A program made the position numbers and the translations under genes. Positions 1 to 64,000 of a stretch of 64,000 nt of DNA are shown here, one piece after another. The notes beneath the pieces are model-generated. The model was not told where the DNA came from and made no database searches. It was given only the letters and a program-made list of their open reading frames with translations. Within the stretch, counting starts at the first letter, position 1; each line of letters opens with the position of its first letter. Origin of the DNA: Thioalkalivibrio halophilus (GTDB lineage: Bacteria; Pseudomonadota; Gammaproteobacteria; Ectothiorhodospirales; Ectothiorhodospiraceae); NCBI RefSeq assembly GCF_001995255.1, contig NZ_MUZR01000002.1, forward strand, positions 62,001 to 126,000, given 5' to 3'.

Positions 1-702
1 CCCCATCCCCGCCCGGTGCAGTTCGCGGACCTGGGCATCGGTCATCATCAGATCGTCCGGCAAGTCGGCGCCGATCCGTTTGGCCATGGCCTGCACCACG
101 GCCTGGTGTTCCTGACACGGCTGCCATTTGATCTCGCGGATGATCGAACGGAACGCCTCACGGCGACTGTTCGCATCCGATATCGAGTGCTGCCCCAGTC
201 CAAGGTCGCGCAAATCCAGGCGGCCCGCGGGCAGCCGCCGGATCGTCTCGAGCAGGGTGTCGTTGAACATGCGCCCGCCGTTAAGGTAGCCCGCGGCAAT
301 GAAGAACGTGGCGGTTACCCCGTGCCTTTGCAGTATGGGCAGTGCATTACGGCGGTTATCCGCATACCCGTCGTCGAAGGTGATCGCGGTCGCCCGCGGG
401 GGCAGCATCCCGGCATCCATGCGCTGCAGCGCCTCGGCCAGAGGCAGCACGTTGGTGTACCGGGCCAGCAGGCCCACCTGGCGGTCGAATTCGACACAAT
501 CGGGGTTGTCCGGCTTGAGGGCATCCGGTGTGTCCAGCACCTGGTGATAGAGCAGGATGGACAGCCGCTGGCCGGGCTGGACCCCGGCCCACACAAGCCG
601 GATGGCCGTAAGGACACCGCTCACCCCGAAACCCTTGCTTTGTTTCAAGCCGGACGGGGAGCCACGCTGCACTAACGCGGCCCGACCGGAAAACCGCTTC
701 AC
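1..702 (-). CDS. Polysaccharide deacetylase family protein (3' end outside window)
   Basis: The reading frame enters from a GTG at 700-702 that overlaps the stop codon of the upstream sulfotransferase gene, and runs off the left edge of the window, so the C-terminus is missing. The translation carries the NodB-type signature ITFDDGYADNRRN around residue 80, an ILLYHQV segment before it and HGVTATFFIAAGYLNGG after it; these are the metal-binding and core strands of carbohydrate esterase 4 enzymes. The family removes N-acetyl groups from polysaccharides. A version of this family is common in PEP-CTERM/exosortase loci, which fits the PEP-CTERM gene about 1.3 kb away. Translational overlap with the sulfotransferase suggests an exopolysaccharide-modification operon. 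Exact substrate is unknown. Confidence 0.85.
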   Translation of the reverse strand, partial: MKRFSGRAALVQRGSPSGLKQSKGFGVSGVLTAIRLVWAGVQPGQRLSILLYHQVLDTPDALKPDNPDCVEFDRQVGLLARYTNVLPLAEALQRMDAGMLPPRATAITFDDGYADNRRNALPILQRHGVTATFFIAAGYLNGGRMFNDTLLETIRRLPAGRLDLRDLGLGQHSISDANSRREAFRSIIREIKWQPCQEHQAVVQAMAKRIGADLPDDLMMTDAQVRELHRAGMG

Positions 703-1670
703 GCCTGCCACAGCTTCTCCCCTATCATCGACCGTTCCACCACCTCATGAATCCGGTCGATCTGCCCGGTGGTCAGTTCTTTACGCCACTTGCCAATCTC
801 TGTCCGGGGCGCACGCTGTACGCCGAAGTAACCCGATTGGCTGGCGCCGGTGCGCAACGACTCAATGAACCGGTCCGTCTGCTCGCTCCAGTCCAGTCCG
901 ACGTGGGCAAAAACCTTCCTGGTCTCCTCCTCGGTCGACCGGGACAGCGCATCGTGCGTCACACACAAATAAGCGTCGTGCCCCTCGAGCGATCGATAAA
1001 CGGCTTCGTTGACGGCCATCCATTCAAAGGCCATCTGCTTTTCAATCGGCCAGGCCTTGACTTCCTCGCGCTTCCATTTCCAGCCATCCGCATAACCCGA
1101 ATCAAAAAGGGCGTCGATATAGACTTCCGTACCCATCAGCCCCAGTTCGACCCCGCGCATTCTGGATGCGACCACCCCGGCCGGGTGCCGGATCAAGTGG
1201 ACGAGCCGAATACCGGGTAATGCATCCACGAACAATGGCGCCCGCGCGACGGAATTGACACTTTTGATTACGGTGACCACATCGCCTCGCGAGGCATTGC
1301 CGATCATGTCCCATACGACATCCCGTTTTCGCGCACCCCCCAGTTTCGCGAGCGTGCGTGCTGCGGCTACGTTCAGGCGGTAAGCCACCTCTCGCGGCCC
1401 GGAGCGATACGACTTGCGGAATCGGGGTTCCTTGCCAGTCACCTTTGGCGCCCGCACCTGAGCAAGGTCACGGAGATACTCTCCGGCCTGGCGAGAAAAT
1501 TTTTCCCGCGCCCCGGGAGGTGGAAGGAACGGCAGGGAGGTATCGACCCGTGCCCAGTCCGGTTCATGGCGATAGAGGACCCGCGTATGGCTGTCCAGAA
1601 GCTTGGCCAGGAAGGTCGTTCCGGAACGACCGCTGCCTACGATCAGGACTGGATCAGTCTGTTGGTCCAT
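699..1670 (-). CDS. Sulfotransferase family protein
   Basis: The 323-residue product begins MDQQTDPVLIVGSGRSGTTF; the GSGRSGTTF loop is the 5'-phosphosulfate-binding P-loop of PAPS-dependent sulfotransferases. A second conserved stretch, LVHLIRHPAGVVASRM around residue 165, corresponds to the 3'-phosphate-binding region. The start at 1670 is preferred because it places the P-loop near the N-terminus as in the family; the frame is open for 24 more codons upstream but these look non-coding. It overlaps the following polysaccharide deacetylase gene by 4 bases. Likely role, by inference, is sulfation of an exopolysaccharide or related glycan acceptor; the acceptor cannot be read from the sequence. 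Confidence 0.88.
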   Translation of the reverse strand: MDQQTDPVLIVGSGRSGTTFLAKLLDSHTRVLYRHEPDWARVDTSLPFLPPPGAREKFSRQAGEYLRDLAQVRAPKVTGKEPRFRKSYRSGPREVAYRLNVAAARTLAKLGGARKRDVVWDMIGNASRGDVVTVIKSVNSVARAPLFVDALPGIRLVHLIRHPAGVVASRMRGVELGLMGTEVYIDALFDSGYADGWKWKREEVKAWPIEKQMAFEWMAVNEAVYRSLEGHDAYLCVTHDALSRSTEEETRKVFAHVGLDWSEQTDRFIESLRTGASQSGYFGVQRAPRTEIGKWRKELTTGQIDRIHEVVERSMIGEKLWQA

Positions 1671-1803
1671 ATCGGATCCCCGGAGATTGCAGATGGCTCG
1701 ACACGAACGCCTTGGTGGCTCTACCGGCAAGCGATGCAACACTGGCCGCGTGAAGAAGCGCCACAGCCGTCAGGGATCAGACTGAACCACCGTATTGGCG
1801 GCG

Positions 1804-1823
1804 TATGTGCGTTACGACACATA
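1804..1823. promoter_or_regulatory. Imperfect palindrome upstream of the PEP-CTERM gene, possible activator site
   Basis: TATGTG and CACATA face each other with an 8-base spacer, about 105 bases upstream of the sigma-54-like promoter. Sigma-54 promoters need an upstream enhancer-bound activator, so position and symmetry fit, but there is no independent evidence that a protein binds here. Nothing else was recognised in the 1671-2011 gap besides this and the promoter. Confidence 0.25.
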
Positions 1824-1929
1824 GGGAAACCGGAGTCCGGATGTCCCAATGTCCGAAGCCTTTACGTGCCCCCCGAACCCGAACCAGAACGCAAACCATT
1901 TATTCCTCAAAAACCGCTAGATACATATA

Positions 1930-1945
1930 TGGCCTGCGCTTTGCT
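1930..1945 (+). promoter_or_regulatory. Sigma-54 (-24/-12) promoter for the PEP-CTERM gene
   Basis: The sequence TGGCCTGCGCTTTGCT matches the consensus TGGCACGNNNNTTGCW at every position except two, with the invariant GG and GC at the required spacing. It predicts transcription starting near 1957, about 55 bases before the ATG at 2012. PEP-CTERM genes in several Proteobacteria are known to be RpoN-dependent through PrsK/PrsR, which makes this a sensible assignment. Confidence 0.75.
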
Positions 1946-2011
1946 AGGCATCAGGGCAGAGTCCGGGAGACCTCGGGCTCGCACACGTTCTACCTACACG
2001 AGGAACAGGAC

Positions 2012-2824
2012 ATGAAGACGAAAACGACGGCACTGAGTCTGGCGGTGTTGGCAGCGGTGGGCCTTGCGTCCTCGCACGCCAGCGCAGCACTTGTGGAGAC
2101 CTGGGACTTTGACGTTGATCTGGTGTGGCTCACGGACGGAGCAGAAGCCCCGACCTTCAACCCCGGCACCGGAACCCAGGAAGTCACTTCCGAACGGCTG
2201 AGCTGGGGCAGTAGCGAAGGAGACATTGACCCGGAAATCAATGACCAGCGGAGCGGGCTGCAAATCATCGATTCGCCCTCGTCGGGATCGGTCGATACCG
2301 GGGATGAAGTGGACACGGTTGGTGTCACGCATTTCAACAGTGCGATCGCCAGCGAGTTCGCAACGCTGGACACCGCAACACTGATGACCAACCTGATCCT
2401 GACACCGAGCGTACCGCCGGTGACCGTTGGAGAGCCCCTGGCTCCGCTCACGCTGGCGTTCAAAACGACGTTCACCGAAACACCCAACACCGAGCCTTGT
2501 GGCTTCGAGTCGGCGACTGTGTGCGACGACGTCTTCACCGTCCAGTTCGAAGCCCTCGATGACACGTTCACGCTGGAGGGTGTCACGTACAACACCATCG
2601 TGGTCGAAGAAGGGCTCGGGTTGCTGGATGACGATACCTGTGCCGCCGCAGACGCGCCCGCGGGCTGTTATGGTCTGACCACGCCGGAAGGCGAGTTCAC
2701 CACCCTGCAGTTCGGCTTCGGCATCGAGGCGGTAGAAGTACCCAACCCGGCCATGCTGGCATTGTTCGGTACCGGACTGCTGGCCCTGGGGGCGGTTGCC
2801 GGTCGTCGCCGGCGCGAAGACTGA
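2012..2824 (+). CDS. THxN-type PEP-CTERM secreted surface protein
   Basis: The 270-residue protein has an N-terminal signal peptide (MKTKTTALSLAVLAAVGLAS, then an SHASA cleavage region), an acidic beta-rich body, and a C-terminal sorting tail. The tail reads VPNPAMLALFGTGLLALG followed by AVAGRRRRED: a PEP-like triplet (PNP instead of PEP), a hydrophobic span and an Arg cluster. A VTHFNSAI motif in the middle matches the THxN subfamily of PEP-CTERM proteins. Two Cys pairs lie in the second half. The start is set by AGGA four bases upstream. The protein should be exported by Sec, cleaved by an exosortase (not in this window) and handed to the surface or exopolysaccharide. A strong terminator follows, so it is monocistronic. 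Specific function unknown. Confidence 0.85.
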   Translation: MKTKTTALSLAVLAAVGLASSHASAALVETWDFDVDLVWLTDGAEAPTFNPGTGTQEVTSERLSWGSSEGDIDPEINDQRSGLQIIDSPSSGSVDTGDEVDTVGVTHFNSAIASEFATLDTATLMTNLILTPSVPPVTVGEPLAPLTLAFKTTFTETPNTEPCGFESATVCDDVFTVQFEALDDTFTLEGVTYNTIVVEEGLGLLDDDTCAAADAPAGCYGLTTPEGEFTTLQFGFGIEAVEVPNPAMLALFGTGLLALGAVAGRRRRED

Positions 2825-2855
2825 AGTTCCGCACTCAGTCGATCCACTTCTCAAC

Positions 2856-2879
2856 GGGAGCCTCCGGGCTCCCTTTTTT
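2856..2879 (+). terminator. Rho-independent terminator of the PEP-CTERM gene
   Basis: A perfect 7-bp stem GGGAGCC/GGCTCCC with a TCCG loop is followed by six T residues, 32 bases after the stop codon. Confidence 0.9.
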
Positions 2880-2881
2880 CG

Positions 2882-3154
2882 TTAAGGAAACACTGATCAA
2901 TGTACACGCTCGCGCTCGAGTCGCTTTTGCGTGCGAACAAGGCGCGGCGACCGCCGTGCAGTCATTCTGCACAAGGGAGCCGCAACGCCGTGCGCGCACA
3001 AAAGCGGCCGAGTCCCTACGGGGTTGGGCCCCGGGTTCCCCGATCCGGCGTTGCGCCGCTTGCGGGTAGAACCACTACCCGCTGCACGACGCGCCTTGTC
3101 TCGGAAAACCCGGGGCACCAACGCGAGCGTGTACATTGATCAGTGTTTCCTTAA
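2882..3154. repeat. MITE-like palindromic element, copy 1
   Basis: This ~273-bp block is bounded by near-perfect inverted repeats of over 30 bp (outer sequence AAGGAAACACTGATCAATGT at each end, continuing into ACACGCTCGCG). The interior carries smaller hairpins, including GTGCAG-TCATT-CTGCAC and GCGGGTAG-AACCA-CTACCCGC (3062-3082). Most of the interior is shared with 39172-39440. Open frames on both strands start in the terminal repeats and look fortuitous. No transposase lies inside. The block fills most of the gap between the PEP-CTERM terminator and the gene at 3259; the remaining ~100 bases hold nothing recognisable. Confidence 0.85.
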
Positions 3155-3258
3155 GGAAGCCCGTAAAGCCCGCCCTCCGCGTGTCTTGTGCGAGACTGGG
3201 AATGATTCGATTACAAGACCCATCCGGGGCTTTCCCTTGCCCCTCAGGCGGAAGACTG

Positions 3259-4434
3259 ATGCAAGACTGGAACCTGTCGCCTCTCTCCATTGCCGCCGCG
3301 CGGGACGCCTGGCGCAAGCTCGAGGCGTACGCGCCCCGCACGCCATTCCTCTCGCATGCCTGGTTCGACGCACTGGTGTCGGTGGCGGGTGAACGGGCGG
3401 GGCTTGCCTGTTACCGGATCGAAGCCGGCGCGGGCATGCGGGCGTTTGGTTGCATCGGCCGGCGGCGCGTGCGCCGCGCACAGGTCATCCCCAGCCGGAC
3501 CCTGTTCCTGAATCAGACGGGTGACCCCGAGCTGGATCGCCTGACGCTTGAGCACAACGGACTGGCCGGCTCCGAGGAGACCGAACCAATGGCCCTGCAT
3601 GCCCTGCTGACGGAATTGCTGGAGAACGATGCAGGCTGGGATGAACTGTCGCTCGGGTGGCTTTCCGCGGAGCGCTGGCAGGCGCTGGCCCCCGCCCTCG
3701 CCGACCTGCCCCTGCACGTCAACGTGATCGACCGCAAACCCTGCTACTACGTTGCTCTGGACGGCATACGGGGGCTGGACGATTACCTGGCCGGCCTGAG
3801 CCGCAATACGCGCTATCAGATCCGGCGAGCGATCCGGGGATACGGGAATGGGGGCAGCGTCCGGCTGGAACAGGCGAAGGACCCCGAACAGGCGGCCACC
3901 TGGTTTCGGGCGCTGGTGAGCTGGCACCAGGCGAACTGGAATGCGCGCGGCCGAACCGGTGCGTTCGCCGGCGATTTCATGCAGCGCTTCCACGAGCACC
4001 TGGTGGTCCACGAGACCGTCTCGGGCGCCGCCCGGGTACTGCGGATTTCGGGGCCGGAAGAGCCACTCGGGTATCTCTACAACCTGCACGCGGGCGATTA
4101 CGTCTGCAATTATCAGAGCGGCTTTCGCTACAGCGAAGACCCGAAGCTGAAGCCGGGACTGGTCGGCCATGCCCTCGCGATCGGCCGCGCGGCCACGGAT
4201 GGCTGCGGGCGCTATGATTTCCTGATGGGTGACAGCCAGTACAAGCGCAGCCTCGCCAATGGCGTGACCGAGATGCTTCAGATCCGGTTACAACGGCCAC
4301 GCCTGCGATTCCGTCTGGAGCGCGCCTTGCACGCGTGGGCCAGGGCCGGCACGGATCCGGATGCGGGTCACGCGGCGCCCGGTCGACACGGCGAAAAACC
4401 GGTCAGGATGAACGGTCAGGGGGATGCAGGGTGA
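3259..4434 (+). CDS. GNAT/FemAB-like acyltransferase (CelD/BcsL, PF13480 type)
   Basis: The 391-residue protein shows the layout of the acetyltransferase-6 (CelD/BcsL/FemAB-like) family: an N-terminal WFDALVSVAGE region, a central YLAGLSRNTRYQIRRAIRGY helix near residue 175, then GYLYNLHAGDYVCNYQSGF and KLKPGLVGHALAIGRA toward the C-terminus. Such enzymes transfer acyl or aminoacyl groups and many sit in exopolysaccharide or PEP-CTERM loci. The ATG at 3259 is preceded by GGCGGAAG. The last 32 bases overlap, convergently, the end of the gene on the other strand. Membrane segments are absent, so it should be cytoplasmic. The acceptor is unknown. Confidence 0.8.
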   Translation: MQDWNLSPLSIAAARDAWRKLEAYAPRTPFLSHAWFDALVSVAGERAGLACYRIEAGAGMRAFGCIGRRRVRRAQVIPSRTLFLNQTGDPELDRLTLEHNGLAGSEETEPMALHALLTELLENDAGWDELSLGWLSAERWQALAPALADLPLHVNVIDRKPCYYVALDGIRGLDDYLAGLSRNTRYQIRRAIRGYGNGGSVRLEQAKDPEQAATWFRALVSWHQANWNARGRTGAFAGDFMQRFHEHLVVHETVSGAARVLRISGPEEPLGYLYNLHAGDYVCNYQSGFRYSEDPKLKPGLVGHALAIGRAATDGCGRYDFLMGDSQYKRSLANGVTEMLQIRLQRPRLRFRLERALHAWARAGTDPDAGHAAPGRHGEKPVRMNGQGDAG

Positions 4435-5155
4435 TCGCCGGTGCGGGCCCGCGGGGTCGACTCAGGGCGAGGAAAGGGCGCCGGCCGGTGAACAGGAGTT
4501 CGGCATGACCCAGTTGCAGAAAGTAGAGGCTGCCGATGCGCCGGGCGCCCAGCCGCTGATGGGCCCGCAGGGAGCTGCCGTTGAAAGCGGAGATACGGCT
4601 CAGGCTCCATTCGATCCCGCGTTCCTGCAGGGCGCGGTCGGCCGCCCGCCAGAGTTCGGCGAACACCAGGCCGCCCCGGGCCTCCGGAAAGACATACACA
4701 TCCACGTCCAGGGCGCAGGGAGGAGCGGGTGGCGGCTGCAACACACAGCGATGCTCGTCTTCCTGATAGGGCCCGAACAGCAGCCAGATAAACCCCCGCA
4801 TGGCCCCGCCCTCCCGCGGGAATACCCCAAGGCAGATACCGCCGGCGGTCTGGCGGTAACGGATCTGTTCCGCAGAACGCGGGAGTGCCTGCAGGGCCTC
4901 GGCGTCCCGGGTGATCTCGCGCACGTCGAACCGGGCCCGCTGGTTGCCGAAGCGCCCCGGCTGGCCGACGGGCTGGGCGATGAGGTAATAGCGGGCGACT
5001 CCCAGGCGCTGGTTCAGCCGGCGCAGGCCACCGTTCAGCGCCAGCAGCAGCGCATTGGTCAGGCCCAGCTCGCGGCGGCGGTCAAGAAAGCGGTGCAGGA
5101 TATTGGTCAAGGTGCCCCGGACGGCTGTGGAAAGCGGGGAAGCGGAAGTGCGCAC
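4403..5155 (-). CDS. GNAT-like N-acyltransferase
   Basis: The 250-residue product resembles single-domain GNAT enzymes. The segment RGGLVFAELWRAADRALQE is followed by ISAFNGSSLRAHQRLGARRI, the typical motif in which a new residue, Ser and His precede a final Arg/Gly loop. An N-terminal ~55 residue stretch rich in Leu and Arg precedes the catalytic fold. The gene converges on the PF13480-type acyltransferase and overlaps its end by 32 bases. Its setting beside exopolysaccharide-modifying genes suggests a role in envelope or surface glycan acylation, but that is inference. A link to PEP-CTERM-associated acyltransferases is possible but not demonstrable by eye. Confidence 0.65.
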   Translation of the reverse strand: MRTSASPLSTAVRGTLTNILHRFLDRRRELGLTNALLLALNGGLRRLNQRLGVARYYLIAQPVGQPGRFGNQRARFDVREITRDAEALQALPRSAEQIRYRQTAGGICLGVFPREGGAMRGFIWLLFGPYQEDEHRCVLQPPPAPPCALDVDVYVFPEARGGLVFAELWRAADRALQERGIEWSLSRISAFNGSSLRAHQRLGARRIGSLYFLQLGHAELLFTGRRPFLALSRPRGPAPAITLHPPDRSS

Positions 5156-5294
5156 GCATCCATGAACTGACGTTTCATCTGAAGACTAGTGGGGGACCCG
5201 GAGAGCAGGCAAGCGAATCCGGGCATCAGGGACAACATTGACACCATCGCGGCGCCAACGCGCGACTCGATGACAGCGCCTTTACGGAGGCCAC

Positions 5295-6029
5295 ATGCAG
5301 GATGGGGATTTCGAAAAACGCTGGCGCCGGCGCTTTACCGAACGAGGCAGCCAGTACGACGACGATGCGGCCATTGCAGGCTGGACCTCCACGGGCCTGG
5401 CAAGCCGCGTGCGCCAGTTCGAGCAACTGTGGCACCGGGCGCAGCCGGTGGGCGAGATCTGGCTGGACATCGGCTGCGGTGCCGGTACTTACACGCGCAT
5501 GCTGCGTGCCGAGGGCCGACGCCCGATCGGGCTCGATTACTCGGCACCGTCGGTGCAGAAGGCACGGGATCGAAGTCCTGCGGAGATCCCGTGGCTGGCG
5601 GCGGACGTGCACCACCTGCCCCTGCCGGAAGGAAGCGCCGACGGCATCCTGTGCTTTGGCGTGATGCAGGCGCTCGCGGCGCCGGGACCCGCATTGAACG
5701 ACATGGCACGCGTACTGCGACCGGGCGGCGAACTTTGGGTGGATGCGCTGAATGCAGGTTGCCTGCCGACCCGGGTAAGCGAGCACCGCCGCAGGCGCGC
5801 GGGCCGGGCCCCGCATCTGCGCTATGACAGCCACACAGACCTGGAGCAGGCCGCGCGCGAAGCGGGGCTGGAAGTACTGGCGCTGTACTGGCTGCCGCTG
5901 GCACCCGGGCGCCTGGCGGGCATGCAGAAGGTGCTGGAAAGCCGGCCCATGCGCGGCCTGCTGCAGGCCCTGCCCCCGCTGGCCGCCGGCCTGAGCCACT
6001 CGTTCATCCTTCGCGCGCGCCGTGTGTAA
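5295..6029 (+). CDS. Class I SAM-dependent methyltransferase
   Basis: The 244-residue protein has the SAM-binding motif WLDIGCGAGTYTRML near residue 55, an acidic strand end PIGLDYSAPSV, then a DVHHLPLPEGSADG motif and VLRPGGELWVDAL. This is the standard methyltransf_11/25 order. A GGAGG-like sequence (ACGGAGGCCAC) sits just before the ATG. It is flanked by a divergent gene upstream and its own terminator downstream, so it appears to be transcribed alone. The methyl acceptor cannot be inferred; small-molecule or glycan/quinone-type acceptors are all possible. Confidence 0.85.
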   Translation: MQDGDFEKRWRRRFTERGSQYDDDAAIAGWTSTGLASRVRQFEQLWHRAQPVGEIWLDIGCGAGTYTRMLRAEGRRPIGLDYSAPSVQKARDRSPAEIPWLAADVHHLPLPEGSADGILCFGVMQALAAPGPALNDMARVLRPGGELWVDALNAGCLPTRVSEHRRRRAGRAPHLRYDSHTDLEQAAREAGLEVLALYWLPLAPGRLAGMQKVLESRPMRGLLQALPPLAAGLSHSFILRARRV

Positions 6030-6050
6030 GGCCGGTTTCCCGGCCTTTCT
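6028..6050 (+). terminator. Terminator after the methyltransferase gene
   Basis: The 8-bp stem AAGGCCGG/CCGGCCTT with a TTTC loop starts inside the stop codon and is followed by a short T/C run. Confidence 0.75.
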
Positions 6051-6110
6051 CCTGACGGATGCCGGGCGGATTTACCAAAGGCAACATCCCCCTGTTGAAA
6101 AAGATGCTCC

Positions 6111-6120
6111 TGTTGCAACA
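6111..6120. promoter_or_regulatory. TGTTGCAACA palindrome, possible enhancer site
   Basis: This perfect 10-bp palindrome lies about 145 bases upstream of the sigma-54-like promoter. Related TGTTG halves occur at 6092-6096, and there is an inverted TGTTGTCA/TGACACAACA pair further along. They are candidates for a sigma-54 activator. The ~445-base gap (6030-6475) otherwise contains only the promoter and a leader region that is richer in A/T than its neighbours. Confidence 0.25.
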
Positions 6121-6265
6121 CGATGGACGAAACGGTCCTTGCGCATGCTTGCGGCCCCGTCGTGTTGTCATATTCTTTTACACTTTTGCGAACCGGGGCT
6201 GACACAACATCCTGGCGCGCCGAAATAACCCCCTGAGAACCTGCACTTAAGCAATTCCGCATCGA

Positions 6266-6281
6266 TGGTCCCGATTTTGCT
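6266..6281 (+). promoter_or_regulatory. Sigma-54 (-24/-12) promoter for the HPr-rel-A-like operon
   Basis: TGGTCCCGATTTTGCT has the invariant GG and GC dinucleotides at correct spacing and a full TTTTGCT -12 block; three less conserved positions of the -24 block differ. Predicted start is near 6293, giving a ~180-base leader before the ATG at 6476. Confidence 0.6.
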
Positions 6282-6475
6282 TTGTTTTCTTTCAGAACCT
6301 TTTGCCTTCCGCGCATTGACTTGCTCAAGAGTAATAACCGATATTTGTCATTAGAGGCTGGCCAGCCGCGCGCCAGGATAAAAGGAAAGACCTTGCTGGA
6401 AAATTGGCCGCGAGACCGCGTGGTACAAGGCGTCCTCGATACCGCGACGCCGGACGCCAGCCCCGGAGGAAAATG

Positions 6476-7222
6476 ATGAACACAAGACCAAACCGCCCCC
6501 CGGGCCCCGAACATGAAACCGAGCAGCTGGGAACGCGCGGGCGTACACGACGGCGGCTGGGCAAGGCCGCGCTGGGAACCGCGCCGGTTCTGATGACCCT
6601 CCACTCCGCGCCACTCAAGGCGGCGGGGGCGAACTGCATGGCTTCGGGCTGGGTTTCCGGCAACACATCAAAACACGATGAGCCCGAGGAGTGCGGCGGA
6701 CGGACGCCCGGGTACTGGAGCGGTTCGGCCAACGCCGGCGACCTGAACCCGAGCAGTGCATCTTTCCAGAACCATCCGGGCTGGCACCAGGCGGTGGAAG
6801 AGGGAGAAGCGTTCGTTTCCGAATACGGCTTTCCGGGGATTGGCAACAACTACCGGGAATATGCCGTTGAAGACACCGGCGGCGACAGCGAACCGGGCCA
6901 CTCGGCCAACCCGGATGTGCCGGATGGCTCGTCCCACGGCGAGATACCTCTCACGGCTCTGGGGGCCGTTGCCGCTTCAGTGGAAGTACTCGGGCTCGTC
7001 GGCCTCCCGCACGAGCGCCAGATCATCCGCTTCGGCATGGCAGCCCTGCTGAATGCACGCTACATCTCCGGATATCCGCTGTCGGAGCAACAGGTGCGGG
7101 ATATCGTGACCGACACACTGAATGACGGCTATTACGTCGCCGACAGCGGGGATCGCCTGGAGCCGGAACAGGTCAAGGCGTTCCTCGAAAACACCATGAA
7201 CGTGCCAACCTGGGGCCCTTGA
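6476..7222 (+). CDS. Exported CGGRTPGYW-motif protein, first gene of the HPr-rel-A-like operon
   Basis: I do not recognise a named family. The ~248-residue product has a twin-arginine-like leader (TRRRLGKAALGTAPVLMTLH, ending near SAPLKAAG), which predicts export. The body contains an ECGGRTPGYWSGSANAG motif near residue 75, a SFQNHPGWHQAV segment and an acidic stretch, then a helical half with GLPHERQIIRFGMAALLNARYISGYPL. TPGYW-type motifs occur in some secreted proteins from exosortase-bearing bacteria. GGAGGA sits five bases before the chosen ATG at 6476; an in-frame ATG at 6473 is possible. Its stop overlaps the PqqD-like gene. Position as the lead gene suggests it is the substrate or effector handled by the three downstream proteins (inference). 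Confidence 0.7.
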   Translation: MNTRPNRPPGPEHETEQLGTRGRTRRRLGKAALGTAPVLMTLHSAPLKAAGANCMASGWVSGNTSKHDEPEECGGRTPGYWSGSANAGDLNPSSASFQNHPGWHQAVEEGEAFVSEYGFPGIGNNYREYAVEDTGGDSEPGHSANPDVPDGSSHGEIPLTALGAVAASVEVLGLVGLPHERQIIRFGMAALLNARYISGYPLSEQQVRDIVTDTLNDGYYVADSGDRLEPEQVKAFLENTMNVPTWGP

Positions 7223-7542
7223 AAAAGGGCGACGCAAGCGCGGACGTGCACACCGATCAGCGCCCCCCTGCTGGATTGGACTCTCCGCGCTGGCGACTGG
7301 TCCCGGAACTGCACCTGCGGCGCTGCGGCGACCAGTGGGTCGCCTTCCATTCCGGACGCGGCACGACGCATCTCGTGGACGCCGGGGCCGGACGTGTTCT
7401 CGCATGCCTGCAACGCGAGCCGGGCCTCGACCTGCCGGCACTCGCAGCCCGTCTGGGCCCGGAAAGCGACACGCCTGCCGGCGCAATGACCGGCTGGCTG
7501 GCCGGGCTTCGCGACAGCGGCCTGGTGCGGGACGACGCCTAG
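7219..7542 (+). CDS. PqqD-like chaperone, HPr-rel-A system type
   Basis: The 107-residue protein contains the PqqD-like core WRLVPELHLRRCGDQWVAFH, then the THLVDAGAGRVLACLQ segment and a C-terminal helical tail LTGWL-type region ending LRDSGLVRDD. PqqD relatives bind leader peptides or partner proteins and present them to modifying enzymes. The start is probably the TTG at 7219, which overlaps the stop of the preceding gene (a weak start that implies translational coupling); an internal GTG near 7246 would also retain the domain. It overlaps the kinase gene by one base. Placement between an exported protein and an HprK-like kinase matches what I recall of the HPr-rel-A arrangement. Confidence 0.8.
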   Translation: MKKGDASADVHTDQRPPAGLDSPRWRLVPELHLRRCGDQWVAFHSGRGTTHLVDAGAGRVLACLQREPGLDLPALAARLGPESDTPAGAMTGWLAGLRDSGLVRDDA

Positions 7543-8456
7543 TGCGAGTCAGCGAGCTTGGCCATGCCGGCCTGCGCCGACGGCTTTCCGCAGACGGGCT
7601 CCTGCTCGCCACGGGCCCCTTCGTGACCCGGATTCGCAGCCGCATCCCGAGCGTTGCGGAGGGGATAAATTCGCTGTATCCCGATTGCGAGGTACACAAC
7701 GCCGACAGCTTTTACGACTTTGACTGCGAATTGCGCCCGCCCCGGTCCTTGCGCCGGTTCTATCGCCCGCAGGTGGTGTTCCTCTCGGATCAGCGCGTGG
7801 TGTTCAAGCCGCTGCCCCGGCACCAGGCCTACCCCATGCTCGAATGGGGCATGAACTGGTGCATCGCCAGCCACGTCCAGAACCGCCTGGTGCTGCACGC
7901 CGCGGCACTGGAACGCAATGGCCGGGCGCTGATCCTTCCGGCGCCGCCCGGCTCCGGCAAGAGCACACTGTGCGCGGCCCTGGCCAGCCATGGCTGGCGC
8001 CTGATGACCGACGAATCCGTGCTGGTGGCACTGGATACGGCGGAGATTTCCGGGCCGGCGCGTCCGATCAGCCTCAAGAATGCCTCGATCAACGTGATCC
8101 GCGACTTCTGTTCCGAAGCGAACGTGAATACCCCGGTGCACGACACCCTCAAGGGAACGGTCGCGCACATGCGCCCGCCCCGGGATGCGGTCGAACGGGC
8201 CAGGCAGCGCGCCCCGCCCGCCTGGGTCGTGTTCCCCCGTTTCCGCCCCGGTGCCGATACCCGGCTGATTGATCGCGCCCCGGGCGAGGCGTTCATGGGT
8301 CTGGTGGCGAATGCATTCAATTATGCGGCACTGGGCGGACGGGCCTTTCATGCCATCGGGGATCTGGTCGACCGGACGCGGGCGTTCGACTTCACCTACA
8401 GCCGCCTCGACGAGGCGATGGCCACCTTCGAGGCGCTGGCGGATGGACGGCAATAG
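7542..8456 (+). CDS. HprK-related kinase A
   Basis: The 304-residue product has a P-loop PAPPGSGKSTLCAALASHGW around residue 133, followed by an LMTDESVLV acidic segment resembling the HprK Walker B region, and LKNASINVI and CSEANVNTP stretches further on. The N-terminal ~120 residues ([20 protein letters not shown]...) are characteristic of HprK-related kinases rather than true HPr kinase, and no HPr gene is nearby. It starts at a GTG (7542-7544) that shares a base with the previous stop. HprK relatives also phosphorylate lasso peptides at Ser. The target here is unknown; the exported protein of the same operon is the obvious candidate. Confidence 0.88.
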   Translation: MRVSELGHAGLRRRLSADGLLLATGPFVTRIRSRIPSVAEGINSLYPDCEVHNADSFYDFDCELRPPRSLRRFYRPQVVFLSDQRVVFKPLPRHQAYPMLEWGMNWCIASHVQNRLVLHAAALERNGRALILPAPPGSGKSTLCAALASHGWRLMTDESVLVALDTAEISGPARPISLKNASINVIRDFCSEANVNTPVHDTLKGTVAHMRPPRDAVERARQRAPPAWVVFPRFRPGADTRLIDRAPGEAFMGLVANAFNYAALGGRAFHAIGDLVDRTRAFDFTYSRLDEAMATFEALADGRQ

Positions 8457-9561
8457 CGCCCTTGGTCTCGCCCTCGCCCGCCCGGAAAGCATGGCGGAAC
8501 GCAACGATGCAGAGTGGGCAGCCATGCTGGGCGCCGCGCGCGAGACGTCGCTGCAGGGCACGCTCTGGCACAGCGCCCGCGCGGCCGGTGTCCTGGATCG
8601 GCTGTGCGAACCGGTCGCCGCCCATCTGGAGGGCGCAGCCATGGTCGCACAGCGCCGCGCGGAGGCCCTGCACTGGGAGCTGGAAGGCCTGGATCGCGGG
8701 CTGCTCACCCGCATGCAGCCCCCGGTCCTGCTCAAGGGCGCGGCGTATGCGCTGGCCGGACTCCCGAACGCGCCGGGTCGCATGGCCAACGACATCGACC
8801 TGCTCTTCCCCCGCGCGCAAGTCGAGCGCGCGGAGGCGTTGCTGTTCTTCGAAGGATGGACGGGGGCCCATCACAACGCGTACGACCAGCGGTACTACCG
8901 CGAGTGGATGCACGAGCTGCCTCCCCTGACCCACCGCCAGCGGGGCACCACCCTGGATCTGCATCACAACATCCTGCCGGAGACCTTCCGCGTGCGCACC
9001 GACCCCGAGCGACTGCGCGAGCACAGCGTCGCCCTGCCCGGGCCCTGGCGCTTTCGCATGCTGGCCCCCGCCCACATGGTGCTGCATGCCATCGTGCACC
9101 TGTTCTCCGAGACCGACTGGGACCGCGGACTGCGCGATCTCTACGACATCCACATGCTGGCCGGCCATTTCGCCGAACGCGAGGGCGAGGCCTTCTGGCA
9201 GGCATTCGTCGCGGAGGCACAGGCGCTGGAACTGGCGTGGCTGGCGCAACGGGCCCTGTGGCTCAGCCGGCGGGTGCTGCTGACCCCGGTACCGAACGCG
9301 GTCATACAGGGGCTTGAACAGGCCCGCACGGGCCGCCCCATATCCCCCTGGGCGCGCTGGGCGTTTCGGCACGGGATCCGCACCCGCGCGGCCTCGGTAA
9401 CCCCCTGGCGGGATGCCACCGCGCGCGGACTGCTGTTCCTGCGGGGACACTGGCTCAAGATGCCGCCGGGCCTGCTGGCCCGTCATCTCTTCTACAAGGC
9501 GTTCCTGGCCGAAAAGGAAGACGACGGGGATGTCCGCCCCGAACCGGAGCGGCACGGGTGA
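8443..9561 (+). CDS. Nucleotidyltransferase family protein (PF14907 type)
   Basis: The 372-residue protein shows LLKGAAYALAGL followed by ANDIDLLFPRAQVERAEALL near residue 115; the D-x-D within NDIDLLF is the metal site of DNA-polymerase-beta-like nucleotidyltransferases. LDLHHNILPETFRVRTD and HMVLHAIVHLFSETDWDRGLRDLYDIHML are further family hallmarks of PF14907. The ATG at 8443 overlaps the kinase gene by 14 bases, so the pair is translationally coupled. It may transfer a nucleotide or extend a phosphate on the product of the kinase, as proposed for relatives in lasso peptide clusters, but the reaction is not established for this system. Confidence 0.87.
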   Translation: MDGNSALGLALARPESMAERNDAEWAAMLGAARETSLQGTLWHSARAAGVLDRLCEPVAAHLEGAAMVAQRRAEALHWELEGLDRGLLTRMQPPVLLKGAAYALAGLPNAPGRMANDIDLLFPRAQVERAEALLFFEGWTGAHHNAYDQRYYREWMHELPPLTHRQRGTTLDLHHNILPETFRVRTDPERLREHSVALPGPWRFRMLAPAHMVLHAIVHLFSETDWDRGLRDLYDIHMLAGHFAEREGEAFWQAFVAEAQALELAWLAQRALWLSRRVLLTPVPNAVIQGLEQARTGRPISPWARWAFRHGIRTRAASVTPWRDATARGLLFLRGHWLKMPPGLLARHLFYKAFLAEKEDDGDVRPEPERHG

Positions 9562-9567
9562 CCGGGA

Positions 9568-10407
9568 TCACTGCCCGCTGGAGTGATACTCGCGGATCAG
9601 GGGACGAATCTGTTCCGCCGGAATCGCGTAGGTGATCCCGCTCGGCCGCTCGACCGCCGCCTCCCGGCCGCCCTGCACGAAGGTCTGATTGATTACGCCG
9701 ATCACCTTGCCATCGTGCTTGCGATACAGCGGGCTGCCGCTGTTCCCGGGGTAGGCGGTTCCATCCAGTTGAAACACCATGGGGGGATCATCGCGCAAGG
9801 CGCGGATGCGCCTCGCATCCAGTTCACCGGAGCTGCGAGCCGGGATGACCATCGGGGTCCACGCGGCGATCGTGGCCCGGTGAGTGGCCGGATACAGCCC
9901 CAGAATCATGCCGATAGGATAACCGGTGAAGGCAACCTCCTCGCCGACCCGTACGGAATCGGAAGAACCCAGCTCCAGCGCCGGCAATGACGGCGAAGCG
10001 ATGTGCAGCAAGGCCAGGTCGTGCTCGCGCGACTGTGCCACCACCCGGGCATTGCGGATCACGGTATCGCGGCCCTGACCACTGACCACGACCAGCCGCT
10101 CGCGCTGGTCATCATTCAGGGATTCCGGGACCGCATGCCGATTGGTCACGACCAGCCGGCCGTCGTCCACGACGAAACCCGTGGCCAGATATTCGATCCG
10201 CGGACTGCGGGTCGGCTGGAAGGTGGCGATGCCCAGCACGGAGCCCTCAACACGCTCGACCGTTTCGGGCAGGGTTTCGGCCTGGAGCGGCTGAAGCAAC
10301 AGGCCGGCGAGGACGAGCCACACCGCGGACAGGGCGATCCCGTTCCTTGCAGAACACACGGCGGAGATGGCGGCGAGGCCACGCCTGGTTCCAATGAGCC
10401 AGGGCAT
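9568..10407 (-). CDS. Periplasmic trypsin-like serine protease
   Basis: The 279-residue product has an N-terminal hydrophobic signal segment (ALSAVWLVLAGLLLQPLQA) and the S1 catalytic triad in order: His in VVTNRHAVPES, Asp in SREHDLALLHIA, and Ser in AYPGNSGSPLYRK. TGYPIGMILGLYP lies between. There is no PDZ domain, unlike DegP/DegS. The start at 10407 follows GAGAGG. It is convergent with the HPr-rel-A-like operon, with a 6-base gap. It may process exported proteins of this locus, but that is only suggested by proximity. The upstream 10408-10658 gap shows no further gene. Confidence 0.85.
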   Translation of the reverse strand: MPWLIGTRRGLAAISAVCSARNGIALSAVWLVLAGLLLQPLQAETLPETVERVEGSVLGIATFQPTRSPRIEYLATGFVVDDGRLVVTNRHAVPESLNDDQRERLVVVSGQGRDTVIRNARVVAQSREHDLALLHIASPSLPALELGSSDSVRVGEEVAFTGYPIGMILGLYPATHRATIAAWTPMVIPARSSGELDARRIRALRDDPPMVFQLDGTAYPGNSGSPLYRKHDGKVIGVINQTFVQGGREAAVERPSGITYAIPAEQIRPLIREYHSSGQ

Positions 10408-10658
10408 TTCGTTTTCCTCTCGGCGTTCCCGGGGTGTCTCTCTGAGTGTAGTCCCGATTTTCCCCGAGGGTGCCGTGAGACGGTCCGATTTTCGTGGCGG
10501 TGTTATGAGAGGGGTACGAGCACCCGGCTCGAGAGTGCCACCATCACATGCCAAGTACCGAAGAGGAGCCCCCGAATACCGGGGAGACGGGTTGGGTCGG
10601 AGACCTGCCCGCCGCATGTCGCAACCCGCCATCGTGGCAACGCCCCCGCATCCGACGA

Positions 10659-11321
10659 TCAACCGTCCAGCCACGGTTCGCTGCGCTGAAAACGACGCAC
10701 CACCATGACCGCAAAGGCCGCCACACCCAGCGTCGCGGGGATGTACTCCAGGGCCAGCCCCAGGCCCGCGGCCATGTAGCCCGTGACCAGCGCCCACAGA
10801 AACGGGATGATGGCCACAATGAGCGGCGGCCGCGGAAGCGCCAGCAGCAACAGTGCCAGGGTCAGCAGCATGGTGGGAGCCGGTGCCACCCCGACATACG
10901 ACAGCTGCGACCAGGGCGTATCCGTCAGCAGATGCCCGAGTAGTGGGTGCGCGGCCACAGCGTAGACCACCAGCACGACCGCCAGTACACCCGTCCGGCC
11001 ACCGGGCCAGCCGAAGATGCCCCCCCGCCCCATCACGGTCAGGGCCAGCACCATCATCAGACCCTGCGCCACGAACACGCCCGCCAGCTCCTCGGCGGCA
11101 AAGTGAAACGGCGCCACCGAACCACCGAAGAAGATCAGCCCGATCCAGATCCACAACACGCCCAGCAGCACGCCAATCGCATGCCCGGCGAAACGCGCCC
11201 CGGAGAACGCCAGGGCGATCGCAGCCAGGACGCACAGCGCAGCCACCCCGTGCAGGGGCCAGATCGCCTGGTTGTATTGCTCGAGGATCGCCAGCCAGGT
11301 GGGTCCGTCAAACGGCAGCAT
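10659..11321 (-). CDS. DUF6064-like integral membrane protein
   Basis: The 220-residue protein is almost entirely hydrophobic, with about six to seven transmembrane segments, and begins MLPFDGPTWLAILEQYNQAI, a start typical of the DUF6064 family. Function is unknown for the family. It is preceded, toward higher coordinates, by a REP half-repeat and an aldo/keto reductase gene on the same strand. Confidence 0.75.
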   Translation of the reverse strand: MLPFDGPTWLAILEQYNQAIWPLHGVAALCVLAAIALAFSGARFAGHAIGVLLGVLWIWIGLIFFGGSVAPFHFAAEELAGVFVAQGLMMVLALTVMGRGGIFGWPGGRTGVLAVVLVVYAVAAHPLLGHLLTDTPWSQLSYVGVAPAPTMLLTLALLLLALPRPPLIVAIIPFLWALVTGYMAAGLGLALEYIPATLGVAAFAVMVVRRFQRSEPWLDG

Positions 11322-11357
11322 TGACCAACTCCCATGTCCGTGGGTTCAGAACCGGTT

Positions 11358-11385
11358 CTGCAGGAGGCCAGCCCTCTGGCCGCCT
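11358..11385. repeat. REP half-copy
   Basis: GCAGGAGGCCAGCCCTCTGG followed by CCGCC is one arm of the hairpin found complete at 33327-33396 and 35555-35619. The facing arm is absent, and the repeat runs into the stop codon of the aldo/keto reductase gene. Confidence 0.75.
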
Positions 11386-12316
11386 ACAGGTCGCCGACCC
11401 AGGCAACCATGCGTTCGCGCATTGCTGCATCGGGCATGGGCCCGTACAGCGCGCCCATGTTCTCCCCCATGTGGGCCACGACCGAGGTCGCCGGGATCGC
11501 GCAGGTCACGTCCGGATGGGACACGATGAACTTGAGAAGGAACTGGGGCCAGTTCTCGCATTCGATCTCGGCCGCCCAGTCCGGCAGCGGGTGGTCTTCG
11601 AACCGCTCGATCAGGGCCTTTTGCCGGAACGGGCGGTTGGCGATCACGGCAATACCGCGCTCGGTTGCCAGTGGCAGCAGGCGCTGCTCCGCCTCGCGGT
11701 CGAGGATATTGTAGGTAAGCTGGACGAAATCGAGGTCTTCCGAGCGCATGATGCGCTCCATCTCGTCATGCCGCCGCCCGTGCGACGTGGTGATCCCGAT
11801 GTAGCGAACCTCCCCGGCCTCGCGTCGCTCACGCAGGGTCTCCAGATGCGCCTGCCAGTTCTGCAGGTTGTGCACCTGCTGCAGGTCCAGGCGGCCCGCG
11901 CCCCACAGATCCAGGGAATCCGCATGCTGCTCACGACCGGTGGAGGTACTGCGGGTCCAGATCTTGGTCGCCGAGAACAGGGCCTCGGGACGATCCAGCG
12001 CACGCAGGCAGTCCCCCACCACTGCCTCCGCTCGGCCATACATGGGCGACGAGTCGATCATGCCCCCGCCCCGGGCAAAAAAACGTCCCAGGATCTCGCG
12101 ACGTACCGCCATCGGACCCGGCGCGTCCGGGACATTAAAGGTAATCCACGTCCCCATCCCGATCACCGGGATGCGCTCGCCAGAAGACGGAATCGGCTTG
12201 CGATGGGGCTCGCGCTCGGCGGCAAAACCCGCCGGCGAAAGGCTGGCCCACCAACCGGCTGCAGAGGCAGCGGCGAGCTTCAGAAAGGAACGGCGCGAGC
12301 GCCGGCGATCAATCAT
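11384..12316 (-). CDS. Tat-exported aldo/keto reductase
   Basis: The 310-residue protein starts with a twin-arginine signal (RRSRRSFLKLAAASAAGW) and then the aldo/keto reductase fold: VIGMGTWITF, DSSPMYGRAEAVVGDCL with the catalytic Asp/Tyr, Lys in FSATKIWTRS, and His in LQQVHNLQNW. The tetrad is complete. Tat export implies folding with cofactor in the cytoplasm before transport, consistent with NADPH-type or other cofactor-bound periplasmic relatives. The true substrate is unknown. The last base pairs fall inside a REP half-repeat. Confidence 0.88.
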   Translation of the reverse strand: MIDRRRSRRSFLKLAAASAAGWWASLSPAGFAAEREPHRKPIPSSGERIPVIGMGTWITFNVPDAPGPMAVRREILGRFFARGGGMIDSSPMYGRAEAVVGDCLRALDRPEALFSATKIWTRSTSTGREQHADSLDLWGAGRLDLQQVHNLQNWQAHLETLRERREAGEVRYIGITTSHGRRHDEMERIMRSEDLDFVQLTYNILDREAEQRLLPLATERGIAVIANRPFRQKALIERFEDHPLPDWAAEIECENWPQFLLKFIVSHPDVTCAIPATSVVAHMGENMGALYGPMPDAAMRERMVAWVGDL

Positions 12317-12674
12317 GGGATGCCTCGCACGATGCAGAGATGGCTACCAGATCGTCCCCGTCCGGAGGCCTGAAGTTCCCCCACGGTTCTTTGCCGGGCC
12401 ACGAGGGCCCTTCATGAACACGCGCGGGAGGCGGAATCGCCCGCCGCTGCCGGCCTCGGCCAGGCAGTCGTTTCCGGGCCACGGGGGATGGACGTCCCGG
12501 GGAGTGCCTTCCGGATCATGCTGACACCCCCTCCATTCATGTAGTCACAACGGCGTTGCATGCGTGCAAGTATCGCTCGAAACAGCCTGCCGATGCCGGC
12601 ACGCGTCATCGCTTTGCGTTTTCTCCACCCCGGAATTCCGGACCGCCAAATCGACCCAGGAGCTCGAACCGCTT
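12317..12674. other. Intergenic region without a supported gene
   Basis: No frame here has convincing codon use or a family motif. It separates two divergently transcribed genes (the aldo/keto reductase and the BspA-like protein) and presumably holds both promoters; no clear -24/-12 site was seen. Confidence 0.6.
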
Positions 12675-14405
12675 ATGGCCTCTTTCCCGCGTTCCGCCCC
12701 GTCCGAACAACGCTCCGGCTTCATGATCCATGTTGCATGGATCGCCATGGCCCTCGTCCTTCTGAGCGGGGCGCTTGCCCGGCCAGCCGCGGCGCAGGAC
12801 CCCGACGCCTTCATCACCACCTGGGAAATCGGCGAACCCGGCGATGAGATCTTCATCCCGACGGCACCGGCCACCGAGTACCACTTCACCATCGACTGGG
12901 GCGACGGGACCGTCGAGGAGATCTCCGGCACCGACCCGGATCCGACGCATGCTTACGCCGAGCCCGGTATCTACCAGGTCGCCATTACCGGGAGGTTTCC
13001 GCGCATTCATTTCGATCTCTCGCAAATGGACTTCCAGAGGCCCGCGCGGGGCGACATCCACCCCGGGGACAACGCGCAACGACTGGTGGCCGTCGAGCAA
13101 TGGGGGACGATCGAGTGGACCAGCATGGAAGGCGCCTTCGCCGGCGCGGTCAATCTGACGCTCGATGCCACCGATGCGCCCGATCTGTCCGACGTGAGCT
13201 CCCTGAGCCGTATGTTTGCGCTGGGCCATTCCTTCGATGGCGACATCGGTCATTGGGACGTCTCCGGCATCGAGGACATGAGCCACCTGTTCGAACAGGC
13301 CTCTTCGTTCAATCAGGACATCGGCAAGTGGGATGTCTCCAGCGTGACCGACATGAGCGGCATGTTCGACGGAGCCAACTCCTTCAACCAGGACATTGGT
13401 GACTGGGACGTCTCCAGCGTCACCAGAATGAGCCGCATGTTCAACAGGCAGTTCGGGCAGGCCACCGCATTCAACCAGGACATCGGTGGGTGGGACGTCT
13501 CCAGCGTGACCGACATGAGCGGCATGTTCGACGGAGCCAGCTCTTTCAACCAGGACATCGGCAGCTGGGATGTCTCCAGCGTCGAGGACCTGAGCTACAT
13601 GTTCGGAGAGGCTGAGTCCTTCAACCAGGATATCGGCGACTGGGACCTGTCCGCGGCGACCACCCTTCGCGGCATGTTCAGCCGGGCCGAGAGCTTCAAT
13701 CAGGATATCAGTGACTGGGACGTCTCCGGTGTTGGCGATGTCAGGAGCCTGTTCGGCGGCGCGGACTCCTTCAACCAGGACATCGGCGACTGGAATCTGT
13801 CCGGCGTGGAAAGAATGGAAAGCATGTTCGCCGGTGCCCGCGACTTCAACCAGGACATCGGCGGCTGGGACGTATCCGGGGTATCCAGCATGAATCAGGT
13901 TTTTTCCGGCACTGAGTCCTTCAACCAGGACCTGGGCGACTGGGATGTGTCCGGCGTGACTGACATGCGCTCGATGTTCAAGGACGCCATCGCCTTCAAC
14001 CAGGATCTGAACGACTGGGACGTCTCCGCGGTGACCAACATGAACGGCATGTTCTGGGGCGCGCGGACTTTTGACGGGGCCATCGGTGACTGGGACGTGT
14101 CGAGCGTCGAGGTCATGGGGCGCATGTTCTGGAAGGCGGAATCCTTCAACCGCGACATCGGTGACTGGGCTGTATCCAGCGTGACCAACACCTGGCTGAT
14201 GTTCGCCGAAGCCGCATCCTTTGATCAGGACATCAGCGGCTGGGATGTCTCCAGCGTCCTCAATGCACGTCAGATGTTCCGTGATGCCGGGGCCTTCAAC
14301 CAGGACCTGAGCGCCTGGACCTTCCCCGAGGAGGCCAATACCGACGACATGTTCGACGGTGCCGATGCGTTTGACTCAAGCAGGCTGCCTGCCGGGCTGG
14401 GCTGA
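12675..14405 (+). CDS. BspA-type leucine-rich-repeat (DUF285) surface protein
   Basis: The ~576-residue protein has a signal peptide (hydrophobic segment [20 protein letters not shown]), a PKD-like beta domain that contains [19 protein letters not shown], and then about fifteen tandem ~25-residue repeats of the form [20 protein letters not shown], ending near residue 564. This is the BspA/DUF285 family of secreted adhesion-like proteins, common in acidic form among marine and halophilic bacteria. No membrane anchor or sorting tail follows the repeats; the C-terminus is only 13 residues beyond. The ATG at 12675 has AGGAG 12 bases upstream; an ATG at 12723 would shorten the signal region. Confidence 0.85.
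13230..14366 (+). repeat. Tandem ~75-bp coding repeats of the BspA-like gene
   Basis: About fifteen units of 75 bp (one of 87 bp near 13440-13480) encode the FNQDI-WDVSSV repeats. Units at ~13305-13380 and ~13480-13560 are the most alike, which suggests recent duplication or conversion. Confidence 0.85.
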
Positions 14406-14670
14406 AGCCGGCGTTGCCACACATGGCTCTGCCCGCGAATCCCCGGGCCTGCAAACGGCCGGTCGATGTCTCGGGATAATGCCAAGCGTAGCTCGCCGCT
14501 TCCATTTCGACCACTTCCACGGTCACCACGGCCTGTTGGGCCCTCGAGCAGAGGACGTCCAGCACATGCTCGCTGAGCATTCGGCGTTGCTCTGGTGAAC
14601 GGCCCGGCTGGATCCGCAGCTGTGCATGCAGAAACGGGCGGCGGGTTCCGCCCACCAGATATTCCGTCAC
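14296..14670 (-). CDS. Possible tautomerase-fold protein
   Basis: The first ~70 residues ([20 protein letters not shown], then a helix and [20 protein letters not shown]) resemble 4-oxalocrotonate tautomerase or carboxymethyl-hydroxymuconate isomerase subunits. The catalytic Pro would be internal (residue 12) unless a non-ATG start just before it is used. The C-terminal half runs antisense into the end of the BspA-like gene, has poor composition and is probably not part of the fold. It is the only candidate gene in 14406-14888. Confidence 0.4.
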
Positions 14671-14841
14671 CGGCCGAGCCCTTGCCTTGATGTGTGATTC
14701 CGAGAAGAGCTGCGTCTCCCGCGCCGCCGTGTTCGGTCACAAAGACAGGCGGCCCTTTCCCCGGGCTGGAAGACAGCACCAATCCCGGCCCGTCACTGGG
14801 TAGTCACACAATGGTCACAGAGGCTTTCGAGGCCCCAAATG

Positions 14842-14878
14842 AAAAAGGGACCAGCGACTGTAAGTCACTGATCCCTTT
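14842..14878 (-). terminator. Rho-independent terminator of tRNA-Arg
   Basis: On the minus strand a 15-bp stem beginning AAAGGGATCAG (two G-T pairs) closes a TTACA loop and runs into a T tract, 11 bases after the tRNA 3' end. Confidence 0.9.
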
Positions 14879-14888
14879 CTCGAAATAA

Positions 14889-14965
14889 TGGCGCGCCCGG
14901 GAGGATTCGAACCTCCGACCGCCTGGTTCGTAGCCAGGTACTCTATCCAGCTGAGCTACGGGCGC
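14889..14965 (-). tRNA. tRNA-Arg (anticodon ACG)
   Basis: The 77-base gene folds with the acceptor stem GCGCCCG/CGGGCGC, discriminator G and encoded CCA. The anticodon loop CTACGAA is closed by CCTGG/CCAGG, and the T-loop carries GGTTCGAATCC. Confidence 0.97.
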
Positions 14966-15029
14966 GTCGACTGAAACGCGAATTATGGGGATCCGGACGG
15001 AGTGATGCAAGCCCCCCGAACGAATCCTT

Positions 15030-15743
15030 TCAGCGCTTGCGCGGCACGGGGTGATACGGCTGGCTGCGAACGCGGTCATGTTCGTGCATGCGGTAGTGGA
15101 CGAAGTCGTCCACCGCATCGAAGTGCATGAACGGATTGCCCTCTTCTTCCTCGGCCAGCGTGGATTCGGGCTTTTCCGCGTAGTTGTGCCCGGGATGGAT
15201 GCAGGTGTGCTCCGGAAGGCCCTCGCGCAGGCCCTTCAGGGTGTGGAACATCTGCTCGGGGTCCCCGCCGTGCAGATCGCAACGGCCGCAGCCGAACACG
15301 AACAGGGTATCCCCGGTGATGAGGTCGTCGCCGGCCGGCATGTGGAAGCAGGTCGAGCCCGGGGTATGACCGGGGGTGTGCAGCAGGCGGATCTCGGTGT
15401 CGCCGAGCATGAAGCGATCGCCACCGTGGTGCAGCTGCGGCTGTTCCAGGTCGCGGCCCCAGAACTCCGCCTCGGGCTTGAGCAGGTGCAGACGCGCCGA
15501 GGGGTTGTACTCGAGGATCGCCTCGATGCCATTGATGTGGTCGTGATGGCTGTGGGTCAGCAGGATGTCGCTGATCTCCACGTCCTGTTCCCGCGCCTGG
15601 CGCAGGATCGCGTCGGGGTCCCAGGCCGGATCCACCACGGCGGCGCGCCGGCTGCCCACATCTTCGATCAGGTAGACGAAGTTCTCCATGGGACCGAGTT
15701 CCTGGCGATGGATCCGATAGGGAAGCGCACTGGACTGGGGCAT
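15030..15743 (-). CDS. MBL-fold metallohydrolase (glyoxalase II-like)
   Basis: The 237-residue protein has the metallo-beta-lactamase signature LLTHSHHDHINGIEAIL (residue ~62), then LLHTPGHTPGSTCFHMPAGD and GDTLFVFGCGRCDL, and a C-terminal HPGHNYAEKP. These supply the full two-metal site (HxHxDH, H, D, H). It resembles hydroxyacylglutathione hydrolases and related thioesterases or persulfide dioxygenases; the glyoxalase II type is favoured by HTPGSTCF. It sits alone between tRNA-Arg and a divergent methyltransferase. Confidence 0.85.
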   Translation of the reverse strand: MPQSSALPYRIHRQELGPMENFVYLIEDVGSRRAAVVDPAWDPDAILRQAREQDVEISDILLTHSHHDHINGIEAILEYNPSARLHLLKPEAEFWGRDLEQPQLHHGGDRFMLGDTEIRLLHTPGHTPGSTCFHMPAGDDLITGDTLFVFGCGRCDLHGGDPEQMFHTLKGLREGLPEHTCIHPGHNYAEKPESTLAEEEEGNPFMHFDAVDDFVHYRMHEHDRVRSQPYHPVPRKR

Positions 15744-15853
15744 TGGCTGTCTCCGTGGTGATGTCCGTGGTAATGCTGTCGCGATTCCGGCCCGGAACGC
15801 GAGCCGGCTACCATAAGGGAGTAAACCTACATCCTGTGGATTTCCGAAACGTC

Positions 15854-16465
15854 ATGCAAAGTTCCGCGCCCGGAGCCGAAAACCCCGAACAGCACTGGCA
15901 GGCCCGTTATGACGCGGGTTCGACCCGCTGGGACCGGGGCGAACCCAGCCCTTCTCTGGAGCGCTGGCTGGCGCTCACCGATCTCGCGCCCGGCGCCCAT
16001 GTGCTGGTGCCGGGCTGCGGCTATGGCCACGAGGTGCCGGAGCTGGCCGAACGCGGCTTCCGGGTCACCGGCCTGGACGTGGCGCCCACGCCGGTCGAGC
16101 ACCTGCAGGCGGAGCTGGAACACCGGGGCCTGCAGGCACACGCGGCGGCCGTACAGGTCGACATGCTCGACTGGATGCCGGAGGCGCCCGCGGACGCCAT
16201 CTACGAACAGACCTCGCTGTGTGCCCTGCCGCCCGCGCAGTGGGAGGCGTACGCCGATCGCCTGCGGCGCTGGCTGCGCCCGGGTGGCGAGCTGTTCGCC
16301 TGCTTCATGCAGACCGGACGCGATGGCGGGCCACCCTATCATTGCGCGCTGCCCGACATGCAGGCACTGTTTCCGGAGGAGCACTGGATCTGGCGCGACG
16401 ACGCCGGGGCCACGGAGCACTTCAACGGCAAGCATGAAATCCTGCGCCGGCTGATCCGGCGCTGA
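15854..16465 (+). CDS. TPMT-family SAM-dependent methyltransferase
   Basis: The 203-residue protein begins near HWQARYDAGSTRWDRGEPSP, the start motif of thiopurine S-methyltransferase-family proteins, followed by VLVPGCGYGHEVPELAERGF for SAM binding, TGLDVAPTPVEHL, and DAIYEQTSLCALPPAQW. It ends with TEHFNGKHEILRRL. Members methylate thiols, halides or tellurite/selenite. The ATG at 15854 is preferred; upstream in-frame starts would add a poorly conserved extension. It is divergent from the MBL gene, and the HAD phosphatase follows 30 bases later on the same strand. Confidence 0.85.
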   Translation: MQSSAPGAENPEQHWQARYDAGSTRWDRGEPSPSLERWLALTDLAPGAHVLVPGCGYGHEVPELAERGFRVTGLDVAPTPVEHLQAELEHRGLQAHAAAVQVDMLDWMPEAPADAIYEQTSLCALPPAQWEAYADRLRRWLRPGGELFACFMQTGRDGGPPYHCALPDMQALFPEEHWIWRDDAGATEHFNGKHEILRRLIRR

Positions 16466-16495
16466 CACGGGCCGCCCGACGGCCGGGAGGTGACC

Positions 16496-17311
16496 ATGTT
16501 CCTGCAGCCACCCAGTGGCCTCAACGGCATCCGCGCGGTGCTCCTGGATCTCTCCGGCGTGCTGTATGTGGGCGACCGCGCGATCCCCGGGGTCGCCGAA
16601 GCCCTCCGGCGACTGCAGACCGCCGGATATCCCCTGCGCTACGTGACCAATACCACGCGCCATTCGCGCGCCCGCATCGTGCGCGAACTCTCGTCCATCG
16701 GCTTTACCATCCCGCCCGAACACCTGGCGACCGCCCCCGCGGCCATCCATACGCGCCTGCAGGCCGAAGGGCGGCGACCGCTCCTGCTGCTCAACCCGGA
16801 TCTGGCGCCGGAGTTCGAGGATATGGCCACGGATGATCCCGATGTCGTCGTCCTCGGCGACATGGGAGAGGCCTTCGACTATGCCCATCTCAACCGTGCA
16901 TTCCGCACGCTGATGCAGGGCGCCCCCCTGTGGGTGATGGGCGTTAACCGGTATTTTCGCGAGGCGGACGGCCTGTCCCTGGATCTGGGTCCCTTCGTGC
17001 GGGCGCTGGAATTCGCAGCGGACGTGACCGCCGAGAACTTCGGCAAACCCGACCCCCGGCTGTTCCATACGGCCGTCGCCGATCTCGACTTGAGCCCGGA
17101 AGAGGTCCTGGTTGTGGGAGACGACGTCACGTCGGACGTCGAAGGGGCTCTGGACGCGGGCATGGCCGCCTGCCTGGTGCAGACGGGCAAGTACCAGCCC
17201 GGCGACGAGAACCTGTGCGGTCACCCCGGCGCGGGACTGGCGGGCGATCTGGCGGATGTCGTGGACGGCCTGCTGGACCCCGCCTGCCATCCCGAGCGGG
17301 AACGCCCCTGA
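16496..17311 (+). CDS. HAD-IIA phosphatase, HDHD2/LHPP type
   Basis: The 271-residue protein has HAD motif I as LLDLSGVLYVGD (D-x-S-G-V, as in LHPP/HDHD2 rather than DxDGT), motif II in the RYVTNTTRHSRARIV region, Lys in ENFGKPDPRLFH, and the final acidic motif VLVVGDDVTSDVEGALDAGM. The family hydrolyses phosphohistidine, phospholysine or sugar phosphates. The ATG at 16496 follows GGGAGG. It shares a strand and a short gap with the TPMT-like gene and is followed by a GC-rich hairpin. Confidence 0.88.
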   Translation: MFLQPPSGLNGIRAVLLDLSGVLYVGDRAIPGVAEALRRLQTAGYPLRYVTNTTRHSRARIVRELSSIGFTIPPEHLATAPAAIHTRLQAEGRRPLLLLNPDLAPEFEDMATDDPDVVVLGDMGEAFDYAHLNRAFRTLMQGAPLWVMGVNRYFREADGLSLDLGPFVRALEFAADVTAENFGKPDPRLFHTAVADLDLSPEEVLVVGDDVTSDVEGALDAGMAACLVQTGKYQPGDENLCGHPGAGLAGDLADVVDGLLDPACHPERERP

Positions 17312-17318
17312 ATGAGGA

Positions 17319-17360
17319 CCGCCCCGACGGACTTCCGGGGGGAGAAGACCGACGGGGCGG
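17319..17360. terminator. GC-rich hairpin between convergent genes
   Basis: CCGCCCCGACGG and CCGACGGGGCGG form a 12-bp stem with one mismatch between the HAD gene and iscR. There is no T tract, so function as a terminator is uncertain. Confidence 0.45.
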
Positions 17361-17422
17361 AAAGGGTACCGGACCACGAGCCCGGCGCGACCCGCGAGAG
17401 CGGGCCGCACCGGGGATCGTGA

Positions 17423-17902
17423 TCAGGCGGCGTCGTTACGGAAGATGAAGTGGTGCCGGGCGCCGCGACGCTCGTCCTGCTGCCGCGCCACCTTCTGCAC
17501 TTCCGGACGGTTGGCGAACTGCGCCAGGGTGATGCCGTCGAGAAAATCGTACAGCTGCTGGCTCAGCTCGTCCCACAGCTCGTGGGTCAGGCAGCGATCG
17601 CCTTCCTGGCAGTCCTTGTGACCCTTGCAGCGGGTCACGTCCACCGACTCATCCACCGCCGTGATGATGTTGGCGACGCTGATCTGGTCAGCACGCTTGG
17701 CCAGGCGGTAACCACCGCCGGGACCGCGGACCCCTTCGACCAGACCCGCCTTGCGCAGCTTCGCGAACAGCTGCTCCAGATAGGACAGGGAGATCCCCTG
17801 GCACTGGGAAATGTCGGCGAGGGTCACCGGACCGATCCGGTCGTGAATCGCCAGGTCCATCATTGCTGTCACCGCATAGCGGCCCTTGGTCGAGAGTTTC
17901 AT
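17423..17902 (-). CDS. iscR: Fe-S cluster regulator IscR
   Basis: The 159-residue protein is Rrf2-family with the start [18 protein letters not shown], a winged helix including [20 protein letters not shown], and the [2Fe-2S] cysteine triad in [14 protein letters not shown] (spacing Cx5Cx5C) followed by the ligand-like THELW His. IscR controls iron-sulfur assembly genes according to cluster status. The ATG at 17902 follows a clear GGAGG. Unlike E. coli, no iscSUA genes follow in this window; the gene is alone and convergent with a HAD phosphatase. A plausible IscR box lies about 80 bases upstream. Confidence 0.92.
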
Positions 17903-17981
17903 GTCTTTCGCCTCCGAAATCGTGGTCGGTATGTCGCCTTGTTCCTTTTCCCAGTCCTTATGGCAACAGATTCCGTTCCTA

Positions 17982-18007
17982 GTTCCCGACAACCATGGTC
18001 AGGAATA
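17982..18007 (-). promoter_or_regulatory. Candidate type-1 IscR binding site
   Basis: On the minus strand ATTCCTGAC and GTCGGGAAC flank seven bases, matching the YYGAC-N7-GTCRR core of type-1 IscR sites. Autoregulation of iscR is the usual pattern. The rest of 18008-18333 holds a collapsed repeat palindrome and no gene. Confidence 0.5.
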
Positions 18008-18273
18008 ATTCCGTTATCCTAACAAGCGTTTTGACAGATTTCACGCTTTTCTAACGGTTCTACTCATTAGGATATTCAAAAATCGCCAAAGTTCCAGAGG
18101 TAGAAGGGACTTTTTTCCTCTTTCAGGCCGAGACTATGCTGGACGCAATACAGAAAGGCACAAAATGCGTAAAGTTTTTCGACGCCGCGGCCTCGGCAAT
18201 CGAACCCTTGCCAGGGAGGGAGTGGAATCGAACGAGGAGTCGGGGACCAACTGCAGCGCAACCGCGCCCGACC

Positions 18274-18299
18274 AGGGAAACACTGATCAGTGTTTCCCT
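18274..18299. repeat. Collapsed MITE-like element (terminal repeats only)
   Basis: AGGGAAACACTGA is followed directly by its reverse complement, a perfect 26-bp palindrome. It equals the two outer ends of the ~270-bp element joined at the shared TGATCA, with the whole interior missing. Confidence 0.8.
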
Positions 18300-18333
18300 A
18301 ACGGAGAGCGCCGTGCGGCGGGACGAAATCGAG

Positions 18334-18891
18334 TCAGGGGAGGATCTGGACCGGGGTCCCCACGGGAAGCCGCGGGAACAGCTCGATCACCTCGTCATTG
18401 CGCATGCGCACACACCCGTGCGAGGCCGGCTGTCCGATGCGGCCCTCCTCATCGGTACCGTGGATGTAGATGTAACGCTGCAGCGAGTCGATGCCCTCGC
18501 CCCGGTTCACGCCATCTTCCAGACCTTCCAGCCACAGGATCCGCGAGGTGATGTTGTCACGCGGACTGCGCTCATCAGGGCCGGTGAGGATCTCGGCCGT
18601 CTGCCCGGTATTGCCCCGGGCGCGGAAGATGGTGCCCTTCGGGGCCCCCTCGCCGAAGCGCTCGGCGATGCGATGCAGACCCGGCGGGGTCTTGAGGCTC
18701 CCGTCCTCGTTACCCACGCCGTTCTCGGCGGTGGACACCTCGAAGATGTCGGTCACCCGGCCGTCCTCCCACACGTAGAGGCGCTGCTGGTCGACGCGGA
18801 CCACGACCACCGGCAGATCGGCGGAGGCCCGCGCCCGCTCGCGGGCGTCGGCCACCACCGGTTCGATCCATTCGAGCGAGGGCAATGTCAC
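18334..18891 (-). CDS. L,D-transpeptidase (YkuD domain)
   Basis: The 185-residue protein carries the YkuD domain: VDQQRLYVWEDG at the N-terminal strand, the catalytic motif YIYIHGTDEEGRIGQPASHG followed by CVRM, and LFPRLPVGTPVQIL at the end. The Cys in SHGCVRM is the nucleophile. No signal peptide or membrane segment is visible, unusual for an enzyme of periplasmic peptidoglycan cross-linking; a leaderless export or scaffold use is possible. It starts at GTG five bases after purF, so it should be translated from the purF transcript. Confidence 0.87.
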   Translation of the reverse strand: MTLPSLEWIEPVVADARERARASADLPVVVVRVDQQRLYVWEDGRVTDIFEVSTAENGVGNEDGSLKTPPGLHRIAERFGEGAPKGTIFRARGNTGQTAEILTGPDERSPRDNITSRILWLEGLEDGVNRGEGIDSLQRYIYIHGTDEEGRIGQPASHGCVRMRNDEVIELFPRLPVGTPVQILP

Positions 18892-18896
18892 GTCGC

Positions 18897-20408
18897 CTAC
18901 TTCTTGTTGGCCAGATCAAGGACTTCGCCCGCGACCGGCGTGTTTTTCACGCCGTCGGCGCGGGCCGCGGCCAGCTGGTCCAGATAGCCATCCGGCAGCT
19001 CGGTCACGTATTCGCCGGTAAATACCGAGCAGTCGAATTCGTCGATCGAGCGGTTTCCGCGCCACACCGCAGCCTTCAGGTCATCCAGGTCCTGGTAGAT
19101 CAGCCGATCGGCGGCAATGGCCTCGCAGACCTCGTCCTCGTCGCGTCCGTGGGCGATCAGCTCGTGTGCGGCCGGCATGTCGATCCCGTAGACATTGGGA
19201 TAGCGCACCGGCGGCGCGGCGGAGGCAAAATACACCTTCCTCGCCCCGGCCTCGCGTGCCATCAGCACGATCTCGCGCGAGGTGGTCCCGCGCACGATGG
19301 AATCGTCCACCAGCATCACGTTCTTGCCGCGGAACTCCAGCGAGATGGCATTGAGCTTCTGCCGTACCGACTTCTGCCGCTTGGTCTGCCCCGGCATGAT
19401 GAAGGTCCGGCCGATGTAGCGGTTCTTGATGAAGCCCTCGCGGTACTTGATGTCCAGCTCGTGGGCCATCTCCAGCGCGACGGTGCGCCCCGTGTCGGGG
19501 ATGGGCACAATCACGTCGATATCGTGATCCGGCCACTCGCGGCGGATCTTCTCGCCCAGCGCCGTGCCCATGCGCATGCGTGCGCGATGAACGAATACGT
19601 TGTCGATCACCGAATCGGGCCGGGCGAAATAGACGTGCTCGAAGATGCAGGGCGTCAGCCGCGTGTTTTCCGCACATTCCCGCGTGTACACCTCGCCGTC
19701 GGGGGTGATGAACAGAGCCTCGCCCGGTGCCAGATCGCGCTCCAGTTCGAAACCCAGGGATTCCAGCGCCGCGCTTTCCGAGGCCGCCATCCATTCAAGG
19801 CCTTGCCCGTCTTCGGCTTCGCGCGAGCCGTAGACCAGCGGCCGGATCCCCTGCGGGTCGCGGAACGCCAGCATCCCGCGGCCGGCGATCATGGCCACCA
19901 CGCCGTACGCCCCGCGCGCCCGCTGGTGCACCCGTTCCACCGCATCAAAGACAGAGTCCGGCGTCAGGCCGTTGTCGATGAAACGGAGCAGCTCCTGGGC
20001 GAAGACATTGAGCAGGATCTCGGAGTCGGAGTCGGTATTGATGTGGCGGCGGTCGGTGGCGAACAGCTCGTGCTTGAGCTCCCCGGCATTGGTCAGATTA
20101 CCGTTGTGCCCCAGCGTGATGCCGAACGGCGAATTCACGTAGAAGGGCTGGGCCTCGGCCGAAGACGAGGAACCGGCGGTGGGATAACGCACATGGCCGA
20201 TCCCCATATTGCCGGTCAGCGTCTGCATGTGGTGATTGTTGAACACATCGCGCACCAGCCCGTTGTCCTTGCGCAAATGCAGCCGCCCGTCATCGTCGCA
20301 GGTCACGATGCCCGCGGCATCCTGGCCACGGTGCTGCAGCACCAGCAGGGCATCATAAATGGGCTGATTGACCGGGGAACGGCCAACGATTCCGACAACT
20401 CCGCACAT
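18897..20408 (-). CDS. purF: Amidophosphoribosyltransferase
   Basis: The 503-residue protein begins MCGVVGIVG; the Cys exposed after Met removal is the glutaminase nucleophile, with no propeptide. The glutaminase domain has [13 protein letters not shown] and GHVRYPTAG, and the PRPP-binding loop [18 protein letters not shown] lies near residue 365. It catalyses the first committed step of purine synthesis, PRPP plus glutamine to 5-phosphoribosylamine. cvpA lies 90 bases upstream, the typical cvpA-purF arrangement. Confidence 0.97.
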
Positions 20409-20498
20409 ACTGACTCCAGGGGGTTCGGGATGGCCCTTGCGTGATCGGGCCGGATCGGTGATTCGTTTCGACGGGTGATGTAATTTACGGCTGACGTC

Positions 20499-21089
20499 CT
20501 ATTGCGGCGTATCCGGCGGTCCGGCATCCGGTTCGACCCCGGACTCGAACGGGAACGGGGCCTCCCCGTGGGCGCCCGCGTCCGTCTCGCCTCCGGACAG
20601 CAGACCCTCCAGATGTTCCCGCCAGTCTTCGGGGAGCAGTCCCAGCATCCAGTCGACCACGCGCTCGAAATGCGGGATGAGCATGCTGCGCTCCCACCAG
20701 CCCTCCTCCGGCATCAGGGTCAGCGAGGCGAGGAACACCAGCATGGCCACCAGCACCACACCGCGCAGAGCACCAAAGATGATGCCCAGGGCACGGTCGG
20801 TCCCGGTGAGCCCGGTCCCCTTCACCAGCTTGCCCGCCAGCACGCCCAGCAGGCCGCCCACGATCAGCACGGCAATGAACAGCACCGCGAAGCCGATTGC
20901 GAGCCGCACGGTCTCGTCCGGGACGGCGTCCGGCAGGATCACGGCGACGTCAGCGGCAAAGCGGATGCCCACCCATACGCCCACGATCCACGTCGCCAGC
21001 GAGAAGGTCTCGCGCACGAATCCGCGGAACAGGCTGATCACCCCTGATACGGCGATCAGGGCAATAATGACAAGGTCGATCCAGTTCAC
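20499..21089 (-). CDS. cvpA: CvpA family membrane protein
   Basis: The 196-residue protein starts MNWIDLVIIALIAVSGVISL, then has FRGFVRETFSLATWIVGVWV and three to four membrane spans, which is the CvpA layout; the C-terminal ~60 residues are hydrophilic and acidic. CvpA is linked to colicin V production and bile/envelope stress tolerance, and is coupled to purF in most gammaproteobacteria, as it is here. Confidence 0.93.
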   Translation of the reverse strand: MNWIDLVIIALIAVSGVISLFRGFVRETFSLATWIVGVWVGIRFAADVAVILPDAVPDETVRLAIGFAVLFIAVLIVGGLLGVLAGKLVKGTGLTGTDRALGIIFGALRGVVLVAMLVFLASLTLMPEEGWWERSMLIPHFERVVDWMLGLLPEDWREHLEGLLSGGETDAGAHGEAPFPFESGVEPDAGPPDTPQ

Positions 21090-21143
21090 GGTGTCAGTCT
21101 ATCGCAGGCTTGCTGGAACACGTACATCGATGCGTGGCGGCCT

Positions 21144-21779
21144 TCAGGGGAAGGTCACCACGATCCCGGACAAATCCCGTTCTTCTTCCAGGTCCTCGCG
21201 CAGGCGGATCGCCGCTTCGCGATCGGCCCGAGGCCCGACCTTGACCCGGTAGACGGTCTCGCCGTCCACCGTCACGTCCTCGACAAACGCCGCCAGACCG
21301 GCATCCCGCAGGGCCTGTTCCTGTTCGCGCGCATTGTCCCCGTCCCGGTAACTGCCGACCTGGACCGCCCATCCACTGGTGACCTCCTGCGTCGGCTCCC
21401 CCTCGCGCCGCAGCGGCTCCGGCCCCTGCGCCGCCTCGGTTTCGGGACTGGCCACAGAGTCGTCCCCGGCCATGTCATCTTCGTCATCTTCCGCGTCACG
21501 GTCCGATGGCAATCTCCGCGCCTCCGCAACGCGCGACGTATCCATACCGGGCGTTTCCATCTCGTCCTCCGGTGCTTCATCGCGCATGCGCATGTCACGT
21601 TCCGACGGCAACGGCACGTCCGGCTCGGCGAACTGCGGTGCCTCGGGGACCGGGTCTTCCGCGTCCGTCATGTACTGGTAACCCGCCCCGTCGAACACCC
21701 ATGGCAGGAAAATCACCGCGAGCGCGATCAGGATCACCGCGCCGACCAGGCGATAACGCACAACCGGCTCGTCGCTCAC
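21144..21779 (-). CDS. SPOR-domain protein, DedD-like
   Basis: The ~211-residue protein has one N-terminal membrane segment (LVGAVILIALAVIFLPWVF), an acidic linker of about 100 residues, and a C-terminal SPOR domain (SGWAVQVGSYRDGDNAREQE ... VYRVKVGPRADREAA). SPOR domains bind septal peptidoglycan lacking stem peptides. DedD sits between folC and cvpA in E. coli, as it does here. The GTG at 21779 overlaps the folC stop and has GAGGTG upstream; an ATG at 21800 would add seven residues. Confidence 0.88.
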   Translation of the reverse strand: MSDEPVVRYRLVGAVILIALAVIFLPWVFDGAGYQYMTDAEDPVPEAPQFAEPDVPLPSERDMRMRDEAPEDEMETPGMDTSRVAEARRLPSDRDAEDDEDDMAGDDSVASPETEAAQGPEPLRREGEPTQEVTSGWAVQVGSYRDGDNAREQEQALRDAGLAAFVEDVTVDGETVYRVKVGPRADREAAIRLREDLEEERDLSGIVVTFP

Positions 21780-23134
21780 GGTGACACCTCGCCCGCGCAT
21801 ACCGGCTCCACCGGGCGCGTCGCCGTGGCTGCCGCCTCGGCCAGGAACGCGGGCCCTTCGGTCGCGGCGGCAGCCACGGTGTGGAACGACCCGAACACCA
21901 CCACGCGTCCCGACGCCCCGGCCAGCTCCCGCGCCCGGTCCAGCCCCTGCGCCACGCTCGCCGCCGGGGCTTCGACCCGGTCGACACCGGCTGCGGCCAG
22001 TTCCGCGGCCATATCGGCCGCCGGCAGCGCGCGCGGAAGATCCAGGGACAGCGGCACCCAGTGGTCGACCACCTCGTCGAGGGCCGCCCACATCGCGGCG
22101 CGCTCCTTGTCGGCCATCACCGCCACGGCGGCGACCACCGGACCCGATACCGGTCGCGCCCGCAGCCAGCGGGCCAGTTCTGCGACCGCATGCCCGTTAT
22201 GGGCTACGTCGAGCAACCATTCGGGCTCGGCCCCACCCGGGCGAACCCGCTGCAGCCGACCCGGCGCCTGGCTGCGCAACGCGGCTTCCACCACGGCGCC
22301 GTCCAGGCGGTATTCCAGCCCGAGACCCGCCACCACGGCCATGGCCGTGGCCAGGTTCACGCGTGCGGCGCCATCCACGGTCGCGACCGCCTCCGGCGCG
22401 AGTTCCAGCAGGGTCTCCTCGGCTTCGAAGCACCACTGCAGCGCATCCGCACGTCCCACGGCAGGCTGCAGGTCGTAGTCCTCGCCCACCCGACGTACCG
22501 GCACGTCGAGCAAGCGAGCCCTGGCCTGCACGCTGTCGGGCGGATCCGGGTCGCCCAGCATCAGCGGGCGAGCCTCGCGCAGGATCCCCGCCTTTTCGGC
22601 CCCGATCGCCTCGCGGGTGTCACCCAACCATTTCTGATGATCCAGATCCACCGCGGTAATGACGGCAATGTCGGCGTCCCAGATATTGGTCGCGTCCAGC
22701 CGCCCGCCCAGGCCCACCTCCAGCACCTGCACGTCCACCGCGGCCTCGCGAAAAAGCCAGCCGGCGGCGAGCGCGGCGAATTCGAAATAGGTCAGCGAGT
22801 CCTCGCCCCGCGCCCGATCCACCGCGTCAAAGGCCCGGCACAGCGCATCGTCCTCGGCTTCGACGCCGTTGATGCGAATGCGTTCGTTGTAGCGAACCAG
22901 ATGGGGGGAGGTGAACAGACCGGTGCGCAGACCCATCGCCTGCAGCAGGCCCGCGGTTCGCGTGGCCACGCTGCCCTTGCCGTTGGTCCCGGCCACCAGC
23001 ACCGTACGCGGCGCATGCCGGCACAGCCCCAGGCGATCGGCGACCCGGGTCGCCCGCTCCAGGGTCAGATCCATGGCGACCGGGTGCAGGGTCTCCTGCC
23101 AGCTCAGCCAGTCGTCGAGACGTTCGAAGCGCAC
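21776..23134 (-). CDS. folC: Dihydrofolate/folylpolyglutamate synthase
   Basis: The 452-residue protein shows the Mur ligase-like ATP-binding loop LVAGTNGKGSVATRT near residue 50, TGLFTSPHLVRYNERIRING, DVQVLEVGLGGRLDATN and the ITAVDLDHQKWLGDTREAIG motif. It adds glutamate residues to folates and forms dihydrofolate from dihydropteroate. It follows accD by 4 bases and overlaps the SPOR gene, in the standard accD-folC-dedD order. Confidence 0.96.
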   Translation of the reverse strand: MRFERLDDWLSWQETLHPVAMDLTLERATRVADRLGLCRHAPRTVLVAGTNGKGSVATRTAGLLQAMGLRTGLFTSPHLVRYNERIRINGVEAEDDALCRAFDAVDRARGEDSLTYFEFAALAAGWLFREAAVDVQVLEVGLGGRLDATNIWDADIAVITAVDLDHQKWLGDTREAIGAEKAGILREARPLMLGDPDPPDSVQARARLLDVPVRRVGEDYDLQPAVGRADALQWCFEAEETLLELAPEAVATVDGAARVNLATAMAVVAGLGLEYRLDGAVVEAALRSQAPGRLQRVRPGGAEPEWLLDVAHNGHAVAELARWLRARPVSGPVVAAVAVMADKERAAMWAALDEVVDHWVPLSLDLPRALPAADMAAELAAAGVDRVEAPAASVAQGLDRARELAGASGRVVVFGSFHTVAAAATEGPAFLAEAAATATRPVEPVCAGEVSP

Positions 23135-23138
23135 GGCC

Positions 23139-24104
23139 TCAGTCGGCCGGCCGGCCGCGGCTTTCGTCCGCTCCCGCGGTGGCCGGCACGGCCGCGTCCA
23201 CGGAACCGGAATGGGCTTCGCGGCTTCCGGGCTCGGGATCCTCGCCCGGGGCCGGCGCGTGCATCATCATGCCCAGGATGGACGCCATGCGGGTGCGCAT
23301 CTCACGACGGTCGACAATCATGTCGATGGCGCCATGATCCAGCAGGAATTCCGAGCGCTGAAAGCCCTCCGGCAGGGTCTCGCGCACCGTCTGCTCGATC
23401 ACCCGCGGACCGGCAAAACCGATCAGCGCCTGGGGTTCCGCCGCGTTGACATCGCCCAGCATGGCCAGACTGGCCGAAACCCCGCCCATGGTGGGGTCGG
23501 TCATCACCGAGACGAACGGGATGCGCTCCTCGCGCAGGCGCGCCAGTACCGCGCTGGTCTTGGCCATCTGCAGCAGCGAGAACAGCGCCTCCTGCATGCG
23601 CGCTCCGCCCGATGCGCTGAAGCAGACCAGCGGGATCTGTTTCTCCAGCGCCCGATCCGCACCGCGCACGAAGCGCTCGCCGACCGCCGAGCCCATGGAG
23701 CCGCCCATGAAACGAAAATCGAAGGCCGAGGCCACCAGTGGCCGACCCAGCAGCTGCCCTTCCATCACCACCAGGGCGTCGCGCTCACCGGTGGATTTCT
23801 GCGCGGCCGCGAGGCGGTCCTTGTATTTCTTGGAATCGCGGAACTTGAGGACATCCGAGGATTCGATGTTTTCCGCAATCTCCTCGCGTCCCTGTTCGTC
23901 GAGGAAGGTCTCCAGACGCCGCCGCGCGTGCATGCGCCGGTGATGCCCGCACTTGGGGCAGACATCCAGATTGCGCTCCACCTCGGGACGGTAGAGCGTG
24001 GCATCACAACCTTCGCAACGCACCCACAGACCTTCCGGGACCCCGCGCTTGTTCGCGTTGTCGGTGCGGATGCGCGAGGGCATCAACTTTTCGAACCAGC
24101 TCAT
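23139..24104 (-). CDS. accD: Acetyl-CoA carboxylase carboxyltransferase beta subunit
   Basis: The 321-residue protein has the AccD zinc finger ([20 protein letters not shown] then PKC) at residues ~31-53 and the carboxyltransferase fold with [20 protein letters not shown] and [20 protein letters not shown]. The C-terminal 35 residues are low complexity. It forms malonyl-CoA with AccA and biotin carboxylase for fatty acid synthesis. trpA ends 33 bases upstream. Confidence 0.97.
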
Positions 24105-24136
24105 GCCGACTCCGTCACGGACGCAAAACGCGCATT

Positions 24137-24966
24137 CTACACCGAGCCGGCGGCACTCGTGGAGCGTGCCGCATCCATCGCGCGACGCATCTCACCGAGT
24201 TTGTCCGCCGCCGCACGGATGAAGCCCGCCGAATCCCCCGGATGGGCCTCCGCCAAGCTGACCAGCGCACTGCCAACCACCACCGCATCGGCCACCCGCG
24301 CCACGGCCGCCGCGGATTCCGCGTCGCGGATCCCGAAGCCCACGCCCAGGGGCAGATCGGTGTATTGGCGGATCGCGTCCAGACGCTCATTCAGCGCCGA
24401 GGGGTCCAGACTCTGCGAACCGGTTACACCCTTGAGCGAGACGTAATACACAAACCCGCGCGCAGCGCGGGCCAGGTGACCGATACGCTCGCTGGAGGTC
24501 GTCGGTGCCACCAGGAAGATCGGGTCAATTCCCGCCCGATCGAGCAGGCCGGTCACCTCGTCGCATTCCTCCGGCGGCAGGTCCACCGTCAGCAGGCCGT
24601 CCAGGCCAGCGGCAGCCGCAGCCTCGGCGAATGCCTCGAAGCCCATGCGTTCCACCGGGTTGAGATAGCCCATCAGCACCACCGGCGTATCCGCGTCGCG
24701 TTCCCGGAACTGACGCACCATCTCCAGCACGTCGCGCAGCCCGGTGCCATGCTGCAGGGCCCGCTCGTGCGCGCGCTGGATCACCGGCCCGTCGGCCATC
24801 GGGTCGGAGAACGGGACCCCCAGCTCGACCAGGTCGGCGCCGGCGTCGACCAGCGCATGCATCAGGTCGACCGTCGCTCCCGGCTCCGGGTCGCCCGCGG
24901 TGATGTAGGGCACCAGGGCTGCGCGCCCGGCCCCACGGCATTGTTCGAAGCGTTGCTGGATGCGGC

Positions 24967-24970
<4 letters not shown>
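24137..24970 (-). CDS. trpA: Tryptophan synthase alpha chain
   Basis: The 277-residue protein has the TrpA hallmarks [39 protein letters not shown] and [14 protein letters not shown]. The catalytic Glu is in [10 protein letters not shown] and the Asp in [10 protein letters not shown]. The GTG start overlaps the trpB stop, a coupling expected for an alpha-beta complex. It cleaves indole-glycerol phosphate to indole. Confidence 0.97.
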
Positions 24971-26170
<1,200 letters not shown>

Positions 26171-26178
<8 letters not shown>

Positions 26179-26806
26179 TCAGTGTCACCTCGTTGCGTCG
26201 CACCGCGCGCACGAAGGCGCGCATGCGTTCCGGTTCCTTGATCCCGGGTGCGGACTCCACCCCGGAGCTCACGTCGACCCCCCAGGGGCACGTTACGTTC
26301 AATGCCGCCTGTACCGACTCGGGATCCAGCCCGCCGGCCAGCAGCCACGGCCGTGGCAGGTCGGGCGGGATCCGCGACCAGTCGAAGCGGTGGCCGGTTC
26401 CGCCGGTACGCCCGCCACCGTGGCTGTCGAGCAGGAACCCGCGTGCCTGCGGGTGCGCGTCCATCGCCCGGCGCGGATCCGCATCGCCGGCCATCGCGAC
26501 CGCCTTCAGATACGGCCGGCCGAACCGCGTACAGTCCGCCGCCTCCTCGTTCCCGTGGAACTGCAGGCAGTCCAGCGGCACGACGTCCAGGACCTCCTCC
26601 ACCCGCCGGGGATCCGGATCCACGAACAGACCCACGGCGCTCACCAGCGGCGGCAGCGCCGCGGCAATCCCTGCGGCCTGCTCCGCGCCCACGCAACGCC
26701 GACTGGCCGGGTGAAACACCAGGCCCACGGCATCGGCCCCGGCCTCAGCCGCCGCGCGCGCCTGTTCCGGGGTCGTGACCCCGCAGATCTTGATCCGATA
26801 ACGCAT
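26171..26806 (-). CDS. trpF: Phosphoribosylanthranilate isomerase
   Basis: The 211-residue (beta/alpha)8 protein begins [20 protein letters not shown] with the catalytic Cys, followed by [36 protein letters not shown] and [16 protein letters not shown], and ends near [20 protein letters not shown]. All are TrpF signatures. It converts PRA to CdRP in tryptophan synthesis, upstream of trpB. Confidence 0.96.
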
Positions 26807-26863
26807 TCGCCAAGCCTACCAGAACGCGCCGGATTCCCGCGGATACCCTGCCCGGGATCACCC

Positions 26864-27691
26864 TTACACACTGGCCGGCACCGGTCCCAGAACCGGCGCC
26901 TCCTGGTCCGGCATCGCAAATTCCGGCGGGTATTCCACCTGCACGAAGTACAGCCCCCCGGCCGGCGCCGTGATCCCCGACTGGCGCCGATCCCGCGCCG
27001 CCAGCACCTCGCGGGGCCAGTCCAGCTCCGCTCGGCCGTCGCCCACCGCCAGCAGTACGCCCGCGATGTTACGCACCATATGATGCAGAAACGCATTGGC
27101 ATGCACGTCCACCAGCACGTACTCACCGCGCCGCCGGACCGTCACTTCGTGCACGCGGCGCACCGGCGACTTCGCCTGACAGGCCGCCGCGCGCAGACTG
27201 GTGAAATCCTGCTCGCCGACAAAATGCCGCGCCGCCTCCTGCATCCGCGCGACATCCAGCGGCCGCCGCCACCAGGCCACGCGGCCCGCCTCCAGACCCG
27301 GCCGCACGGGTCGGTTCGCGATCACGTAGCGATACCGGCGGGAACGCGCCGCGAAACGGGCATGGAACGCCGGTGCGACCGGCTGCGCCCAGCGAATCGC
27401 AATCGAATCCGGCAGGTTGGTGTTGCCCCCCAGGATCCAGGCATGCGCCTCACGCCGGCTCGCGGTGTCGAAATGCACCACCTGAGCCGTGGCATGCACC
27501 CCCGCATCGGTTCTTCCGGCGCAGGTCAGTTCCAGCGGGTGATCCGCGACAAAGCCAAGCGCCTTCTCCAGTTTCTCCTGCACACTGGGCCCGTCCTTCT
27601 GCCGCTGCCAGCCCAGCCACGGCGTACCGTCGTATTCGACCCCGGCCGCCCAGCGCTGCAAGCCCGCCTCCGGTTCCCTTGTCTCGCCCAT
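26864..27691 (-). CDS. truA: tRNA pseudouridine(38-40) synthase
   Basis: The 275-residue protein has the TruA catalytic motif TCAGRTDAGVHATAQVVHFD (Asp in RTDAGVH), the beginning GVEYDGTPWLGWQRQKDGPS and the C-terminal LVDVHANAFLHHMVRNIAGV. It makes pseudouridine at positions 38-40 of the anticodon stem. Its place just upstream of trpF in transcription is conserved in Pseudomonas-type genomes. Confidence 0.96.
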   Translation of the reverse strand: MGETREPEAGLQRWAAGVEYDGTPWLGWQRQKDGPSVQEKLEKALGFVADHPLELTCAGRTDAGVHATAQVVHFDTASRREAHAWILGGNTNLPDSIAIRWAQPVAPAFHARFAARSRRYRYVIANRPVRPGLEAGRVAWWRRPLDVARMQEAARHFVGEQDFTSLRAAACQAKSPVRRVHEVTVRRRGEYVLVDVHANAFLHHMVRNIAGVLLAVGDGRAELDWPREVLAARDRRQSGITAPAGGLYFVQVEYPPEFAMPDQEAPVLGPVPASV

Positions 27692-27728
27692 CCGCTGCCC
27701 GTACTCCCCGTCTTTCCTCGGTGCCGGT

Positions 27729-28403
27729 TCATCCCGTCACCCAACCGCCCCACTGCAACCCCAGTGCGACCATTCCCACCAGCGCCATCCAGCCGGTCTC
27801 CACTCCCCGCCAGCGATCCTCGCGCACCGGCATCGGGGAGCCCGGAGCGGGCTGTTCCGATTCGGCCGGATCCAGGGCCGCGTCCAGCCGCTGCACCAGC
27901 CATTCACGCACCGCATCCACCCTCGCCCTGCGGTCCCCCGACAGCCGGCCCCGCCGAGCTTCGATTCCGGCCCGGTCGCGTTCGAACGCCTCCAGCGCCA
28001 GGAACAGCCGGCGCGCGAAAGAGTGTCCGGCCCCCAGCGCTGAACCCCGCCGACCGCCCAGCACGCTGCCCAGGGCCGGCACCAGTTCCGTGCGCGCGTA
28101 CCGATCCGTCAGCCAGACCACGGCCAGCACCACCAGCATCAGCGCCACGATCCGCGTAGCTGCCTCCAGCAGCCCCGCCGCGGTGCCTCCACCCACGGGC
28201 CACAGCCCGAAGAAAAGGGCCAGTGACAGGTAGAACCATTTCATGCGCCACCACATGCGCACCGCACGTTCCCACGGGAACGCTCGCAGCCCCGGGGCCA
28301 GCAGCAGGGCCGGCACCGTCACGGAGACGGCCACCGGGGATGCCGTCAGCACGGCCCCCGACAAGAGCAGAACGGCCCCCAGGGCCCCGATCGCCAGTTG
28401 CAT
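27729..28403 (-). CDS. Uncharacterised membrane protein in the fimV-truA interval
   Basis: I do not recognise the family. The ~224-residue product has two or three N-terminal hydrophobic segments (LAIGALGAVLLLSGAVLTA and PVAVSVTVPALLLAPGL), another pair around residues 60-95, an Arg-rich hydrophilic region (RRLFLALEAFERDRAGIEAR) and a short final hydrophobic stretch. GGGGAGG precedes the ATG at 28403. It is inserted in an otherwise conserved fimV-truA junction, with a terminator between it and fimV. Confidence 0.7.
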   Translation of the reverse strand: MQLAIGALGAVLLLSGAVLTASPVAVSVTVPALLLAPGLRAFPWERAVRMWWRMKWFYLSLALFFGLWPVGGGTAAGLLEAATRIVALMLVVLAVVWLTDRYARTELVPALGSVLGGRRGSALGAGHSFARRLFLALEAFERDRAGIEARRGRLSGDRRARVDAVREWLVQRLDAALDPAESEQPAPGSPMPVREDRWRGVETGWMALVGMVALGLQWGGWVTG

Positions 28404-28421
28404 GACCACCTCCCCAACGCG

Positions 28422-28442
28422 AAAAGGGGCCCGCAGGCCCCT
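28422..28442 (-). terminator. Terminator after fimV
   Basis: On the minus strand the stem AGGGGCC/GGCCCCT with a 4-base loop is followed by a T run (TTTTC). It is 50 bases past the fimV stop. Confidence 0.75.
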
Positions 28443-28492
28443 CTCGCCGGTACGGTCCGGACCGCGGGCGAACCCGCCGACCGACCACCCCG

Positions 28493-31003
28493 TCAGGCGT
28501 CTTTCAGCTGGTCCTGGATCGCCCGGGCCCGCTCTTTCTCTTCATCCGACCCGGAGGCCATGATCTCGTCGATCAGGTCCTGCGCACCTTCCTGGTCACC
28601 CATGTCCGCATAGGCCTGGGCCAGATTCAGCCGGGTCTCGTTATCATCTTCGCCTTCGGCCGCCGGAGCCGCGGGTTCCTCCGCCGCCGGTTCGTCTGCT
28701 TCCGCGGACGCAACCGGTGGCTCGCCAGCGCCTGCTTCGTCGCCCAGCAACTCGTCCAGATCCATGGACGGCACATCGCCGCCGGCATCGCCACCGGCAG
28801 GCTGACTGTCATCGGAGGACGGCAGATCCGACTCCTCGATATCAAAGGACAGATTGTCGAGGTCGTCGAGATCCCCCGCCGCATTCCCGGCTTCCGAACC
28901 CTGGCTGGCAGCGGCCAGTTCTTCGTCGAGCCCGGTATCGGCCTCGAAATCCATGCCGCCATCGAGCTCACCGGCCGCCTTTTCCGGCGCCGTCGGCTCG
29001 TCCGCACCCGAGGCCTCCTGTTCCTCGGCAAAACCGGACAGGTCAAACTCCCCGGGTTCGTCGGCCGAATCGCTGGCTGCGGTATCCGCGGACGGCGTAC
29101 CCGAGGCCGCAGAAGCGTCGCCCGATCCGGCTTCCAGGTCCGCGAGTTTCTCGCGGATCTCGCCGTCTTCCGGACCCAGGCGTTCGCGCAGGCTGGCGGC
29201 GGCCTGGCGCATCTCGGAGTCGCGCCCCTGAGCCGCGAAGGCTTCCACCAGCTTCAGGCGGTACTGGAGATTGCCGGGCTCATCGTCGATGGCCGAGGAC
29301 AGGGTATCGACGGCCTGATCGTTCATGCCGTAGGCGAGGCAGACATCCACTTCGGCCAGCACATCGTCGGCGCTCATGCCCGCGGTTTCCGACGCCCCGC
29401 TTTCACCAGCCGGGGTCGGCTCGCCCACCGCTTCTTCCGGCTGGCTCATCCCCCCATCGTCCCCGTCGCCCGGGCGCGCAGGCGTGGCCGGGGTCTCGTC
29501 CTGCGGTTCCGCACCGGTGCCACCGGCCGAGGCGGCAACGGCGCCTCCAGCAGCCACCCCCGTGGCACCCGCCACCGCGGCGCCCGAAACGGACGCCTCG
29601 GACGCCTCCTCGCGGGCCTCGTAGCCGCTGCGCGGATCCGGGGTCGCCTTCACGCCGGAGTTGTCCACCCGGGCATTGCGGTCGCCACCCGGGCCACCCG
29701 GGCCGCCACCACGACCGCCGCGGGCGAATGCCAGCAGAACCAGCACCAGCAACACGACCAGGGCGATGGCCATCATCATCAGCAGCGGGTCGTTCATGAT
29801 CCGCTGGTGCAGCGGAGCGTCACGTTCGGCCTCGGCCTCTTCCATGCGCGCCCGCAGTTCCGCCCGCTCGTCCTGCAGCTCCGCGAGCTGGCCTTCCAGC
29901 GTGGCCAGTTCCTCGCTGGCGATCTCGGCCACCTGTTCGCGATCCTGCAGGGATTCGCGCATGCGAGCGATTTCTTCCCGCATTTCGTCCATTTCGGCAC
30001 GCTGCGAGATCAGGGCCTCCTGGACGACTTCGGGCGATTCGGCGATCAGCGCCGCTTCCTCACCTTCCGGCAGCACGTCGGTAACGATTTCGAGACGGTC
30101 ATCCACTGCGTCCGCATCGTCTTCGGCCGCCACGGCTTCGCCGTCTTCGCGTTCGGATTCCTCTTCACGAGCTTCGGCGTCTTCCTCGGGCTCGTCTCTC
30201 ACCTCTTCCTCGACGGCTTCTTCGGCCGCGTCCGGATCCGCCTCCTCGGTCACCTCTTCGGCGACCTCGGGCTCGGGCTCCGGCTCCGGTTCGGGACGCG
30301 TACGCGCCTGCCAGTCTTCGGTCTGACGCTGGATCTCTTCGCGCGCCCCGGCGGCGTCCACCGCTTCCAGCGCCGCACGATCGGGCGCGCTCAGTTCCAC
30401 GTCGGCACGCAGCGCATTGACGTTGCCATCGATAAAGGCATCGGGATTTTCCCGCAGGAATGCGAGCATGGCCTGCTCGTTGCTGACCCCGCTCAGCCCG
30501 GCCCGCTGCACGATCGCATACAGCGTGTCGCCCGAGCGTACGCGATAGGTGTCCTGCGGGGCCCGGCGGTCGTCATCGGTCGCGGTGGTGCGTGCCGCCG
30601 CACGATCATCCGGAAGCGTTCCCGGAGGATCCAGCAGCAGGTTGAGTTCACGATAACTGCGCCCCCCGTCCCAGCGGGCTTCCAGAAGGATCCCGATGTA
30701 GGGCTCGCGCACGGGCTCGCGGGTGCGCAGGACGACCTCGCGATCCTGCCCTTCGCCACGCAGTTCAACCCGCAGGTCCCCCGGCACGCGGCCCCGGTCC
30801 AGTCCCGCCCGGCGGTACCGTTCTTCGGAGGCCTGACGCACCTGCAGCGATTCATCGGTCGCCGCCTCTCCGCGCAGCGCCACCCGGACATCCAGCGCCT
30901 GGTTCAACGTGGACCGGATCTGGGGATCGCCCAGCCCCACGGAGCTGGAAGAGGCCGGCGCGACCAGCAAAAGAATAATGAGCCCGAATAGTAACTTGCG
31001 CAC
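28493..31003 (-). CDS. fimV: FimV-like polar hub protein
   Basis: The 836-residue protein has a signal peptide (KLLFGLIILLLVAPASSSS), the FimV N-terminal domain (GDPQIRSTLNQALDVRVALR), a LysM domain (YRVRSGDTLYAIVQRAGLSG, residue ~150), a long acidic Glu/Asp/Ala linker, a coiled-coil ~345-390, one membrane span ~404-426 (MMMAIALVVLLVLVLLAF) and C-terminal TPR-like units ending in the FimV motif AYADMGDQEGAQDLIDEIMA. FimV binds peptidoglycan and organises type IV pili, chemotaxis and flagellum at the pole. The start is GTG, chosen because it gives the signal peptide directly. The gene follows asd, as in Pseudomonas. Confidence 0.92.
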   Translation of the reverse strand: MRKLLFGLIILLLVAPASSSSVGLGDPQIRSTLNQALDVRVALRGEAATDESLQVRQASEERYRRAGLDRGRVPGDLRVELRGEGQDREVVLRTREPVREPYIGILLEARWDGGRSYRELNLLLDPPGTLPDDRAAARTTATDDDRRAPQDTYRVRSGDTLYAIVQRAGLSGVSNEQAMLAFLRENPDAFIDGNVNALRADVELSAPDRAALEAVDAAGAREEIQRQTEDWQARTRPEPEPEPEPEVAEEVTEEADPDAAEEAVEEEVRDEPEEDAEAREEESEREDGEAVAAEDDADAVDDRLEIVTDVLPEGEEAALIAESPEVVQEALISQRAEMDEMREEIARMRESLQDREQVAEIASEELATLEGQLAELQDERAELRARMEEAEAERDAPLHQRIMNDPLLMMMAIALVVLLVLVLLAFARGGRGGGPGGPGGDRNARVDNSGVKATPDPRSGYEAREEASEASVSGAAVAGATGVAAGGAVAASAGGTGAEPQDETPATPARPGDGDDGGMSQPEEAVGEPTPAGESGASETAGMSADDVLAEVDVCLAYGMNDQAVDTLSSAIDDEPGNLQYRLKLVEAFAAQGRDSEMRQAAASLRERLGPEDGEIREKLADLEAGSGDASAASGTPSADTAASDSADEPGEFDLSGFAEEQEASGADEPTAPEKAAGELDGGMDFEADTGLDEELAAASQGSEAGNAAGDLDDLDNLSFDIEESDLPSSDDSQPAGGDAGGDVPSMDLDELLGDEAGAGEPPVASAEADEPAAEEPAAPAAEGEDDNETRLNLAQAYADMGDQEGAQDLIDEIMASGSDEEKERARAIQDQLKDA

Positions 31004-31040
31004 GAACGTCCCCCTGTGTGTGCGTGGTTGCTGTCCGGGG

Positions 31041-31103
31041 CAGCCCGTGTCTCTGCCGACACGGGCTGTTGCCCGGCCCGCCGACACGGGCTGTTGCCCG
31101 GCC
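31041..31103. repeat. Tandem 25-bp repeat with hairpins in the asd-fimV gap
   Basis: GCCGACACGGGCTGTTGCCC followed by GGCC occurs twice with a 25-base period, and the first copy pairs with GCCCGTGTC at 31043-31051. On the minus strand this lies in the fimV leader after asd and could act as a weak terminator or mRNA structure. No T tract is present. Confidence 0.6.
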
Positions 31104-31150
31104 CCTTGAACAATGAGGCTACCAGATCCCCGGCATATTGTGGGATTTAA

Positions 31151-32176
31151 TCACAGGTAATCGCGGATCAAAACCTCGGCGATCTGGATCGTGTTCAAGG
31201 CTGCGCCCTTGCGCACATTATCGGAAACCACCCACATATCCAGTCCGCGGGGATGCGAAATGTCCTCGCGGATACGGCCGACGTACACCGCATCGGTGCC
31301 GCTGCTTTCGGTCACGGCGGTCGGGTACCCTCCGTCCTCGTGGCGATCCAGCACCTCGATGCCCGGTGCGGCCACCAGCAATTCGCGCGCGCGTTCGGCC
31401 GAGATCTTCTCGCGGGTTTCGATGTGCAGCGCTTCGGAATGCCCGTAGAACACCGGGATGCGCACCGCCGTGGGGTTCATCTGGATGGACTCGTCGCCCA
31501 TGATCTTGCGGGTCTCCCAGACCATCTTCATTTCTTCCTTGGTGTAGCCGTTATCCTGGAAGACATCGATATGCGGCAGCGCGTTGAACGCGATCTGCTT
31601 GGGGTAGACGCTGCATTCCACCGGGCGACCGTTCAGCAGGGCCGCAGTCTGGTGCGCCAGCTCCTCGATCGCGTCCTTGCCGGTTCCTGAGACCGCCTGG
31701 TAGGTCGCGACATTCACGCGTTCGACCCCCACCGCGTCGTGCAGAGGCTTGAGCGCGACCAGCATCTGGATGGTGGAGCAGTTGGGATTGGCGATGATCC
31801 CGTGGCGCTCGTAGTCGCCCACCGCATCCGGATTGACCTCCGGGATCACCAGCGGGATCTCGGGGTCATAACGGAACTGCGAGGTGTTGTCGATCACCAC
31901 GCATCCGGCCGCGGCCGCCTTTGGCGCGTATTCCTTCGACACCGACGCTCCCGGCGAGAACAGCCCGATATCCACCTGCGAAAAATCGAACTGCGCGAGG
32001 TCCTCCACAATCAGCTCGCGGTTCCCGTAGGAGACGGTGCTGCCGGCCGAGCGTTCGCTGGCCAGGGCATGCACCCGGTCCAGCGGCAGGTCCCGCTCGG
32101 CCAGGATGGAGAGCAGGGTCTCGCCGACGGCACCGGTGGCGCCGACGACGGCCACGTTGAACTTGCGATCACTCAT
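31151..32176 (-). CDS. asd: Aspartate-semialdehyde dehydrogenase
   Basis: The 341-residue protein has the NADP-binding start VAVVGATGAVGETLLSILAE, the active-site Cys in IIANPNCSTIQMLVALKPLH and QAVSGTGKDAIEELAHQ. It reduces aspartyl phosphate for lysine, methionine and threonine synthesis and for diaminopimelate. It follows leuB by 29 bases in the leuB-asd-fimV order of Pseudomonas-like genomes. Confidence 0.97.
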   Translation of the reverse strand: MSDRKFNVAVVGATGAVGETLLSILAERDLPLDRVHALASERSAGSTVSYGNRELIVEDLAQFDFSQVDIGLFSPGASVSKEYAPKAAAAGCVVIDNTSQFRYDPEIPLVIPEVNPDAVGDYERHGIIANPNCSTIQMLVALKPLHDAVGVERVNVATYQAVSGTGKDAIEELAHQTAALLNGRPVECSVYPKQIAFNALPHIDVFQDNGYTKEEMKMVWETRKIMGDESIQMNPTAVRIPVFYGHSEALHIETREKISAERARELLVAAPGIEVLDRHEDGGYPTAVTESSGTDAVYVGRIREDISHPRGLDMWVVSDNVRKGAALNTIQIAEVLIRDYL

Positions 32177-32205
32177 GTCGGGGTCCTGTAACGTTAAAAA
32201 GGGTG

Positions 32206-33282
32206 TCAGGCGTCGTCCAGCGCAGCGACCAGGGCATCCCCCATACCCTGGGTCGACACCAGCTGCATGCCGTCGCCATGGATGTCCGGGGTCCGCAGGC
32301 CCTGATCGAGCACCCGCCCCACCGCGGCTTCCAGACGTTCGGCAAGGTCGTTGCGGTTGAGGCTGTGCCGCAGCATCATGGCAATCGACAGCACGGTCGC
32401 CATCGGATTGGCCTTGCCCTGCCCGGCAATGTCCGGCGCGGAGCCATGGATCGGTTCGTACAGACCAACGCCCTCGCTGTTCAGCGAGGCGGACGGCAGC
32501 ATGCCGATGGAGCCGGTCAGCATCGCGGCCGCATCCGACAGGATGTCACCGAACATGTTGCTGGTCACCATCACGTCGAACTGCTTCGGATCGCGCACCA
32601 GCTGCATGGCCGCGTTGTCCACATACATGTGGGACAGCTCGACCTCGGGGAACTCCTGCCCGACGCGCTCGACCACCTCGCGCCACAGCTCCGAGACCTC
32701 CAGCACATTGGCCTTGTCCACCGAGCACAGGCGCTTGTTGCGCTTCATCGCGGCCTCGAATCCGACCCGCGCGATGCGCTCGATCTCGGATTCGGTGTAG
32801 CCGGCGGTGTTGTAACCGTAGCGCTGCCCGTCGCGCTGTTCGATGCCGCGCGGCTGGCTGAAGTAGATACCCCCGGTCAGTTCGCGCACGATCAGCAGAT
32901 CCAGCCCGCTCACCACCTCGGGCTTGAGGGTGGAGGCCGAAGCCAGCTGCGGGTAGAGGATCGCCGGGCGCAGATTGGCGAACAGTTCGAGATCGGAACG
33001 GATCCCCAGCAGGCCGCGCTCGGGGCGCAGATCGCGTTCCAGGGATTCGTACTGCGGGCCGCCGACCGCGCCCAGCAGGATCGCATCGGCGCGGCGCGCC
33101 TGCTCCCGCGTCGCCTCGGGGTAGGGGTGCCCGGCCGCATCATGCGCCGCCCCGCCGATCAGGCCCTGTTCGATCTCCAGTTCGAGGCCGCCGATCTCGG
33201 CGACGCGTTCCAGCACCTTCAGCGCCTCGGCCACGATCTCGGGCCCGATCCCGTCACCGGGCAATACCAGAATTCGGTTCAC
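32206..33282 (-). CDS. leuB: 3-isopropylmalate dehydrogenase
   Basis: The 358-residue protein starts [20 protein letters not shown] and has the metal and substrate motifs [19 protein letters not shown] and [18 protein letters not shown]. It oxidises and decarboxylates 3-isopropylmalate in leucine synthesis. It is separated from leuD by 152 bases containing a REPIN hairpin, so the leuCD and leuB-asd segments may have uneven expression. Confidence 0.97.
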
Positions 33283-33326
33283 AAACCTCTCCTAACCATC
33301 AGATCTATCGAATTTCTTTTCCACCC

Positions 33327-33396
33327 GCAGGAGGCCAGCCCTCTGGCCGATTGGGCGCCAGGACAGGCTCCATCGGCCAGAGGGCTGGCCTCCTAC
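33327..33396. repeat. REPIN hairpin between leuD and leuB
   Basis: GCAGGAGGCCAGCCCTCTGG plus CCGAT is followed, after 20 bases, by its exact reverse complement ending in GTAG orientation (TCCTAC). A 25-bp near-perfect stem results. Confidence 0.9.
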
Positions 33397-33434
33397 GGGG
33401 GTAACCCCGTCCCGGCGCCCGGTCGGCCAGACCG

Positions 33435-34073
33435 TTATTCCACCATCCACGGGCGTTCCTGCCGCAGGCGTTCTTCATAGGCACGAATATCGTCCGCGAA
33501 CTGCAGGGTCAGGGCAATGTCGTCCAGCCCGTGCAGCAGGCGGTGGCGGCGGTCCTCATCCAGCGTGAAGCGGAACACCGTAGCGTCCGGCGCGGTCACG
33601 GTCATCTCTTCCAGGTTGACCTCGACCTGCGCGCCCGGATTCGCTTCGACCTGCTCGAACAGGTTCTGCACCTCGTCCTCGGCCAGCACCACCGGCAGCA
33701 GCCCGTTCTTGCAGCTGTTGGAGAAAAAGATGTCGGCGAACGACGGCGCGATCACCGCGCGAAAGCCGAAGTCGGTCAGCGCCCACACCGCGTGCTCGCG
33801 CGAGGAACCGCAGCCGAAGTTCTTGCGCGCCAGCAGGATGGTCGCCTGGTCATACGGCGGCCGGTTGAGCACGAAGTCGGGGTTCGGCTGGCGCTGCGAG
33901 TGGTCCATGCCCGGCTCGCCCGGGTCCAGGTAGCGCCAGTCATCGAACGCGTTGGGGCCGAAGCCGGTGCGCTTGACCGACTTCAGATACTGCTTGGGGA
34001 TGATCGCGTCGGTATCCACATTGGAGCGGTCCAGCGGCGCGACAATGCCCTTGTGTACGGTAAAGGCCTGCAT
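33435..34073 (-). CDS. leuD: 3-isopropylmalate dehydratase small subunit
   Basis: The 212-residue protein has the LeuD signatures [40 protein letters not shown] and [19 protein letters not shown]. It forms isopropylmalate isomerase with LeuC. It starts 3 bases after the leuC stop. Confidence 0.97.
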
Positions 34074-34076
34074 CGC

Positions 34077-35486
34077 TCAGCCCTCCAGCTCGGACGGTTC
34101 GATGAAATGCCCGGCCACGGCAGCGGCCGCGGCCAGCGCGGGGCTGACCAGATGCGTACGTCCGCCCTGCCCCTGGCGGCCCTCGAAGTTGCGGTTCGAG
34201 GTCGAGGCGCAGCGCTCGCCCGGCTCCAGGCGGTCGGCGTTCATCGCCAGGCACATCGAGCAGCCCGGCTCGCGCCACTCGAAGCCGGCGTCCAGGAAGA
34301 TGCGGTCCAGCCCTTCCTGTTCCGCCTGCTGCTTCACCAGCCCGGAGCCCGGCACCACCATCGCCAGCTTGATGTTATCGGCCTTCCTGCGCCCCTTCAC
34401 CACCTCGGCGGCAGCACGCAGGTCCTCGATGCGCGAATTGGTGCAGGAGCCGATGAACACCTTGTCCGGGCGGATCTCCGTCATCGGGGTATTCGCCTTC
34501 AGGTCCATGTACTCCAGCGCGCGCTGCATGCCCTCGGCACGTACCGGGTCGGACTCGGCCGCCGGGTCCGGCACCCGCCCGTCGATCGGCGCGACCATCT
34601 CCGGCGAGGTGCCCCAGCTGACCTGCGGGGCGATCTCGGCGGCATCCAGCTCCACCACCGCGTCGAACTCGGCATCCGGGTCGGAAACCAGCGTGCGCCA
34701 GTACTCGGCCGCGCGTTCGAACATCTCGCCGGTGGGCGCCTGCGGCTTGCCACGCACGTATTCGATGGTCTTCTCGTCCACCGCGACCATGCCCGCGCGG
34801 GCCCCGGCCTCGATGGACATGTTGCAGATACTCATGCGGCCCTCGATCGACAGGCTGCGGATCGCCGAGCCGGCGAACTCGATCGCGTAGCCGGTGCCGC
34901 CCGCGGTGCCGATACGGCCGATGATCGCCAGCACGATATCCTTGGCGGTCACGCCCGGGCGCAGCTCGCCCTCCACGCGGATCTGCATGGCCTTCGTCTT
35001 TTTCTGCCACAGGCACTGGGTGGCCAGCACGTGTTCCACCTCGGAGGTGCCGATACCGAAGGCCAGCGCGCCCAGCGCGCCGTGGGTGGAGGTGTGCGAG
35101 TCGCCGCAGACCACGGTCATGCCCGGCAGGGTCGCGCCCTGCTCCGGCCCGATCACGTGCACGATGCCCTGGCGCACGTCGGCCATAGGGAAGAACTTCA
35201 GCCCGAAGCCGGACACGTTACTCTCCAGCGTCTCCACCTGGGTGCGCGAGACCGGATCCTCGATCCCGGCATCCCGATTGGTGGTGGGCACGTTGTGGTC
35301 CGGCACCGCCAGCACGGAATCGCCGCGCCACGGCTTGCGCCCGGCCAGGCGCAGACCCTCGAAGGCCTGCGGGCTGGTCACCTCGTGCACCAGATGGCGA
35401 TCAATGTAGAGCAGCGTGGAGCCATCCGGCTCCTCGCGTACCACATGCGCCTCCCACAACTTGTCGTACAGGGTCTTGCCTGCCAT
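34077..35486 (-). CDS. leuC: 3-isopropylmalate dehydratase large subunit
   Basis: The 469-residue aconitase-family protein has the Fe-S cysteines in [20 protein letters not shown] and GCSMCLAMN, together with [20 protein letters not shown]. It isomerises 2-isopropylmalate to 3-isopropylmalate. It heads the leuCD-leuB-asd block; a LysR gene lies divergently 296 bases away with a REPIN in between, as in many gammaproteobacteria. Confidence 0.98.
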
Positions 35487-35554
35487 TCCTCACTCCCGCG
35501 GCCGCGCCGCGATGTTCCTGCCATATTTTCGGTGAGCGGCCGCCAAAGCCCCCT

Positions 35555-35619
35555 GTAGGAGGCCAGCCCTCTGGCCGATTCGACGTTGGGGCAAATCGGC
35601 CAGAGGGCTGGCCTCCTAC
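35555..35619. repeat. REPIN hairpin between leuC and the LysR gene
   Basis: GTAGGAGGCCAGCCCTCTGG plus CCGAT faces its exact reverse complement across a 15-base loop. The arms are the same 25-mer as in the leuD-leuB gap, with the GTAG head typical of REPs. The rest of 35487-35782 shows no gene; an A/T-richer stretch 35660-35750 likely holds promoters. Confidence 0.9.
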
Positions 35620-35782
35620 GGGCGGGCATGCCGATCACATCGTCAGTCTGCGGCTGCCGCGATATTCTTTCAAATCCGATTTCTTATCCGTATCATTCCA
35701 CACGGTTATCAATCGGCGGCGAACGAGCCGGATTCGCCCATCGAACCAACCATTATCGCACGCAGCCCCTGGAGAGACAGGC

Positions 35783-36673
35783 ATGCGCCCGGAACAACTG
35801 AGTGTCGAATCCCTTCAGGCCTTCGTCGCGGTGGTCGACACGGGTGCGTTCTCCGCGGCAGCCGAACGTCTGCACCTGACGCAACCAGCGATCAGCAAGC
35901 GCATTCAGGCCCTGGAGGCCACCCTGGAACGCCCGCTGTTCGAGCGCCAGGGACGGCGCGTGCGCCCGACCGAGGTGGCCGAACGCCTGCTGCCCGAGGC
36001 GCGCGAGATCCTCGCCCGGCTGCGGGCGATCGAACAGCAGATCGCCGATCTGGACACCGTGGTACGCGGTCGCATCCGCCTGGCCACTTCCCATCACATC
36101 GCGCTGCACCGCCTGCCCGACCCGCTGGCCGCGCTGGGCGGGCGCTACCCGGACCTCGAACTCGAGCTGGCATTCATGGACTCCGAAGCGGGTATCCAGG
36201 CCGTGCTGCACGGCGACGCCGACCTGGCCCTCGCCACGCTGCCCGAGTCGCTGCCCGACGGAATCGAGGCCCGGACCGTGTGGACCGACGAACTGGTGCC
36301 CATGATCGCCCGCGCGCAGGCCATCCGTACGCCCGGCGACACCCTCGCGCGCCTGCGGGACTGGCCGGCCATCCTTCCCCCGGTGGATTCCACCACCCGT
36401 CGGCGGATTGAACAGGCCCTGGCCACGGCGGAGCTGCGCCCGGCCGCCGCCCAGGAGAGTCCCTATCTGGAGGTCATCCGCATGATGATCGCCGCCGGCC
36501 TCGGCATCGGCTTTCTCCCGCGCGACATGGCCACCGAGGAGCTCGCGGTGCTCGACTGGCCCGGGCCGCCCGTCCTGCGTTCACTGGGCTGGGTGCGTCA
36601 TGCCGCGCGCTACCATTCGCGGGCCCTGCAGGCGGTGATCGAGAAACTGGAGGGTTCCGGCCCGCCCGCCTGA
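35783..36673 (+). CDS. LysR-family transcriptional regulator
   Basis: The 296-residue protein has the LysR helix-turn-helix (LQAFVAVVDTGAFSAAAERL followed by HLTQPAISKRIQALE) at residues 11-45, and a periplasmic-binding-like effector domain with RIRLATSHHIALHRLPDPLA and MMIAAGLGIGFLPRDM. GGAGAG lies eight bases before the ATG. It is divergent from leuC; a role in leucine or sulfur/amino-acid gene control is suggested by position but not shown. Confidence 0.9.
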   Translation: MRPEQLSVESLQAFVAVVDTGAFSAAAERLHLTQPAISKRIQALEATLERPLFERQGRRVRPTEVAERLLPEAREILARLRAIEQQIADLDTVVRGRIRLATSHHIALHRLPDPLAALGGRYPDLELELAFMDSEAGIQAVLHGDADLALATLPESLPDGIEARTVWTDELVPMIARAQAIRTPGDTLARLRDWPAILPPVDSTTRRRIEQALATAELRPAAAQESPYLEVIRMMIAAGLGIGFLPRDMATEELAVLDWPGPPVLRSLGWVRHAARYHSRALQAVIEKLEGSGPPA

Positions 36674-36679
36674 CACGGC

Positions 36680-37840
36680 TCAGTTGGCCACGGGTCTGGC
36701 GGCGTCTCCGGCAGCCGCGCGCACGCAGTTGCGTCCGGCGGACTTGGCTTCGTACATGCCCAGATCCGCCCGGCCGAGGGCCGCATCGATCGACTCCTCC
36801 GGCATCCAGGCGGCGACCCCCACGCTCGCGGTCATGCGCACCACCGCGCTCCCGCTCTGTACGCAAAGGGCCTGAACCTCCGAGCGCAGGCCCTGGGCGC
36901 GCTTTTCCGCCTGCTCCAGGGACATCCCCGGCAACAGCACGCCGAACTCCTCACCGCCGAGCCGCGCCAGGGTCTCCCCGGGCTTCAGGGTATCTCTGAG
37001 CACGCGCGCCACGCTGCGCAGGACCTCGTCGCCCACTGCATGACCGTGACGATCGTTCACGCCCTTGAAGTGGTCCAGATCCAGCAGCACGACCGTCAGC
37101 GGCTCCTCCTCCAGACGCGCGCGATGGCGGGCCGCCTCGGCGGCATCGAAGAATCCGCGCCGGTTGGCCACTCCGGTCAGCGGATCCGTGGTGGACATGC
37201 GCACCAGCCGGTCAAGCGCCGCAAACTGCCAGTGCCGCAGCACGTCCTCGCGATGGGCGATGGCCAGAAGGACCAGCAGCACGAAGGAGACGAACAGTCC
37301 CGCCAGATGGGCCTCGCTCCCCTGCACATCGTCGGTCTTGCCCAGCGCAACCGCCCACGTCGCCAGCAGCAGAACTCCGGTCAGGCCCCAGCGCCAGCGC
37401 CCGGTGTTAGGCAACAGCAGCACGAACACCATCCCGACAAAGGCGAACTGGCTGGTATCCAGGACCGGACTGGAGTGCTCCAGTCCGTGGACGAAAGTCA
37501 GGGCCAGCGTCAGCAACGCTACCCCGAGCCCCGTCAGCGGCGCGATGGTCAGCAGACCCTCCGGCCAGCGCCATACGCTCAGAGCCGCCCCGAGCAGCAT
37601 CGCCGCGAATACCCCCCGCAACACGAACGCCACTTCCAGCCACCCGCCTTCCAGCTGCGCCAGATCCAGCGGCACCAGCGCCGCCAGCATCGCCAGGATC
37701 AGTGCGAGCACCACCAGAAACGTCACTCGCATCCCGCGGGATCGCTCGCTGCGGAACCGCGCCTCCAGCACATCGTCGGCGAACGCCGCAGTCCAGGGTG
37801 ACGGTCGCGGCAGCGGAACCGGAAGGTGGCCGTGCGTCAT
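36680..37840 (-). CDS. Membrane-bound diguanylate cyclase (GGDEF)
   Basis: The 386-residue protein has about six membrane spans in residues 40-210, a short linker and a GGDEF domain with DPLTGVANRRGFFDAAEAAR, LLDLDHFKGVNDRHGHAVGD and the active site RLGGEEFGVLLPG. The position of the inhibitory RxxD site reads KPGE, so product inhibition at this site is probably absent. It should make cyclic di-GMP, which ties to the YcgR brake protein further on. It converges with the LysR gene, with six bases between the stops. Confidence 0.92.
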   Translation of the reverse strand: MTHGHLPVPLPRPSPWTAAFADDVLEARFRSERSRGMRVTFLVVLALILAMLAALVPLDLAQLEGGWLEVAFVLRGVFAAMLLGAALSVWRWPEGLLTIAPLTGLGVALLTLALTFVHGLEHSSPVLDTSQFAFVGMVFVLLLPNTGRWRWGLTGVLLLATWAVALGKTDDVQGSEAHLAGLFVSFVLLVLLAIAHREDVLRHWQFAALDRLVRMSTTDPLTGVANRRGFFDAAEAARHRARLEEEPLTVVLLDLDHFKGVNDRHGHAVGDEVLRSVARVLRDTLKPGETLARLGGEEFGVLLPGMSLEQAEKRAQGLRSEVQALCVQSGSAVVRMTASVGVAAWMPEESIDAALGRADLGMYEAKSAGRNCVRAAAGDAARPVAN

Positions 37841-37953
37841 GTAGCCTCGATGATCGGCCACCCGCTTCCCCTTCGAATGGATATTGACAGTGCAGGATCC
37901 CACGACAGGTGTGAGCGTACCAGAGGCATACCGTGACCGGCACGCCGGATCGT

Positions 37954-39189
37954 TCAGGCGTGCAGGGCCTCGCGCGGCAGCGCCGAGGAAATCATCCAGG
38001 CGGCAAAGACAAACAGCGTGGAGGCCACAAGCGCCCCCTCCAGCCCCCAGAGCATGAAGATGGCACCGGAGGCGACGGTCCCGACCAGACGCCCCCCGGC
38101 ATTGGCCATGTAGTAGAAGCCAACCTTCATCGCCACGCGGTCGGCCTCGGCGTAGTCGAGGATCAGGAAGGAGTGCACGGCCGAGTTGATGGCGAACACG
38201 ACGCCGAACAGGCCCAGCCCGACCATCAGCACCCACGCCGGGTCCAGGCCGGCCTCCAGGCCGATCACGATGGCCAGCGGCAGCAGCATGAGAACGAACG
38301 CCCACAGACGCGCGGTCAGCCCGGTCGGATGCACCCCGCCCCGGCCCAGCAGGCGCGGCACCGACGCCTGCACGATGCCGTAACCGATCACCCACAGTGC
38401 CAGAAACGCCCCCACCTGCATGTGGTTCCAGTCCAGGGTCGCGCTCAGGAACACCGGCAGCGCGACCACGAACCAGACATCGCGCGCGCCAAACAGGAAA
38501 AAGCGCGCGGCCGACAGCACGTTGATCGTGCTGGAGTTGGAGAACATCCGGGTGAACTTCGGCTTGCCGCCGACCTTGCCAAGGCCACGCGGCAGCCCGA
38601 CCACCGAGAACAGCATCACCAAGGCGAGCATCCCGGCCAGGACCACCAGCGCCAGCTGGAATCCGATCGAGTACAGCAGCGCCCCACCGACGAAGAAACC
38701 GACCCCCTTCAGCGCGTTCTTGGAGCCGGTGAGCACCGCGACCCAGCGAAACAGACGCCCTTCGCCGTCGCCGGCGACCAGCTTCACGCCGGATTTCGCG
38801 CTCATCTTGTTCAGGTCCTTGGCGATCCCCGACAGGGCCTGCGCGAACATCACGTACGCCACCCCCAGCCAGGCCTCGGGCACCGTGAGCATCAACAGGG
38901 CCGCTACCTGCAACAGCGTCCCGCCGATCATCGTGATGTTCACCCCCAGCCGCGCGGCCAGCCAGCCACCGGTCAGGTTGGTGACCACCCCGAACAGCTC
39001 GTAGAACAGGAACAGGAAGGCGATCTCCAGCGGGCTGTAGCCCAGCTGGTGGAAGAACAGCACGACCAGCATGCGGATCGCGCCGTCGGTGATGGTGAAC
39101 GCCCAGTAGTTCGCGGTGATGCGCGCGTAGGCGCCCACGCCGAGTACCGGCGAAGCGTCAGAATCGGGACCAGGGAAACACTGATTCAT
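37954..39189 (-). CDS. arsJ: ArsJ-type organoarsenical efflux MFS transporter
   Basis: The ~411-residue protein has 12 hydrophobic spans and ArsJ-type stretches: YWAFTITDGAIRMLVVLFFH, QLGYSPLEIAFLFLFYELFG, ALSGIAKDLNKMSAKSGVKL and LTGSKNALKGVGFFVGGALL. ArsJ exports 1-arseno-3-phosphoglycerate, which is made by a partner GAPDH. No GAPDH gene is present next to it, unusual for arsJ. The first ~6 codons from the ATG at 39189 lie within the terminal repeat of the MITE-like element; a downstream GTG in VLGVGAYARITANYW is an alternative start. The element is therefore directly at, or in, its 5' end. Confidence 0.82.
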   Translation of the reverse strand: MNQCFPGPDSDASPVLGVGAYARITANYWAFTITDGAIRMLVVLFFHQLGYSPLEIAFLFLFYELFGVVTNLTGGWLAARLGVNITMIGGTLLQVAALLMLTVPEAWLGVAYVMFAQALSGIAKDLNKMSAKSGVKLVAGDGEGRLFRWVAVLTGSKNALKGVGFFVGGALLYSIGFQLALVVLAGMLALVMLFSVVGLPRGLGKVGGKPKFTRMFSNSSTINVLSAARFFLFGARDVWFVVALPVFLSATLDWNHMQVGAFLALWVIGYGIVQASVPRLLGRGGVHPTGLTARLWAFVLMLLPLAIVIGLEAGLDPAWVLMVGLGLFGVVFAINSAVHSFLILDYAEADRVAMKVGFYYMANAGGRLVGTVASGAIFMLWGLEGALVASTLFVFAAWMISSALPREALHA

Positions 39190-39440
39190 GTACACGCTCG
39201 CGCTCGAGTCGCTTTTGCGTGCGAACAAGGCGCGGCGACCGCCATGCAGTCATTCTGCACAAGGCAGCCGCAACGCCGTGCGCGCGCCAAAGCGGCCGAG
39301 CCCCTTCGGGGTTGGCACCCCGGGTTCCCCGATCCTGCGTTGCGGCCCTTGCCGGTAGAACCACTACCGGCTGCGCACCGCGCCTTGTCCGGGAAACCCG
39401 GGGTGCCAACGCGAGCGTGTACATGGATCAGTGTTTCCCT
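39172..39440. repeat. MITE-like palindromic element, copy 2
   Basis: This 269-bp block has ends AGGGAAACACTGATTCATGT and the reverse complement at the other side (one or two mismatches). The interior matches 2882-3154 with scattered changes, including the hairpin GCCGGTAG-AACCA-CTACCGGC at 39351-39371, in which both members of a base pair changed relative to copy 1. The remaining 39441-39546 shows no gene. Confidence 0.88.
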
Positions 39441-39546
39441 GGGGGCCGCCTTGCTCATCGCGGCGGGGAGTGTAGAGAAAAAGCATGAACGCCGCATTAC
39501 GCCACGGCGGGGCAACGCGCACCCCGCCGTGGCCGTCGACTCATGC

Positions 39547-40071
39547 TCAGAAATCGCCGGTGCGGCCGGCTTCGACGATGCTGTAGATGGTGTCTCTCAC
39601 CTCGCGGGCAACTTCTTCCAGATCCTCGGGCAGATCCGTGGCATGCATCATCATGTCCATGTTGGTGGTCACGATCCAGCCCTGGCCCTCGTCGTCCTCC
39701 ACCACCGCGATGCGACACGGCAGGAAACTGGCAAAGATGATGTCGTGCTGCACCATTTGATTCGCGATCAGGGCATCACAGAACGCCAGTATGCGCATGT
39801 AGTTGCCCTCGCCGCCCATGGCCGTCACCTGCTCGGAAAGCGGCAGGTTCGCCACTTCCTGAAAGTTGCGCAGATTGGCCCGCAGCTGCATTGACTCCAC
39901 CGCCTCCTCGACGCTCACCCCGTCCTCGATCCGGAACACCTCGGCGCTGTGCCGTACCATCTGCTGAAGCGTTTCGCGATCGAGTTCCGGTTCCGGCGCC
40001 GCATCCGGCGCCGAAGCCATCAGGCTCGGAGTCCAGCCCAGCAGCAGCAAAAACAGAATCCACCGTTTCAT
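39547..40071 (-). CDS. Secreted DUF302-domain protein
   Basis: The 174-residue protein has a signal peptide (MKRWILFLLLLGWTPSLMAS), then a DUF302-like body: MRILAFCDALIANQMVQHD, FLPCRIAVVEDDEGQGWIVT and NMDMMMHATDLPEDLEEVAR. DUF302 proteins are small, often periplasmic or membrane-linked, and unassigned in function. It stands alone between the arsJ/MITE region and leuA. Confidence 0.8.
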   Translation of the reverse strand: MKRWILFLLLLGWTPSLMASAPDAAPEPELDRETLQQMVRHSAEVFRIEDGVSVEEAVESMQLRANLRNFQEVANLPLSEQVTAMGGEGNYMRILAFCDALIANQMVQHDIIFASFLPCRIAVVEDDEGQGWIVTTNMDMMMHATDLPEDLEEVAREVRDTIYSIVEAGRTGDF

Positions 40072-40152
40072 GTTCCACCTCCCGCCGTTGCGCGGCCCCC
40101 GGCCGCTTTATCGAAGGTAGACCACTCACCGGAACACGGGCGCCAGACCACC

Positions 40153-40187
40153 AAAAAACCCCGTGCCGCTCGTGCGACACGGGGTTT
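40153..40187 (-). terminator. Terminator of leuA
   Basis: On the minus strand AAACCCCGTG pairs with CACGGGGTTT and a run of six T residues follows, ~60 bases after the leuA stop. Confidence 0.9.
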
Positions 40188-40248
40188 GCCATGAAGCCCC
40201 TGCGACCGCGGCACCACGATCGCTCGGGCCGTCTGCGCCGGGGGGGGG

Positions 40249-41949
40249 TCAGGCGCTGGCCGCGGCCATCACCGCATCCGGAATGCGCGGGGCCTCGTGA
40301 CCCAGGCGCCGGCCGGCGGCGTTCAGGACCGCCTGCAGGGTCGCGGCCGTGGTGTCCTCCCCCAGGGCCACGCCCACCGAGCGCTCGCCGTCCACCGAGA
40401 CATCCACCGCGGCCATCGCGCGCGCCTCGGTCCCGGCCTCCACCGCGTGCTCGTCGAAGTGGCTGACGCGCACCTCCACGCCGCGGCTGGCGTGCAGCGC
40501 CTCGGCCAGCGCCTCCACCGCGCCGTGGCCGGCCCCGTTCAGGCGGGTCTCCTGTCCGGGCGGGCCCACGGTGGCATCCAGGCGCACCACCGGGCCTTCC
40601 TTCTCCATTTCGTAGCGCACCAGATCCCAGCCCGGCACCGGCGCCAGGTAGTGCTTCTCGAACAGCTCGTGGATGCGCTGCGAGGTCACTTCCTCGCCGG
40701 AGGCCTCGGCGTCCTGCTGCACGATGCGGGCAAACTCCACCGCCAGCCAGCGCGGCAGCTCGATGCCGTAGTCGCGCTCCAGCACGTGGGTCACCCCGCC
40801 CTTGCCGGACTGCGAGTTGATGCGCACCACCTCTTCGTAGCGCCGTCCCAGATCGCCCGGGTCGATCGGCAGGTAGGGCACGTTCCAGTGGCCGCCATGC
40901 TCGCGGTAATGCGCCAGACCCTTGCGGATCGCATCCTGGTGGCTGCCGGAGAAGGCCGTGTAGACCAGCTCGCCGGCCCACGGATGGCGCGGATGGATCG
41001 GCATGTCGGTGCATTCCTTGTACACCTCCATCAACCGCTCCATGTCGGACAGGTCGATGGTCGGGTCGATGCCCTGCGAATACAGGTTCATGCCGACGGT
41101 GACCAGGTCCATGTTGCCGGTGCGCTCGCCGTTGCCGAACAGCGTGCCCTCCAGGCGGTCGGCCCCGGCCAGCAGGCCCAGTTCGGCCGCGGCCACGCCG
41201 GTGCCGCGGTCATTGTGCGTATGCAGCGACACGCAGATATGTTCGCGGTGCTGCACGTGGTCGCAGAACCACTCCACCTGGTCGGCGAACACGTTGGGCG
41301 TGGCCGACTCCACCGTGGCCGGCAGGTTGATGACCACCTTCTGGCCCCGATCCGGGCGCCAGATCGCGGTCACCGCGTCGACCACCTCGACCGCGTAGTC
41401 CAGCTCGGTGGTGGAGAAGCTCTCCGGCGAGTACTGGAAGATCCAGTCGGTCTGCGGGTACTTCGCGGCGTAGTCGCGCACCCAGCGCGCGCCGTTCTCG
41501 GCGATGCCACGGATGCCGTCGCGGTCCATGCGGAAGACCTGCTCGCGCTGCGCCGGGTTGGTGGAGTTGTACACATGGACCACCGCGCGCGGCGCGCCCT
41601 CCAGGGCCTCGAAGGTCCGCGCGATCAGATCCTCGCGCGCCTGGGTCAGCACCTGTACGTACACGCCCTCGGGGATGCGCTGCTCGTCCACCAGTCGGCG
41701 GGTGAAGTCGAAGTCGATCTGCGAAGCGGCCGGGAAGCCGATCTCGATCTCCTTGAGCCCGATGTCCACGAGCACCTCGAAGAAGCGCATCTTCTGCTCC
41801 ACGCTCATCGGGTGCACCAGCGCCTGGTTGCCATCGCGCAGGTCCACCGCGCAGAAACGCGGGGCCGCGGTCGTGCGCTGCGCCGGCCAGCGCCGGTCCG
41901 CCTTGTCGATCGGCGGGAAGGGGGCGTACTTGGTGTGATCGAAACTCAT
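40249..41949 (-). CDS. leuA: 2-isopropylmalate synthase, long (type 2) form
   Basis: The 566-residue protein has the catalytic start RFCAVDLRDGNQALVHPMSV, HTHNDRGTGVAAAELGLLAG with the metal His pair, LFGNGERTGNMDLVTV, and a C-terminal LeuA dimer/allosteric domain that gives feedback inhibition by leucine. The length and the KYAPFPPIDKADRRWP start fit the type 2 (Corynebacterium-like) LeuA. It condenses acetyl-CoA and 2-ketoisovalerate. An Lrp-type gene is divergent 155 bases away. Confidence 0.96.
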   Translation of the reverse strand: MSFDHTKYAPFPPIDKADRRWPAQRTTAAPRFCAVDLRDGNQALVHPMSVEQKMRFFEVLVDIGLKEIEIGFPAASQIDFDFTRRLVDEQRIPEGVYVQVLTQAREDLIARTFEALEGAPRAVVHVYNSTNPAQREQVFRMDRDGIRGIAENGARWVRDYAAKYPQTDWIFQYSPESFSTTELDYAVEVVDAVTAIWRPDRGQKVVINLPATVESATPNVFADQVEWFCDHVQHREHICVSLHTHNDRGTGVAAAELGLLAGADRLEGTLFGNGERTGNMDLVTVGMNLYSQGIDPTIDLSDMERLMEVYKECTDMPIHPRHPWAGELVYTAFSGSHQDAIRKGLAHYREHGGHWNVPYLPIDPGDLGRRYEEVVRINSQSGKGGVTHVLERDYGIELPRWLAVEFARIVQQDAEASGEEVTSQRIHELFEKHYLAPVPGWDLVRYEMEKEGPVVRLDATVGPPGQETRLNGAGHGAVEALAEALHASRGVEVRVSHFDEHAVEAGTEARAMAAVDVSVDGERSVGVALGEDTTAATLQAVLNAAGRRLGHEAPRIPDAVMAAASA

Positions 41950-42104
41950 GACGATCGGTCTCCTGAATCCGGATACTTACGGCTTTCTTCTTGGGACAAC
42001 AGAATAACGCAGAGTTCGCCGCAGGGAATTGCGAATTACTCCCATGCCGCTTTCTTTTCGCCACGGGATTGCGCCGGATGGCTCATGCGCGCAAGATTCG
42101 GCTC

Positions 42105-42596
42105 ATGGAAAACGAACTGCACCGCCTCGATCGCTACGACCGCCGCATCCTCGAGATCCTGCAGGAGGATGCCGGCATCTCCAACCAGGCGCTGGCCGAG
42201 CGCGTGGGGCTCAGTCCCTCGCCCTGCCTGCGCCGGGTGCGCGCGCTGGAGAATGCGGGGATCATCCTGCAGCGCGTGGCCCTGCTGGACCGGAGGCGTC
42301 TGGGGCTGGAGCTGACCGCGCTGATCCATATCGGCATGGATCGGCACACCCCGGAACGTTTCGCCCATTTCGAGGAAACGGTCGCCACCTACCCCGAGGT
42401 GCAGCGCTGCTACCTGATCACCGGCCAGGCAGCCGACTACATGCTGCAGGTGGTGGTCCCGGACATGGATGCCTATCAGGAATTCCTGCTGCGGCGCATC
42501 ACAAGGCTGGAGGGGGTGGACAGCGTGCACTCCAGCTTCGTGCTGCGCCGGGTGCTGGACCGCACCGCGCTCCCGCTGGACTATTCCCCGGGATGA
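42105..42596 (+). CDS. Lrp/AsnC-family regulator
   Basis: The ~163-residue protein has the Lrp helix-turn-helix ILEILQEDAGISNQALAERV followed by GLSPSPCLRRVRALENAG, and the RAM domain with VQRCYLITGQAADYMLQVVV and ITRLEGVDSVHSSFVLR. It is divergent from leuA, so control of leuA by leucine is plausible (inference). Two in-frame ATGs (42078 and 42105) are possible; the second fits the usual Lrp length. Confidence 0.9.
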   Translation: MENELHRLDRYDRRILEILQEDAGISNQALAERVGLSPSPCLRRVRALENAGIILQRVALLDRRRLGLELTALIHIGMDRHTPERFAHFEETVATYPEVQRCYLITGQAADYMLQVVVPDMDAYQEFLLRRITRLEGVDSVHSSFVLRRVLDRTALPLDYSPG

Positions 42597-42608
42597 TCCG
42601 GGCGGCGC

Positions 42609-44862
<2,254 letters not shown>

Positions 44863-44911
44863 CTCTTCAGGGCCTGAGTCGTCCGGGCCTGATCCGTCCG
44901 GGCCGGAAGGG

Positions 44912-45610
44912 TCAGGGGGCGAGCTGCAGGGTCATCGCCCCCTCGTCGACCTCCACCGACTCGATCCCGGCGCCCAGGCCCCGAAACGGCTCCAGGGCCA
45001 GCAGGTCCTCGTCCTTCAGCCCGCCCAGCCAGGCATCCGGCAGCGGGATCCCGGCCACGCTGACCCCGACCAGGCGCGCACGCACGCCTTCGTCTTCGGT
45101 GGTCTCGAAATGTACGCCGGAATTGACGTTCAGTGTGCGCCCGCCCAGCAGAGGTACATCCGGGGGGACATCCACGCGCACCCGCGTGCTGACCTGCCCC
45201 GGCGTCAGCCGCACCGACACCCGGTTGGCCAGGTCCGGATCACGGGCGATCAGGGCGTTGAGTTCGCGCTCGGAGAACGAGATGCGCCGGGCAGCCGGCT
45301 TTTCTTCATAGAGTTCGGGCACCAGCGGTTCGGCATCGGGATCGTCCAGGTCCACGATGGCCTCGCCGCGATCCGCATCCGGGCGCGGCCGCGCCGGTTC
45401 ACGCGTACGTTCCAGGGCCTGCAGCTTCTCGTCCAGCGCCTCCTGCTCCACAACATCCAGTTCCACGGACTTCGGCTCGCCGGACTGCAACTGCACCCAG
45501 CCCCAGAAGCCCGCCCAGATGATCGCCAGGCCGAGCAGGATCAGAAGATAGCGCGGCGGGCGGCCGGTGGAGCCGGCCACACCCTTGCCGGAGGAATCAC
45601 GTTGAGCCAT
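44912..45610 (-). CDS. Uncharacterised single-pass membrane protein
   Basis: I do not recognise a characterised family. The 232-residue product has one N-terminal membrane span (YLLILLGLAIIWAGFWGWVQ), an acidic linker with VEQEALDEKLQALERTREPA, then a beta-rich domain with FSERELNALIARDPDLANRV and VPLLGGRTLNVNSGVHFET. The last pattern resembles periplasmic domains with an alternating strand layout. It lies 54 bases past the flgL stop on the same strand, so it may be cotranscribed with the flagellar operon. Confidence 0.65.
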   Translation of the reverse strand: MAQRDSSGKGVAGSTGRPPRYLLILLGLAIIWAGFWGWVQLQSGEPKSVELDVVEQEALDEKLQALERTREPARPRPDADRGEAIVDLDDPDAEPLVPELYEEKPAARRISFSERELNALIARDPDLANRVSVRLTPGQVSTRVRVDVPPDVPLLGGRTLNVNSGVHFETTEDEGVRARLVGVSVAGIPLPDAWLGGLKDEDLLALEPFRGLGAGIESVEVDEGAMTLQLAP

Positions 45611-45664
45611 GTCAGGGATCTCGAGGAAGGTCCGCCGGCATCATCGGCCCGGGCTCGCGGCGCG

Positions 45665-46909
45665 TCAAATGAAATCGAACAGCGACAGCCGGCTGGTCTC
45701 GCTGTAGGTCTGCTGCGCGGCCTGCAGCGCCACCTGCTGCTGGTTGAAGCGGCTGATGGCCTCGGCATAATCCAGATCGCGGATCTCCGAAACGGCGGTC
45801 TCCAGATCCAGTAGCCGGTCCTCGTTGAGCTCGCTCTGGTCGTCCATGGTCTTCAGCCGCGAGCCCACGTCGGCCCGGATGTCATTAAAATTCTCGATGG
45901 CGGCGTCCATGTCGCCCAGCGCCGTATTGGTGGCGGTGGCCAGGTTGGCCCGGGCCTCGCGGGTCCCCGTCCCTTCCTCCAGCGCGGCGATGATGTCGTC
46001 CAGGGTGGAGAAGATATCCTTGTTTACGGCCGGTCGCGAAACCACTTCGTCGCCGTCGACCGGATCCCCGCTGATCGTCACCGAACGCCCGGCGAAATCG
46101 ATGGATTCACCCGGCACGAACGGCTGATCTTCCAGGAGGTCCCCGTCCCGGCCCTCGATGGCGTCGCCGTTCTCGTCCAGCACGCTGTAGGTGATCCCGC
46201 CGGCGCCATCCTCTGCGAACTCGATGGTGTATTCCTCCCGGTCCAGTTCGCGTACGTCGTACACCTCGGCCTTGTCGACGATCAGCAGACTGTCCGCTTC
46301 ACGGTTGGTCACCTCGGCGGTGGTGCGGCCGTCATTTTCCGGGACGTTCATGAACACGTCGGCGCCGGTATCGCCGACGGGGACCGTTCGGGTCGGCGAG
46401 ATCTCGACCTCACGCACGCTGCCGGTGCCCTCGGCACCCTCGTAACGGACCGTCCCCTCGCCATCCTGCTTGAACGGCTGCTCCAGCGAATTGGTCCCGG
46501 CAAAGATGTACTCGCCGTTGGGATCGCGGGTGTTGGCAATCTCGAACAGTTCGTCGCGCAGCTGGCGCAGCTCGTTCGCCTGGTAGCGCCGCGTCTCGTC
46601 GGTCTGGCTGTCGTTGTTGCCGGCGATGACCAGCTCGCGCGCCCGCTGCAGGGCATCGGTGCCCGACTGCATCAGGGATTCCTGCTGCTGCAGCCGCGGC
46701 TGGGAATTGTCGATGTTGCGCTGGTACTGCTCGGTGGCCTTGATGATGCGTTCGAACTGGTTGGTCTGGGTCGCCCCGCTCGGATCATCGGAGGGCGTCA
46801 GGATGCGCTCCCCCGAGCCCAGCTGCAGCGACGTGCGGTTGAGTTCCGCCTGATTGCGCTGGATCTGGTCGATTCCGGTCTGGAAGATCTGGGTCGTCGA
46901 TACACGCAT
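45665..46909 (-). CDS. flgL: Flagellar hook-associated protein 3
   Basis: The 414-residue protein begins MRVSTTQIFQTGIDQIQRNQ, has the flagellin-like N-terminal coiled coil (GERILTPSDDPSGATQ) and ends with FNQQQVALQAAQQTYSETSR and LSLFDFI, the paired helices of FlgL. The central ~200 residues are a variable acidic domain. FlgL joins the hook to the filament. It is the last flg gene, 66 bases after flgK. Confidence 0.95.
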   Translation of the reverse strand: MRVSTTQIFQTGIDQIQRNQAELNRTSLQLGSGERILTPSDDPSGATQTNQFERIIKATEQYQRNIDNSQPRLQQQESLMQSGTDALQRARELVIAGNNDSQTDETRRYQANELRQLRDELFEIANTRDPNGEYIFAGTNSLEQPFKQDGEGTVRYEGAEGTGSVREVEISPTRTVPVGDTGADVFMNVPENDGRTTAEVTNREADSLLIVDKAEVYDVRELDREEYTIEFAEDGAGGITYSVLDENGDAIEGRDGDLLEDQPFVPGESIDFAGRSVTISGDPVDGDEVVSRPAVNKDIFSTLDDIIAALEEGTGTREARANLATATNTALGDMDAAIENFNDIRADVGSRLKTMDDQSELNEDRLLDLETAVSEIRDLDYAEAISRFNQQQVALQAAQQTYSETSRLSLFDFI

Positions 46910-46975
46910 CGTTTCATCCCCGGATGCCGTGGCATCCCGTCCGCTTCTTGTCATTGCCGCCCGCGGGCAGGGTCA

Positions 46976-48886
46976 TCAGCCGCGCACCGCGCCCAGCAGG
47001 CTGTCGAACAGACTGTTGCCGATCTGGATCACCTGCGCCGACGCCTGATAGGCCTGCTGATAGCGCAGCAGGTCCGCCGCCTCCTCGTCCAGGTTCACGC
47101 CGGACACCGCCTCGCGTTGCTCCCGCGCCTGATCGAGCTGGGCACTGGCCGATTCCTCCGCCACCTGCGCCTGACGGGTCTGCGTGCCGACACTGGCGAT
47201 CAGGCTGTTGTAGGCGTCGCCGAAATTGCGCCGCCCCTCGACGAGGTCCTCCTCGGCCAGCGCGTTCATCGCCTGCATGTTGCGGTTGTCACCCTCGCGG
47301 TTCTCGTTGGTGAACACCTGGAACGTATCGCCATCTTCGGGAGTTCCGCGGACCTCCATCTCCCAGCCGTCGCCGCTGACCCGGTAGACGCCATCATCCA
47401 CCTCTTCCATATCAATGGTGCCGCCGTCCCCTCGCTCGAAGTCGGTACCGTTGAAACTCACCTCGAGACCGTCGATGCTGCCGTCGAACGCCTCGGAATC
47501 CGGATCCGTGGCCGCGATCGAGCTCACCGTGGCATCACCCTGATTCCCGTCGCCCTCCCGGGCCCGCAGCGCCGCCGCGGCGGCGAGCTCGTCGCCGTCC
47601 TGCATCAGGACTTCCATCTGACTGGCGCCGCTACGGGTCGGCTGAATCAGCCACTCCCCCGTGACGCCATCGTCTTCGAGCTCGCCGACGTCGATGACCA
47701 TGCCATCCACGCGGATCTCGTCATTAACATCGTCGATTTCGTAATCATCGTCATCAATGACCCGATTGTCCGGCAGCCGACGCAGCTCGTAATCCCCGTT
47801 TTCGTCGCGCCGCAGGCGGTAGTCATTGGTGGTCAGAGCCCCGGCGTCCGCGATGCTCACCTCGGGATTGCTCTCCGGCTTCGGATCCCCGGCTCCCCAG
47901 ACCCGCGGCTCGCCCAGGCCGAAGATCGCCTCGCCCTGCTCGCCGTTGAGGTCCAGCCCGCGCCGGTTCTGTTCGTTGAAGCTCTCGCCCACCGCATGCG
48001 CGATCTGGCCCAGCGTGTTCTGCGCCTCGTCCAGCATGCCGCCGCGCATCTCCAGCAGGCCGCCGAGCTCGCCACCCCGGATGAAGCGCGAGATGCTCGC
48101 GGTGCCGTCGCCGCTGGCAACGCCGATGTCGAGGCGTTCCGGATCACCGGACAGCGGTTCGGCGCGCAGTTCGCGCGCATCGCCCCCCAGCACCAGCGCC
48201 TGTCCGTTGCCGACGAACACGTTCAGAGCCCCGTCATCCTGCTCCACGGTGCGCACGTCGACCTTTTCCGCGAGGTCATTGATCAGCCGGTCGCGCTGAT
48301 CCAGCAGGTCGTTGGGCGTGCCCTGGGTCGAACCCGAGACGATCGCACGGTTCACGTCGGCCAGCGCGTCGGCCAGGTCGTTGACCTCCTGCACCCCGGT
48401 CTCGATCTGGCCGTTGACGATCTGGCGCTGTTCCTGCAGGCGGCTGTCGATGGAGCCCAGTCGCTCCACCAGGGATTCCGCCTCGGTGCGGAATACCTCG
48501 CGCGCGGCGCTGGAAGTCGGATCGCTGCTGACGTCCTGGGCCGCGTCGAAAAAGCTCTGCAGCACCGGCTGCAGCCCCGAGGCCTCATCCGCCAGCAGGT
48601 TGTCGATCCGGTTGGCGATCTGCACCCGCGTCTCGGCGTTCGCGTTCTCCGAGGTCGCATCCCGCAGCTGGTTGTTCACGAACTGGTCGGAGATCCGGCG
48701 GACGTTGTCGACCTCGACACCCTGACCCTGGAAGTTGCCGCCCAGGAACTGCGGCGGCCGGTTCGCCAGCGAGGTCGACTGCCGGGAGTAGCCTTCGGTG
48801 GAGGCATTGGCGATGTTGTTGCTGGTGGTGCTGATCGCCCGCTGATAGGCAAGCAGCCCCGACGTCCCGATGTTGAGGGAACTCAT
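46976..48886 (-). CDS. flgK: Flagellar hook-associated protein 1
   Basis: The 636-residue protein begins MSSLNIGTSGLLAYQRAIST with SNNIANASTEGYSRQ (flagellar rod/hook N-terminal motif), and ends with the conserved VNLDEEAADLLRYQQAYQAS and SLFDSLLGAVRG. The middle is large and very acidic, as often in halophile flagellar proteins. GGAGG precedes the ATG at 48886. It caps the hook with FlgL. Confidence 0.96.
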   Translation of the reverse strand: MSSLNIGTSGLLAYQRAISTTSNNIANASTEGYSRQSTSLANRPPQFLGGNFQGQGVEVDNVRRISDQFVNNQLRDATSENANAETRVQIANRIDNLLADEASGLQPVLQSFFDAAQDVSSDPTSSAAREVFRTEAESLVERLGSIDSRLQEQRQIVNGQIETGVQEVNDLADALADVNRAIVSGSTQGTPNDLLDQRDRLINDLAEKVDVRTVEQDDGALNVFVGNGQALVLGGDARELRAEPLSGDPERLDIGVASGDGTASISRFIRGGELGGLLEMRGGMLDEAQNTLGQIAHAVGESFNEQNRRGLDLNGEQGEAIFGLGEPRVWGAGDPKPESNPEVSIADAGALTTNDYRLRRDENGDYELRRLPDNRVIDDDDYEIDDVNDEIRVDGMVIDVGELEDDGVTGEWLIQPTRSGASQMEVLMQDGDELAAAAALRAREGDGNQGDATVSSIAATDPDSEAFDGSIDGLEVSFNGTDFERGDGGTIDMEEVDDGVYRVSGDGWEMEVRGTPEDGDTFQVFTNENREGDNRNMQAMNALAEEDLVEGRRNFGDAYNSLIASVGTQTRQAQVAEESASAQLDQAREQREAVSGVNLDEEAADLLRYQQAYQASAQVIQIGNSLFDSLLGAVRG

Positions 48887-48945
48887 GACGCCATCCTCCG
48901 TGGCCGGTGGCAACCCTGTTGTACGCGATCCGTGTTATGCATGCT

Positions 48946-50013
48946 TCACCCCTCGGCCGGGTTATCGGCCGTGCCGGCCGAGACTTGAGCATGGACCGGC
49001 TCGCGGGCCTGCGCCACCCGGTCACGCAGATCCAGGATCTTTTCCGCATAGCGCGGATCGGTGGCATAACCCGCCGCCTGCAGCTCGCGCACGTAGGTCG
49101 CGTCGTCACCTGCCTGCAGGGCCCGCTCGTAGCGCGGATTGCTGCGGATGAAGTCGACGTAGTCCGCGAACGAGCGTTCCGGATCGTCATAGGCGCGGAA
49201 ACGCGCCTGTTCGCGCTGCGCCACACCGTCGCGGTACTCCAGGGTACCGACCGAGACCGCCTCCCCGCTCCACGAACGATCGGCCTTGATGCCGAACAGG
49301 TTGAAGCTGGGCTCGCCGTCCGTACGGCTGGGCACATGCTGCCCCCAGCCGGTTTCCAGCGCGCTCTGCGCCAGCAGCACCGATGCATCCACACCCAGCT
49401 CGGCCGCGGCCCGTTCAGCCGCCGGCCCGAGCTTTTCCAGGAATTCGTCCGGATTGCGCGGCGGCCAGTCGACCCGGGCCCCGCCGGCAGCCTCCGGCAT
49501 CGACCGCGGCGCATCCTCCGCCCCGGCCTGTTCCGCCGTCCCGCCGGGGCCCGCCGCATCCGCCGCATTCGCAGGCGCCGCGGGCCGTTCCCCGTCCTCG
49601 CGCGGCTGCATGGGGGGCAGGCTCTCGTTGCGCCGTGGCGCCTCGAGGTTCTGCTGGCGTTCCGGATCGTGCAGGACCTCGGGATCGGTGGGTGCATTGC
49701 GCTCCATGTCACGGATCAACGCCTCGCGCAGCCCGAGACCCTCACCCTGACTGACCGACCGCGCGACCTCCTGGTCGAACATCTCCTGATACATTTCGGT
49801 CTGTTCGTTCTCGAAGATCCCGTCGCCCAGAGAAGCCTCGCGCATCTGCTTGAGCATCTGGCCGACCAGCATCGCCTCGAACTCGCGCGCGACCGCTTCC
49901 ATGCCCTCGCGACCCCCGCCGCGCGCGGCTCGCGAAAGCTCGTGCAGCCCCGACGGATCGGACGCCATCGCCGACTGCGCCTGCATCCGGCTTTCTCCGC
50001 TCGGCCCGATCAT
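48946..50013 (-). CDS. flgJ: Flagellar rod assembly protein / muramidase
   Basis: The 355-residue protein has an N-terminal rod-binding domain (REFEAMLVGQMLKQMREASL) and a C-terminal glucosaminidase domain from residue ~190 (VDASVLLAQSALETGWGQHV, FNLFGIKADRSWSGEAV, YATDPRYAEKILDL). It clears peptidoglycan for rod passage. A linker of ~80 acidic residues joins the parts. The ATG overlaps the flgI stop by one base. Confidence 0.95.
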   Translation of the reverse strand: MIGPSGESRMQAQSAMASDPSGLHELSRAARGGGREGMEAVAREFEAMLVGQMLKQMREASLGDGIFENEQTEMYQEMFDQEVARSVSQGEGLGLREALIRDMERNAPTDPEVLHDPERQQNLEAPRRNESLPPMQPREDGERPAAPANAADAAGPGGTAEQAGAEDAPRSMPEAAGGARVDWPPRNPDEFLEKLGPAAERAAAELGVDASVLLAQSALETGWGQHVPSRTDGEPSFNLFGIKADRSWSGEAVSVGTLEYRDGVAQREQARFRAYDDPERSFADYVDFIRSNPRYERALQAGDDATYVRELQAAGYATDPRYAEKILDLRDRVAQAREPVHAQVSAGTADNPAEG

Positions 50014-51236
50014 CAGATCACCACCAGCTCCGCCCGCAGCGAGCCTGCCTCGCGCAGGGCCTGCAGGATGGCCACCAGGTCGCTGGGAGCCGCGCCGACG
50101 TTGTTCACCGCACGCACGATCTCGTCCAGCGAGGTCCCCGCGTCAAACAGGAACATCGGGTTGTTCTCCTCCTCGATCGCGATGTCGGTCTCCGGCTGGA
50201 TCGCGGTCTCGCCCGGGGCCAGCGGCAGCGGCTGCACCACTTCCGGCGATTCGGTGATGGTCACCGTGAGGCTGCCGTGCGACACCGCCGCCGGCGATAC
50301 CTGCACGCTGGAACCGATCACCACGGTGCCGGTGCGCGAGTTGACGATCACCCGGGCCGGGGCCTCGCCGCGCTCCACCGGCAGGTTTTCCAGTTCCGCG
50401 ACGAAGCTGACCCGCTGACTGGGATCCGACGGCGCCCGAACCTGCACCGACGAACCGTCCAGCGCCCGAGCGGTGCCCGGCCCGAAGGTCTCGTTGACCG
50501 TCTCCGTCAGGCGCGTGGCCGTGGTGAAATCGGGCCGGTTGAGATCCAGGGTCACGGTGTCGCCGGAGGCGAACGCGGTCGGCACCTCACGTTCCACCGT
50601 GGCCCCGTTGGGGATGCGCCCGACACTCGGCACGTTGACCGTGATGCTCGACCCGTCGGCACCCTCGGCATCGAAACCGCCGACGATCAGGTTGCCCTGG
50701 GCGATGCCGTAGGTCTCGCCATCGGCGCCCTTCAGCGGGGTCATCAGCAGGGTACCCCCGCGCAGGGAGTCGGCATTACCCATGGACGACACCGTTACGT
50801 CGATCTCCTGGCCCGGCTTGGCGAATGGCGGGAGGTCCGCGGTCACCATCACCGACGCGGCATTCTGCAGCTGCGGGTTGGCCCCCTCGTCCGGGGTCAG
50901 ACCGAGCTGGGTGAGCATGTTGTTGAGGCTCTGCACCGTGAACGGGGTCTGGGTCGTCTGGTCACCGGTACCATCCAGCCCCACCACCAGGCCATAGCCA
51001 ATCAGCTGGTTCTCGCGCACGCCGGACACGCTGGCCAGGTCCTTCACCCGCTCGACGATGCCCGAACCGCCGTGGTGCGGCTGCTGTGCCATGGCCTGCT
51101 GCTGGATCGCGGTCTGCGCGGCCGCACCCTGCAGCCCGAGGGCCACCAGGAAACCGGCGGAGCCCGCCAGCCACGCGACCTGACGCATCCGTTCGCGGAT
51201 CCCCTCACGAAACCCGTTGCGCGTTTGTGCGTTCAT
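50013..51236 (-). CDS. flgI: Flagellar P-ring protein
   Basis: The 407-residue protein has a signal peptide ([20 protein letters not shown]) and the FlgI signatures [20 protein letters not shown] and [20 protein letters not shown], with [20 protein letters not shown] near the end. It forms the periplasmic P-ring. The ATG at 51236 is favoured over the GTG at 51242 by a GAGG five bases upstream. Confidence 0.96.
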
Positions 51237-51248
51237 GTCCACCTCGTC

Positions 51249-51950
51249 CTAAAAGGGCCACAGCGGGCTGTTGAAGAAACGGGTGATCCACCCGGGGGTG
51301 TTGCTGTCGGCAATGAAGCCGCTGCCGCCATAGGAAATCCGGGCGTCGGCCACCTGTCCCGACAGCACCGTGTTGTCGGCATTGACGTCCTGCGGCCGCA
51401 CGATCCCGCGCAGCCGCACGTATTCCTCGCCCTGATTGATACCCAGCCATTTCTCGCCCTGGATCACCAGGTTGCCGTTGGGCAGGACCTCGGCCACGGT
51501 GACCGTAATCTCCCCCTCCAGCTGGTTGCTCTGGCTCGAATCGCCGCCGCCGTCGAAGCCGCGCGAGCTGTTGTTGCTCACCCCGAACAGCGGCCGCCCG
51601 CCACGGGTCGCCTCGCCGCCAAAGGCTTCCAGGGTCCCCAGATTCAGGTCCGAGTCCTTGTTGGTGCTGGTGGACGACGACTTCTGCGCGTCGGTGCTCT
51701 CCGCCAGGACCACGGTCAGGATGTCGCCCACCCGGGCGGCCTTGGGGTCGGTAAACAGCCCGTGCGAATGCGAAGCCTGGTAGATGCTGCCATTGTTCTG
51801 TGCCTGCGGGACCGGTTCCGGCGGCTGCACGGCGTGATATTCGGGCGCATCCCCGGCCTCGGTGTCGTGCGGCATGCTGGCGCAGCCGCCGAGCAGGACC
51901 AGGGCCAGCGGAGCCAGCCAGCGGATGAGGGACAGCGTCGCGCGGTTCAT
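51249..51950 (-). CDS. flgH: Flagellar L-ring lipoprotein
   Basis: The 233-residue protein has a lipoprotein signal with lipobox LLGGC near residue 22, and the FlgH motifs LFTDPKAARVGDILTVVLAE and LPNGNLVIQGEKWLGINQGE followed by RLRGIVRPQDV. It anchors the outer-membrane L-ring. Confidence 0.95.
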   Translation of the reverse strand: MNRATLSLIRWLAPLALVLLGGCASMPHDTEAGDAPEYHAVQPPEPVPQAQNNGSIYQASHSHGLFTDPKAARVGDILTVVLAESTDAQKSSSTSTNKDSDLNLGTLEAFGGEATRGGRPLFGVSNNSSRGFDGGGDSSQSNQLEGEITVTVAEVLPNGNLVIQGEKWLGINQGEEYVRLRGIVRPQDVNADNTVLSGQVADARISYGGSGFIADSNTPGWITRFFNSPLWPF

Positions 51951-51954
51951 GCGA

Positions 51955-52743
51955 TCACCCGATGGTCTGGTTGATGAACTGCAGCGACTGGTCGGCGCTG
52001 GAGATGGCCTTGGAGTTGACCTCGTAGGCCCGCTGGGTCTCGATCATGTTCACCAGCTCCTCGGCGATATTCACGTTGGAGGTCTCCAGCGAGCCCTGGA
52101 TCACCGTGCCCACGCCGTTGAGCCCGGGGTTGGCCTGCTGCGCCACGCCGGAAGCCGCGGTCTCCTTGAAGATGTTCTCGCCCACCGCCTCCAGGCCCGC
52201 GGGGTTCACGAAGTCCGCCAGCTGGATCTGCCCCAGGTCCACCGGTTCGGCCTGCCCCGTAATGCGCGCGGTCACGGTGCCGTCCTTGCCGATGTCGATC
52301 GACTCGGCATCATCCGGCACGAACAGGCCCGGCTGCAGCGGATAGCCGTTGGACATCACCACCTGGCCGTCGGAATTCACCTGGAAGCTGCCATCGCGGG
52401 TGTAGCCGATGTCGCCGTTGGGCATCAGCACCTGGAAGAAACCGTCCCCCTCGATGGCGACATCCAGCGAGTTCTCGGTCTGCTGCAGGTTGCCCTGTTC
52501 GAACATCTTCTCGGTGCTGACCGTGCGCACGCCGGTGCCGATCTGCAGGCCCGAGGGCAGCTGCTGGTCCTGGGTGGCCTGAGCGCCCGGCTGGCGCACG
52601 GTCTGGTAAATCAGATCCTCGAACACCGCCCGGTCCTTCTTGAAGCCGGTGGTGCTCGAGTTGGCCAGGTTGTTGGCCACGGTCGACATGCGCGTGTCCT
52701 GCGCGTCGAGTCCGGTCTTGGCGATCCACAGTGCCTGGTTCAT
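51955..52743 (-). CDS. flgG: Flagellar distal rod protein
   Basis: The 262-residue protein begins [20 protein letters not shown], has [20 protein letters not shown] and ends with [20 protein letters not shown] and [14 protein letters not shown]; this full set is diagnostic of FlgG. Confidence 0.97.
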
Positions 52744-52786
52744 GGCGTTTCTCCTGTCAGTCGGGGCCGCGTCGGGATCATCCCGG

Positions 52787-53527
52787 TCAGCCCATGCCGA
52801 GCAGCCGGTTGCTGCTCTGTTCCAGCGTGTTGGCGGTGTCCATCATCTTGATCTGGGTCTCGAAGGTTCGCGACAGCTCGATCATCCGCGTCAACGCCTC
52901 GACGGTGTTCACGTTGCTGCTCTCGAGCGTGCCGGATACCAGCGTCACGTCCGCGTCCGCCGCGGCCTCTTCACCGTCCGGCAGGCGGAACAGTCCGTCC
53001 TCGCCCCGTTCGAGATCCTCGACATCCGGATTGACCAGCCGGATGCGCTCCACCGCCGCGAGGGCATCCGCCGGGGCACCCTGGGGCCGGACGCTGATGG
53101 TCCCGTCGGTGCCGATCTCCACCTTCTCCGCCGGCGGAATCGCGATCGGCCCGCCGTCACCCATCACCTGCATCCCGTCCGCGGTGCGCAGCAGACCGAA
53201 GCCATCCACCTGCAGGTTGCCGGCGCGGGTGTAGCCTTCCTGCCCGTCCGGCCCCTGCACGGCGATGAAGCCCTCACCCTGGATGGCCACGTCCAGATCG
53301 CGCCCCGTACTGCGCAGCGTCCCGTGAGAGAAGTCGGCCGCCTCGTTCCCCACCTGTACGTAGTCGCGCGTGTCGTAGACCGGGCCGCGCACCGGGACGG
53401 TGTCCGCGGTGGCAAGCGCCTGCCGGAAGCCGTCGGTATTGGCGTTCGCCAGGTTGTGATTGTTGACGGCCTGGGCGTGCTCGACCTCCCGGGCCCCCGA
53501 CATCGCGATGTAGAGAAAACGATCCAT
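52787..53527 (-). CDS. flgF: Flagellar basal-body rod protein FlgF
   Basis: The 246-residue protein begins [20 protein letters not shown] with [20 protein letters not shown] and ends with [20 protein letters not shown]. FlgF forms part of the proximal rod, transcribed just before flgG. Confidence 0.96.
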
Positions 53528-53562
53528 GGTTCGGCCTCCCGCAGGATGCTCCGGTTACCGCC

Positions 53563-54807
53563 CTAGCGGATGTTGATGATGGTCTGGGTCACGGTGTCGG
53601 CCGTGGAGATCGTCTGGGAATTGGCCTGGAAGTTGCGCTGGGCGGTGATCAGGTTCACCAGCTCCTGTGCGATATCCACGTTGGAGGCCTCGAGGGCCCC
53701 GGCCTGCAGCAACCCCGTACCAGCCGCTCCCGGGGCATTGACCGTCGGCCCGCCGGAAGCAAAGGTCTCCGCCCAGTTGTTGTTGCCGAGCTGCTCCAGG
53801 CCCTGGGGATTGTCGAAGTTCGCCAGCACCACCTGGCCCAGTACGTCCGACTGGCCGTTGCTGTAACGCGCGAACACCACCCCTTCGTTATCGATGTCGA
53901 TGTCGGTCAGCGTGCCGGGGGCATAGCCGTCCTGGCTCAGGTCGCTGACGCCGAAATCGGTGCCGTACTGGGTCGTGCCGGCAAAGTCGATCTCGATCTC
54001 GGTGCCGTCATCAAATGCATCACCGGGATCGAAGGTGAACGTCGCATCGTCATCCGGCATCTCGTCGAAATCCAGTTCTCCGTTAGCATCAAAAACCAGC
54101 TCCTTGGGATCGTTCTCGTTAACCACCTCGCCGTTGACCGCGACGTAGGCCTCCCACTCGTTGTCATCCACCTTCGTGAAATACACCTCAGCGTCCTGGG
54201 CCTCGCCCTGGCCGTTGTACACCGTCAGCGAAGTGGAGAAGTTGTAGCTGTCCGGCACGGCCGCGCCGTTGTCGGTCTCGAAACCACCCGCAATAACCTC
54301 GGCGTCGGAACGCAGATTCAGCTGGGCGTCGATCTCCTCGGTCCGCCGCGGCGCGCCCTCGCCCGTGTCCAGCCGCAGATTGCCGGGGGTACCGCCGAGA
54401 TCCGCCGGCTCCGCATCGCCGTCCTCGGCGATATAGCCCTGCAGGTTCTGGCCCTGGCTGTTGACGATGAACCCTTCGCGATCGACCTGGAATTCTCCGG
54501 CGCGGCTGTACACCGTGTTGCCACGGTCATCCAGCTGGAAGAAACCCTCACCATCGATCGCCAGATCCAGTCCGTTTTCGGTGAACTCCGTCTGTCCCTG
54601 CGAGAACTGCTGGGTTACGGCCAGCAGGCGCGAACCCGCGCCAACCGTTGTCTGGTTGGTGCCACCGAACGACTGGGCGTAGACATCCCCGAACTCCGCG
54701 CGCGACTGCTTGAATCCCGTGGTACCCGCGTTGGCGACGTTGTTGCCCGTCACATCCAGGTCGGCCTGGGCCGAGTTCAGTCCGCTCAATCCAATATTGA
54801 AAGGCAT
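53563..54807 (-). CDS. flgE: Flagellar hook protein
   Basis: The 414-residue protein begins MPFNIGLSGLNSAQADLDVT with GNNVANAGTTGFKQSRAEFG and ends with ASNVDIAQELVNLITAQRNF. The middle is rich in Asp and Glu. FlgE forms the hook; the length is typical. Confidence 0.96.
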   Translation of the reverse strand: MPFNIGLSGLNSAQADLDVTGNNVANAGTTGFKQSRAEFGDVYAQSFGGTNQTTVGAGSRLLAVTQQFSQGQTEFTENGLDLAIDGEGFFQLDDRGNTVYSRAGEFQVDREGFIVNSQGQNLQGYIAEDGDAEPADLGGTPGNLRLDTGEGAPRRTEEIDAQLNLRSDAEVIAGGFETDNGAAVPDSYNFSTSLTVYNGQGEAQDAEVYFTKVDDNEWEAYVAVNGEVVNENDPKELVFDANGELDFDEMPDDDATFTFDPGDAFDDGTEIEIDFAGTTQYGTDFGVSDLSQDGYAPGTLTDIDIDNEGVVFARYSNGQSDVLGQVVLANFDNPQGLEQLGNNNWAETFASGGPTVNAPGAAGTGLLQAGALEASNVDIAQELVNLITAQRNFQANSQTISTADTVTQTIINIR

Positions 54808-54840
54808 GTTCCGTTCCTCCGGTTATCTTTGCTTCGGGCG

Positions 54841-55536
54841 TCAGCCGGAAATCCGGCGTACGTCCGAAAAATCGATCTCGCCCACACCCTGCACATTCAG
54901 TGCCAGGCCGTTTTTCTCCCCGCCCATGGAGACGCTGTCCACGCGCTGGTTAAGAAAGGTCTCCAGCGATTCGGTGCGCTCCCCGCTACGCGCGGTCGCG
55001 CGTACCTCGTAGATTCCCGCCGGCGCGCGCTGGCCGTTGTCGGTCATGCCATCCCACTGGAAGTCCTGCAGCCCGGCGCCCATCGCGCCTAGATTCGTGC
55101 GCCGCACGCGCTCGCCGGCCCCGTTCATGATCTCGACCTCCACCGACTCGGCCGAGGCCCCCAGCTCGAACGCGCCGCTCATGCCGCCCTCGGGGCCCAG
55201 CTGGCCGAACTCCACCGGTACCAGCACGTCCTTGCCGACCAGGTTGGCGCCCTGCACCGCCTGGTTCTGACCCATCGACTGGGCGAAGCCCTCGAAGGAC
55301 TCGTTCAGCTCCTGGATCCCGGTGACGCTGGAAAACTGCGCCATCTGCGCGATGAAGTCCCCGTTTTCCATCGGCTCGAACGGGTCCTGGTTCTGCAGCT
55401 GGGTGGTCATCAGCTTGAGAAAGTCCTCCTGTCCCAGCTGATCCGGCCCGCCTTCCTTCTCCTGACGGTCTCGCTGGGCCTGGCGGTCAGTGCGAATCCC
55501 CGCCCCTTCCAGCATGTCGGGTGTCAATCCGTTCAT
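54841..55536 (-). CDS. flgD: Flagellar hook cap/assembly protein
   Basis: The 231-residue protein has the FlgD motif QEDFLKLMTTQLQNQDPFEP near residue 37, ENGDFIAQMAQFSSVTGIQE, and a C-terminal tudor/FnIII part with FQWDGMTDNGQRAPAGIYEV. It scaffolds hook polymerisation. Confidence 0.95.
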   Translation of the reverse strand: MNGLTPDMLEGAGIRTDRQAQRDRQEKEGGPDQLGQEDFLKLMTTQLQNQDPFEPMENGDFIAQMAQFSSVTGIQELNESFEGFAQSMGQNQAVQGANLVGKDVLVPVEFGQLGPEGGMSGAFELGASAESVEVEIMNGAGERVRRTNLGAMGAGLQDFQWDGMTDNGQRAPAGIYEVRATARSGERTESLETFLNQRVDSVSMGGEKNGLALNVQGVGEIDFSDVRRISG

Positions 55537-55546
55537 TTCCGGTCTC

Positions 55547-55969
55547 CTAGCCTTGTCCGCCCATCTGCAGCGTGCGCATCATCAACTGGCGGGTGGTGTC
55601 CATGACTTCGACGTTGGCTTCGTAATTGCGCGAGGCCGACATCATGTTGGCCATCTCCTCGACCACGCTGACCGCCGGGCGAAAGATGTAGCCATCGTCG
55701 TTTGCCTTCGGGTGATGGGGCTCGTAATGCATCTGCGGCTCGGCGTCCGACTCCTCGATCCCGGCCACCCGCACCGGCGTCGCAGTACCGTCGCGGTTGG
55801 CCTGGTCCATCGCCGCCTGGAACAGCACGTGTTTCCCGCGATAGGCCTCCTCCGCGCTGCCGGCCGCCGTGTTGGCGTTGGCCAGGTTCGAAGACACCGT
55901 ATTCAGCCGCGCCGACTGTGCCGTCAACGCCGAAGCCGAGGTATTGAACAGATTGAACAGATCACTCAC
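55547..55969 (-). CDS. flgC: Flagellar basal-body rod protein FlgC
   Basis: The 140-residue protein begins MSDLFNLFNTSASALTAQSA with RLNTVSSNLANANTA and ends with the VSVVEEMANMMSASRNYEAN motif. It is a proximal rod protein, 10 bases upstream of flgD. Confidence 0.96.
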   Translation of the reverse strand: MSDLFNLFNTSASALTAQSARLNTVSSNLANANTAAGSAEEAYRGKHVLFQAAMDQANRDGTATPVRVAGIEESDAEPQMHYEPHHPKANDDGYIFRPAVSVVEEMANMMSASRNYEANVEVMDTTRQLMMRTLQMGGQG

Positions 55970-55990
55970 GGCAGTAGCCTCCCGTCAGGT

Positions 55991-56398
55991 TCAGCGATTG
56001 CCCCGGAAGGCATCGCGAATGCCGGAAACCCGGCGATTGAGAAATTCGAGGCTGCTCTGGTACTTGACCGAGTTCTCGGCGAACGCCGCCCGTTCCATCT
56101 GCGGATCCACGGTGTTGCCGTCCAGAGACGGCTGCGAGGGGATGCGGTACTTGAGCTCGGCCCCGGTGCCTGCGGCGGCCGTCCCCGGGTCCTGATGACC
56201 GGCCCGGGTCTGGCTGAGCTGCAGCTGGCCACCACCACCCGAAGCCGCCTCCAGCTGGCTGCGAAAATCCAGGTCCCGCGCCTTGTAGCCGGGGGTATCG
56301 GCATTGGCAATGTTCGAGCTCAGAACCTCCATGCGCTGCGAACGCAGGTTCACCGACTCCGGCAGAATCCCGAGTGCCTTGTCCAGCGATATGCTCAT
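55991..56398 (-). CDS. flgB: Flagellar basal-body rod protein FlgB
   Basis: The 135-residue protein begins MSISLDKALGILPESVNLRS, then MEVLSSNIANADTPGYKARD, and ends with FAENSVKYQSSLEFLNRRVS. It heads the flgBCDEFGHIJKL operon; a near-perfect sigma-54 promoter lies 53 bases upstream. Confidence 0.95.
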   Translation of the reverse strand: MSISLDKALGILPESVNLRSQRMEVLSSNIANADTPGYKARDLDFRSQLEAASGGGGQLQLSQTRAGHQDPGTAAAGTGAELKYRIPSQPSLDGNTVDPQMERAAFAENSVKYQSSLEFLNRRVSGIRDAFRGNR

Positions 56399-56450
56399 CC
56401 CGTTCCGTCCGGCCCGCGCATGGCGGGCATCCGTTGCCTGACCACGACGA

Positions 56451-56466
56451 TGCAATCGCCGTGCCA
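56451..56466 (-). promoter_or_regulatory. Sigma-54 promoter of the flgB operon
   Basis: On the minus strand TGGCACGGCGATTGCA is a perfect match to TGGCACGNNNNTTGCW. The predicted start (~56440) gives a leader of about 42 bases before flgB. RpoN/FleQ control of class II flagellar genes is established in polar-flagellated gammaproteobacteria. Confidence 0.9.
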
Positions 56467-56584
56467 TTGGCTTCCGGCAACGGGGAAAAGGATTGGGAGG
56501 GACACCGGCGCGCGGCCGGCCACGCGGCGAATCACCGCGCCGGAAACGACCGCCGGGCCCGTTGCAGGCCCGGCGTGGAGGGGT

Positions 56585-57406
56585 TCAGCCCTTCAGCCGC
56601 AGGACCGAGCCGTACTCGGTGCGCACGGTCTCGTAGGCCTTGCTGTACGGGCCAACGGTCTCGGAAGCGCCAAGAAACAGATACCCGCCGGGGTTCAGCT
56701 GCTTCGCAATACCGTCAAGGACCTGACGCTTGGTCTCGGCGGAGAAATAGATCAGGACGTTACGGCAGAACACGATGTCGAACTTGCCCAGCGCTGCGTA
56801 ACTGTCGACCAGGTTGAGTTTCTGGAACCGGCAGCGGCGCTGCACCTCGGGGATGATCTTGTGCCCCTCGGGCACGGTCTGGAAGAACCGGGACCGCCGC
56901 GACTCGCTCAGCCCGCGCACGATGCTCAGACCGTCATAGACGGCCTTGCGCGCATCGTCCAGCACGCCTTCCGACAGGTCCGTCCCGAGAATGCTGACGG
57001 GCACCACCCGGCGCGGGCGCGACGCCTCCCATTCCGAGACCACCATCGAGATGCTGTAGGGCTCCTGTCCACTGGAACACCCGGCCGACCAGACCTTGAT
57101 CGACGACCGAGTGGACGCCAGCTCCGGGAGGATCACGTGGCGCAGGATCTCGAACGGAAAACCGTCGCGAAACCAGGAGGTTTCGTTGGTGGTCATCGCG
57201 TCGATGACGCGCGTGCGCAGCTTCGGGCTGGGCGCCTTGCGCAGGGCGTGCAGCAGTTCCGGCACGTCCTTGTAGCCGAATTCATCCAGCAGGCGGGATA
57301 AACGGCTGGACACCAGGTACTGCCGGCTGTCGCCCAGCACCAGACCACAGCACTCGGAGAGAAAGCGCGCGAATTCTTCGTAGTCACGGGAATCGATCAC
57401 GCACAC
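56585..57406 (-). CDS. cheR: Chemotaxis protein methyltransferase
   Basis: The 273-residue protein has an N-terminal alpha domain (EEFARFLSECCGLVLGDSRQ), the SAM-binding motif KVWSAGCSSGQEPYSISMVV near residue 95, and FDIVFCRNVLIYFSAETKRQ. It methylates chemoreceptor glutamates. It follows cheV and precedes the flgB operon. Confidence 0.95.
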   Translation of the reverse strand: MCVIDSRDYEEFARFLSECCGLVLGDSRQYLVSSRLSRLLDEFGYKDVPELLHALRKAPSPKLRTRVIDAMTTNETSWFRDGFPFEILRHVILPELASTRSSIKVWSAGCSSGQEPYSISMVVSEWEASRPRRVVPVSILGTDLSEGVLDDARKAVYDGLSIVRGLSESRRSRFFQTVPEGHKIIPEVQRRCRFQKLNLVDSYAALGKFDIVFCRNVLIYFSAETKRQVLDGIAKQLNPGGYLFLGASETVGPYSKAYETVRTEYGSVLRLKG

Positions 57407-57595
57407 ATCTCCGCCTTGACGCGTGCCGGGCCCGTCCGCCGTCCGCTGGTTGTTCGGTTCGATGATTCCATGCCGCCACAGTATAGGGCTTCAGAGCGAC
57501 CTTGCGGGAGTCCGCAGCATGCAAAGGGGCGGCAAGCGCCGGCCACCCGCCCCGGCCGGGCCGGCAACCGTTCGCCCCCGGCAACCACCGACATC

Positions 57596-58525
57596 TCAGG
57601 CGGTCTTGTTGATCTGTTCCAGGACCGCACTGGCCAGTTCGTCCGGGTTGAACTTGGAGAGGAACGCATCCGCACCGGCCCGACGCACCATGTCGGTATT
57701 GAATTCGCCGCTGAGCGAGGAATGCAGCAGCACCCGCAGCGGCCGCAGCCGCTCGTTCTCGCGGATCTTTGCCGTCAGGGTGTAACCGTCCATGCGCGGC
57801 ATTTCGATATCCGAGATCACCAGCTCGACCGTGTCGTGGATCGGGCCCTCTGCGGCTTTCTCCTCCAGGTAATCCAGGGCTTCACGCCCGTCCTTGCACA
57901 GCACGTAGGGCCACTCGAGCCCCTGGATGGCGCTTTCGATCTGGCGGCGGGCCACCACCGAATCGTCGGCGATGACGATTTCCCGACGCTCGGGTGTCTG
58001 CTCGGCCACCGCGGAGCGCACGCTTTCCGACACCTCGGTCGGCAGCGGATTGACCAGCGACAGCACGCGCTCCACGTCGATGATCTCCACCAGCTTGTCG
58101 TCGAGTTCGGTGACCGCCACCAGAAACGACTCGCGACCGGTGCCGCGCGGGGGCGACTTCACCTGGTCCCAGTTGACGTTCACGATGCGATCCACCGCCG
58201 ATACCATGAAGCCCTGCACCGAGCGGTTGAACTCCGTGATCACAACCTTCTGCTGCCCGTCCGCCCCGGCCCGGGTCGACTGCATGCCCATCGCCCGCGC
58301 CAGATCGATGATCGGCACGGTCTTGTCGCGCAGGGTGGTGACGCCCCGCACCACCCCGGCGGACCCGGGAATCTGGCGCAACTGCGGCAGCGGAATCACC
58401 TCGCGCACCTTGAACACGTTGATCCCGAAGGTCTGCGTGCCGCCCAGATAGAACAGCAGAAGCTCCATCCGGTTCTGCCCGACCATCTGCGTGCGCTGGT
58501 TCACGTCGTCAATAAACTGACTCAC
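57596..58525 (-). CDS. cheV: Chemotaxis coupling protein CheV (CheW-REC)
   Basis: The 309-residue protein has a CheW domain (ELLLFYLGGTQTFGINVFKV, residue ~20) and a C-terminal receiver domain starting REIVIADDSVVARRQIESAI, with the phosphorylation Asp in VELVISDIEMPRMDGYTLTA and Lys in FLSKFNPDELASAV. A GTG start at 58525 gives the standard CheV beginning VSQFIDDVNQRTQMVG. It couples receptors to CheA and can be adapted by phosphorylation. Confidence 0.94.
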   Translation of the reverse strand: MSQFIDDVNQRTQMVGQNRMELLLFYLGGTQTFGINVFKVREVIPLPQLRQIPGSAGVVRGVTTLRDKTVPIIDLARAMGMQSTRAGADGQQKVVITEFNRSVQGFMVSAVDRIVNVNWDQVKSPPRGTGRESFLVAVTELDDKLVEIIDVERVLSLVNPLPTEVSESVRSAVAEQTPERREIVIADDSVVARRQIESAIQGLEWPYVLCKDGREALDYLEEKAAEGPIHDTVELVISDIEMPRMDGYTLTAKIRENERLRPLRVLLHSSLSGEFNTDMVRRAGADAFLSKFNPDELASAVLEQINKTA

Positions 58526-58618
58526 GGTTCTCGCCCCCTGGGTTGTTCTCCCTGCTAACGGCCGCGCCGGCGGGAGCTTGAACCACGCATCGGGCGTGCA
58601 GGACAGGCCCGGATACCA

Positions 58619-58634
58619 TGGCACGGAATCTGCA
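58619..58634 (+). promoter_or_regulatory. Sigma-54 promoter of flgA
   Basis: TGGCACGGAATCTGCA matches TGGCACGNNNNTTGCW with a single change (C for T in the -12 block). The predicted start (~58646) is 30 bases before the flgA ATG, and it faces away from cheV. Confidence 0.85.
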
Positions 58635-58675
58635 TGCATCCCGCTACGAAGACACAGGGTCAACGGTGACCGGAC

Positions 58676-59416
58676 ATGCACCTTCTCAAGTTACAGGCTT
58701 TGCTCCCGTACCGCAGCCCGGGCCGCAGCGGGGGTGCGCTTCTCCTGATGCTCGCGCTCCTCGCCCCGGGCGCGCAAGCGGAGATCGAGCCGGTGCAGAA
58801 CATCCGTGACAGCGCGGAACGGTTCCTGCACCAGCAGCTGGGGGAGCACAACGGTGACGATGTGGAGGTGCAACTCGGTCATGTCGACGAGCGCCTGCGC
58901 CTCAAGCGCTGCGACGAGCCCCTGGAGGCCTCGCTGCCGCCCGGCGGACGCCCGAGGGGCAATACCGCGGTCAACATCCGCTGCCCCGGGCCGGTGACCT
59001 GGTCGGTGTACGTTCCGGCCGCCGTGGAACGCCACGCCGAGGTGGTGGTGGCCCGACGCAACCTGTCGCGCCAGCAGACCCTGGGACCGGGCGATCTGCG
59101 CATGGAACGCATCGAGACGTCGCGCCAGGCCACCCATTATTTCGAGGACGCATCCGAGGTCGTCGGTCTGCAGACCCGCCGCGCGATCCGCCAGGGCCAG
59201 GTCATCGGCCAGCAGCACGTCAACGAACGCCAGGTGATCCAGCGCGGCCAGCGCGTTACCATCCTCGCCAGCAGCGGCAGCGTCACTATCCGCATGCAGG
59301 GCGAAGCCCTGGAGGACGCCACGGCCGGCGACTGGATCCGCGTGCGCAACACGTCCTCGGGACGCGAGATCGAGGGCGAGGTCCAGCCATCGGGCACGGT
59401 TCGCGTCGCCCTGTAG
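58676..59416 (+). CDS. flgA: Flagellar P-ring assembly chaperone
   Basis: The 246-residue protein has a signal peptide (GGALLLMLALLAPGAQAEIE), an N-terminal domain ending near RCPGPVTWSVYVP, and a C-terminal SAF domain with VVVARRNLSRQQTLGPGDLR, TRRAIRQGQVIGQQHVNERQ and RGQRVTILASSGSVTIRMQG. It assists FlgI assembly in the periplasm. flgM follows 92 bases downstream. Confidence 0.94.
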   Translation: MHLLKLQALLPYRSPGRSGGALLLMLALLAPGAQAEIEPVQNIRDSAERFLHQQLGEHNGDDVEVQLGHVDERLRLKRCDEPLEASLPPGGRPRGNTAVNIRCPGPVTWSVYVPAAVERHAEVVVARRNLSRQQTLGPGDLRMERIETSRQATHYFEDASEVVGLQTRRAIRQGQVIGQQHVNERQVIQRGQRVTILASSGSVTIRMQGEALEDATAGDWIRVRNTSSGREIEGEVQPSGTVRVAL

Positions 59417-59447
59417 TAAAATGTGACGGAAATCCCGCAACTGACCC

Positions 59448-59474
59448 TACAGTTTCGGGCATTCCGGCCGATAC
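59448..59474 (+). promoter_or_regulatory. Sigma-28 (FliA) promoter of flgM
   Basis: TACAGTTT, eleven bases, then GCCGATAC match the FliA consensus TAAAGTTT-N11-GCCGATAA with one mismatch in each box. It should start transcription at ~59482, between flgA and flgM. Confidence 0.85.
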
Positions 59475-59508
59475 ACGCGGTAGACCAGTAAAACGACAGG
59501 ACAAAGTC

Positions 59509-59826
59509 ATGGATATCAAAGGCCCCAACATCAATGGCCTGCGCCCCGACAGCCAGAACGGCGGGGTCCGCGGCCGTGACGACGACGCCCGCACCGGCGG
59601 CAACGGGGTGGACCGCGCCGGCAATGGCGGGGCCGCCAATGGCGACGCCGTCACCCTGACCGGTGCCGCCCAGGCCATGAACGGCAGCGGCGAAGCCAGC
59701 GAGGCCGCGCCGTTCAACGAGGCGAAGGTGGCCGAGATCCGCGAGGCGATCGCTCAGGGGAACTACCCGATCGACAACGAAGAACTGGCCGATCGCATGA
59801 TGGAAATCGAAGGCCTGCTGCGGTGA
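59509..59826 (+). CDS. flgM: Anti-sigma-28 factor
   Basis: The 105-residue protein has an MDIKGPNINGLRP start, a low-complexity Gly/Asp middle, and the FlgM C-terminal helices FNEAKVAEIREAIAQGNYPI followed by DNEELADRMMEIEGLL. It binds FliA until the hook is complete, then is exported. Confidence 0.93.
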   Translation: MDIKGPNINGLRPDSQNGGVRGRDDDARTGGNGVDRAGNGGAANGDAVTLTGAAQAMNGSGEASEAAPFNEAKVAEIREAIAQGNYPIDNEELADRMMEIEGLLR

Positions 59827-59830
59827 TCCG

Positions 59831-60313
59831 GTGGTGACCGACGAAACCGGAATTCGTCCTTCCCTGGAGGAATCCATCCGTCTCGGACAACGGCTGGAGG
59901 ATATCCTGCTGGAGGAAACCCGGGCCATCGAGTCACGGGAACCGGATCGGCTGCAGGCCGCGGTCCAGCGCAAGCAGGAACTGCTGCAGGCACTGGAAAC
60001 CGAAACCCGCAAACAGCAGCAATGGATCGAAGCCCGCGGTGCCGAGTTCACCCCGGAAGGGGTGGCGCGGCTGTTCGCGCGTCTGGAGGGAGGGGAGCAC
60101 CTCAATGACCGCTGGCAGGCGCTGCGGGCGACGATCGAACGCTGCAACGAACTCAACCAGGGCAATGCCCGGCTGATCGAACGCAACCAGCGCCGGGTGC
60201 AGATGTCCATGCAGATCCTGCGCGGCGAGGACAGCGGCCCGGCCACGACCTACGATCCCTACGGCAAGGCCCGTCACCGTCGTACCACCGGCCAGACCAT
60301 CACCCGCGCCTAG
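59831..60313 (+). CDS. flgN: Flagellar export chaperone FlgN
   Basis: The 160-residue, largely helical protein has an N-terminal coiled coil (LEESIRLGQRLEDILLEETR; LQAAVQRKQELLQALETETR) and a C-terminal CNELNQGNARLIERNQRRVQ, matching FlgN. It chaperones FlgK and FlgL. It starts at GTG four bases after flgM; the second in-frame GTG is adjacent. Confidence 0.9.
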   Translation: MVTDETGIRPSLEESIRLGQRLEDILLEETRAIESREPDRLQAAVQRKQELLQALETETRKQQQWIEARGAEFTPEGVARLFARLEGGEHLNDRWQALRATIERCNELNQGNARLIERNQRRVQMSMQILRGEDSGPATTYDPYGKARHRRTTGQTITRA

Positions 60314-60392
60314 CCCGAACGGGACCGAACAGGCGTGAACTCCGTCACAGGGTGTATGATGCGCGAACCCACTTCGGACGCGACGTGCCCTC

Positions 60393-61109
60393 ATGGATGA
60401 CAACGATTATACCGTCGACACCCCGGAACGCATCGGCCAGATCCTGCGCGACCTGGACCATGGCCTGACCCTGGTCAGTATCCGCCTGGAAGAAAGCGGC
60501 CCGCTGCACACCTCGGCGCTGATCCGTCTGGATGCCGACGCGCGGCGTCTCTACCTCGACCAGCTGCAACCTCCCTCCCTGCACCAGCGGATCCGACCCG
60601 GCCAGCCCCTGCGCGTATTCGCGACCCTGCGCGGCGTGGCCGTGCGGTTTACCACCGAGGTCCGCCAGATCGTGAGCGAATCGCCGGGGGATCTCTACGA
60701 ATGCCCGTATCCCGCCGAACTGCAATACCTGCAGCGTCGGGAAACCTTCCGCGTTCATATCCCCCTGAGCAATCGCCCGACCCTGCAGATCCAGGGCGAG
60801 ATGCACGAAGAACCGATCGAGGGATCGGTGGTGGACCTTTCGGCCGAAGGGATGTGCGTGGAACTGCCGAATGAAGTGCTGCAGGACATCCCCTATGGAA
60901 GCCGACTGGAGTTCACCAATTTGATGCTCCCGGACGTGCAGGAAAGGGTCTCCGGCGCGGCCAGGCTGGCCAACTCGCGCCCTTCCACTCGCAAAGGCCA
61001 CTCGTATGCCGGCTGCGCGATCATCGAGATGTCGGCCCGCCTGGAACGTGCCATCAACGTCGCCCTGCTGTTCTATCAGCGTGAGGAACGCCGCCGCGCG
61101 ATGAACTGA
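60393..61109 (+). CDS. ycgR: Flagellar brake protein, PilZ domain (YcgR-like)
   Basis: The 238-residue protein has an N-terminal YcgR domain and a C-terminal PilZ domain with the c-di-GMP motifs QRRETFRVHIP and VVDLSAEGMCVELP (RxxxR and DxSxxG). It slows flagellar rotation when c-di-GMP is high. It completes the flgMN-ycgR unit, a common arrangement; c-di-GMP could come from the cyclase at 36680-37840. Confidence 0.92.
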   Translation: MDDNDYTVDTPERIGQILRDLDHGLTLVSIRLEESGPLHTSALIRLDADARRLYLDQLQPPSLHQRIRPGQPLRVFATLRGVAVRFTTEVRQIVSESPGDLYECPYPAELQYLQRRETFRVHIPLSNRPTLQIQGEMHEEPIEGSVVDLSAEGMCVELPNEVLQDIPYGSRLEFTNLMLPDVQERVSGAARLANSRPSTRKGHSYAGCAIIEMSARLERAINVALLFYQREERRRAMN

Positions 61110-61129
61110 CTGACCCCGGCTTCCGTGCC

Positions 61130-61175
61130 CACAAAAAAGGCCCGCACGAGCATCACTTGCCGTGCGGGCCTTTTG
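61130..61175 (+). terminator. Bidirectional terminator between ycgR and tRNA-Ser
   Basis: The stem GGCCCGCACG/CGTGCGGGCC is flanked by six A's on the left and four T's on the right, so it can serve ycgR on the plus strand and tRNA-Ser on the minus strand. Confidence 0.9.
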
Positions 61176-61180
61176 CGTTC

Positions 61181-61271
61181 TGGCGGAGAGTGAGGGATTC
61201 GAACCCTCGATGGGCTTTTGACCCATACTCCCTTAGCAGGGGAGCGCCTTCAACCACTCGGCCAACTCTCC
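61181..61271 (-). tRNA. tRNA-Ser (anticodon GCT)
   Basis: The 91-base gene has the acceptor stem GGAGAGT/ACTCTCC, a long variable arm, GGTTCGAATCC in the T-loop, an encoded CCA, and CTGCTAA in the anticodon loop closed by CTCCC/GGGAG. Confidence 0.97.
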
Positions 61272-61382
61272 GTAACTGCGGTGCAGAGGATACGGATTCA
61301 CGCCGCGGAATGAAAGCCCGCGCGGCCCCGAATTGATGATTTTACCTTCATTCGGGCCGCGCGGAGATCGCAGCGTCGAACG

Positions 61383-61586
61383 TCACTCGTTCCCGCGATT
61401 GTCGTCGGAGCCGTGTTCCGAATCTTCGTCCTGAATCCGCTGAAAGATCTCTTCGCGATGAACCGCCACGTCCGGGGGCGCATTGATGCCGATCCGGACC
61501 TGGTTGCCCTTCACACCCAGAACGGTGACGGAGACGTCATCGCCGATCATGAGGGTCTCCCCCACCCGACGCGTCAGTATGAGCAT
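61383..61586 (-). CDS. csrA: Carbon storage regulator CsrA
   Basis: The 67-residue protein begins [20 protein letters not shown] and continues through [20 protein letters not shown] with the RNA-binding Arg and HREEIFQRI. The 67-residue length is normal. GGAG lies before the ATG at 61586; the 22 in-frame codons upstream are not part of the family. The alaS-lysC-csrA-tRNA-Ser order is close to the E. coli csrA-serV neighbourhood. CsrA controls translation of carbon, biofilm and motility genes. Confidence 0.97.
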
Positions 61587-61648
61587 GCTTTTCTCCACAG
61601 TACCTGTGTCGGACGAGGTCGGTCGCCCGGAATCCGTTGATTGAGTCG

Positions 61649-62902
61649 TCACCCCTGCTGCTCCTTTGGTAGACCGGCTGGCTCCTCTTCGAGTTCAAAG
61701 GCATCGTGCAGCGCACGCACCGCCAGTTCGAGGTATTTTTCGTCCACGACCACCGAGATCTTGATCTCCGACGTCGAGATCATCCGGATGTTGATGTTTT
61801 CCCGCGACAGGGCCTCGAACATCCGGCTGGCAATACCCGCATGCGACCGCATGCCGACACCCACGACCGAGATCTTGACGATATGGACGTCGCCGGAGAC
61901 CTCGCGGGCGCCCAGTTCGTCCGCTGCCCCCTGCAGCAGCTCCAGCGCCTTCTCGTAGTCGTTGCGATGCACGGTGAAGGTGAAATCGGTCGTGCGGCCG
62001 TCCTCGCCAACGTTCTGCACGATCATGTCCACCTCGATGTTGGCATCCGCCACCGGCCCGAGGATGCGATGCGCGACCCCGGGCTGGTCCGGCACGCCGC
62101 CCACCGTCAGCTGCGCTTCGTTCTGATTGAACGCGATTCCCGCGACCAGCGCCTGTTCCACCGCTGCATCCTCCTCCGTGGTGATGAGTGTCCCGGGCCC
62201 CTCGCCAAACGACGAAAGGACACGTAAGGGGACGTTATACTTGCCCGCAAATTCCACTGCCCGGATCTGTAGCACCTTCGAACCGAGGCTCGCCATCTCC
62301 AGCATCTCCTCGAAGGTCACTCGTTCGAGGCGCCGGGCCTGGGGCACCAGTCGCGGATCGGTGGTGTAGACTCCGTCCACATCCGTATAGATGCGACATT
62401 CGTCCGCTTTCAAGGCCGCGGCCAGCGCCACCGCCGTGGTGTCGGAGCCACCACGCCCCAGGGTCGTGATCGCCCCGTCCTCGTCCACGCCCTGGAAGCC
62501 GGCCACGACCACGATGCGGCCGGCCTCCAGGTCATCACGCACGCGGGCGTCGTCGATACTGCGGATCCGCGCCTTGTTGTAGGCGCTATCGGTCCGGATG
62601 GTCACCTGGGCACCGGTATAGGAGCGCGCCGGACAGCCTTTCGCCTCCAGTGCCATCGCCAGCAGGGCGATGGTGACCTGCTCCCCGGTGGACAGCAGGA
62701 CATCCAGCTCGCGCCCGTCGACCCGCGGGTTGAGTTCGTTCGCCAGCCCCAGCAGGCGATCGGTCTCGCCGCTCATCGCGGACACCACGATCACCAGCTG
62801 ATGGCCCTCCTCGCGCAGATGGAGCGCGCGTTCGGCCACCGCCCGGATGCGTTCGGTCGTCCCGACCGAGGTGCCGCCAAATTTCAGTACCAGCAACGCC
62901 AT
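61649..62902 (-). CDS. lysC: Aspartate kinase
   Basis: The 417-residue protein has the catalytic [60 protein letters not shown] and two C-terminal ACT domains ([40 protein letters not shown]) for feedback by lysine and threonine. It makes aspartyl phosphate, the substrate of Asd. Confidence 0.96.
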
Positions 62903-62993
62903 TGCAGAATCCCTGTCCGGCCCGAAGGCGGCGCATTAAACACGAAATCGGGTTGCATCCAAAGCAAACCCGCCCTTCCAATCCGGAATTTGG

Positions 62994-64000
62994 TCAGCCC
63001 AGCAATTCGCGAACGGTGTCCTCCACCGAGGCCAGCGCCGCGTCGAGTTTCTCGGGGCTCTGCCCGCCGGCCATGGCCATGTCCGGCCGGCCACCGCCCT
63101 TGCCGTCGACCTGAGCGGCCACGCGGCCCACCACATCCCCGGCGCGGATCCGGCCGGTTTCCTCCTTGGTGACCCCGGCGACCAGCGAGACCTTGCCTTC
63201 CTCGGTGGCGGTGCCCAGCACCACCACGGCACGGCCGAGCTTCTGTTTGAGCTGATCGACCATGTCGCGCAGGGCCTTGGGCTCCACGCCCTCCACCGGG
63301 GCCGCCAGAACCTTGAGCCCGTCGACCTCCACCGCACGGCTGGAGAGGTCGTCGCCGGCCTGGCTGGCGAGCTTGCCCTTCAGGCGCTCGATCTCCTTCT
63401 CCAGCTCGCGATTGCGCTCCTGCAGCTGGCGCACCTTGTCCGGGGCGTCGGCGCGGCCGGCCCGCAGGCGGTCCGCCACCGCATCCAGATGGCCCAGCTG
63501 CTGGTCCATCCAGCGCAGGGCCACCTCGCCGGCCACCGCCTCGATGCGGCGGATCCCGGCGGCGACCCCGCCTTCGACGGTAATCCGGAACGGCCCGATG
63601 TCGCCGGTGCGCTCCACGTGGGTGCCACCGCACAGCTCGACCGAGGAACCGATCTTCAGCACCCGCACCTCGTCGCCGTATTTCTCCCCGAACAGGGCCA
63701 CGGCACCCGACTCCATGGCCGAGTCGATGTCCATGATGCGGGTGTCGGTGGCCTCGTTCGCCAGGATCTCGGCGTTGACCTGATCCTCGATCGATTTCAG
63801 CTGCTCGGCCGTCAGCGGCTCCATGTGGGTGAAGTCGAACCGCAGGCGCTCGGAATCCACCAGCGAGCCCTTCTGCTGAACGTGGTCGCCCAGCTGGTCG
63901 CGCAGGGCCTTGTGCAGCAGATGCGTGGCCGAATGATGGCGCTTGATGGCCTCGCGCCGCGGCCCCTCCACCGAGCCGGACAGGGTCTGGCCGACCTCCA
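62994..64000 (-). CDS. alaS: Alanyl-tRNA synthetase (3' part)
   Basis: The frame enters from beyond the right edge. The visible part has the editing-domain motif KRHHSATHLLHKALRDQLGD, the CGGTHVERTGDIGPFRI zinc-binding motif, a coiled coil of LQERNRELEKEIERLKGKLA, and the DHHA1-type C-domain ending GGGRPDMAMAGGQSPEKLDA. This covers roughly the last 335 residues. AlaS charges tRNA-Ala and edits Ser/Gly mischarging. Confidence 0.97.
   Translation of the reverse strand, partial: EVGQTLSGSVEGPRREAIKRHHSATHLLHKALRDQLGDHVQQKGSLVDSERLRFDFTHMEPLTAEQLKSIEDQVNAEILANEATDTRIMDIDSAMESGAVALFGEKYGDEVRVLKIGSSVELCGGTHVERTGDIGPFRITVEGGVAAGIRRIEAVAGEVALRWMDQQLGHLDAVADRLRAGRADAPDKVRQLQERNRELEKEIERLKGKLASQAGDDLSSRAVEVDGLKVLAAPVEGVEPKALRDMVDQLKQKLGRAVVVLGTATEEGKVSLVAGVTKEETGRIRAGDVVGRVAAQVDGKGGGRPDMAMAGGQSPEKLDAALASVEDTVRELLG

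Follow-up and report, generated by a model that had tools for sequence, protein, structure and literature searches.

Compensatory base changes are routinely taken as strong proof of a functional RNA fold. A short repeat in Thioalkalivibrio halophilus, two copies of which lie in the stretch of DNA analysed here (the window, 64,000 nucleotides), raises the question of whether such changes may come about in another way. The first-pass annotation described these copies as a structured, MITE-like element of about 270 bp from no described family, and took a hairpin pair with both members changed to mean that the fold, and not only the sequence, is maintained. What is this element, how does it move, and does selection on a fold account for its paired changes?

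Table 1. Coordinates of the element, its parts and related features in the window.
Feature	Coordinates	Strand	Basis or remark
Target-site duplication TTAA, left	2882–2885	.	Sequence, flank comparison
Mobile element copy 1, 265 bp	2886–3150	+	Copy comparison
Terminal stem, left arm, 28 pairs	2886–2913	+	Outer 17 bp = left end of the partner IS
Arm A	2914–3013	+	Fold
Arm A apex hairpin GTGCAG-TCATT-CTGCAC	2956–2972	+	Least variable of the regions compared
Small central hairpin, CCCC TTC GGGG or longer loop, length-variable between copies	3014–3022	+	Alignment
Arm B	3023–3122	+	Fold
Arm B apex hairpin GCGGGTAG-AACCA-CTACCCGC	3062–3082	+	
Terminal stem, right arm	3123–3150	+	
Target-site duplication TTAA, right	3151–3154	.	
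22-bp mini-palindrome GGAAACACTGATCAGTGTTTCC, two joined ends	18276–18297	.	
Mobile element copy 2, 265 bp	39174–39438	+	CCAG at 39170–39173, CTGG at 39439–39442

Both copies are 265 bp in length, and chance is excluded as the source of their likeness by eight full-length copies in the same genome and by the z-scores of the fold. The terminal inverted repeat, annotated as longer than 30 bp, consists in copy 1 of 29 bp that belong to the element; the excess is the palindromic TTAA of the target. In copy 2 the inverted repeat has one mismatch within its first 17 bp. The two annotated hairpins are both present at the arm apices, and a G-C pair of the arm B hairpin is C-G in copy 2. The RNA fold calculated for copy 1 with its TTAA has an energy of -184.9 kcal/mol, as compared with a mean of -105.0 for shuffled sequences (z -16.6; 0 of 200 shuffles as good), and its DNA fold has a z-score of -14.6; the calculated fold is very stable for both strands. 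In an alignment of 94 full-length copies from 13 genomes (alignment A1; a later pool has 159 copies from 16 genomes), the consensus fold is made up of a 28-pair terminal stem, arms A and B, and, between the arms, a middle hairpin whose length varies; 97.0% of cells are paired over 107 pairs and 97.9% over the 28 pairs of the terminal stem. As modeled, a single strand can fold end to end into a cloverleaf. Variation is lower in arm A than in the terminal repeats and almost absent from the arm A apex hairpin (diversity 0.056 at arm A pairs and 0.018 at the apex, versus 0.078–0.120 in the terminal stem). Four copies (L008, L119, L138, and L139) have additional hairpin-like inserts of about 15–16 bases within the arms.

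The T. halophilus genome (2.87 Mb, 97 contigs) has 47 matches to the element, of which eight, including the query, are full-length and 86–100% identical; across the 159 pooled copies, length ranges from 259 to 310 bp. Of 41 genomes of the order that were searched, 25 belong to the genus, and 15 of these have the element; it was found in none of the other 16, which are from different genera of the same family. Of the 25 genus genomes among 40 relatives in an earlier search, 13 had it, one of which (G018) lies outside the 41-genome set. That search also gave a single weak match beyond the genus (in G038, E 4.8e-4), which was not recovered when seven copies were compared with that locus by short words at E 0.01. 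A plasmid search with the element gave no match. Across the class, 21 of 369 genomes have the 17-base end with no more than one mismatch, and some of its instances in other genera are part of those genera's own elements. At three loci in two other genera (G096 L183 and G039 L180 and L194), facing pairs of ends similar to GGGAAACACTGATCAAT lie about 120–155 bp apart and are possibly other short elements. A stop-free frame (median 88 codons) runs through much of the element, as G+C-rich sequence allows, and element lengths fall into all three classes modulo 3 (18, 74, and 67 of 159 copies). We consider the element very probably a non-autonomous MITE.

The sites of insertion carry the marks of transposition. 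Exact 4-bp repeats, mostly CTAG or TTAA, flank 34 of 94 copies, and exact repeats of 4 or 5 bp flank 59 of 159; the bases adjoining the element are complementary in 92 of 94. The target duplication is of YTAR type and 4–5 bp in length. Seven T. halophilus copies were queried in five relatives, which yielded two clean empty sites, both in G012. One reads GACGTCTGAG-CCCGAG, with CTGAG duplicated at the filled site, and the other reads GGCGGACTAG-CCGAC, with CTAG duplicated and its right copy mutated. Both empty sites are located at apparent stop codons of upstream frames, as read by eye. The L007 site is filled in G012 as well; at the L002 site, G012 lacks the element and the junction is too diverged to read; and the remaining three copies had no flank match in the five relatives. 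Where CTAG target repeats are unequal, the commonest variants are CCAG on the left and CTGG on the right. Very-short-patch repair (Vsr) is a candidate cause of decay from CTAG to CCAG or CTGG. Vsr is present in 4 of 15 genomes, and this cause went unsupported, with CCAG at 10 of 30 CTAG-or-CCAG half-sites in genomes that have Vsr and at 16 of 65 in the others, a group that includes G018, which lay outside the Vsr search.

The first-pass annotation had recommended looking for a full-length relative with a transposase, and a search for the end pattern led to a partner element. The element at L176 in G022 is 1.2 kb in length and encodes a transposase of 328 residues, and its left end (GGAAACACTGATCAATG) is identical to the outer 17 bases of the MITE. 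The transposase scores 310 bits against NCBIfam NF033581 (IS5 family; cut-off 140) and exceeds the cut-offs of Pfam PF01609 and PF05598. Two-ended copies of this partner, 1.17–1.22 kb in length, number eight in the genus and two in another genus, and have ends such as GGAAACRCTGATCAATGG and GGAAACACTGATTTAATC. Their 4-bp flanking repeats are equal at seven of ten copies (CTAG, TTAA, CTAA, TAAG, and GTAG); two others have unequal repeats and one starts at a contig end. IS5-family elements have a YTAR-type 4-bp target, outside which the TAAG and GTAG repeats fall. A match to the transposase occurs in 6 of 30 genus genomes, all six of which carry the MITE. The transposase is full-length in four of the 30 (G022, G392, G021, and G012) and nearly so in G010, and T. 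halophilus itself has a match of 91 residues only. A short-word comparison found no match between the interiors of the MITE and the partner; what matched in partner loci was either an end, a MITE copy or fragment next to the IS, or short. Shared ends and targets form the basis of the link between IS and MITE, and on these sequence grounds the MITE is most likely moved in trans by IS5-family transposases.

The CTAG and TTAA flanks would also suit a MITE of the IS630/Tc1 type, as these elements duplicate a TA within CTAG. Such an origin is highly improbable, however, since PF13358 (the DDE_3 transposase family) is detected in 2 of 13 MITE-bearing genomes and over cut-off in one, CTGAG is duplicated at one of the empty sites, and it is the IS5-family partner that shares the MITE end. 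The better of the PF13358 loci had no matching end pair within the stretch checked, and an IS630/Tc1 partner was rejected. The annotation of the locus as MITE-like and structured is thereby borne out by its copy number, inverted ends, target duplications, empty sites, and partner IS.

Several known systems resemble the element in part. Prokaryotic MITEs of the IS5 family, for example in archaea, are described in the portions of PMC3852290 considered here as short, with inverted repeats of 15–17 bp and an IS5-family partner. The present element is similar in its shortness, inverted repeats, and IS5-family partner, and differs from what is described there in its matched ends of 28–29 bp, its cloverleaf-capable strand, and its measured end-to-end covariation. 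The ERIC, NEMIS, RUP, and Nezha elements are 70–300 bp in length with inverted ends of 15–30 bp and strong secondary structure, and are mobilised by transposases that recognise their ends, according to the sections of PMC3733652 used here. These sections also report GTAG REPs, of 20–40 bp like other REPs, from Thioalkalivibrio; the arm B hairpin contains GTAG, and the element differs from the REPs so described in its 259–310 bp, 28-bp inverted ends, and target duplication. Its length and inverted ends rule out a REP/RAYT unit. With ERIC, NEMIS, RUP, and Nezha, as they appear in the same source, the element shares size class, inverted ends, and structure; sequences were compared through Rfam searches. 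The four are not known to resemble the element in sequence.

By comparison with Rfam families and, by description, with published MITEs, the family is new, as had been annotated. An Rfam search of the window returned two tRNAs only at the gathering score, with sub-threshold hits only to the element. Among the open-literature papers listed on Thioalkalivibrio repeats and IS, IS5 MITEs, end homogenisation, and single-stranded MITE intermediates, none describes the family in its title or the opening of its abstract.

Compensatory changes extend well beyond the two copies of the window. In the 94-copy alignment, 31 of 107 pairs have changes on both sides, as compared with 10.9 in shuffles and 10–15 with slid partners. 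We placed changes by parsimony on a FastTree tree of these copies and counted double changes, with both members of a pair changed on the same branch. The terminal stem has 54 doubles versus 7.6 expected (0 of 1000 permutations as high), arm B has 14 versus 4.5, and arm A has 3 versus 4.2. Double and single changes on terminal branches number 41 and 81 in the terminal stem, 3 and 119 in arm A, and 11 and 110 in arm B. The hairpin change cited in the first-pass annotation is mostly one old two-state block. Of the 94 copies, 57 have G-C at this pair, 26 have C-G, and 2 have A-U, and in 9 it is unpaired. As C-G occurs together with a block of linked changes in arm B, most of the C-G copies appear to go back to a single event; further events are seen in the A-U copies and in two copies where the neighbouring pair has changed from G-C to C-G.

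A structured RNA, or a host regulator, with its fold under selection is the usual reading of such covariation. The very stable fold of both strands and the nearly invariant arm A apex would be in keeping with it, as would the few same-site doubles in arm B described below. G-U cells outnumber A-C cells in the terminal stem (65 versus 29) and in arm A (36 versus 20; 19 versus 1 at non-CpG pairs), but the bias is reversed in arm B (43 versus 102), and the overall count at pairs not G-U by default is 145 versus 152. Changes on the tree away from Watson-Crick pairs led 125 times to G-U and 98 times to A-C. As neither strand is consistently favoured, a one-strand RNA reading by this measure was rejected. 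The Rfam hits all lie below gathering score, arm A shows no compensatory excess, and the terminal stem, as seen next, shows no compensation in place, which leaves a selected RNA fold very unlikely.

Copies that occupy the same site in different genomes provide a control for the covariation. Defined by flank similarity on both sides, there are 30 such pairs in the same orientation and one inverted pair (L058 and L091). Among all 30, double and single changes number 0 and 42 in the terminal stem, 1 and 83 in arm A, and 7 and 60 in arm B. The terminal stems of 22 disjoint same-site pairs have 0 doubles and 33 singles. The number of doubles predicted from different-site pairs of equal total divergence is 18.8 (sd 3.6, minimum 7 in 5000 draws), or 17.3 if only Watson-Crick-to-Watson-Crick doubles are counted (minimum 3 in 20,000 draws). 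Without the four most variable pairs, 0 are observed versus 6.8 predicted (32 of 20,000 draws as low); for the outer 12 pairs alone the deficit is weak (0 versus 3.6; 663 of 20,000 draws as low). For the same 22 pairs, arm A has 0 doubles versus 3.1 predicted, and arm B has 6 versus 9.2, all at pairs 179 and 231.

The difference is also seen between closely related copies. The closest disjoint different-site pairs (37 pairs with at most 12 differences) have 21 Watson-Crick-to-Watson-Crick doubles and 51 singles. The corresponding counts are 0 and 33 for all same-site changes (Fisher p 1.5e-4) and 0 and 13 for the 14 same-site pairs that fall within the 12-difference limit (Fisher p 0.03). Among the 73 different-site pairs whose interiors differ at no more than four positions, 55 have a matched double in the ends, and as many as four; these 73 pairs, which are not independent of one another, together have 100 doubles, 96 of them matched, and 116 singles. 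The six same-site pairs within this limit have 0 doubles and 8 singles. Disjoint sets lessen the non-independence of different-site pairs, and do not lessen interior conversion, which could make old copies look recent and so weakens the inference that doubles arise fast. Such conversion between copies, or local deletion, is what the same-site interior differences point to: the arm B apex block or the length of the middle hairpin differs at one site in L046/L251, L055/L236, and L120/L138, and in L047/L108 and L121/L129, with the arm B block differing at three same-site locations. At the site shared by L058 (G010) and L091 (G020), the element lies in opposite orientations, either by inversion in place or through two independent insertions.

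The lack of doubles in place, against 18.8 predicted, indicates that the ends become matched in connection with moving. It disfavours selection for a fold in place, as would act on a host RNA or regulator, and favours a process linked to mobility. The annotated claim of a maintained fold is thus upheld in that the covariation is real and lies mainly in the terminal stem, and fails in that arm A has no excess and no covariation was seen in terminal stems at orthologous sites. Strong covariation with none in place in the terminal stem is a caution for covariation searches in repeats. Foldback elements and the concerted evolution of terminal repeats in eukaryotes are comparable, the ends of one copy being alike beyond the ends of other copies. 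The present case is bacterial and includes a same-site control, in which the match of the terminal stem was not restored in place.

The data ask for an end-matching process that is absent, or rare, in place. Palindrome repair in place, in which template switching during replication of a standing hairpin would rewrite one arm from the other, is therefore quite improbable, with 0 of 33 terminal-stem changes double at the disjoint same-site pairs. Template switching is reported to perfect hairpins and is described for quasi-palindromes and RNA stems in the parts of PMC8794818 drawn on here. It would suit the double transversions, which make up 19 of 48 Watson-Crick-to-Watson-Crick doubles in the terminal stem, and either it or recombination between ends could give the L058/L091 inversion; the six same-site doubles in arm B could be counted in its favour too, with block conversion as their likelier cause.

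The explanation that we favour, with a probability of roughly 0.6, is that the element is a MITE moved by IS5-family transposases, with its ends matched by copying at the move. At or around transposition, the two ends would pair, either in a snap-back single strand or abutted in a circle or cruciform; one end would be rewritten from the other, and the new insertion would start with matched ends. The step itself, copying of one end onto the other as the element moves, we put forward tentatively, at a little under even chance. Three observations favour copying: nearly identical copies of the partner lack matching ends, doubles are frequent where two copies have almost the same interior, and a change of end type affects both sides. 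The first was made in G392, in which three partner copies are 0–1 differences apart over 1200 bp; their two ends, GGAAACGC and GGAAACAC, differ from each other at position 7 and beyond position 12. The transposase thus seems not to need matched ends.

These observations also bear on selection at the mobility step, by which elements with unpaired ends would transpose poorly, matched lineages would spread, and doubles would accumulate slowly, with ends that pair and nothing copied. Strong coupling between insertions with none seen in place would be expected, and divergence among insertions, taken relative to change in place, is lower for the interior than for the ends (all different-site over in-place divergence, 1.5–2.8 in the interior and about 4.5 in the terminal stem). 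Near-identical partner copies with unmatched ends at three sites of one genome are nonetheless hard to reconcile with such selection, as are up to four matched doubles at four or fewer interior differences, given two independent mutations per pair, and the swaps of end type on both sides. Constraint further predicts lower divergence in the terminal stem, which between insertions is instead more diverged (0.11–0.13) than arm A and paired arm B (0.05–0.08; unpaired arm B, 0.12). We consider selection without copying unlikely.

Two predictions of copying were not borne out. Doubles are not clustered along the terminal stem (8 versus 7.8 expected), which gives no sign that tracts are copied, with the possible exception of the second end type. 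If insertions start matched, older copies should have more mismatches. Copies whose target repeats are exact have 1.17 mismatches and those whose repeats are inexact have 1.35, which is not a significant difference (p 0.31); there is no trend by interior divergence, and the mismatch count was negative as an age clock.

The second end type is found in 5 of 159 copies (L201, L247, L248, L261, and L268), in which variant ends lie on both sides of the same interior. These ends are in sum 17–20 positions from the consensus, and the interiors have 8–23 differences; the variant ends match perfectly over 29 bp in three copies and have mismatches in two. L261 starts with GGAGACGCTGATTTAATC, 18 bases that also form the right end of the L202 partner, and the ends of the other four copies are similar to those of L261. 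As the main-type end is the left end of the partner, the interior seems, from these matches, to carry either two left-type or two right-type partner ends.

A more specific version of copying, which we regard as unlikely, is that the element moves as a folded single strand, of DNA or a DNA copy of RNA. The terminal stem would serve as one double-stranded transposon end for the IS5-family transposase, and with mismatches corrected during the move the ends of each new insertion would be identical. The main type would then have two copies of the partner's left end, and the minor type two of its right end. More broadly, the same-site result offers a handle on how a bacterial MITE moves, as the two ends of a copy seem to interact at that step. 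Its many copies, the roughly two dozen orthologous sites, and a partner IS with unlike ends make the family a natural system for testing.

Leftovers of the element are abundant in the T. halophilus genome, which has 59 end instances. Among the 54 that were read, 16 are in the eight full copies, 4 in long pieces, 10 in pieces of 21–50 bp, and 24 in pieces of 12–19 bp; the last outnumber the longer pieces, and comprise 4 from two 22-bp mini-palindromes and 2 cut by contig ends. Several solo ends of 12–19 bp (e.g., L069, L073, and L075–L081) are located just past a stop codon or before a start codon, as read by eye. As a host motif these solo ends fared poorly, the 13-mer being intact in none of the seven G012 alignments that span such sites. 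The many 12–19 bp leftovers and the 22-bp mini-palindromes appear to be deletion products of the hairpin, and leftovers that stop a little within the base of the hairpin would be consistent with its deletion by a jump across it during replication. The mini-palindrome in the window is probably a remnant after interior deletion. In it and in a second one (G000:C41:833-854, L083), two element ends are joined at GATC, and L072 and L074 have similar palindromic forms of 22–25 bp.
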